This document shows, piece after piece, positions 1 to 32,092 of a stretch of DNA of 32,092 nt (within the stretch, counting starts at the first letter, position 1; each line of letters begins with the position of its first letter). Where the stretch lies: positions 1-32,092 of the forward strand of contig CAMBIK010000015.1 of NCBI GenBank assembly GCA_945867435.1, in the 5' to 3' direction. A program made the translations under genes and the position numbers. A model generated the notes under the pieces. It searched no databases. It saw only the letters and a program-made list of their open reading frames with translations, and was not told where the DNA came from. The stretch is from Klebsiella pneumoniae. GTDB taxonomy: Bacteria > Myxococcota_A > UBA796 > SXON01.

Positions 1-2028
1 ACGTTCCTGAAGGATTTCCGGGAAACGGGCTTTGTCGCTGAAGTACAGCCTTGCCTCGAATGCCTGACCGTTCCATGCATAAGCGAGGCGTTCACGGGCA
101 CGGCAACCGGCGGCCTGCTCGGGGCCTACAACAATCTCGTCGCCACCAGCGAGATCACCACCCTGAGCCTGTTCACCGATGTGGTCGCTTCCGGGCGCAC
201 CACCGCGGTCGCCCATCTCGGGCAGTACAAGGGCTTCTCCACGGCGCTGACCAAGCAGACCGTGGCCAGGGACCCGTGGCCCGAGATCCAGGCCTGGGTG
301 GCCGAAGGCGTGGACCTGATCGTGTGGCACTACCCGAAGTTGGACGACGCTGCACATCACCACCAGCCCACGTCTGCCGGCTATACGCGGGCGCTGGCCA
401 GCTTGGACAAGCGAGGACTCGCACTCCTCGCGGCCCTCCCTGCGAACTACCGTCTGACCGTGGTGGGCGACCACGGCCACACCGACGACGGCCGACACAT
501 CTTCGGGCTGGACATCCCCACGATGGCCCTCACATCGGGGGACTTCTTCGGCAGCGCAGACGTGACGGAGGTGCTTCCCATCTCCACCTTCCGCTACCTG
601 ATCGGCGCCCCACTTGGGCTCTTGCCCCCTGACCGCTACGACGGGGCAGACCTCGCGACCCGATTGCCGGAAGGTAGCGCCATCCGTGAGGCGGCGTCGA
701 AACGCACGTATGTGGGCCCCCGAACCGACACCTCTCCGGTGGAAGTCATCGTCACGGGCCTCGCCTTGGCCGCCTTCGGGGTGTGGAATCTGGGCATGCT
801 GACCGGCGCAGCGTCCATGCTCCTTGCGGGCTCCGCTGCGCTCGGGTTCGTCTACCTGCGCATCCTGCCGACCATCCACTATTCGACGGCCCACCCCTAC
901 CTTCGCGAAAAGTTGTGGGCGGGGGTCGCCATCTTCTTTGGGGCAGCATGGTTGGTGCGCCGGGATGACCGCGGGCTGCTTGCGGTGCTGGCCGCGCTGG
1001 GCCTCGTGCTCCCGGCCACGTTGTACAACTACGGCACCTTCCAGGCCACACCCCACGCGATCGCGCTCGTGGCGCTCTTCATCGGATGGTCCCGCTGGAA
1101 CATCCATGGCTCGCGCGACTGGCTGCCCTGGCTCGCGCTGCTCGCGCTGGGCTGGTACGCCACCTTCGACCCTCACGTTGGCACCTTCAAGCTCAGGTAT
1201 TTCGCCGGGATGCACAACGTACACCCGGTGGCACCCGTTTTGGCGTGGGCCGCTTTGGCGGCCCTCTTCGTACCTGGAAGCTGGCGTCGCTTAGGGGCCG
1301 CGATCATCGCGGCGTTCGGTGCCAGCGGCCTGGTCGTGAGCGGCGGCTACCCGCTCGCCGCCGTGACCCTCGCCATCGTGGTGGCGGCCTTTCGCTTCCC
1401 GCGCTGGCTTCCGACCGTCGCGGCCTTCGCCGCTATCAACTGGTATAATGCTGATTTTGCCACCGGCGTGGTCGCCGCAGCCGCCCTCGCCATCGGCAGC
1501 ACCCGCCTGCTTTCGCGGTCCCCCCACGCGCCGTGGCTGGTGCCCGTGATCACGGTGGTGGCGGCGTGGTTCGCCCTTGCGATGTCCTGCCGACTGCGGG
1601 TGAGCGGGCTGAACTTCGCCTTCGCCATCGCGTGGTTCAGCGAAGACGCCCATCTCACGTTCTGGCCGGTGATTGCAGCCGCGATGGCAGTAAAAGTCCT
1701 GCTTCCCTCTGTGCTCGTGGTGATCGGGGTGCGGCTCATGTGGCCTCGTTTCGACGCCATATGGTCGGAGCGGGCCGTGCTGCTCAAGGTTGGTGCCATC
1801 GCCCTCGGCATCGCCGGACTGCTCGCCTCCACCGGCGACCCGCCGCGCTACCGCCTCATCGAGCAGGTCGAGGAGGCCCTCGCGTGGGGGCTTGCGCTCG
1901 CCACCGTGCTGGTTTTCAGCAGGGTGAACCTAGGCCGGTCGGGTGAGGCCGAACCTGGTCTGGTCTCAGGTTCCGGTGCGCTCACGCAAACTATGCCTGC
2001 GCCTGGCCAAGGCCAAGCTCCCGGTTGA
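1..2028 (+). CDS. Alkaline phosphatase superfamily (type I phosphodiesterase / phosphoethanolamine transferase-like) multi-pass membrane protein, 5' truncated
   Basis: Frame 1 is open from base 1 (TFLKDFRETGFVAEVQPC...). VVGDHGHTDDGRH metal-binding-like motif, followed by many hydrophobic TM segments. Confidence 0.75.
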   Translation, partial: TFLKDFRETGFVAEVQPCLECLTVPCISEAFTGTATGGLLGAYNNLVATSEITTLSLFTDVVASGRTTAVAHLGQYKGFSTALTKQTVARDPWPEIQAWVAEGVDLIVWHYPKLDDAAHHHQPTSAGYTRALASLDKRGLALLAALPANYRLTVVGDHGHTDDGRHIFGLDIPTMALTSGDFFGSADVTEVLPISTFRYLIGAPLGLLPPDRYDGADLATRLPEGSAIREAASKRTYVGPRTDTSPVEVIVTGLALAAFGVWNLGMLTGAASMLLAGSAALGFVYLRILPTIHYSTAHPYLREKLWAGVAIFFGAAWLVRRDDRGLLAVLAALGLVLPATLYNYGTFQATPHAIALVALFIGWSRWNIHGSRDWLPWLALLALGWYATFDPHVGTFKLRYFAGMHNVHPVAPVLAWAALAALFVPGSWRRLGAAIIAAFGASGLVVSGGYPLAAVTLAIVVAAFRFPRWLPTVAAFAAINWYNADFATGVVAAAALAIGSTRLLSRSPHAPWLVPVITVVAAWFALAMSCRLRVSGLNFAFAIAWFSEDAHLTFWPVIAAAMAVKVLLPSVLVVIGVRLMWPRFDAIWSERAVLLKVGAIALGIAGLLASTGDPPRYRLIEQVEEALAWGLALATVLVFSRVNLGRSGEAEPGLVSGSGALTQTMPAPGQGQAPG

Positions 2029-2467
2029 GCGCCTCGATGATGGCGTTTCCCTTTAGTCGAGTGCCGTCGCCGCGCAGATAGTTGGCATCGATGATCGCAG
2101 AGTCGGTCGTGCCGTCGCGAACATAGCAGATTCCCACATGGTAAGAGCGGTTTCGGCGCACGAGGCGCACCGAGGTGATTTGCGTCCGTGGCAGGATGAC
2201 CACCCCCTGTGGCAGGTACACGACGCGCACCTCCCGCTCGTCCACTTCGATGCGGATGGGTAGGGAATAATTGAAATGGAACCACGCGGCGGTGGCCAAG
2301 ATGATTCCGCTCAGCACGAGCCGACGCAGGCTTTGGCCCCACTCGACGGCGAAGCTGTCGTTCGCCAAGGCCCCCACCGCGATGGCGATTCCAATGCCGG
2401 CCAGCGGCGCGGACAGGGCGACGCGATCCACTCGATAGGCCCACGGAATGCGCGTGAATGTGGTCAT
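1991..2467 (-). CDS. Small membrane protein, two N-terminal TM segments and a PH-like C-terminal domain
   Basis: ORF MTTFTRIPWAYRVD...; hydrophobic segments then a beta-rich region. Tail-to-tail overlap with the upstream + gene. Start could be 2494. Confidence 0.6.
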   Translation of the reverse strand: MTTFTRIPWAYRVDRVALSAPLAGIGIAIAVGALANDSFAVEWGQSLRRLVLSGIILATAAWFHFNYSLPIRIEVDEREVRVVYLPQGVVILPRTQITSVRLVRRNRSYHVGICYVRDGTTDSAIIDANYLRGDGTRLKGNAIIEALNRELGLGQAQA

Positions 2468-2525
2468 GGTCCTTTGGTAACGCCGAGCAGGCACCGGGAA
2501 CGGCCTGGCGGGAGGCGAGTTCAGC

Positions 2526-4022
2526 TCACCAGGCCGTGCCCCCGGGTGCCGAGAGCCCCGACCTGACCAACGTTCCTACCGCGACGAGCGCGGGGTGCAT
2601 CACCTGATCGTCGGCCCAGTAGGGAACGACCTCCCGAATCCGCGCGTGGAGCGCCATGATTCCGGGTCCGAAGCGGTCGGGCGCCACGCGGTCCCGCACG
2701 CCATTCACGACGCGATCCCCTCGGAGACGCCAGTCCAACCCTTGCGCGGCAAGCAGGGCTTCGATCCCCACGATGTCGGCCACACATTCCAGCACGCGCA
2801 GCGTGTGGCGGGCCGCGATCGGACCCATGCTGACATGGTCCTCGTGGTGCTGGACCGTGGGAATGCTGTCCACGCACGCCGGATGCGACAGGCCCTTGCA
2901 TTCGCTGGCGAGCGAAGCGGCCGTGTACTGCGCGAGCATGAAACCGCTGTTGAGCCCGGTCCCTTCCACTAAATAGCTTGGGAGGTCCTTGGTGATCGAG
3001 GATGCGGTGAGCCGGAACGTGCGCCGCTCGCTCTGGGTGGCGGCCTGGGTGAGCGCGATTCGAAGGGTATCCATCGCCAGCGCCACGGGGGCACCGTGAA
3101 AATTGCCGCCTTCGACGACCCCTTCATCCTCGAACCACAGCGGGTTGTCACAGGCCCCGTTCAGCTCCACGGCAACGGTGCCTTCCACCCAATCGAGGGC
3201 GTCGAGCGCAGCACCGAGCACGGCCGGGGCCGCACGAAGGGAGAACGCGTCGGGAGAACGTGCGCCCAACCCCGGCTCTCCGAGGCGGTCGCGAAGCGCC
3301 TGGGCGACCCGAATCCCCCCCGAGTGCCCACGCGCCCCCACCAACGCCGCGGACAAGAGCCCCTTGTCGGCGCGGGAGACCGCCAGCGTGAGCGCACAGG
3401 CATCCAGCGCCGCATCCAGCACCCGCCGGGAACGAAACACGGCCAACGCCGATAAGGCGCTGGTGAGCGTGGCGCCGTTGATCAAGGCCAGCGCTTCCTT
3501 CGCGGTCGGGACAAACGCGGCGAGGGGCGAAGGGCCCACCGAGCCATCGGGCAGGTCCGCCCGGCCCCCGAAGCCGCACAGCACCCGGGCCACATGCGCC
3601 AGCGGCGCAAGATCGCCCGCGGCACCCACCGAACCCTGCGAAGGCACCACCGGAATCACGCCGGAGTCGAGCATCGCACACAGGGCTTCCACTAGCGCGG
3701 GCCGCACGCCGGAGTGCCCCCCCGCGAGCACGTTCGCCCGACAGGCGATGAGGGCCCGGACCTGACCGCTCGGCAGGGGCTCGCCAACGCCGGCACAATG
3801 GCCGATGACGAAGCTTCGCACCAGGTCTTCCCCTGAGACAGCCGAAGCGCCGATCAGGAACCGCCGCTTGGTTTCCAACACGTTGGGGGAGGTCGGGTAG
3901 GCGGCCGCAGACCGGTCCATCGCAGCGCGGGCGGCGGGGGCAAGGCGGATGCCGGCACCCGCGGCAATGGCGGCGACCTGCGAACAGCTGAGCGAACGGC
4001 CGTCGATCTCGATGGGGCTCAT
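2526..4022 (-). CDS. Aromatic amino acid/histidine ammonia-lyase family (MIO-fold) paralog B, predicted MIO-deficient
   Basis: 498 aa. GSVGAAGDLAPLAH, HEDHVSM, GGNFHGAPVA, NSGFMLAQYTAA are family signatures, but AAG replaces ASG. Confidence 0.9.
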   Translation of the reverse strand: MSPIEIDGRSLSCSQVAAIAAGAGIRLAPAARAAMDRSAAAYPTSPNVLETKRRFLIGASAVSGEDLVRSFVIGHCAGVGEPLPSGQVRALIACRANVLAGGHSGVRPALVEALCAMLDSGVIPVVPSQGSVGAAGDLAPLAHVARVLCGFGGRADLPDGSVGPSPLAAFVPTAKEALALINGATLTSALSALAVFRSRRVLDAALDACALTLAVSRADKGLLSAALVGARGHSGGIRVAQALRDRLGEPGLGARSPDAFSLRAAPAVLGAALDALDWVEGTVAVELNGACDNPLWFEDEGVVEGGNFHGAPVALAMDTLRIALTQAATQSERRTFRLTASSITKDLPSYLVEGTGLNSGFMLAQYTAASLASECKGLSHPACVDSIPTVQHHEDHVSMGPIAARHTLRVLECVADIVGIEALLAAQGLDWRLRGDRVVNGVRDRVAPDRFGPGIMALHARIREVVPYWADDQVMHPALVAVGTLVRSGLSAPGGTAW

Positions 4023-5515
4023 GCGAACGCGCCCTCCGCGATACGGGCGGCGATGACCTCGATGGCTTCCGCCGCCACCTCATGTTCGGCGGCGATCGAC
4101 TCCAAAAGGGGCATCACGGCCTCGGCACCGGCCCCGAGCCGCACGCCAGGCGCCTCGTCCAGCCGAAGCCGAAGGGCGCGGGAGGCGCAGAGCAGCTCGA
4201 TCGCGACCACGCGGCGACTGTTCTGGACCATCTCCCAAAGCCTCCACGCGGCCGTCGTGGACATGGCCACATGGTCCTCCTGGTCTTCACACGTCGGGAT
4301 GCTGTCGACTGTCATCGGCCACGCCAGCGCCTTGTTCTCGGAGACCAGGGCCGCCGCGGTGGTCTGGGGCACCAGCATGCCGAGGTCGGGCCGGTCTCGC
4401 CCCACCAGCGCCGGAGGCAGGCGTGAGGAGAGCGACCCCGTGGTGAGCCGGTAAAGCCGCCGCTCGGAGATCGACGCGATCTCCGCCACCCCGACCTTCA
4501 TCGCGTCGGCGGCCATGCCCACGGGCTCGCCGTGAAACAAGCCGGCGGAGAAGGCGTGGTTCGCGACATCCTCATCCATCAGCATCACCGGATTGTCGGT
4601 CACGCTGTTCAATTCGATCTCGACCGCGCCGCGCCCATAGCGCAGCACATCTCGCACGGCCCCCAGAACAATCGGCGTACAGCGTAGAGAATAGGCGTCC
4701 TGGACCTTCTCCGGCATCGAGTCGACAAGCGTGCTTCCTGCCAGCAACTCCCGCAGGCGCGCCGCGGATTCGATCGCGCCAGGGTGAGGCCGCAACGCGT
4801 GTACAGATGCGTGAAAAGCGCGACTAACGCCGCGGAGCGCCTCGATGCTCATTGCGGCCGCCCGCTCGGCGGTCCGCAGCAGCACCGTTGCGTCGTGCAG
4901 CGCCAGAGCCGTGATGGCGGTCGTGAGCTGCGCGCCGTTGGTCATGGCCAGACCATCCTTCGCGGCCGGCGTGAGCGTGCCGATCCCTGCGGCCCGCATC
5001 GCCGCGACCCCGCCGCTGGCCGTTCCCAGCACCTCGCCCCCCTCGCCGAACACGACCAGCGCGAGATGGGAGAGCGGCGCAAGATCTCCCGACGAACCAC
5101 AGCTTCCCTGGCGTGGCACCTTCGGCACCACGCCGTGCTCCAACATCCGACACAGCGTTTCGACCAGGGCGGGGCGGCACCCCGACGCGCCCCGTGCGAG
5201 CGCGTTCGCACGCAGCACCATCATGCCGCGAACGACATCCTCCGGGCAGGGTGGTCCGACGCCAGCGGCGTGACTGCGGATCAGGTTTCGCGACAACTGG
5301 CTGGTGTCTGCGGTGGCGATCCGGACCCTCGCCAGCGAGCCGAAACCCGTGTTGATCCCGTAGATAGGCGCATCGGAGGCCAGGGTGGATTCCACCCAGT
5401 GAAGGCTCCGTTCCATCTCCACGCGGGCGGCCGGCGCGAGCGAAACCACCGCTCCGGCGCGGGCAACCGCCACAAGGTCATCGAGGCTCAGCGACAGGCC
5501 ATCCAGCGCGATCAT
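4019..5515 (-). CDS. Aromatic amino acid/histidine ammonia-lyase family (MIO) paralog A
   Basis: 498 aa. YGINTGFG, GSCGSSGDLAPLSH, DAYSLRCTP, QEDHVAM. ATGA overlap with paralog B. Confidence 0.9.
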   Translation of the reverse strand: MIALDGLSLSLDDLVAVARAGAVVSLAPAARVEMERSLHWVESTLASDAPIYGINTGFGSLARVRIATADTSQLSRNLIRSHAAGVGPPCPEDVVRGMMVLRANALARGASGCRPALVETLCRMLEHGVVPKVPRQGSCGSSGDLAPLSHLALVVFGEGGEVLGTASGGVAAMRAAGIGTLTPAAKDGLAMTNGAQLTTAITALALHDATVLLRTAERAAAMSIEALRGVSRAFHASVHALRPHPGAIESAARLRELLAGSTLVDSMPEKVQDAYSLRCTPIVLGAVRDVLRYGRGAVEIELNSVTDNPVMLMDEDVANHAFSAGLFHGEPVGMAADAMKVGVAEIASISERRLYRLTTGSLSSRLPPALVGRDRPDLGMLVPQTTAAALVSENKALAWPMTVDSIPTCEDQEDHVAMSTTAAWRLWEMVQNSRRVVAIELLCASRALRLRLDEAPGVRLGAGAEAVMPLLESIAAEHEVAAEAIEVIAARIAEGAFA

Positions 5516-6219
5516 GGGATCTCAACCCAGATCGAGCGGGGGCCGGGAGTAAGCGTGCCATCGGAGGCAATGCGAAACCAGGCGCGAAAGCCGCGCTTCT
5601 CCGACTGGCCGTGGACCAGCACGTCCATGTTCCCATCGCCATCGAGGTCGGTCGGCGGGGCGAGCACTGGCACAGCGCAGGTCGCTTCCGCGTCGGGCAA
5701 GAGCACGGACGACAGCGTAGCGCTCGCCTCCGCATCCAGCACCGCCAGCGCCGCCTTGCAATCGGAAGGGCTGTTCACAGGCGAAGGCCCATCCTTTCCC
5801 GGAATGCCGTGATCGCCGCTCGTGGCCACCGCCAAGTACACAGGAGGCGCCAGATTCCGCCTCATCTTCACCATGCTGCGCATCGACACGCCCGCGCCCC
5901 GCGCCGGATCGATCTCCGGGGTCGGGGCCGCGCCGAGCACGTCTCGCAGCCGGAATCCGGCGCGTTCCACCAGCGCAGCTGGCACGGGGGCGCCCTTGAG
6001 CACCGCCGGCACGTCGCGACCGACCACCCACAGGGGACCCGCTTCCCCCAGCAGCGTGGTGCCCGACGGCCCCGGCGAGGGCACGCGGGTCACCGTGCCC
6101 GCCGGGCTCCACAGCAGGACAGGCTCGGTGTAGGTTCCCTGAACAATCGCATTTGCACCCGACTTATAGACGCCGGCATCGGGCGTCGGGGCGGGGCACG
6201 CGAGGAGGAACAGCAGCAC
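5512..6219 (-). CDS. Putative lipoprotein with one FG-GAP/VCBS-like motif
   Basis: N-terminus MLLFLLACPAP (lipobox-like LLAC); DLDGDGNMDVLVHG. 4-nt overlap with the downstream ammonia-lyase start. Confidence 0.65.
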   Translation of the reverse strand: MLLFLLACPAPTPDAGVYKSGANAIVQGTYTEPVLLWSPAGTVTRVPSPGPSGTTLLGEAGPLWVVGRDVPAVLKGAPVPAALVERAGFRLRDVLGAAPTPEIDPARGAGVSMRSMVKMRRNLAPPVYLAVATSGDHGIPGKDGPSPVNSPSDCKAALAVLDAEASATLSSVLLPDAEATCAVPVLAPPTDLDGDGNMDVLVHGQSEKRGFRAWFRIASDGTLTPGPRSIWVEIP

Positions 6220-6272
6220 GCACGCAGGCTATCGTGAAACGGGGGGAGAGGCCTCGCCCGACCGGCCGCGCT

Positions 6273-6815
6273 ATGGGCACCCGTATGGCCCTGGACCCCA
6301 ACCGCTACCAGCTCGTGGTCATCGACGTTCAAGAGAAGCTCGCGGCCGCGATGCCTGAATCCTCGCGGGCGCGGTGCGTGCGGGCGACCGAAAACCTGGT
6401 GTTTGCTGCACGCGAGCTCGGTATTCCGCTCGTATTCACGGAGCAGTACCCGCAGGGGCTCGGCCCCACGGTGCCCTCGCTCGCCGCCACCGACCCCTTC
6501 GTAAAGACCGCGTTCGCAGCAACGGACGAGCCTGGATTCGACCAGCGCCTCGTCGCCGGCCGTACGGTTGTGCTCACCGGGATGGAAACGCACGTCTGCG
6601 TGGCCCACACCGCGATCGGCCTGCGGGCCGCCGGTCTGGATGTCGTGGTGGCCCCCGATGCCTGCGTGTCACGGCGTGACGAAGACCGGGCCGATGGCCT
6701 CGCCTGGATGCGAAGCGCCGGGGTCACGCTACTGCCCAGCGAAACCCTGCTCTTTGGCTGGCTTGGTCGCGCTGGCGGCCCGCTGTTCAAGGAGATCAGC
6801 CGTCGGATCCGATAG
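6273..6815 (+). CDS. Isochorismatase-family cysteine hydrolase
   Basis: MGTRMALDPNRYQLVVIDVQEKL..., FVKTAF, GMETHVCVAHTA: D-K-C triad pattern of the family. Start could be 6285. Confidence 0.85.
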   Translation: MGTRMALDPNRYQLVVIDVQEKLAAAMPESSRARCVRATENLVFAARELGIPLVFTEQYPQGLGPTVPSLAATDPFVKTAFAATDEPGFDQRLVAGRTVVLTGMETHVCVAHTAIGLRAAGLDVVVAPDACVSRRDEDRADGLAWMRSAGVTLLPSETLLFGWLGRAGGPLFKEISRRIR

Positions 6816-6826
6816 GGACCGCGCCC

Positions 6827-7957
6827 ATGCCCACGGTCCGCATCCTCGATTCGATCACCCGCATCCCCGCCGAACAATGGGATGCCCTGGTCCCGCCGGA
6901 CAACCCCTTCCTCCAGGCGGATTTCCTGGCCTCACTGGAGCGGTCCGGCGCCACGACGCCGCGCTCGGGATGGGCCCCGGCCCATGTGGTCGTAGAGTCC
7001 GGCGACCGGCCCCTCGCCGCGCTTCCGCTTTTCCTCCGCGGCGACAGCATGGGCGAGTATGTGTTCGATCATGGCTGGGCGAACGCGGCGATTCGGGCGG
7101 GGATGCCCTACTATCCGAAGCTCACGACCGCCATCCCGTTCACACCAGCAGCGGCCGGGCGCGTGCTTGGCGATGGGGCGCAGCTCCCGGCACTGCTCGC
7201 CGGCGTGGAGCAGATCCGGAAAAGTATCGGTGCTTCCGGCCATCATGTGCTTTTCTGCACGGCGGTGGAGGCCGACGCCCTGCGGGAGCACGGGTATTGC
7301 ACGCGCCTGGGCCTCCAGTTCCATTGGAACGATGACGGCTACGGCACGTTCGAAGGCTTCGTGGCCCGACTCACGGCCCGGCGAAGGAAGGAGCTGCTGC
7401 GGGAGCGCAGGCAGGTCGTGGAGGCCGGCGTCACCGTGACTGTCCACCGCGGCGACGAGATCACGAGCGAAGAGTGGGCCGCGCTGCACCGGTTCTACCG
7501 GTCTACCCAGCATCAGCACGGCCAGGACGGCTACCTGCCCGAAAATTGGTTCCACGTGGAACTTCCCCGTCTGGCCGGCCGGGCCCTCGTCGTCCTCGCC
7601 CGGCGTGACGGCACACCCATCGCCGGCGCTCTCAACTTTTTCAGGGGCGATGCGCTGTACGGGCGGTATTGGGGCGCCGACGAGCAGGTTCGCGGCTTGC
7701 ACTTCGAGGTCTGCTACCACGCGCTCGTCGAATGGGCGCTCGCCCACGGCATCCGACGCGTCGAAGCAGGAGCCCAGGGCGAACACAAGTTGCAACGAGG
7801 GTTTCTTCCAACCCTCACCTACAGCGCCCACAAGCTGGCCGAGCCCCGCCTCCACGAAGCCGTCGCCGACTTCTGCGCCCGCGAAGCCGAGGCCGTCCGC
7901 GCCAGCGTGGCCCGCTACGCGGAGCACAGCCCGTTCGCGGCGCCTCAAAGCGCATAG
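6827..7957 (+). CDS. DUF482/FemAB-like GNAT-fold N-acyltransferase
   Basis: 376 aa. N-terminus with PFLQADFLASLERSG and C-terminal GNAT-like region (RGLHFEVCYH...VEAGAQGEHKLQRGF). Confidence 0.8.
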   Translation: MPTVRILDSITRIPAEQWDALVPPDNPFLQADFLASLERSGATTPRSGWAPAHVVVESGDRPLAALPLFLRGDSMGEYVFDHGWANAAIRAGMPYYPKLTTAIPFTPAAAGRVLGDGAQLPALLAGVEQIRKSIGASGHHVLFCTAVEADALREHGYCTRLGLQFHWNDDGYGTFEGFVARLTARRRKELLRERRQVVEAGVTVTVHRGDEITSEEWAALHRFYRSTQHQHGQDGYLPENWFHVELPRLAGRALVVLARRDGTPIAGALNFFRGDALYGRYWGADEQVRGLHFEVCYHALVEWALAHGIRRVEAGAQGEHKLQRGFLPTLTYSAHKLAEPRLHEAVADFCAREAEAVRASVARYAEHSPFAAPQSA

Positions 7958-7986
7958 CGTCGAGGGTCGGGCTACACTACCCGTCC

Positions 7987-9810
7987 ATGTCGGACCACCC
8001 CGAAGGCTCGCCGGAGCGGCTTCCCAGCACTGCAGTCGAACATTTTCGCGTGCAAAGCCCCGTGACCACCGCCGAGCGTGCCTGGCGGCTGGTGGCAGAC
8101 ACCGAATGGATGAGCCGCACCGCCGGCAACGGGGCCCTGCTGCGCATGGACACCGAGCGGCAGCCCGACGGGTTTTTGATGCTGGTGGGGGAGATGGGAG
8201 CGCCGCTGGGGATGAGCGTGCCCTTCGGGGAGGTCTGGTCGAGTTGGGTGCACCAGAGCTTCTTTCGGCAGGTGCGGGACCTCCGATCGCCGATCGCCGC
8301 GCGCAGCGACTACCGAGCTTCGCTGGAGCCTTGCGAGGGCGGGGTCCGCGCCGTGGTGGAGATGTCCCTCACGGGTCCGGGTTGGGCCACATTCTTTCGG
8401 CGCGCCCTCTCGCTTTCCGTCATGGAACGCAAGTGGGCCGCCGCGCTTCAGGGGCTCGGGGAACCCGAAACTGAAGTCTTCGGCCCTGCCTTGCGGAAGC
8501 TCGATCCGGAAGCGGCCGCCGCCGTGCGCAGGTGGCGGGAGAACGCCGAGACCGGCCTGGTCGACCTCCTGGAGCGTCACTATCGCTGTGCCCGCCCCGC
8601 CGACCTAGGAAAAATCCGACCTTTTGAGCTGGCGGATCGATGGGGTGTCTCGCGCGACGCGCTCCTCGACACCCTCCTCACTGGTGTGGATGCCGGCGCA
8701 AGCGAACTGTATTGGTCGATGCGCTGCGTGCGGTGCTACGGGCAGGTGGCCCAGGGCCGGCTACTCTCCGACCTGGCTGACCACGCCGACTGTCCCGCGT
8801 GCGGCATCACGACCGCAACCGACCTGGGCGAGAACGTGGAAGTGCTGTTTGCACCTCACCCGAGCGTCGTCCGCGAGCTAGAGGTGAACTTCTGCACGGT
8901 CTACCCCGCGCGGGCCCCCGCTCAACATGTTGTCTTGACGCTAGCCGCAGGTCAGGCACTCTCGCTCCCCGTGTCGGTCCCCGCAGGGCACTGGCGCCTG
9001 GGCCGCGGCGACGGATTCCCGGACGTGGACGTGCACGCCGGCGAGGAAGGCAGCTCGGACCTGCGGTGGCGCCTGGACTCCCAGGGAACCATGCAGGTTC
9101 GCGCCGGTGAAATCACCCTCGACGTGGCGAACGACAGTCCGCAGCGCATCCGTCTGCACCTCACCCGCAACGGTGGTGCGGCGCCCGTGGTACCCGCCAG
9201 CCTGTTGACGACGCGAGAGAGCTTTCGCCGCCGGTTGGGCCACCAGGTCCTTGCGCCCGACCTGCGCATCGGCGTGCGCAGCGTCGCGTTCTTGTTCACC
9301 GACCTTTCCGGCAGCACGGCGATGTACGAAGAGTTCGGCGATGCTCGCGCCTTCGCTGTCGTCCGCGACCATTTCGCCATCTTGCGGGCGGCCACCTCCC
9401 TTCACGACGGCACGGTCGTCAAGACCATCGGGGATGCCGTGATGGCGTCCTTTTACGACGCCACCGCCGCTCTCGCCGCCGCGATCGAGATGCAAGCGAA
9501 ATTCAACGCCTGGGTGCCCTCCCTTGGAATGGAACAGCCCCTCACGCTCAAGGTCGGCGTGCATGTGGGCTCGGCGTTGGTCGTACACTCCGACCAAGCG
9601 GGCATCGACTACTTCGGGGGCACGGTGAACCTCGCCGCCCGAGCGCAGGGAGCCGCGATGGGCGGAGACATCGTCTTCACCGACGCCGTCGCCACCCAGT
9701 CCCGCGTGCTGGAATTCCTGGGCAAACAAGGCATTACGAAAGTCTCGTTCACGACCCGGCTGAAGGGGCTCGGCGACGTTCAGCTCTGGCGCATCCGACC
9801 CGACGGGTAG
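7987..9810 (+). CDS. Class III adenylate/guanylate cyclase with N-terminal SRPBCC-like and zinc-ribbon/DUF5939-like regions
   Basis: VAFLFTDLSGSTAMYEEF, VVKTIGDAVMASF, IDYFGGTVNLAARAQG. CxxC pairs CVRC...CPAC. ATG at 7987. Confidence 0.85.
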   Translation: MSDHPEGSPERLPSTAVEHFRVQSPVTTAERAWRLVADTEWMSRTAGNGALLRMDTERQPDGFLMLVGEMGAPLGMSVPFGEVWSSWVHQSFFRQVRDLRSPIAARSDYRASLEPCEGGVRAVVEMSLTGPGWATFFRRALSLSVMERKWAAALQGLGEPETEVFGPALRKLDPEAAAAVRRWRENAETGLVDLLERHYRCARPADLGKIRPFELADRWGVSRDALLDTLLTGVDAGASELYWSMRCVRCYGQVAQGRLLSDLADHADCPACGITTATDLGENVEVLFAPHPSVVRELEVNFCTVYPARAPAQHVVLTLAAGQALSLPVSVPAGHWRLGRGDGFPDVDVHAGEEGSSDLRWRLDSQGTMQVRAGEITLDVANDSPQRIRLHLTRNGGAAPVVPASLLTTRESFRRRLGHQVLAPDLRIGVRSVAFLFTDLSGSTAMYEEFGDARAFAVVRDHFAILRAATSLHDGTVVKTIGDAVMASFYDATAALAAAIEMQAKFNAWVPSLGMEQPLTLKVGVHVGSALVVHSDQAGIDYFGGTVNLAARAQGAAMGGDIVFTDAVATQSRVLEFLGKQGITKVSFTTRLKGLGDVQLWRIRPDG

Positions 9811-9830
9811 CCGCGACCAACGGTCAGCGG
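9811..9830. terminator. Short inverted repeat between convergent stops, possible bidirectional terminator
   Basis: CCGCGACC-aac-GGTC(a)GCGG stem with one bulge between stops of the cyclase and the MopE-like gene. No clear U-tract. Confidence 0.3.
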
Positions 9831-11728
9831 CGTTGGCGCGCCCGTAGCAGCAGCACCCCCCACGCGAGCGCAGCGCCCTGGCACCCCGGTGCTTCAGCCT
9901 TCGCAGCCAGGCTCCAGGCGTCCGGAACGACGGTCACCCCGGCGGTCGCAAAGGCCTGCGCCCCCCCTGCGCCCGTGCCGATCACGGAGAGGGACACGGC
10001 CCGGCTCTGGTCCGGGTCCATCAGTTCCGGGCAGGTAAACGTCGTGGAGGCGGCCAATGGCTCAGCGAACCCCGCCCCGCCCTCGGCGGCATCCGACCCC
10101 CAGGCCAAAGCCAACTCCCCGTCCACGAACGCTGCGACCTCCAGTTGCTCCCCCGCGTGGCAGGCGTCCGGCACTACGCGCAGGGCCAGGATCGCAGGCT
10201 CACGAACAGGACAATCCTCGTCCACCTCGGCATCGCAGTCGTCATCTTCCCCGTTGCAGGCCTCGGCGGTCCCGGGGCTCACCTCCGACCTGGCGTCGTC
10301 GCAGTCGCCCAGCGCTTCGGCGTAGCCGTCCTTGTCGTCGTCTCCCGACGACGTGCCCTCGTCCACCACGCCATCGCAATCGTTGTCGCGGCCGTCCGCA
10401 GCCTCAAAGCCGCCTGGGAAGACATCGGCCTCGCGATCGTCGCAATCGTCTACGGAAGTGCCGTCGCCATCGTCATCGGTCTCCGGCGTTCCCTCGTCCA
10501 CACGCCCGTCGCAGTCCTGGTCGGCAGCATCGGTCACCTCCGGAGCGTCGGGGAAGATGTCGGCCCTTGCGTCGTCACAATCGCCCTCTACGACCCCCCA
10601 GCCGTCGCCATCGGCATCGTCATCGGCAGGCGCATCCACCCGCAACGAGATCGCGTCAAAGCCGATGTTGCCGTGCCAATCCTGCACGGCAACGGTGAGT
10701 GTGTCCGGTCCCGCCGCCAGCGCATTGCCGCTCACGGTGAGGCTCACCGTTCCCGAGTCGTTTCCGGGCCGCGCGAACAGCACATACTCGCCGCGAACCA
10801 GGCTGTAGACCGCCACGGCCATCGTCGTGGGGGTGTCCAGATCGTCCGCCAGTGCAACGGTGAACTCCACGGGCGAACCGGTCACCACCGCAGCCCCTGT
10901 CAGCGGCGAGAGAATCTTCACGTCGGGAGGAGCACTGAACGAAGGTGCAGAAAACCACAACTCACCCACCGGGTCCACGCCCTCGCCCGTCGTAAGCGTG
11001 AGCGTGCAGCGTACGGTCGCGGGGTCGGCCGGCGTGTGGGTGAGCGTGACATCGACCGACTCCCCCGGCAGGACCGTGAGGCCAGGATTGGGCGCGGCGA
11101 GCACGGCAACGTCCGGGCCACATTGATCGAGCGTTGGGCTCAGCACGGCCACCGATGTGTTTCCGTTGTTGACGGCCGTCCAGGTGTGCTCGGTGCGGGT
11201 GCCATCGGGCCAGTGCCAGGGCGCTTCGACCACCCGCGTGACAAAGGCGAAGGCGGTGGCGAGAGCTTCGGGCGCGGCCCCGTGGAGCACCACCTCCTGG
11301 GCGAAGTTCAGCGGGTCCCCTCCGCTTTCGGGGCGCTCGGGGATCGACCCATCGGTGGGCCAGGGTCCGGACTCGGCCTCGACCCGCAAGGCACCGAACG
11401 CCTCCCCGGAACCATCTGCCGTGAAGCGAAGCGCCAGGGGCACCACGCAGCCGGCGCAGACCGTGTCGGGGGGGTCGTTTTCCAACGCGAAGCGGGAGTC
11501 CCCGGTCACACGGATCTCGAGCAGCTCGAGGTTGACCTCGCCGGGATTGGTGAGCGCGATCTCCGCCAAAACCGACTCTCCCGCCGCCAACGCACCGAAC
11601 TCCAACTCCGTGACGCTCACCTCCAAGGCAGGCAGCACCACGGTTTCGGAGCAGCCCGACAGCCAGGCGAACAGGACGAGGACAGGCCCCACCGGCCTGA
11701 TGCAAGGCAAAAAAGCCGCAAGAGCCAT
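9824..11728 (-). CDS. Secreted/lipoprotein-like protein with MopE-type metal-binding repeats and MYXO-CTERM-like tail
   Basis: Three D-x-DGDG...GDCDD...DxDCDGxVDEG repeats; choice-of-anchor-like N-terminal region; tail GCQGAALAWGVLLLRARQRR. Confidence 0.8.
   Translation of the reverse strand: MALAAFLPCIRPVGPVLVLFAWLSGCSETVVLPALEVSVTELEFGALAAGESVLAEIALTNPGEVNLELLEIRVTGDSRFALENDPPDTVCAGCVVPLALRFTADGSGEAFGALRVEAESGPWPTDGSIPERPESGGDPLNFAQEVVLHGAAPEALATAFAFVTRVVEAPWHWPDGTRTEHTWTAVNNGNTSVAVLSPTLDQCGPDVAVLAAPNPGLTVLPGESVDVTLTHTPADPATVRCTLTLTTGEGVDPVGELWFSAPSFSAPPDVKILSPLTGAAVVTGSPVEFTVALADDLDTPTTMAVAVYSLVRGEYVLFARPGNDSGTVSLTVSGNALAAGPDTLTVAVQDWHGNIGFDAISLRVDAPADDDADGDGWGVVEGDCDDARADIFPDAPEVTDAADQDCDGRVDEGTPETDDDGDGTSVDDCDDREADVFPGGFEAADGRDNDCDGVVDEGTSSGDDDKDGYAEALGDCDDARSEVSPGTAEACNGEDDDCDAEVDEDCPVREPAILALRVVPDACHAGEQLEVAAFVDGELALAWGSDAAEGGAGFAEPLAASTTFTCPELMDPDQSRAVSLSVIGTGAGGAQAFATAGVTVVPDAWSLAAKAEAPGCQGAALAWGVLLLRARQRR
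10207..10630 (-). repeat. Three tandem MopE-like Asp-rich repeats (coding)
   Basis: DADGDGWGVVEGDCDDARADIFPDAPEVTDAADQDCDGRVDEG plus two related copies. Confidence 0.8.
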
Positions 11729-11823
11729 GCCGGGCTTTATCCGTTGAGTCTACGCCTGTCCCACCGCGACGAACGTCCCCCTGACCTCCGTCACTCCACA
11801 CCCCAAAAACCTGGCTTCGCCCG

Positions 11824-11839
11824 TTGGCACGCGGCTTGC
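11824..11839 (+). promoter_or_regulatory. Sigma54 (-24/-12) promoter upstream of radC
   Basis: TTGGCACG-CGGC-TTGC matches YTGGCACG-N4-TTGC with GG-N10-GC spacing. Confidence 0.8.
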
Positions 11840-11851
11840 CGAAGCGGGCGC

Positions 11852-12529
11852 ATGTCCGCATCCGCCGTTTCGTACGCACGCCTCGGGCCCGAAACCCTCG
11901 GGGATGTCGATCTCCTCGAGCTTGCGGTCGGCAGTCGCGAGGTCGCGGGCGCCCTGCTCGACCGCTTCGGCTCGGCGGCCGGACTCCTCGCCGCTTCGCC
12001 AGCCGCCCTTTCGAAGGTGGCGGGGACGGTGCGGGGGGTGCGGCTGCACGCGGCCCTGGCGCTCGCCCACCGTGCTGCTGGCGGCGCCCCGCCTCGCGCC
12101 ATCGTGCGAACGCCCGCGGATGCAGCGGCGTGGCTCGTGCCTCGCCTCGCCGGCCTCGATCACGAAGAACTACACGCCATTTTCCTGGATTCACGCGGGG
12201 GGGTGGTGGCGGTCTCGCGGATGAGTCAGGGGGGCCCGGACCACACCATCTTCGACGTGCGCCATGTGCTCGGCGAGGCGCTGCGGGTCGGGGCGAAAAC
12301 CATCCTGCTGGCGCACAACCATCCCAGCGGCGAGGTCGAGCCTTCCGACGACGATCGGCTCGCCACGCGGCGCCTGGTGGAGTGCGCGGAGCTGATCGGC
12401 ATCCACCTGGGGGATCACCTCATCGTGGCGGGCTCCCGGTGGACCTCCATGGCGGAACGCGGGGAGCTCGCCGCCCCGACTGTTTGGCGGGCCAACTCTC
12501 AGCCCAGGCCCCACCGCTTCAGCTTGTAG
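11852..12529 (+). CDS. radC: RadC family JAMM/MPN+ protein
   Basis: LGPETLGDVDLLEL..., LLAHNHPSGEVEPSDDD (HNHPSG..PS..D), 225 aa. ATG at 11852. Confidence 0.9.
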   Translation: MSASAVSYARLGPETLGDVDLLELAVGSREVAGALLDRFGSAAGLLAASPAALSKVAGTVRGVRLHAALALAHRAAGGAPPRAIVRTPADAAAWLVPRLAGLDHEELHAIFLDSRGGVVAVSRMSQGGPDHTIFDVRHVLGEALRVGAKTILLAHNHPSGEVEPSDDDRLATRRLVECAELIGIHLGDHLIVAGSRWTSMAERGELAAPTVWRANSQPRPHRFSL

Positions 12530-14103
12530 AGCAGGGAGGACCGTGGAATTCCGAGCATTCGGGCGGCCACGGTGCGGTTGTCCTTGGCGCGACGCAAAGC
12601 ATCGACCACCACTTCGCGCTCCGCCTCGTCGATCGAATTGGTCCGGCCCGGCTCGGGTGGCGCATCGCGATCGAGCGGCGAGAACATGAGGCACGCGGGC
12701 TCAACGAGCGGGCCGAAGAGAACAGAAGCGCGGGTGAGCACGTTTCGAAGCTCACGCGCGTTTCCCGGCCACGGGTACTTCTGAAGCGCGAGGACAGCCT
12801 CCGGGGTGATCCGGAGCTGGGGGTGGATCTTCTTCGCGATCGCGGTCGAGATGGCGGGGATGTCGCCCGGACATTCACGCAGCGAGGGGAGCCGCACCGC
12901 TAGCACCGCCAGGCGGAAGTAGAGGTCGCTCCGGAAGCGCCCGTCGCGTGCTTCCTCGTGCAACCTGCGGTTGGTCGCCGCGACGATGCGCACATCGGGA
13001 AAGCTGGGGTCGGCAGCACCGACCCGCCGCACTTCGCCGGTCTCCAGAGCCCGAAGCAGCTTGGCCTGGGCTTCCTCGGGGAGCTCCCCAATCTCATCCA
13101 GGAAAAGCGTGCCGCCGTCGGCGCGATGGAAGGCGCCGTCGCGGCGCTCGCTGGCCCCGGTGAAGGCGCCCTTTTCATGCCCAAAAAGTTCGCTTTCGAA
13201 GAGAGTCGGGGTGATGGCACCGCAGTTCACGGCCACGAAGCGGGCCGCGGCCCGTGGGGATGCGTCGTGAAGGCCGCGCGCCGCCAGCTCCTTGCCGGTG
13301 CCCGACTCCCCGATCAGCAGAACCGGCGCGTGGTGGGCCGCCATGCGTCGCAAAAGACCGAAGGCCGAACGCAGCGGTTCTCCGGTCCCGACCATCTCCC
13401 CGAAGCGCTCGGCGCTCGGCGTGTCCACCCGCGTGTCCCAGTCGACCCGGATGAGCGTGGCCCCGATCCGCAGGTCCTCCCCCACATAAAGCGGGGTCAC
13501 GTCGCGCACGCGGATCGGCCCCAGAAAGGCCGCGCCTTGGCCCGGCTCCACCATCGTGCGCCCGCTGGTGAGCCGGATTCGGACGTGGTCCCGGACCAGC
13601 GACGCGTCAGGCAGCACAACGCGGCTGCCCTCGCCACCGACCGTGACGCGCCCCCCCCGAAGGCGGTGCCGCTTGCCACGCCCGGGCCCGTCCACGACGA
13701 CCAACCACGCCTCCGATACCACCAGCCCCGCCGCAGCGTCGACCAACTGCTCGTGGCGCGCTTCCGGCTGGGCCGTCTCGGTGGGAGAAGCACCGTCCTC
13801 CACGTTCAGCTCGAGTCGGGCGACAAACGGTCCGATGCGAACGCAATCGCCCTCGGCCAGGACGGCGCGTTTGGTGCGCGCACCGTTCACCCACGTTCCG
13901 TTGCTGCTGCGGTCGGTAAGCTCAACGCTGGTCCCGCCGCAGTCGAACAGGCAGTGGGACCGACTGACCGCATCGTCGGGGAGCACAACATCGTTGTCGT
14001 CGGTCCGGCCCACACGCGTCCGGCCGGTGCGGAGTCGGTACGCAAACATGGGCTCCGCGTCCGGTCCCGGTTCACCTCGGAAGAATGTAAGACGACCGTT
14101 CAT
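12499..14103 (-). CDS. Sigma54-dependent transcriptional activator with two FHA domains
   Basis: N-terminal FHA (RVGRTDDNDVVLPDDAVSRSHC..SSNGTWVNG), second FHA-like region, AAA+ with GESGTGKE, GAFTGA, and C-terminal Fis-type HTH. Confidence 0.92.
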   Translation of the reverse strand: MNGRLTFFRGEPGPDAEPMFAYRLRTGRTRVGRTDDNDVVLPDDAVSRSHCLFDCGGTSVELTDRSSNGTWVNGARTKRAVLAEGDCVRIGPFVARLELNVEDGASPTETAQPEARHEQLVDAAAGLVVSEAWLVVVDGPGRGKRHRLRGGRVTVGGEGSRVVLPDASLVRDHVRIRLTSGRTMVEPGQGAAFLGPIRVRDVTPLYVGEDLRIGATLIRVDWDTRVDTPSAERFGEMVGTGEPLRSAFGLLRRMAAHHAPVLLIGESGTGKELAARGLHDASPRAAARFVAVNCGAITPTLFESELFGHEKGAFTGASERRDGAFHRADGGTLFLDEIGELPEEAQAKLLRALETGEVRRVGAADPSFPDVRIVAATNRRLHEEARDGRFRSDLYFRLAVLAVRLPSLRECPGDIPAISTAIAKKIHPQLRITPEAVLALQKYPWPGNARELRNVLTRASVLFGPLVEPACLMFSPLDRDAPPEPGRTNSIDEAEREVVVDALRRAKDNRTVAARMLGIPRSSLLYKLKRWGLG

Positions 14104-14152
14104 GGCACAGGGTCTCCGGTGCGGGAGTGTACGCCGCGCTCACCCGGCTCCG

Positions 14153-14905
14153 CTACGGAGGGGCCTTCGGCACCCCCTCGGGGGGAGCCCGTGTGCCGCT
14201 CCCCGCGCTGACGTCTAAAGGAAGCTCCATGGTGCCTTTTCCGCCGTGACCATCGTCCAGCGTGATCTTGACGTTGTAATGACCGCCCTTCTCGCCTTCC
14301 GAACCGGCGTAGCGGAGCACGCCCCCCGAATCGACGCTGGACCCTTCCGGGCCACCCGACATCTTGAGGGTCACGCTGTCGCCGTCGGCGTCTTCGGTCT
14401 CGATGCGGAAGCCATCGAAGCGGCGCACGTCTTGAGGCGTGGCCTTGAAGTGCGGGTCGGCGTTGTTGACGGTGAGCACCTGACTGGTGCCGCGCACCTC
14501 GTTGCCGCTGTCGCGCACCCGGACCGTGAGTTGAACCTTCGTGCCGCGAGCGTACTCGTGCAGATCGAAGCTCGGCTCGTTGTGCCCGCTCACCTCGGCA
14601 TCATCGATGAACCAATGGTATTCCGTGGTCACCGGGCCACCGTCGGGGTCCTTCGCATCGACGCTGACCGTCAAGGTATCGAGGCGCGAAGGCGTGGCCG
14701 GCCGCAGCACGATGGACTTCACGACCGGCGCACGGTCGCCAGGAACGCCGGTCGGCGACTCCCGTTCAACCTCCTCCTCATCCTCCGCGGAGCGAGCACC
14801 CCCGCGATCAGTTCGCTCGACATGGTGTTTGCGCTCGGGCTTCGCAGCATCCACAGGGACGAGATCCGGCGACCCGCACGCGAACAGATTCAAGAGGGTG
14901 AGCAT
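14153..14905 (-). CDS. Lipoprotein with PKD/cadherin-like Ig-fold domains
   Basis: MLTLLNLFACGSPD (lipobox), then DTLTVSVDAKDPDGGPVTTEYHWFIDD and related repeats. ATG at 14905. Confidence 0.7.
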   Translation of the reverse strand: MLTLLNLFACGSPDLVPVDAAKPERKHHVERTDRGGARSAEDEEEVERESPTGVPGDRAPVVKSIVLRPATPSRLDTLTVSVDAKDPDGGPVTTEYHWFIDDAEVSGHNEPSFDLHEYARGTKVQLTVRVRDSGNEVRGTSQVLTVNNADPHFKATPQDVRRFDGFRIETEDADGDSVTLKMSGGPEGSSVDSGGVLRYAGSEGEKGGHYNVKITLDDGHGGKGTMELPLDVSAGSGTRAPPEGVPKAPP

Positions 14906-14953
14906 CGTTGTCTCCGCAGGAAGCGTGAGTATAGACACACCCGGAGCGCTTGT

Positions 14954-15463
14954 TTGAACCTGGAGGTGCTGGACTGGGTGGACGCCCGATGGCGCGTGCG
15001 CGTGGATCTTCCGCCGGGGGTGGTCGTGCGTGCGTTCACCGTGGGCCTCCTCGGCGAAGATGGCGCCCCGCTCGGTCCCGCCGTCGTGGGCCCCGAAGCA
15101 CCCGGCGCCAGCGTGATGGTCGAGGTACGGGGCCCTTGCCCGCTCCCGCCCGGGGCGGTCGCACGCATCGTGGTGGACGTGGAAGGGGGCGCGGTGCTCT
15201 CGCTGGAGATGGTGGTGGCACGGCGGCGCGGCCTGCACGCCTGGCTCAGCGCCGCTGGGTTGCTCCCGGTCACCTCCAACGCAGCGTTGGAATCGCTCAC
15301 CGCGACCGAGAAGCGCCAACTGGCGCGCCGTTGGGGTTGGCTCGCGGAGGCGGAAGCGCCCCCGCCCAGCCTGGACCCCGACCTCCGCGAAATGCTCGCG
15401 GAATTCGGCGTAGACCCAACCGATGTCACCGAAGAGCTCTCCGCTCAGCTTCGGGGGCGGTGA
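14954..15463 (+). CDS. Hypothetical protein
   Basis: ORF open to 15463 from a TTG at 14954 (LNLEVLDWVDARWRVRVDLPPG...). Antisense alternatives look like frame shadows. Confidence 0.55.
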   Translation: MNLEVLDWVDARWRVRVDLPPGVVVRAFTVGLLGEDGAPLGPAVVGPEAPGASVMVEVRGPCPLPPGAVARIVVDVEGGAVLSLEMVVARRRGLHAWLSAAGLLPVTSNAALESLTATEKRQLARRWGWLAEAEAPPPSLDPDLREMLAEFGVDPTDVTEELSAQLRGR

Positions 15464-15526
15464 GGGCACCGCCCAACGTGACTCGCGAGTTCACGCAACC
15501 CCTCGAATCGAGGTTATCGTCGTTCC

Positions 15527-16135
15527 ATGTCCGAAGTGCTCCCCGTCTCGCTCGACGAGGTCTTCCGCCGGGCCGGGGAGTTCTTCATGAAGCGTTCACC
15601 CGTGCACGCCGCGGCTCGACGCATCGTCGAGGCGTTGATGGAACTGAACATCCCGTTCGCGGTGGTGGGTGCCATGTCCGCCAACGCCCATGGCCATGTT
15701 CGCACCACCGAAGATGTCGACCTGCTGCTCACCCGCGAGGGCCTCGAGGCCTTCAAGTCGGTGTGGCTGGGGCGCGGCTGGGTCGAGCTTTTTCCGGGCT
15801 CGAAGGGCATGCGCGACGCCATCTGCAATGTGAAAATCGACGTGTTGCTGGCCGGGGAATACCCCGGCGACGGGAAACCGAAGCCCATCGTTTTCCCTGA
15901 TCCGGCACAGGTGCACACGGAGACGCGGGACGGCCTCCCCGTCATCCCCCTCCGCCTCCTACTCGAGCTGAAGTGTGCGAGCGGCATGACGGCCGAGCAC
16001 CGACCGCGCGACCTGGACGACGTGATCCAGCTCATCCGCCGCAACGGGCTACCCCGCAACTACGCCATCGATGCCTGGGTGCAGGCAAAATTCGATCAAC
16101 TGTGGTTGCTCGCGCAGATCGACGACGACGCCTGA
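15527..16135 (+). CDS. Nucleotidyltransferase-fold protein (AbiEii/MNT-like)
   Basis: VVGAMSANAHGHVRTTEDVDLLL (G-x-DxD motif) and third acidic NVKIDVLLAG. Confidence 0.75.
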   Translation: MSEVLPVSLDEVFRRAGEFFMKRSPVHAAARRIVEALMELNIPFAVVGAMSANAHGHVRTTEDVDLLLTREGLEAFKSVWLGRGWVELFPGSKGMRDAICNVKIDVLLAGEYPGDGKPKPIVFPDPAQVHTETRDGLPVIPLRLLLELKCASGMTAEHRPRDLDDVIQLIRRNGLPRNYAIDAWVQAKFDQLWLLAQIDDDA

Positions 16136-16188
16136 GCCCGGGCCCTGTGCCGGAGAGCACGCCGCCCACCCCTTCCGCGCTGGCCGTC

Positions 16189-16983
16189 TCAACGAGTCGG
16201 TCGCCGCCGGGGACCGGGAAGCCGCTCGACCCAGGTGTCCATGCTCAGGCGAGTCCCGTACCGGTCTTCATCCCAGCGATCGTCCAACGCCTCCTGTGCC
16301 GCGAGCCGCGCAATCACATCGCGAGAGAGTCCGGTGCCGAACAGCCGCCCGCGCACCTGATGACCATAGCGACGCGAGAGTGCCGCCACCAACGATGCCG
16401 CCGACACCGCCGAGCTCCCCGTGGCCACCACATCGCGCCCCCCCCCCAGCTCTGCCAGAACAACTCGCGCCGCATCGTCCGCCACAAGCGCCCGTGCCGA
16501 GGGAAGCGCCGTGCTCACCCGAGGCCGCTGACCCGACCGGAGGCTCGCCGCGAGGCTGCCCACCCACCCCGACCCCAAGGCCAACAGCGCGGGGAACCGC
16601 ACGACCGCCGCGCCGAGACCGAGCGCGGTGCGCGAGCTTTGCTCGAACGCATCGAGCCCTCCCCCCCCGACTCCCGCCGGTCCCGCCAGCAGGACGGCCC
16701 GCGGGCGCTGCCCGGCAAGCTCTGACAACCAACCGGCGAACGCCGGCCCCCATGTGGTCGACCCGACCTCGCCCGCGCCGGGACCGACCGCGATGACCAC
16801 ATCCGCGCCCTCGGGCACCCAGTCGAGTCGGGAGGTGCCGCCGATCCGGTAGCCTCGCCACCAACCCGCGTGCTCGCGAGCGCTGGGGGAGGCCACGGTC
16901 ACCGATGCACCGCCGCTCGTGGCCAAACGGGCGACCGCCGCGCCGAGCGCGCCGCCGCCGAACACGATGAAAGGTGGGCTCAC
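16189..16983 (-). CDS. NAD(P)-binding Rossmann-fold (SDR/epimerase-like) protein
   Basis: FIVFGGGALGAAVARLA from GTG at 16983, GTGA overlap with the PHP gene. Confidence 0.65.
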   Translation of the reverse strand: MSPPFIVFGGGALGAAVARLATSGGASVTVASPSAREHAGWWRGYRIGGTSRLDWVPEGADVVIAVGPGAGEVGSTTWGPAFAGWLSELAGQRPRAVLLAGPAGVGGGGLDAFEQSSRTALGLGAAVVRFPALLALGSGWVGSLAASLRSGQRPRVSTALPSARALVADDAARVVLAELGGGRDVVATGSSAVSAASLVAALSRRYGHQVRGRLFGTGLSRDVIARLAAQEALDDRWDEDRYGTRLSMDTWVERLPGPRRRPTR

Positions 16984-17777
16984 GCGTCCAGGCGCTGGAG
17001 GAACCGTTCGGCGTGCTCGTCCGCGAAGCGGAAGTCGCCGAGATCGCCCGGCCACCATCCATGAAAGTCGGACCCGCCCGTGATCAAGAGGTCGAAGCGC
17101 TTCGCCAGCCTCCGAAGTCCGTTTCGGGTCGGGCGATCCATGCCGGGGCGCGCCGCTTCGACCCCGAGGAGGCCCGCGGCGGCGAAGGTGCCGAGAAAGG
17201 CATTCGCATCCGCCAACGAAGGGTGCGCCCAGCTGGGGATGGCGCCCCAGAGCCGCGCCAGCCGGATGACCTCCACGAAGGCGACGTCGATCAACGGCAC
17301 CACGTCGGAGCCGAGGTGCCGGAAGGCGTCGCTCGGGCGGCGCACCTTGCCGCTCGTGGCCAGGGCGGCAGCCAGGTGGAAGCGCGTGAGAGAGCGGACG
17401 CCGGCATGAGCTTCGGCATCGGCCTGGTCCGGCAACCCAAGGCGCTCGGCCGCGGCGTCGAAGCGCACGGCACGGGCGCGGGTACGGTCGCGCAGGAAGG
17501 CGCTCGCTTCCGGCGGCGGGGAACCGCGAAAGTACACGAGCAGGTGCAGCTCCTTCCCCTCGTGGGCACCGGAGACCTCCGCAGCAGCGATGATGCGCAG
17601 CGGACGCCCGTCGATCTCGACGATGCCAGGTTGAAGGACCGGATCGAGATCGTGGTCCGCGATGGCGAGCACATCGATCCCCCCGGCCGAAGCGCGCCGC
17701 ATGACCTCCGCCGCCGGGTACTTCCCATCGGACCGGTCGCTGTGAACGTGCAGATCAAGCTGGGGATGCACGGGCAT
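16980..17777 (-). CDS. PHP-domain phosphoesterase
   Basis: LDLHVHSDRSDGKYPAAEVMRRASAGGIDVLAIADHD; C-terminal GGSDFHG. Start could be 17789. Confidence 0.85.
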   Translation of the reverse strand: MPVHPQLDLHVHSDRSDGKYPAAEVMRRASAGGIDVLAIADHDLDPVLQPGIVEIDGRPLRIIAAAEVSGAHEGKELHLLVYFRGSPPPEASAFLRDRTRARAVRFDAAAERLGLPDQADAEAHAGVRSLTRFHLAAALATSGKVRRPSDAFRHLGSDVVPLIDVAFVEVIRLARLWGAIPSWAHPSLADANAFLGTFAAAGLLGVEAARPGMDRPTRNGLRRLAKRFDLLITGGSDFHGWWPGDLGDFRFADEHAERFLQRLDA

Positions 17778-17781
17778 CTGG

Positions 17782-18234
17782 CTACTCACGTTCCAGCTCG
17801 TCCAGGATGCGGCGTTGGGCGTCGAGGAAGGCTCGCATCTGGGCGAGGTGGTGCACGCGCGACGTGCGGAGGCGCATCAGGTGCTCCTGCAAGACGCGTT
17901 CCTCCGTACGGCTGGAAGTCAAGATCTGCTCGGCTTCGAGGCGGGCTTCACCGATGATCAAATCCGCCTCGCGGCGGGCGTTCTGTTCCATGTCGAGAGC
18001 GAGGCGACGGGCGAGGATCAGCGCTTCCTTGATATCGCCAGATTCAGCCTTCAATGCTCCAACTTCGCGGTCTCGTTCCAGCAGCACTTCGCGCAGCTTC
18101 AGGCTCTCTCGCAAGCTCGCTTCGAGCGCCTCCCTCGCCGAATCGAGGAACGCGTGCACGTCGGCGGGTTCGTAGCCCCCGCGACGGGCCGGACCGAACT
18201 GCTTCTGGAGAATGTCTAGCGGAGTGACGGACAT
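17782..18234 (-). CDS. DivIVA-domain coiled-coil protein
   Basis: MSVTPLDILQKQFGPARRGGYEPADVHAFLDSAREALEA followed by long coiled coil. Confidence 0.8.
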   Translation of the reverse strand: MSVTPLDILQKQFGPARRGGYEPADVHAFLDSAREALEASLRESLKLREVLLERDREVGALKAESGDIKEALILARRLALDMEQNARREADLIIGEARLEAEQILTSSRTEERVLQEHLMRLRTSRVHHLAQMRAFLDAQRRILDELERE

Positions 18235-18242
18235 TGGGTAGC

Positions 18243-19664
18243 CTAACGAATCACCACGATCGCGGCTTCGGGATAGCGCGAATGCAGGATCACCCGGGCG
18301 TCATCCGCATCCTGCGCAGCGGCGACGATGATGGCGGCATCGGTCACGGGGACCACCGAGGCCACGACCATCACGGGGCGTTCATCGGTATCTGTGCGGT
18401 AGCGACCATCCCGCGTTGCCATGACGGCCTTGTCGGCTGGAGAGGCACTGTGAAACAGCACTTCCGCCCGATTCGATGCTACAGAATACACATCGACGAA
18501 GGCCTCGTCCGAGGTGTCGAAGATCACCCCCGACGGGTCGCGCGCGGCGCTCACCGTGTAGCGTGGGGGAGGCTCACCCTTCTGCCCGGCGATGACGGCA
18601 GCCGCGAACGCGAGCGTCGCGACCAGCGCAGCGGCCACCCACCACCGCACCGCCGATGGCGCAGGCGCCCGGCGCGGCGGCAGAGGGTCCAAACCCCGAA
18701 CTTGGCCGAAGGGTAAGATCTGGGCGGCTTCCCTGAGGGCATCAAGCGCAGCACCGATCACGATGCCATCGACGATTCGCCCGGGCACCGATTCGCGAAC
18801 CACGCGGAGGGTTTCGCGCGGCGGCGCGCCCAGCTCCGCCTGTTCGCCCAAGGCGGCCAGCCCGGCTTCATCGAGAGCCACGACGAGCTGGTCGTCGGAC
18901 ACGCGCACCGCGCCCGGCAACGCCCGCAAGAGCGCCGGCAGGTGCTTGCGGCCGTCGGCATGCACCTGAACGAGCGTGAGCATCGTGTTGGGGGGAGGAA
19001 CCGCAAAATCAGGCGCAAACAGGTCGGATACCGCCAGCGCACCCTCTCGAATGAGCCGAAGCGCCCGACCGCATCGAGGGCAGGACTCGCCATGCGCATG
19101 TCCGATGTCGGTGGCCAACCCCCCAGGGCCCGGGCACCGATCTGCAGCCGCCAACGCCACGCGGACGACCAACCGGTCTACGCGGGCCGGTTCCCACCCT
19201 TCGGTGGGCACCCCATCTTCCGCGACGATCGCCCGCACCAGCTCGCGAACGGCCTCGCGCACCGGCCGCAGCAAATGAAGCTCGGTCTGCAGCTGCCGCG
19301 AGAGGTCTTCCAACGGGACACCGTCGCCGAAGTGCAGGCGGAACAGGGCCTCATGGATGGGGGTAGCAGTAGCGAGAACAGCCGCTCGCCACCGCGGGTC
19401 GGGCAGGATCTCCAGGTCGGGATCAACGGACCAGCGTTCGTAACGGTGCCGCCGCCGGACCAGAAACTCCCGCGTTGCAGCGGTCGCCATGGCTTCGGTT
19501 TCAGCGAGGCCGGCGGTCGGAGGCACGCGCCACGCCGCATGCTCGCGAGCCGCCCGCAGGAGCCCCGGCCGCATGCGAGTGCCGGAACACACGAGCTCCC
19601 AGGCGACCGCGATCGTAAGCGCACCCCAGTGACGACGAGCGGGGCTGTCGTCGTCGATGGGCAT
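18243..19664 (-). CDS. Membrane protein with sigma70-region-4-like segment, HxxxCxxC zinc motif and one TM helix
   Basis: IHEALFRLHFGDGVPLEDLSRQL; HGESCPRC; WWVAAALVATLAFAAAVIAG. ATG at 19664. Confidence 0.65.
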   Translation of the reverse strand: MPIDDDSPARRHWGALTIAVAWELVCSGTRMRPGLLRAAREHAAWRVPPTAGLAETEAMATAATREFLVRRRHRYERWSVDPDLEILPDPRWRAAVLATATPIHEALFRLHFGDGVPLEDLSRQLQTELHLLRPVREAVRELVRAIVAEDGVPTEGWEPARVDRLVVRVALAAADRCPGPGGLATDIGHAHGESCPRCGRALRLIREGALAVSDLFAPDFAVPPPNTMLTLVQVHADGRKHLPALLRALPGAVRVSDDQLVVALDEAGLAALGEQAELGAPPRETLRVVRESVPGRIVDGIVIGAALDALREAAQILPFGQVRGLDPLPPRRAPAPSAVRWWVAAALVATLAFAAAVIAGQKGEPPPRYTVSAARDPSGVIFDTSDEAFVDVYSVASNRAEVLFHSASPADKAVMATRDGRYRTDTDERPVMVVASVVPVTDAAIIVAAAQDADDARVILHSRYPEAAIVVIR

Positions 19665-19755
19665 GGGAAAGGAAGCGAGGAGACGGGGAGAGGCAGGTTC
19701 CACGGGCGGACCCTGGGGGGCGGTCAGCCTATCGCGTTGCCGGCGGTCGGCTCCC

Positions 19756-19812
19756 AAAAAGAGCAGGGCCCGCGTTGGGAGAGGCTTCCCCGATCCCTCC
19801 CAACGCGAGGCC
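19756..19812 (-). terminator. Rho-independent-like terminator downstream of a small ORF (minus strand)
   Basis: Stem GGCC(T)CGCGTTGGGAG / CTCCCAACGCGGGCC (15 bp, one bulge, 19767..19812), then CTGCTCTTTTT on the minus strand. Confidence 0.65.
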
Positions 19813-19823
19813 GGCCTTAGGGA

Positions 19824-19988
19824 CTACGCCGCCGCTTCACGCGATGTCGCGATCCCCTGCCCAAGCAGATCATTGATCACAGCGGCCGTCGCCACGCTCG
19901 CCAAGTCCTCATCGCCGTACATCCTGAGGAAGTGCTCATAGAAGTTTGAGATGAGGTCGCCGAGATTCGTGTCGATGGTCGGGTTCAT
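19824..19988 (-). CDS. Small 54-aa protein (not on supplied ORF track)
   Basis: MNPTIDTNLGDLISNFYEHFLRMYGDEDLASVATAAVINDLLGQGIATSREAAA; AGGAG SD upstream of ATG 19988 (alternative in-frame ATG 19994); terminator downstream. Confidence 0.7.
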   Translation of the reverse strand: MNPTIDTNLGDLISNFYEHFLRMYGDEDLASVATAAVINDLLGQGIATSREAAA

Positions 19989-20046
19989 GAACATCTCCTG
20001 GACTCGTTGGAAAGCACTGCAACTTCCGTTCCAGCGCTACCAGCCC

Positions 20047-20093
20047 CCAATTCGGCCCTTCAGGGCCCATCTTGAGAAGAATTTTCGAATTGG
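20047..20093. repeat. Inverted repeat CCAATTCG...CGAATTGG with inner GGCCCttcaGGGCC hairpin
   Basis: Arms 20047-20054 and 20086-20093, inner palindrome 20054-20067, between comF and the small ORF. Confidence 0.6.
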
Positions 20094-20115
20094 ACCGCCC
20101 GACTTCGCGACACTG

Positions 20116-20769
20116 TCAAGAAAATCCGACGTGCACCCGGCGCAGCGGTCCGGCCGCAGCGAGCACCAGGCAGGACACGCGATCGGCGCCCGCCGCGAGG
20201 ACCTCTGCGGCGGCCGCGTGCATCGAAGCGCCGCTCGTGAGCACATCATCGACCAGCAGCACCGTGCCGGTCAGCGGGCGCGCCACGGCGAACAGGTCGG
20301 CCCCCGCCGCCAATCGTTCCGCGTGGGAGCGGCGCGCCTGCGGCAGTCCCCAACGCCGCCGCAGCGCCGGCACCAGGGGCGCACCCGTCGCCGCGCACGC
20401 GGCTTCCGCGAGCCGCTCCGGCAGGTGAAACCCGCGCCACATCAGCCGCCACGGCGTCGTGGGCAAGAAAACCACGGCGTCGGCGTGCGGCAGAGACCCG
20501 CACGAAAGCGCCGTGGCGAAGTGCTCCACGAGCACGTCCACAGCGCGCAGATCGAGGTTGAACTTCGCACGCCGGACCAGCGTGCCGATGACCCCGGAGT
20601 AGGCGCCGAGCGCCCAGGCCCGGGCCAACAGGGTGTGCCGGGTCGGCAGCTCCTTGAGGCCGCCCGACAGTTCACCGGCGCAATCGGCGCACAGCACCGC
20701 CGTAGGATCCGGGGCCGCACCGCCGTTGGCGCAGCCGAGGCACTCGTGGGTGGAGAGCAGGTCGAGCAT
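20116..20769 (-). CDS. comF: ComF family phosphoribosyltransferase-like protein
   Basis: CxxC zinc motifs (CLGC, CADC) and VLLVDDVLTSGASM PRPP motif. Confidence 0.85.
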   Translation of the reverse strand: MLDLLSTHECLGCANGGAAPDPTAVLCADCAGELSGGLKELPTRHTLLARAWALGAYSGVIGTLVRRAKFNLDLRAVDVLVEHFATALSCGSLPHADAVVFLPTTPWRLMWRGFHLPERLAEAACAATGAPLVPALRRRWGLPQARRSHAERLAAGADLFAVARPLTGTVLLVDDVLTSGASMHAAAAEVLAAGADRVSCLVLAAAGPLRRVHVGFS

Positions 20770-20801
20770 GGCGCGGCAAGCTGTGCACCCGGCCTCGGAC
20801 G

Positions 20802-21212
20802 TCAATCCCCGTGGTGGTACGGACTGCCAGTTCGGATGGCGCACGCACGGTAGATCTGTTCGACCAGCACTACCCTTGCGACGGCATGATTGAACACCAT
20901 GGAGGAGAGGCGTAGGGTCTTCCAGGCGTTCTGGCGAACCTCGGCGTCCAGCCCGTAGGGACCGCCAATCACGAACACCAAGGGATGCGCTGCGGCGCGC
21001 ACGGCCGCCTCCAGCAGCTCCGCGAAGCCCTCGCTGGACCGCTCCTCCCCACGCTCGTCCAAGGCCACCATGCGCGCGCGGCCATTCAACTTCGGCAGCT
21101 TGTCCACCAGCTTAAAGGGAAACGTGCGTTGGATGCGCCGCCCCCAGTCCGAGCACGCTTCGTCCACCCACGCCGGCGCGCGGCCGCCGCCGGTCACGAC
21201 GACGATCTCCAC
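20802..21212 (-). CDS. rlmH: 23S rRNA (pseudouridine1915-N3)-methyltransferase RlmH
   Basis: VFVIGGPYGLDAEVR, ARVVLVEQIYRACAIRTGSPYHH. Confidence 0.92.
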   Translation of the reverse strand: MEIVVVTGGGRAPAWVDEACSDWGRRIQRTFPFKLVDKLPKLNGRARMVALDERGEERSSEGFAELLEAAVRAAAHPLVFVIGGPYGLDAEVRQNAWKTLRLSSMVFNHAVARVVLVEQIYRACAIRTGSPYHHGD

Positions 21213-21213
21213 C

Positions 21214-21609
21214 TTAGGGGTGCGCGGGAGCCCGCGGCCGTGGCACCGGAAGCCCCTTGGCGGTCAGGCCTTCGACATCGACCCGACTGGCGTCGGACCA
21301 CAGCGATTCAAGGTCGTAGAAGCCTCTCATCGGGGCGTCGAAGACATGAACGATCACATCCCCGAGATCGATGAGCACCCAGCGGGAGGCATCGAGACCC
21401 TCCACGCCCGTGGCGCGCTGCCCGACCTTCCGTAGGTCGTCGACGATGCCCTCTGCAATCGCCCGAACCTGCCGGCGGTTGGTGCCGTGGCAGATGACGA
21501 AGGCGTCGCAGTAGGAAGAAATGCCCTTCATATCGAGGATGACAATGTCCTCGGCCTTTCGCGCCGAGGCGGCCTCAGCGGCGGCTGTTGCCAGATCACG
21601 TGGTTCTAT
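21214..21609 (-). CDS. rsfS: Ribosomal silencing factor RsfS, apparent AUA start
   Basis: (I)EPRDLATAAAEAASARKAEDIVILDMKGISSYCDAFVICHGTNRRQV...WVLIDLGDVIVHVFDAPMRGFYDLESLW. No ATG/GTG/TTG upstream of the internal ATG at 21531. GAGGTG SD 5 nt before ATA. Confidence 0.85.
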   Translation of the reverse strand: MEPRDLATAAAEAASARKAEDIVILDMKGISSYCDAFVICHGTNRRQVRAIAEGIVDDLRKVGQRATGVEGLDASRWVLIDLGDVIVHVFDAPMRGFYDLESLWSDASRVDVEGLTAKGLPVPRPRAPAHP

Positions 21610-21618
21610 GACGACACC

Positions 21619-22065
21619 TCACGAGTTGATCACCTTGTAGGAAGTAAGGACGACATAGGTCACCCCATCCTCCCCTTTAAAACCCCGGCCCGCGAGCTTC
21701 AACGTTGCGCCGTCGTACCCCGCACGGACGATGGTTTCCAGCAGTTCGGTGGCGACAAGCAGCGCGCCATCGTTTGTGGCGGTGCGATACGGCGCGGCGA
21801 CGCGGCCCGCGGGGTCGGAGGCGCCAGCAATAATCTGACCGGCGAAGCTCCAATCACGGCCATCGCTAATCACCCGCCGTGCCATCAGGCCGGTCGCGTA
21901 AGACGAGTGACCTCCGAGGAGTGCCGCGGAGTGCGCGGCGTGGGCCGCCACTTCGTCGGTCACGGTCACGGCCTCCGCCCGTGCGGCGGCAACCGCATCG
22001 TCGTAGGGGCAAGCAAGGGCACCTTGAAGGGCGATGGCGACGAACAGGGCGGGGACGACAGGCAA
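21619..22065 (-). CDS. Secreted hypothetical protein
   Basis: TTG start at 22065 gives signal peptide MPVVPALFVAIALQGALA-CPYDDAV... Confidence 0.6.
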   Translation of the reverse strand: MPVVPALFVAIALQGALACPYDDAVAAARAEAVTVTDEVAAHAAHSAALLGGHSSYATGLMARRVISDGRDWSFAGQIIAGASDPAGRVAAPYRTATNDGALLVATELLETIVRAGYDGATLKLAGRGFKGEDGVTYVVLTSYKVINS

Positions 22066-22102
22066 GCGATTGAAGCTAGTGTAGCGGGGGAGCGCGCGAC
22101 GA

Positions 22103-22780
22103 TCAAGGGGCTTCGACCCCGGCGTCGCCTCCGATACGCGTCGCCGCGAACTGGAGTCGGGTGGTGCGGGTCTGATCGCGAGACGTTGTGCGCAGCGTGA
22201 CATCGCCAGCGAGGCGCACCGCCGTCGTCTCGTCGATCCACACCTGACCCTCCACGGAAAGCACGTCTCGACTGCGTCGACCCGCCGCAGCACCTGGAAC
22301 AAGTGCAAGGTTATACCTGCGTACCTTTCGCCCCTCGATGTCTTCCTCGCCGCCTTCGGTGTAGAGGATGCGAGACTCGGCGGCACCCAAAGCGGACACC
22401 CAGGGATCCGCGTCCAAGCCCAGCTCGGCGCGCAGCGGCTCCGCATCCGGGCGCGCCTTGAGACCCCCAGCACCCACCGAGGACCAGGCCTTCCCGCCGA
22501 ACACCCGGACCTCGCTCAATCGCGTGCCGTCCCGCTCGCGGATCCACTGCCAATGGCGGTCGTCCTGCCAGCGCAGGCGGGAGGTGTTCTTGACGGTGGA
22601 TGTCTGGCCCGCCGGCCGGCCCGTAACGACCTCCGTGTGTGCCTCCAGAATATGTGGGCCCAAGGCCGAAAAGGAGGCAACCGTGGTCTTCCGGGCGGCC
22701 GACGCGAGCGCCTCGGAGTTGACCCCTTCCGGCGAGCGGTCAGCGCAGGCCAGGCTCAGCAGCAGAAGGAGCAAGCTCAC
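22103..22780 (-). CDS. Lipoprotein
   Basis: GTG at 22780, (M)SLLLLLLSLACADRSP lipobox; overlaps the 3' end of obg. Confidence 0.65.
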   Translation of the reverse strand: MSLLLLLLSLACADRSPEGVNSEALASAARKTTVASFSALGPHILEAHTEVVTGRPAGQTSTVKNTSRLRWQDDRHWQWIRERDGTRLSEVRVFGGKAWSSVGAGGLKARPDAEPLRAELGLDADPWVSALGAAESRILYTEGGEEDIEGRKVRRYNLALVPGAAAGRRSRDVLSVEGQVWIDETTAVRLAGDVTLRTTSRDQTRTTRLQFAATRIGGDAGVEAP

Positions 22781-23765
22781 CCAGTTTGGACCATACCGAC
22801 TGTAAGAGGACAGGCACGCCTTGTCCCGAAACGGCACTGATCACGAGGACTTTGACCCCCACATCGGCGAACGATGCGCGCACCGTCGCCAACGCCTCGG
22901 CGTCGATCACATCGGCCTTGGTGAGCACCACAATCTCCGGGCGATCCACGAGATCTGTGTCGTAGCGGCGCAGCTCGTCGCGCAAAACCTGCCAGCGTTG
23001 GAGGGGCGTGCCCTCATCTTCCGCGAGCGAAACGAGGTGAAGGAGCATGCGCGTGCGCTCCACATGGCGGAGAAACTGGTGCCCGAGGCCGCGCCCTTCA
23101 GCGGCACCCTCGATCAGCCCCGGAATATCCGCCACCACGAAGCTGCCATCCGTGCCCATCGACACCACGCCGAGGTTGGGAACAAGGGTCGTGAATGGGT
23201 AGTCCGCGATCTTCGGCCTCGCGGCTGAAATAACTGAAATAAGCGTGCTTTTCCCGGCGTTCGGATAGCCGAGCAGGCCAACGTCGGCGACGAGCTTGAG
23301 TTCGAACCCCACCCTGCGGACGCAAGCGGGCCCGCCCGGCGTGGTCTCTTTCGGGGCACGGTTGGTGCTGGTCTTAAAATGCGTGTTCCCCAAGCCACCT
23401 TTGCCCCCCTCGACCAGGGTGCGCTCCTCGCCATCCACCAGCAGTTCAAACAGGATGAAGTCCTCGGCCAAATCCTTGATGGCCGTGCCCACGGGAACGC
23501 GAATGACCAGGTCGGCGCCGACCGCGCCCGTCATTTGCCGGATCCCTCCCCCCGTGCCATCTTCGGCGTACCACTGCGCCTTCGAACGCAGATCGAGCAG
23601 GCTGGTCAGCGAGGCATCGGCCCGCAGGATCACATGCCCCCCTCGACCCCCATCCCCGCCATCGGGCCCGCCATGAGGCACATACTTTTCCCGGCGCATC
23701 GAGGCACTTCCGCGCCCGCCACGCCCCGACCTCACCTCGATCTCTACCTCATCGATAAACCGCAT
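22740..23765 (-). CDS. obg: Obg/CgtA GTPase
   Basis: MRFIDEVEIEVRSGRGGRG, GYPNAGKST, DIPGLIEGAAEGRGLGHQFLRH, TKAD. Confidence 0.95.
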   Translation of the reverse strand: MRFIDEVEIEVRSGRGGRGSASMRREKYVPHGGPDGGDGGRGGHVILRADASLTSLLDLRSKAQWYAEDGTGGGIRQMTGAVGADLVIRVPVGTAIKDLAEDFILFELLVDGEERTLVEGGKGGLGNTHFKTSTNRAPKETTPGGPACVRRVGFELKLVADVGLLGYPNAGKSTLISVISAARPKIADYPFTTLVPNLGVVSMGTDGSFVVADIPGLIEGAAEGRGLGHQFLRHVERTRMLLHLVSLAEDEGTPLQRWQVLRDELRRYDTDLVDRPEIVVLTKADVIDAEALATVRASFADVGVKVLVISAVSGQGVPVLLQSVWSKLGELAPSAAEPGLR

Positions 23766-23815
23766 CGGGGCGCGCTATCAAGAAACGGGGGAAAGGGCTT
23801 GCCGCCCGGACATTT

Positions 23816-23846
23816 CATGGGCCTTGGATGCACGGAAAGCCCCATG
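23816..23846 (-). terminator. Hairpin downstream of the S1 protease gene
   Basis: CATGGGcCTT...AAGcCCCATG; 9 of 10 pairs. No strong U-tract. Confidence 0.3.
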
Positions 23847-23851
23847 GGGGA

Positions 23852-24898
23852 CTAACGAGGTACGCCCCGCCGGCGGTGCACTGCGGTCAGCGCGAGCGCA
23901 ATCAGGGCCACCGAGGCCCCGCCGGAGGTGGGCGTGGCGCAGAGGCCCAGGCCGGTGGTCTGGTAGTCCTCGCCCACGCCATCCGGCGTGGCAGGATCGT
24001 CGAAGGGGGCGTCGGAGGCACCGCCCGATCCCGTGTCGGTGTCGGTGTCCGCATCGGTGTCCGTGTCCGTGTCCGTGTCCGTGTCGGCATCGCCAGAGCC
24101 GGTGTCTGTGGTGCCGGTGTCTTCCCCGCCGTACATCTCCTCCCAGGAATACACATCGATGAAGGTCTCGATCCAATGGATGTAGGTGTCGATGCGCACG
24201 CCCCCGGTGGCGCCATCGGAACAGGGGCTGTTCCCCCCCTTGATCGCCCAAACGAAGCTGTTCACCACCTGCAGTTCGAAACCGCCGTTGGAGAGGATCT
24301 CCAAGCCAGCGCCCCCGGAATCTCCGGAGCACACGTTCTGACCGTCCACCGGGTCGTAGGCGTAGTGAAGCCAGGCGTCGTATTCGTACAAGGGCAGGTC
24401 AGCCCTACGCTTCTTCGTGCTGTCCTGAGCATTGTCTGACGTGATGCCCCAGCCCACATAGCGGTAGTCGTTCCCCACGTCTGCGTTGCGCAGCGCGGTC
24501 TTGTTCACCGGCATCGGATCGATCGAGGTGATCGACGATCGAAGCTCCACCATCGCGATGTCGTACTGGCTGGCCTGGCCATCCCAGCTCGGGTGGGTGG
24601 TCCAGTTCTTGACCCCCGCCGAATCGGTAATGCCGGCCGACTTGTCCAGGTCGTACCCCACGAGCGCGTAGTGGTCGGTCATCCCGTAGTCGGTCTCGTT
24701 CGAGGCGAAGGCATCGGCGCAATGAGCGGCCGTGACGACCCATTTCGCGTGAATGAGCGTTCCCGAGCAGAAGTTGGCCCCGTAGCCGCGCGAATCCGCC
24801 GAATATAGAGTTACAACCTGCGGATAATCTTGGGTGGTTTCCCCGTTGACGATCGGCGGCGGCGGGGCGGCGAGCGAGAGGGAGAACATCAGCAGCAT
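23852..24898 (-). CDS. Secreted trypsin-like (S1) serine protease with (DT)n linker and C-terminal anchor-like tail
   Basis: IVNGETTQDYPQVV, VVTAAHC, YDIAMVEL, CSGDSGGAG triad; DTDTDTDTDTDADTDTDT; tail GLCATPTSGGASVALIALALTAVHRRRGVPR. Confidence 0.9.
   Translation of the reverse strand: MLLMFSLSLAAPPPPIVNGETTQDYPQVVTLYSADSRGYGANFCSGTLIHAKWVVTAAHCADAFASNETDYGMTDHYALVGYDLDKSAGITDSAGVKNWTTHPSWDGQASQYDIAMVELRSSITSIDPMPVNKTALRNADVGNDYRYVGWGITSDNAQDSTKKRRADLPLYEYDAWLHYAYDPVDGQNVCSGDSGGAGLEILSNGGFELQVVNSFVWAIKGGNSPCSDGATGGVRIDTYIHWIETFIDVYSWEEMYGGEDTGTTDTGSGDADTDTDTDTDTDADTDTDTGSGGASDAPFDDPATPDGVGEDYQTTGLGLCATPTSGGASVALIALALTAVHRRRGVPR
24033..24090. repeat. Imperfect 6-bp tandem repeat (GTGTCC/GTGTCG) encoding the Asp-Thr linker
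   Basis: Direct reading of successive gtgtcN units, two interrupted by gcatcg. Confidence 0.85.
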
Positions 24899-25015
24899 CG
24901 GAAGCTCCGAGAGCCCGCACCATAGCCTAGCCCGAGGCGCACCGCGTCAGGGTTCCGCGAAGGCCGAGGGGCCGCGCCTTGCCGCATCGCGTCCTCGGTG
25001 GCAAGCTGCCGCCCC

Positions 25016-26332
25016 ATGCGCGACGAAGTGAAGGTCATGTGTCGTCTCGCCTGGCCCACCAGCCTCGGCATGCTGGCCTTCATGGGGATGAACGTGGTGG
25101 ACACGCTGTGCGTGGGCCAGCTCGGGAGCGCGGCGCAGGCGGCCGTCTCCATCACCAACGGATGGGGGCTCTCGGGCGCGGTCCTGGCGATGGGGATCGT
25201 GCGCGCCATCGAGCCGATCGTGGCGCAATCCCATGGCGAGGGCGACAAGGCGGCGGCGGGGCAAGCGCTGGTGCGGATGCTGGTGCTCGCCATCCCGCTC
25301 GGCCTGCTGGCCGGCGGGTGGTACGCGCTGGCTCCGTTTGGACTCTCCCTGCTTGGCCAACCGGCGACCATCCTTCCGTTCGCTGAAGACTACGCCAGTG
25401 TAATCGCCCTGAGTTGGCCGTTCGCCATCCTGGCCCAGACGATCCGCGTCTTCCTTCAGTCGTTGGGAATCGTCCGCCCCGCGATGATCGCCACCGTGCT
25501 CGGAACGCTCATCAAGGGCCCGCTCAACCTGCTCTTGATGTCGGGCGTCGGCCCCATTCCGGCGCTGGGGATCGCGGGGGCGGCGTGGGCGACCCTCGTG
25601 GTGGACATCCTCGTGCTGGGCTTGCTCGTCGTGACCGTTCGGACAACGCTATCGGAGTACTGGCCGGACAAGCTATCGATTCACCCAATGAAGCTCGCCA
25701 ACCTGCTCCGGGTGGGCATGCCGATCGGCGTGCAGATGGGCACGGAGTTCTGGGCCTTTTCGATGACGGCCGTGATGATGGGCTGGATCAGCGAACGGGC
25801 GATGGCCGCACATGCCGTGGCGTTGAACCTTGCCTCTGTCTCGTTCATGCTGCCGCTGGGCATCGCGACCGCCGCGGCCGCACGGGTCGGCCACCGCTTC
25901 GGCGCAGGGGAAGACTGGGGGAAGTCCGCCCGAGCGGCCCTCCTGCTCGGTGCGGGTACGCAGCTCGTGTCCGGAGCGGTCTTCCTCGGGCTGGGCGCCT
26001 GGCTCGTCGCGCCCTACAGCCCCGATCTGGACGTGCGCGCCCTGGCCGCCACGCTGATGCCAATCGCAGCCGCGTTCCAGCTCTTCGATGGCATGCAGGT
26101 GATCGGCTTCGGCATCCTGCGCGGGGCGGGGGATGTTCGGGTTCCCACCCTCGCGAACCTGCTGGGCTACTACGTGTTCGGCCTCCCCTTCGCCTACTTT
26201 CTCGGTGTTCGCGGTGGTGGAGGGCCTACTGCGATCTGGTGGGGACTCAGCATCGGCTTGGGCGTTGTCTCCGTGTTCCTGCTAGCGCGAATTCGGGTCG
26301 TACACCGGCGAGGGGGAGTGCGCGTTCGGTAG
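25016..26332 (+). CDS. MATE family efflux transporter
   Basis: 12-TM-like; VVDTLCVGQLGSAAQAAVS, LGIAGAAWATLV. ATG at 25016 (MRDEVK). Confidence 0.88.
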   Translation: MRDEVKVMCRLAWPTSLGMLAFMGMNVVDTLCVGQLGSAAQAAVSITNGWGLSGAVLAMGIVRAIEPIVAQSHGEGDKAAAGQALVRMLVLAIPLGLLAGGWYALAPFGLSLLGQPATILPFAEDYASVIALSWPFAILAQTIRVFLQSLGIVRPAMIATVLGTLIKGPLNLLLMSGVGPIPALGIAGAAWATLVVDILVLGLLVVTVRTTLSEYWPDKLSIHPMKLANLLRVGMPIGVQMGTEFWAFSMTAVMMGWISERAMAAHAVALNLASVSFMLPLGIATAAAARVGHRFGAGEDWGKSARAALLLGAGTQLVSGAVFLGLGAWLVAPYSPDLDVRALAATLMPIAAAFQLFDGMQVIGFGILRGAGDVRVPTLANLLGYYVFGLPFAYFLGVRGGGGPTAIWWGLSIGLGVVSVFLLARIRVVHRRGGVRVR

Positions 26333-26518
26333 GGCGAGGGCTGCGCCGAACCGCTGCAACCGCGCGCACGCGGCCCACAGGGCGCAGGCTTCGCGGAGCC
26401 GGAGCGTGACCTGCGCTTCCGTAGGGGCGCCCAGGTCGGGGATCACCACGGGCTCGGCCATTTGCCGGCACGCCTCTCGAAGTCCCGCGGTATTCCGGTC
26501 GGCCGTGAGCTCACTCAC
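26282..26518 (-). CDS. Small hypothetical protein, possible partner of the NTase
   Basis: 78 aa from GTG at 26518, 8-nt overlap with NTase stop; overlaps MATE 3' end tail-to-tail. Confidence 0.5.
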   Translation of the reverse strand: MSELTADRNTAGLREACRQMAEPVVIPDLGAPTEAQVTLRLREACALWAACARLQRFGAALALPNAHSPSPVYDPNSR

Positions 26519-26975
26519 GTTCCAACTCCATAAGGCGCTGAATGTCCACCAGATCCTGCGGGCGACCGGCGGTGGTCTTCAGCACGATCAGTCCTTCCCG
26601 GGTCACCACCTGGAGAGTCCCGCCCTCGACCGGGAGCCGGATACGCCCATCAAAGACCGCTGTGAGGCCGTCTGGGAGCAGGAGCAGGTCCAACATCAAG
26701 GGTTGAACCCCGATCAGGCGGGTCTGGCGCAACAACGTGATGCCGCCCTGCAAGTGCATGGGCAGCGCGTCGAAGGTGTACCCAAGAGTGCGGGCCAGTG
26801 CCCGGACGGCATCGATCTGGTCGCGAGACACCAGAAGATCGATGTCGCGGGTTGCCCGCGGGGACCCATAAACCGCGAGGGCGAGAGCGCCGCACAGCGC
26901 GTACTCCAACCTGGCCTCATCGAGCGCCCGGGTGAGCACCATCAACTCGGCGTAGGGGTCGAAGGGCACGCCCAC
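26511..26975 (-). CDS. Nucleotidyltransferase-fold protein (AbiEii/DUF6036-like)
   Basis: ALCGALALAVYGSPRATRDIDLLVS with third Asp in PLMLDLLLLPDG. Confidence 0.75.
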   Translation of the reverse strand: MGVPFDPYAELMVLTRALDEARLEYALCGALALAVYGSPRATRDIDLLVSRDQIDAVRALARTLGYTFDALPMHLQGGITLLRQTRLIGVQPLMLDLLLLPDGLTAVFDGRIRLPVEGGTLQVVTREGLIVLKTTAGRPQDLVDIQRLMELERE

Positions 26976-26978
26976 CCC

Positions 26979-27371
26979 TCACGAGTCCTTGAGCAGCTTG
27001 TCGACGGTCTGCTGGTCCGCGCCCGGAAAGCGATAGGCCCCGAACTCATCCGGTTTCACCCACCTCACGTCGGCGACGCGCACGGTCTGGGGATCGCCCA
27101 CGATGCCGCAGCGATACACGACCATGTCCAGGGTGTAGGTGGGGTATGCGTGAGTCACATGCAGCACACGGTGACCGATTTGCGTGTCCACCCCGATCCG
27201 GTCGCGCAAGGTGCGACGGAGCGCTTCGCTGTCGCTTTCGCCATCCCGAACCCGACCACCGGGAAATTCCCACAGATGGGGCAGCTCCGATTCGGCCCGC
27301 CGCTGGGTGATCAGAAAGCTTCCATCGACCTCGACTTCAGCGGCGACGATCCGGACATGGGGCAACGACAT
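26979..27371 (-). CDS. Nudix-fold (MutT-like) protein with degenerate Nudix box
   Basis: LITQRRAESELPHLWEFPGGRVRDGESDSEALRRTLRDRIGV. Confidence 0.8.
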   Translation of the reverse strand: MSLPHVRIVAAEVEVDGSFLITQRRAESELPHLWEFPGGRVRDGESDSEALRRTLRDRIGVDTQIGHRVLHVTHAYPTYTLDMVVYRCGIVGDPQTVRVADVRWVKPDEFGAYRFPGADQQTVDKLLKDS

Positions 27372-27479
27372 AGAGTTTCCAGCAGGTAGCGAAGCCTATC
27401 ACACCCGCAGCGTGCGGCAGACTACCGGACGATTCCCGCTCCTCGACTATACTGTCCTCACTCTTCCACGGACCCGCTC

Positions 27480-28061
27480 ATGATCCGCAGCGCCTTCAAA
27501 TCCGGACTCAAGCGCATCCTCGGCGTCGAAGTCAAGCCCTCGCCCGCGCCCCCGCCGGCCTGGCGCGAGGTGCCGGCCGCTCGGGTGGAGCCGCCCGTAG
27601 TGCAGGCCTCAAAGCCTGTGTCTCCGGAAGCCCCCCCCCCGGTCGTGGAGGTGGTGGCACCGGTCGTCGAGCTTGCGCCGGAACCCACGCCCATCCCCGC
27701 GGAGAAGAAGTCCAAGGCCAAGAAGAAGGCCGCCCCGGTGGTCGAGGCCGCCCCGGTCGTCGAGGCGACTGCGGTCGTCGAGGCGGCAGGGGCCGTTCAG
27801 TCCTCAGGGGTAGACGAAGTCGGCCCTGCAGCCTACTCGATGGAACAGGTGCAGGAACTGTTCGACGAGATGGTCCGGCCCGCGCTTCAGGGCGATGGCG
27901 GCGACATCACGCTGCTCCGCATCGAGGCCAACGATGTGTACGTCCGGCTCGTCGGCAGCTGCTCGACCTGCCCCTCCTCCATCCTCACGATGAAGATGGG
28001 AGTGGAGTCGCTGCTTCGCGAGGAACTTCCAGGATTCGGCAGCCTCATCCAGGTGGATTGA
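27480..28061 (+). CDS. NifU C-terminal-domain Fe-S scaffold-like protein with Pro/Ala/Val-rich N-terminal extension
   Basis: MEQVQELFDEMVRPALQGDGGDITLLRI...GSCSTCPSSILTMKMGVESLL. Confidence 0.88.
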   Translation: MIRSAFKSGLKRILGVEVKPSPAPPPAWREVPAARVEPPVVQASKPVSPEAPPPVVEVVAPVVELAPEPTPIPAEKKSKAKKKAAPVVEAAPVVEATAVVEAAGAVQSSGVDEVGPAAYSMEQVQELFDEMVRPALQGDGGDITLLRIEANDVYVRLVGSCSTCPSSILTMKMGVESLLREELPGFGSLIQVD

Positions 28062-29130
28062 TCCACCCGGCTTCGATCCATTCGGCGACAGGATGGTGCA
28101 GCCCAACCTTTCCGACCGATAACATCGACGCATCGCCGCCTTCGTCGAGCCACGCGGACACCCGGCACCAGCCGATCCAATAGACCCGATCCTTGGCGTA
28201 CACGCCAGGTTCTTCGGGGTCAGCCAATCCACGCTTGATGCGCACGCAAGTGGTCCACGCGCCGGCAGGCCCTAGCAGCGTTTCCAGTCCCCGGTACACC
28301 TCAGTAAAACCCTGTTCGCGGGCACGCCGTACCGCTGCTGCGAGCAGCGCCAGCCGATTGGAGGTGCCATCCGGCAGCCCCACCGCACGGGCCTCAGCGT
28401 GCAACGCCAGCCCTTCCTCGGTTGCCAGCGAACCGGCGAGCCCATGGGCGAAGATCGTCAGCGGTTGCCTCGCCCCCGCTTCTGCCCGCCCAACATGCAC
28501 GCCCACCTCGTGAGCGACGAGCGCGACAAGCTCTGTCTCCGAAACGACAGCGCGGGGGTTCACGCGAAGGACACGACGAGGACTGTCCACCACCACGCGC
28601 GCAGTCATGATGGGGTCGGTCTGCACGGTCCAGTCGCCATGGCCGGCCTGAACGAGCGCCTCGCGAAAAGCGGTGAGCAGCGCATCGTGCGGCACCACGG
28701 TCCGGTCCTCCCGCCGCAACGGCGGTGCGACTGCGGGGGGGGGGCCAGCATCCTGGTACCACCCGCTTGCCGAGGCGAGCGCCTCGAAGGCGAGCGCAGT
28801 GCGGTCCCGAAGCGCACGGATGGAAAGCGCAAGCTCATCGCGGGCGGCGGACACTTCGCGGCCGAGGGGGTGGTGAAGGGGGGGGCGCACGTCGTCGCAC
28901 GCCTCGAGGAGCGCGTCGGCATCCGGCAGAGGGAGGTAGCGAAAGCGCGCTGGATTGCCTCTCAAAAAGCTGGCTCTCGCCTCCACCTCGTCCAGAGGGT
29001 TGAGGTGACGGGAGGCGGCGAGACGGACCTGGAGCGCAGCGAGCTGGCGATCGGCGCGAAGGAGGTCGTCGGGGAGGTCCATCAGACGGTGTAGCCGGGA
29101 GAGGGTGTGCCGGGCTAACCGGCCGCGCAT
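28045..29130 (-). CDS. DUF1704/KIAA0895 (MATCAP-like) metallopeptidase
   Basis: VALVAHEVGVHVGRAEAGARQPLTIFAHGLAGSLATEEGLALHAEA: HExxxH and EEGLA. GGAG SD upstream of ATG 29130 (29142 alternative). Confidence 0.8.
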   Translation of the reverse strand: MRGRLARHTLSRLHRLMDLPDDLLRADRQLAALQVRLAASRHLNPLDEVEARASFLRGNPARFRYLPLPDADALLEACDDVRPPLHHPLGREVSAARDELALSIRALRDRTALAFEALASASGWYQDAGPPPAVAPPLRREDRTVVPHDALLTAFREALVQAGHGDWTVQTDPIMTARVVVDSPRRVLRVNPRAVVSETELVALVAHEVGVHVGRAEAGARQPLTIFAHGLAGSLATEEGLALHAEARAVGLPDGTSNRLALLAAAVRRAREQGFTEVYRGLETLLGPAGAWTTCVRIKRGLADPEEPGVYAKDRVYWIGWCRVSAWLDEGGDASMLSVGKVGLHHPVAEWIEAGWINPPG

Positions 29131-30055
29131 GGAGTTCTCCATCGAGCGCGTGGCGGCGATGCCCACCCCATTGGTGCGCTCCGCACTCGCCCCGTGGGTT
29201 GCGGGCCATCTTGAAGCGACACCCGAAGCCCGGGCCGCTCTGGTCGACCAGCTCCAGCGAATCGTGGACGCGGCGAGCGACGGCGAGATCGACTCGATGC
29301 GGATCACGTTCGCGAATGCCGGAGATACTTGGCGTTTCCACCCGGCAGACCCCCTCGCACGCCGGGTCACGCGCGCGTACATGGCCGCGGCCGTGCAACC
29401 CTGGTGGTTTCAAGGTCGCGAACCGCTGGACCGCTTCCTCACCTCACCCGCGAAGCGAAGGATGGTGGTCTGCAACCACCTGTCCTACACCGACACGCAG
29501 GTGACCGACGTGGTCTTGGCGCTCGCAGGACAGGAGGCGTTCGCGAACCGTCTCGTGGCCATCGCGGGGCCCAAGGTGTACACCGAGCCGTGGCGACGCA
29601 TGGCTTCCATCGCGCTCAACACTCGGAAGACCGCCCAGTCCAGCCGGGTGGCCTCGGAGCAAGGCGCCCTCGGCCCTCGGGAACTTGCCGTGGTGGCACT
29701 CGAGACTCTCGCCGATGCCGTTCGCTTGATGGACCAAGGCTACATCGTTCTGTTGTACCCCGAAGGCACGCGCGCCCGTCATGGCAGGCTGCAGCCGTTC
29801 CTCCGCGCCGCCGCTCGCTACCTCGCGATCGAGGGGCTCGAAGTGATGCCGCTCGGCCAGGTGGGGGGCGAACAGGTGTTCCCCATGGAAGCCACCATCA
29901 TGCGTCAGGCGGCGGTGAACCTGGTGTGCGGCGATTCGTTTCTCACGGCGGACTACGCTGGTAAAGCGGCCGCGCTGGAGGAATGCCACCGACGAGTGGC
30001 CGCGCTGCTCCCCGACACGTATCAACCGGCCGCAGGCTCGCTGCGCGTGGACTGA
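29129..30055 (+). CDS. PlsC-like 1-acyl-glycerol-3-phosphate acyltransferase family protein
   Basis: VCNHLSYTDTQ (Hx4D) and LLYPEGTRARHG. Start 29129 or 29159. Confidence 0.8.
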   Translation: MEFSIERVAAMPTPLVRSALAPWVAGHLEATPEARAALVDQLQRIVDAASDGEIDSMRITFANAGDTWRFHPADPLARRVTRAYMAAAVQPWWFQGREPLDRFLTSPAKRRMVVCNHLSYTDTQVTDVVLALAGQEAFANRLVAIAGPKVYTEPWRRMASIALNTRKTAQSSRVASEQGALGPRELAVVALETLADAVRLMDQGYIVLLYPEGTRARHGRLQPFLRAAARYLAIEGLEVMPLGQVGGEQVFPMEATIMRQAAVNLVCGDSFLTADYAGKAAALEECHRRVAALLPDTYQPAAGSLRVD

Positions 30056-30066
30056 CCCGAGCACGC

Positions 30067-31389
30067 TCAGGTCCCGGAGAACTCCACCGAGTCGAAAAAC
30101 AGGGAGGGGCTCCGCACTCCCGACCACGTCCACACATCGTTGGCGGGCTCCACAAGGTGCCCCAGCACCTCTTCAATGTTGCCCGAGACGTTCATCTCGC
30201 CAACATGCCCGACCACCTTGCCGTGCTCCACCAAAAGGCCTTGAACGCCGAAGCTGAAGTCTCCGGTCAGCCCGTTGCTGTTGCCGCCAAGGAAGCCGGT
30301 CACGATGATACATTTTGATACATCGGCGAGGATTTCGGCCGGCGTGCGGGTGCCCGCCCCGACCACCCAGTTGCTGCGCCCCCCGGTGGTGGCGGGCATT
30401 CCCAGCTTCCGCCCGTAGTAGGTGCTGATGTAGTAGTTCTGCAAAACTCCGGCCTCAACCACCGACATCGGCCGAGACACGAGCGCGTCTCCATCCCAAG
30501 GGCGCGACCCCAGACCGCGCCTGATGTTCGGAACGTCGTGAATCGTGAGGCTGGAATTGGCGATTTTGGTCCCCAAGCGCCCGGCCAGGAAGCTGCGCTG
30601 TTGATGGAGCTCGCTGCCGCTCAACGGTCCCCCGATGACCCCGAGGATTTTGCCGGCCACGCGGTTCTCCAACATCATGGGGTACCGCCCGGAAGGGGCT
30701 GGCTTGCTGCCAAGACGCTCCTCCGCCTTGCTCCACGCTTCAGCGGCGATGAAGGCATGGGTGGGCAGATCGCTCTGGTGCAAGGCCGAGTACCATGAGG
30801 TGGCCTCGGGCCGGCGGCCCCCCGGCTCCTCCAAAGTCATCTCCACCCCGGCCCCGAAGCCCGTGCCGGTACGCCCCCCCTCAAATCCGTTGGACATGAC
30901 CCGCACGGACTCGTCGCAGGAGTCCGACACATACATGGTCGCGCTCAGAATGCGCGAGCGGCTGGGCAGGGCATCGACAGCGGCTTCCAACGCCTCTGCC
31001 GAGGTGCGACGCGACTCAACGCTGAGCGAGGCATAGCTGTCATCGTTAGCATCAAGCTCCGCTTCCGTGGCACCCCGCCCGCAGAGCGCGAGGTCCGGCT
31101 GCCGCCGCTCTTCCTCGGGCTCCAGCACCCGCGTGGCGGCGATCGCACGCTCCATAAACGCCCTCACTGCGTCGGGTCGCATGTCGGAGGTGCTGTGCAC
31201 GGAGTAGCGGTCGTCCACCAGGAGGGCGAGCGAAAGCCCGCGGCTCGTGGCCTGCGTGGCCTGTTCGAGCTTTCCAGCCCGACGCACCAGCGAGAGTTCG
31301 GAGCTGCGCGACACCGAGACGGTCACCTCGCCAGCACCCATCTTCTTGGCGTCATCCGCCGTCTTGCGAGCCAGTTCAAGGAGGCTCAT
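30067..31389 (-). CDS. pmbA: TldE/PmbA family metalloprotease subunit
   Basis: MSLLELARKTADDAKKMGAGEVTVSVSRSSELSLVR..., GGRSNWVVGAGTRTPAEILADVSKCIIVTGFLGGNSNGLTGDFSFGVQG. Confidence 0.88.
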   Translation of the reverse strand: MSLLELARKTADDAKKMGAGEVTVSVSRSSELSLVRRAGKLEQATQATSRGLSLALLVDDRYSVHSTSDMRPDAVRAFMERAIAATRVLEPEEERRQPDLALCGRGATEAELDANDDSYASLSVESRRTSAEALEAAVDALPSRSRILSATMYVSDSCDESVRVMSNGFEGGRTGTGFGAGVEMTLEEPGGRRPEATSWYSALHQSDLPTHAFIAAEAWSKAEERLGSKPAPSGRYPMMLENRVAGKILGVIGGPLSGSELHQQRSFLAGRLGTKIANSSLTIHDVPNIRRGLGSRPWDGDALVSRPMSVVEAGVLQNYYISTYYGRKLGMPATTGGRSNWVVGAGTRTPAEILADVSKCIIVTGFLGGNSNGLTGDFSFGVQGLLVEHGKVVGHVGEMNVSGNIEEVLGHLVEPANDVWTWSGVRSPSLFFDSVEFSGT

Positions 31390-32092
31390 GCGCTTGCCCC
31401 CCCGACCGAGAGCTTCGATACCTTCACCGTTGGCATCCCCTGGCTGACCGGCACGCTCTGGCCGTCTTTCCCGCATGTCCACCCCCCTTCGTCGATCTTC
31501 AGGTCGTTCCCGACCATCTCGATGGTGGCGAGCACGTCGGGTCCGTTGCCGATGAGGTTCACATCCTTGATCGGACGCGTGAGCCTTCCCCCCTCGATCA
31601 GGTAGCCGCGACGAACATAGAACGCGAAGTCCCCGGCGCCGATCTGCACCTGCCCGTTGGCAAAGTCCGCGCAGTAGATGCCATTCTGTACGCTGGCGAT
31701 GATCTCCTCGGGGCTGAAGGTGCCGCTCTCCATGTAGGTGCTCCGCATTCGCGGAAGCACGACATGGCGGAAGCTCTCGCGCCGGCCTGAACCCGTGGGA
31801 GCCACCCCGTAATGTTTCGCGCTGATCTCATCGTGAAGAAAGCCACGCAAAATACCATCTTCCACCAGGACCGAACGCTGAACGTCGTTGCCCTCGTCGT
31901 CGGTGTTGATCGTGCCGCGGGCATGAGGGATGGTGCCATCGTCCACCACGGTCACGCCGGGCGGAGCGATACGGGTGCCGATGCGGTCGGCGAAGATGCT
32001 GATCCCCTTGCGGTTGAAATCCGCCTCGAGACCGTGCCCGATCGCCTCGTGGAGCAGGATGCCCGAAGACCCCGCCCCGAGCACGACAGTCA
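31386..32092 (-). CDS. tldD: TldD metalloprotease subunit, truncated by the window end
   Basis: VLGAGSSGILLHEAIGHGLEADFNRKG (HExxxH). ATGA overlap with pmbA. Confidence 0.9.
   Translation of the reverse strand, partial: TVVLGAGSSGILLHEAIGHGLEADFNRKGISIFADRIGTRIAPPGVTVVDDGTIPHARGTINTDDEGNDVQRSVLVEDGILRGFLHDEISAKHYGVAPTGSGRRESFRHVVLPRMRSTYMESGTFSPEEIIASVQNGIYCADFANGQVQIGAGDFAFYVRRGYLIEGGRLTRPIKDVNLIGNGPDVLATIEMVGNDLKIDEGGWTCGKDGQSVPVSQGMPTVKVSKLSVGGASA

Follow-up and report, generated by a model that had tools for sequence, protein, structure and literature searches.

Two overlapping paralogs of the MIO-family ammonia-lyases are encoded on the minus strand of the analyzed window, a stretch of 32,092 nucleotides. 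Gene A (4019..5515, 498 aa) is the presumed catalytic subunit, and gene B (2526..4022, 498 aa) is the putative pseudo-subunit, with an Ala-Ala-Gly triad, no Tyr53 loop, and the changes Y280F and Q277P. The stop of A and the start of B share an ATGA overlap of 4 bases (4019..4022, minus strand), which points to translational coupling of the two genes. The start of A is itself overlapped by an ORF for a lipoprotein-like protein of 235 aa (5512..6219, minus strand), which precedes A chiefly in members of the same family and is probably co-transcribed. An Rfam scan of the window gave no match.

In nearly all adjacent pairs of the relatives, the two genes overlap, abut, or lie at most about 55 bases apart. 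They are separated by 2.9 kb in one genome (G057), and in one genus (g2) all five genomes have them on different contigs. As both genes are still kept in this genus, the retention of A and B cannot be put down to mere linkage.

Catalytic residues and fold of A and B

Both proteins matched Lyase_aromatic (PF00221) over most of the profile, with 551 bits for A and 396 bits for B (E 2.8e-118), both above the curated cut-off of 27.3 bits. The extracted sequences (43 of B, 44 of A) were aligned for comparison, and residues are given in PpHAL numbering. The triad of B at positions 142-144 is encoded by GCC GCG GGC (3615..3623, minus strand) and its translation reads GSVG-A-A-G-DLAPLAH, while DAFSLR stands in place of a DPYSLR-type motif and YGINTGFG is absent. 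All three departures had been noted at the single locus and recur among the relatives: Ala occupies position 143 in 43/43 B sequences, the mobile loop with the catalytic Tyr53 is missing from 43/43 (residues 56-62, with the deletion lying around 53-62), and Phe is found at 280 in 42/42 alignable sequences. Since the same changes appear throughout, they are not sequencing errors. Gln277 is likewise lost from B, with Pro, Ala, or Thr at this position among relatives. All 43 B sequences thus have neither the X-Ser-Gly triad from which MIO is formed nor the loop tyrosine of a MIO-dependent ammonia-lyase, and the MIO reaction is not expected of a protein without Ser143, Tyr53, and Tyr280.

The remainder of B is preserved over its 498 aa, as had been proposed, with GGNFHG, NSGFM, and HHEDHVSM in the translation. 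The ligand-binding residues H83, N195, R283, F329, and E414 are kept in its pocket, which may still bind histidine or urocanate and would in that case be an allosteric site. The original prediction had also allowed for B being repurposed to catalyze a reaction without MIO, to which the conserved H83, N195, R283, and E414 would be suited. This part of it found no support, as the MIO serine, Tyr53, Gln277, and Tyr280 are all gone and B was never found in a genome without A; we regard such an activity as highly improbable.

Gene A keeps YGINTGFG, the SH motif, DAYSLR, and QEDH. Ser143, Tyr53, Asn195, Tyr280, Arg283, and Glu414 were all present in 43-44 A sequences, as was Gln277. A therefore carries the residues of a MIO-dependent ammonia-lyase, though with the triad Ser142-Ser143-Gly144 (43/43 A sequences) instead of Ala-Ser-Gly. 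The SH motif, reported as a mark of histidine recognition (PMC11432326), and E414 are invariant in A, M382 is only 35% kept, and positions 326-328 and 370-382 are non-canonical compared with HAL in nearly all A sequences. Neither paralog reached the cut-off of 539 bits of the histidine ammonia-lyase equivalog model TIGR01225 (hutH), with 518 bits for A and 395 bits for B. The broader model NF006871 was passed by A (543.6 vs 524) and failed by B. The Ser-Ser-Gly triad of A, its departures at 326-328 and 370-382, and the ATGA overlap had all been missing from the original prediction.

AlphaFold monomer models were obtained with a pLDDT of 88 for B and 89 for A, the lowest-confidence stretch of the A model (361-378) lying inside its divergent region. 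HAL structures were the best fold matches of both, with a TM of 0.85 for B and 0.9 for A. The characterized HutH enzymes (PpHAL 1b8f, TcHAL 6v6h, and GkHAL) share the fold, PF00221, and most structural motifs with A and B, and all their catalytic residues are kept by A, although the Ser-Ser-Gly triad of A is unlike that of known HALs. Ergothionase (6s7j), TAL, PAL, and TAM have fold and MIO chemistry in common with this group but are farther from A and B by sequence and fold score. These enzymes possess the MIO triad.

The departures from canonical HAL fall in different regions of the two proteins. A departs at 326, 328, 370, 376, 379, and 382, positions at which B, except at 326, mostly follows the canonical pattern. 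B departs at 53-62, 143, 277, 280, and 325, all of them canonical in A. Among 106 conserved columns, 62 were kept by both proteins, 23 by A only, 12 by B only, and 9 by neither. Complementary loss over these columns was not significant (odds ratio 2.0, p 0.19), so that complementarity is claimed just as a regional pattern. Within these bounds, the divergence of A at 326-382, where B is largely canonical, suggests a mutual dependence of the two proteins.

Distribution and co-inheritance of the pair

When 58 related genomes were searched at the protein level, B-like proteins with open frames were recovered from most of the order. In a profile search of 71 class and 379 phylum genomes, B was present in 47 genomes, all from one order, with scores of 590-815 bits; the next scores, at most 457 bits, belonged to canonical HALs and A. 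A scan of a collection of 84,980 species genomes gave 25 B loci, most of them titled as MAGs of Deltaproteobacteria, Proteobacteria, or Myxococcota. Wherever a record title could be read, the genome was a MAG or a bin. B genes are also carried by public MAGs under the titles Klebsiella pneumoniae, Bifidobacterium breve, or Rhodobacterales (L028, L031, L032, L044, L046); these genes cluster with B of Deltaproteobacteria MAGs and the record titles look wrong.

No genome with B and without A was found in the order search or in the class and phylum profile search. Only one genome (G010) has A alone, and its A sits at a contig end. A and B are thus strictly co-inherited, in the manner of a prozyme-type pair of a dead and a live paralog, a pattern that the original prediction had not included.

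In the phylogenetic tree, the A clade and the B clade are each 100% supported with closely matching branching orders, and the split that sets both apart from 31 canonical HALs has 100/99 support. This topology agrees with a single duplication basal to the order. A and B distances were correlated over 36 genomes (r 0.92), and B evolves at about 1.3 times the rate of A. In comparison with nine congeners, dN/dS was 0.07-0.18 in A and 0.11-0.23 in B; these values are rough, as dS was close to saturation.

The loss of catalytic residues and the faster evolution of B are what a decaying pseudogene would display, and this reading is refuted by the conservation of the gene: more than 40 species have an intact B frame, alignment columns are on average 62% identical across the order, and dN/dS is low. 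We give decay practically no credence. Purifying selection acts on B, and with its presence in at least 47 genomes and its confident HAL-like model, B is borne out as a maintained pseudoenzyme.

As A retains every canonical catalytic residue, it could work alone as a self-sufficient homotetrameric HAL, with B as a separate MIO-less binder, sensor, or regulator, acting by itself or loosely on A. The kept residues of the B pocket would suit histidine or urocanate binding without catalysis. However, the strict co-inheritance, the coupled genes, and the matching trees favor B as a partner, and the 326-382 region is non-canonical in nearly all A sequences and largely canonical in B. An independent A is for these reasons considered unlikely.

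Histidine degradation genes in pair-carrying genomes

Among 43 pair genomes, the urocanase gene hutU passed the cut-off in 39 and was present in fragments in one more; the remaining three genomes are 72-81% complete. The imidazolonepropionase gene hutI was above the cut-off in 49 of 58 genomes of the order. Protein and profile searches found no third MIO lyase in the pair genomes, the extra rows being fragments, and no HAL above the hutH cut-off. A and B would accordingly be the sole candidate for a histidine ammonia-lyase in genomes with urocanase and imidazolonepropionase, a context that had not entered the original prediction. Deamination of histidine to urocanate by A and B is supported indirectly by hutU, hutI, and the absence of another HAL.

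A canonical HAL was seen in just one genome of the order (G042), which carries hutH adjoining hutU and has no A or B, and two others (G029, G049) contain a long HAL with an insert in place of the pair. Set against the pair genomes, these three indicate one HAL solution per kind of genome, with A and B being that of the pair group. The long HAL-type MIO lyases (L083-L085, in G049 C130, G029 C106, and G043 C200, respectively) occur in genomes without A and B and show an ASG triad, the SH motif, an insertion of roughly 150 aa ahead of the QDDYS motif, and another, small insertion; the L083 copy is broken across two frames. Four further sequences (L069, L071, L072, L081) form a separate clade of single-copy MIO lyases with QEDFVSMG and GANFQGTP, in some of which Cys replaces the MIO serine. 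The only urocanase match in their genomes is weak (410-430 bits vs about 890 and above), and this clade may belong to a route for ergothioneine or another modified histidine.

A heteromeric MIO lyase of A and B could also act on another substrate, e.g., a modified histidine, with histidine being degraded by an undetected enzyme. Such a role would agree with the score of A below the hutH cut-off, its Ser-Ser-Gly triad, and the poorly kept M382. It is opposed by the invariant SH motif and E414 of A and by the presence of hutU and hutI without any other MIO lyase in the pair genomes, and we judge it distinctly improbable.

A proposed two-gene histidine ammonia-lyase

We consider it likely that A and B are the catalytic and the pseudo-subunit of one heteromeric histidine ammonia-lyase, where the heteromer, the dependence of A on B, and the substrate are all inferred. 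The heteromer is suggested by the strict company that B keeps with A. Further arguments for this reading are the fixed lesions of B beside the fixed catalytic set of A, their co-inheritance from what appears to be one duplication, purifying selection, and the presence of hutU and hutI in pair genomes that lack other MIO lyases. Against it stand the location of A and B outside any hut operon and three genomes (G036, G039, G056) in which hutU and hutI are present and no HAL of any kind was detected, two of these MAGs being 91-94% complete.

In the proposed enzyme, A would bear the MIO, presumably formed from Ser-Ser-Gly, together with the catalytic tyrosines and the residues for histidine recognition. 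B, unable to form MIO, would be indispensable to A for structure or activation and would provide the HAL-like 328-382 region and the C-terminal segment lost from A. Since HAL is a homotetramer, A2B2 is the simplest stoichiometry to assume, and this enzyme would open the degradation of histidine in the order. In a stricter version, offered more tentatively and itself rather doubtful, the two genes would make up an obligate HAL whose reaction is confined to the A sites, with the B pockets turned into allosteric sites for histidine or urocanate that control A, or the MIO cyclization of A would require B in trans.

HAL is a homotetramer with each active site assembled from three monomers (PMC11432326). 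No open text was found that allots each HAL active-site residue to its subunit. Known HALs are homotetramers of one gene product, whereas two paralogs are found here, one of them without the MIO serine and the loop tyrosine. The nearest working analog is the deoxyhypusine synthase of trypanosomatids, in which DHSc and the dead paralog DHSp form a 2:2 heterotetramer with an activity increase of about 3000-fold (PMC3663545). It shares with A and B the prozyme principle of a dead and an active paralog of a homotetrameric enzyme but is a eukaryotic enzyme of an unrelated family and reaction, in which the activation is shown and not inferred as for A and B. In trypanosomatid AdoMetDC, a dead paralog (prozyme) likewise activates its active sister (PMC5201418, PMC6221367), and activation would be the corresponding role of B; this enzyme is unrelated and, unlike the proposed A2B2, a heterodimer.

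No MIO-family pseudoenzyme or heteromeric HAL was found in the literature searched, which covered few subscription papers, and a dead and an active paralog kept as partner subunits appear not to have been described previously for the MIO family. The pair fills an annotation gap, as its genomes appear to be without hutH by the cut-off of the standard model. If the proposal is true, gene duplication has turned a homotetramer with three-subunit sites into an enzyme with one catalytic and one dead type of subunit, an arrangement that has been stable across the order. A and B would then parallel, in bacteria, the prozymes of trypanosomatids, and the family concerned includes the therapeutic and biocatalytic workhorses PAL and HAL.

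Follow-up and report, generated by a model that had tools for sequence, protein, structure and literature searches.

The present analysis would suggest that two neighbouring genes of the window (the whole 32,092-nucleotide stretch of DNA that was analysed), here termed lyase A and lyase B, probably encode a heteromeric histidine ammonia-lyase (HAL; HutH) in which B is a pseudoenzyme subunit. Textbooks describe HAL as a homotetramer which makes its own electrophile and whose active sites are shared between subunits. The occurrence of two co-inherited and reciprocally degenerate genes would argue against such an arrangement of one gene and four identical sites in this case. The initial annotation had proposed a heteromer of a MIO-bearing A and a MIO-less B, and this notion is favoured by the co-occurrence of the two genes (48 of 48 B-bearing genomes), by their reciprocal loss of residues and by their co-evolution, whereas its side claims concerning the adjoining lipoprotein gene and histidine catabolism failed.

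The locus and its two lyase-type proteins

The features on which the analysis is based are as follows, in order of transcription.

5512 to 6219, minus strand: putative lipoprotein with a short signal, 235 aa, first gene of the unit, without a Pfam or NCBIfam family
5512 to 5515, minus strand: ATGA overlap of the lipoprotein stop and the A start, read in the sequence
4019 to 5515, minus strand: lyase A, predicted catalytic HAL-type subunit, 498 aa (PF00221, PRK09367, active-site residues, AF2 fold)
5339 to 5362, minus strand: YGINTGFG loop of A with the catalytic Tyr (Tyr53 of HAL), missing in B
5087 to 5095, minus strand: SSG codons of A, the MIO triad; SSG in all A-family members
4373 to 4393, minus strand: RPDLGML of A in place of the canonical GLNSGFM segment, from comparison with canonical HALs and B
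4019 to 4022, minus strand: ATGA stop/start overlap of A and B, read in the sequence
2526 to 4022, minus strand: lyase B, MIO-less HAL paralogue, 498 aa (PF00221, AF2 fold, dN/dS)
3615 to 3623, minus strand: AAG codons of B at the expected MIO triad; each complete B protein that was examined has Ala in place of the MIO Ser
3096 to 3107, minus strand: GNFH motif of B (HAL Asn328-Phe329-His330), from comparison with HALs; A has GLFH
2937 to 2957, minus strand: canonical GLNSGFM segment of B, from comparison with HALs

A and B are both full-length PF00221 (Lyase_aromatic) proteins and share 40% identity across 455 residues. Lyase A matches PF00221 with 551 bits and passes the NCBIfam HAL subfamily model PRK09367 (543.6 bits against a cut-off of 524), while its score for the stricter hutH equivalog TIGR01225 lies just below the cut-off (518 against 539 bits). 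Its AF2 model (pLDDT 89.6, pTM 0.91) was matched best by the HAL of P. putida (1b8f) in a Foldseek comparison, over the whole length and with a TM score of 0.90. The MIO region reads QGSCGSSGDLAPL and, in P. putida HAL numbering, Tyr53, the Ser-His dyad (His83), Ser-Ser-Gly, Asn195, Gln277, Tyr280, Arg283, Phe329 and Glu414 are all present. The Ser-His dyad and Glu414 are typical of HALs (PMC11432326), while Ser-Ser-Gly is an accepted MIO precursor triad and Ala-Ala-Gly is not (PMC9002059). Met380 (GkHAL/PpuHAL numbering), which is conserved in bacterial HALs (PMC11432326), is not kept in A, where LGML replaces the SGFM of canonical HALs and of B.

Lyase B also belongs to PF00221 (396 bits), falls below both HAL models (394.8 against 539 bits for TIGR01225; PRK09367 was likewise failed) and is predicted to adopt the HAL fold along its whole length (AF2 model with pLDDT 88.6 and pTM 0.91; TM score 0.86 in the Foldseek comparison with solved HALs). 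Its triad region reads QGSVGAAGDLAPL, the B family having Ala-Ala-Gly or, rarely, Thr/Ser-Ala-Gly, none of which is a MIO triad. In addition, the Tyr53 loop is deleted, the Ser of the Ser-His dyad is gone and Gln277 and Tyr280 are replaced (Q277P and Y280F), while His83, Asn195, Arg283, Phe329 and Glu414 are retained. In the Geobacillus HAL, mutation of the equivalents of Tyr53, His83, Asn195 or Glu414 abolished activity and a Y277F variant could not be produced (PMC11432326). Since B is devoid of the MIO triad and the Tyr53 loop and the Geobacillus mutants are inactive, B by itself should not act as a lyase.

The initial annotation had described three reading frames linked by four-nucleotide ATGA overlaps at 5512-5515 and 4019-4022, and these coordinates were confirmed. 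Among 43 A-B pairs of relatives, the junction is a 4-nt overlap in 30, an 8-nt overlap in eight, which represent a lineage separate from the 4-nt ones, and a 1- or 10-nt overlap in two, with no overlap in the remaining three. As 40 of the 43 junctions overlap, the A/B overlap is no chance feature, and its retention, by 4 or 8 nt, indicates that it is maintained despite alteration of its exact form. The overlap thus supports the translational coupling that had been proposed, but the near-stoichiometric translation read from it is not proven by the overlap alone, because the start of B is preceded by its own GGAGG approximately 10 nt upstream.

Assignment of the first gene as a lipoprotein is plausible, as the signal of its product is very short and terminates in L-L-A-C, the Cys of which is kept in the window's family; a search for its own family gave no Pfam or NCBIfam match. 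It had been considered a partner in the unit, a role which could not be upheld, since it pairs with A/B in the window's family only. No homologue lies beside A/B in most other families, a single weak match (26%) precedes A in one genome, and the gene is not beside A in a genus in which A and B are unlinked. Being confined to one family, the lipoprotein lies outside the core unit and is a neighbour rather than a part of the enzyme; on a plain reading, it would be a co-transcribed envelope protein. Apart from A and B themselves, the recurrent neighbours are this gene and a divergent isochorismatase-like gene, both confined to the near relatives of the window, and gene neighbourhood was dropped as a guide to function.

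Distribution and evolution of the pair

Distribution was assessed in 58 relatives and then in all 63 genomes of the order, which consists of uncultured bacteria of the Myxococcota type. B is found in 48 of the 63 (one copy being partial at a contig end), each of which also carries A, and in 43 of these B directly follows A. The five others are all five genomes of a single genus, in which A and B are located on different contigs, well inside them where this was checked, and both are kept. It had been asked whether every genome with the AAG paralogue also has the SSG paralogue adjacent; presence was universal and adjacency was not. A was seen without B in one genome only, where the 3.6-kb contig stops shortly beyond A. 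The triad states are fixed across the order, every A having SSG and every full-length B having Ala instead of the Ser.

Neither a solitary AAG paralogue nor any B outside the order was found in the eight other genomes of the class, in a sample of approximately 316 other genomes of the phylum or in a GTDB contig scan, and no solitary AAG paralogue was found within the order itself. Members of the B family score between 575 and 830 bits, while everything else in the class and the phylum sample scores at most 458 bits, and the four non-B genome hits whose sequences were inspected have the ASG of canonical HALs. Candidates for B-like proteins outside the order were rejected, the non-B hits of the contig scan being canonical ASG, SSG or ACG HALs. 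In that scan B was confined to MAGs, most of which are titled Deltaproteobacteria, Myxococcota or proteobacterium, with UBA796 among them. The names given to a few B-bearing MAGs, such as Klebsiella or Bifidobacterium, are unlikely.

Phylogenetic analysis placed A in one clade and B in another (SH-aLRT of 100 for each), and the two grouped with HALs of Calditrichota and KSB1 (support of 98). These nearest outside relatives are ordinary single ASG HALs, unlike the A/B pair. This topology would agree with a single duplication close to the root of the order, through which an ancestral hutH gave rise to A and B. Both proteins are under purifying selection, the dN/dS (YN00) of A being 0.07-0.17 and that of B 0.11-0.21. 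That B is a decaying duplicate without function, as its loss of the MIO triad, Tyr loop and Tyr280 might lead one to presume, is hardly credible and is refuted by this conservation: its reading frame is intact in nearly all of the 48 genomes, 62 of its 498 columns are invariant across the order, and it is retained even where it is unlinked from A.

A and B co-evolve, their patristic distances being correlated with an r of 0.92, or a partial r of 0.72 after removal of HutU distances (0.79 in the window's family; Mantel-type p 0.0005), although linkage and shared ancestry can raise such a correlation without contact between the proteins.

Reciprocal residue losses and proposed subunit assembly

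Columns conserved among HALs were scored for retention in A and B. A first reference set of 40 HALs from the contig scan had been partly ascertained with the B-derived peptide GFMLAQYT and was therefore biased towards B, and the test was consequently repeated with 38 HALs, picked by the HutH model or from annotated or tblastn plasmid records and independent of B, with the same result. Among columns conserved in at least 85% of the 38 HALs, 63 are common to A and B. Twenty-two are kept in A only, 20 of them in the N-terminal half and two in the C-terminal half, and include the Tyr loop, the Ser of the Ser-His dyad, the MIO Ser, Gln277 and Tyr280. Thirteen are kept in B only, ten in the C-terminal and three in the N-terminal half, and include the Asn of GNFH, the Phe of LPxF and the Gly and Ser of GLNSG. 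This split by halves gives a Fisher p of 8e-5 and, at 95% conservation (N:C of 12:1 for A-only and 0:6 for B-only columns), of 3e-4, both values being indicative only because neighbouring columns are not independent.

At the level of sequence the losses are complementary, B having lost the MIO/Tyr-loop half and A the GNFH/LPxF/GLNSG half, as would be expected of an obligate heteromer whose active sites are composite. Of all the observations that speak for joint sites, this reciprocity is the strongest. In known HALs, one gene with Ala-Ser-Gly gives rise to a homotetramer that has four identical sites (PMC11432326), and each active site is built by three interlocking chains (PMC9002059). The HutH enzymes of P. 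putida (1b8f), T. cruzi (6v6h) and T. acidophilum (7tqr) resemble A (TM scores of approximately 0.9) and B (0.86) in their whole fold, and the likeness extends to the active-site residues of A and to the hut pathway genes in the genome. The present system departs from these in having two genes, one for a subunit with SSG and the other for a MIO-less subunit with AAG, the losses of which complement each other. In HAL and PAL, the MIO group, Tyr53, His83, Asn195 and Glu414 are contributed to the site by one chain, Tyr280 and Arg283 by a second and Phe329 by a third. If this assignment also holds for A and B, the losses would be in keeping with an A2B2 tetramer, the contributions of the first and second chains being supplied by A and that of the third by B.

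We infer the assembly of A with B, its stoichiometry and the allocation of segments to chains along the following lines. A single ancestral hutH would have been duplicated in the ancestor of the order, following which each subunit could have dropped the half-site that was no longer needed. A would have kept the electrophilic MIO (Ser-Ser-Gly), the catalytic Tyr loop and the Gln277/Tyr280 site, while B, as a pseudoenzyme, would have lost these and kept the HAL fold, the substrate-binding residues and GNFH/LPxF/GLNSG. The simplest assembly that makes use of what each subunit has kept would be A2B2, with two working sites whose MIO and Tyr280 halves come from A and whose third segment comes from B. 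The two B sites would be dead, with a possible role in ligand binding and regulation. We put forward, tentatively, the possibility of an obligate heterotetrameric HAL with split, complementary sites, half the catalytic centres and two vestigial pockets that are perhaps allosteric sensors of histidine or urocanate.

It is conceivable, but appears unlikely, that A alone forms a working homotetrameric lyase, with B acting separately as a pseudoenzyme for regulation or ligand sensing which binds histidine or urocanate but does not enter A's active sites. The classical catalytic residue set is complete in A, the residues that B retains (His83, Asn195, Arg283, Phe329 and Glu414) would be enough for substrate binding, and unlinked A and B genes persist in one genus; however, such a division of labour leaves unexplained the GNFH/LPxF/GLNSG columns that are changed in A and kept by B, and it sits poorly with the strong co-evolution of the two proteins.

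In a literature search of mostly open-access sources that covered few subscription journals, no MIO-less or heteromeric HAL was found. Tobacco PAL reportedly forms heterotetramers (Reichert et al. 2009, cited in PMC9262799), which offer a precedent for mixed tetramers within the MIO family. They differ from A/B in having neither a MIO-less subunit nor an obligate pair, the PAL isoforms being each said to be active and MIO-bearing. A hutH-annotated protein encoded on Priestia megaterium plasmids, within a hut gene cluster, is likewise a HAL homologue without the MIO triad; in contrast to B, it keeps the Tyr loop and is missing the whole ASGDLAPLAH stretch, it has no adjoining paired lyase gene, and its lineage is unrelated to that of A/B.

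Should the heteromeric HAL with pseudoenzyme subunit B be borne out, the pair would provide a conserved MIO-family pseudoenzyme and, occurring throughout an order, would illustrate how a shared active site is divided following duplication. With split sites, it would amount to a subfunctionalised form, arisen in nature, of an enzyme of the MIO family that textbooks know as a homotetramer. A/B may also offer a two-subunit scaffold for the engineering of PAL/HAL-type enzymes, the halves of which can be varied separately.

Probable place of the pair in the hut pathway

The initial annotation had argued against simple histidine catabolism from the want of hut genes nearby. Their absence holds within the window, and none adjoins the A/B pair in the loci examined, but the argument fails because the genome has hutU, hutI and hutF on other contigs and no further HAL: in the host genome, which is 76% complete, no PF00221 protein occurs besides A and B, HutU (contig C9, 904 bits) and HutI (contig C1, 361 bits) score over their cut-offs, and HutF (contig C274, 417 bits), though cut by the contig end, exceeds the NF006681 cut-off. 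FtcD was not found in this 76% complete genome, and two arginase-family genes considered as HutG were rejected, being arginase- and agmatinase-like.

From the hut enzymes present, the lack of any other HAL and the canonical HAL of a genome without the pair (G042, described below), A/B most likely constitutes the HutH step of a scattered hut pathway, presumably with histidine as its substrate. A's substrate could nevertheless differ, given its altered GFM segment and its sub-threshold score for the hutH equivalog. A and B would then represent a new lyase or aminomutase, A having switched to another aromatic or imidazole amino acid, for which the change of GFM to GML in its pocket segment and the location of the pair away from hut genes would speak. 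Such a switch is nonetheless rather improbable, in view of the HAL-type Ser-His dyad and Glu414 of A, the hut enzymes of the host genome and the presence of HutU in 40 of 43 A/B-bearing relatives. Furthermore, G042, a genome of the same order that is devoid of A/B, carries an ordinary ASG HAL beside HutU and HutI on one contig.

Cysteines near the active site of lyase A and the most divergent pair

Two cysteines of lyase A, the HAL-type subunit with an SSG triad, are invariant in all 36 aligned A sequences, and are located as follows:

about 5099-5101, Cys139, which adjoins the MIO triad
about 4289-4291, Cys409, near Glu414

It is possible that Cys139 and Cys409 of the A family form a disulfide or a metal site close to the MIO.

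The most divergent A and the most divergent B (the MIO-less paralogue) of the set are found at the same locus, L060 of genome G046, and both sit on long branches in the tree; the B protein carries the triad SAG, and His in place of Phe329. This A/B pair looks as if it were drifting jointly.

HAL homologues with an altered or missing MIO triad, and HAL genes with split matches

In the HAL homologues of loci L069, L071 and L088 (genomes G022, G031 and G033) and of L167, Ala-Cys-Gly replaces Ala-Ser-Gly, and HutU is divergent in these genomes (about 410-425 bits). Cyclisation via Cys could still be possible with this triad, or the change could be a sign of a different function.

An independent HAL homologue without MIO is encoded by Priestia megaterium (L282, 266-1804, and L285; plasmid NZ_CP085419), where a hutH-annotated protein inside a plasmid hut cluster reads GSLGYLNHQAH at the position at which HALs have GS(V/L)GASGDLAPLAH, the entire MIO stretch being missing while the Tyr loop is retained. 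This homologue is present on 12 plasmids at an identity of at least 99%.

The matches to the ASG HAL genes L075, L076 and L077 (G049, G029 and G043) are split into separated pieces, which in two of the three lie within one long frame; these splits represent an insertion or frameshift.

Other genes in the window

Three further genes were noted:

9824-11728, minus strand, protein resembling a lipoprotein, which carries Ig-like domains together with metal-binding repeats of the MopE type
12499-14103, minus strand, fusion of an FHA domain and a sigma-54 activator with a Fis-type HTH, a regulator of typical myxobacterial kind
28045-29382, minus strand, PF08014 match (95 bits), a bacterial protein related to MATCAP, the microtubule-associated tyrosine carboxypeptidase
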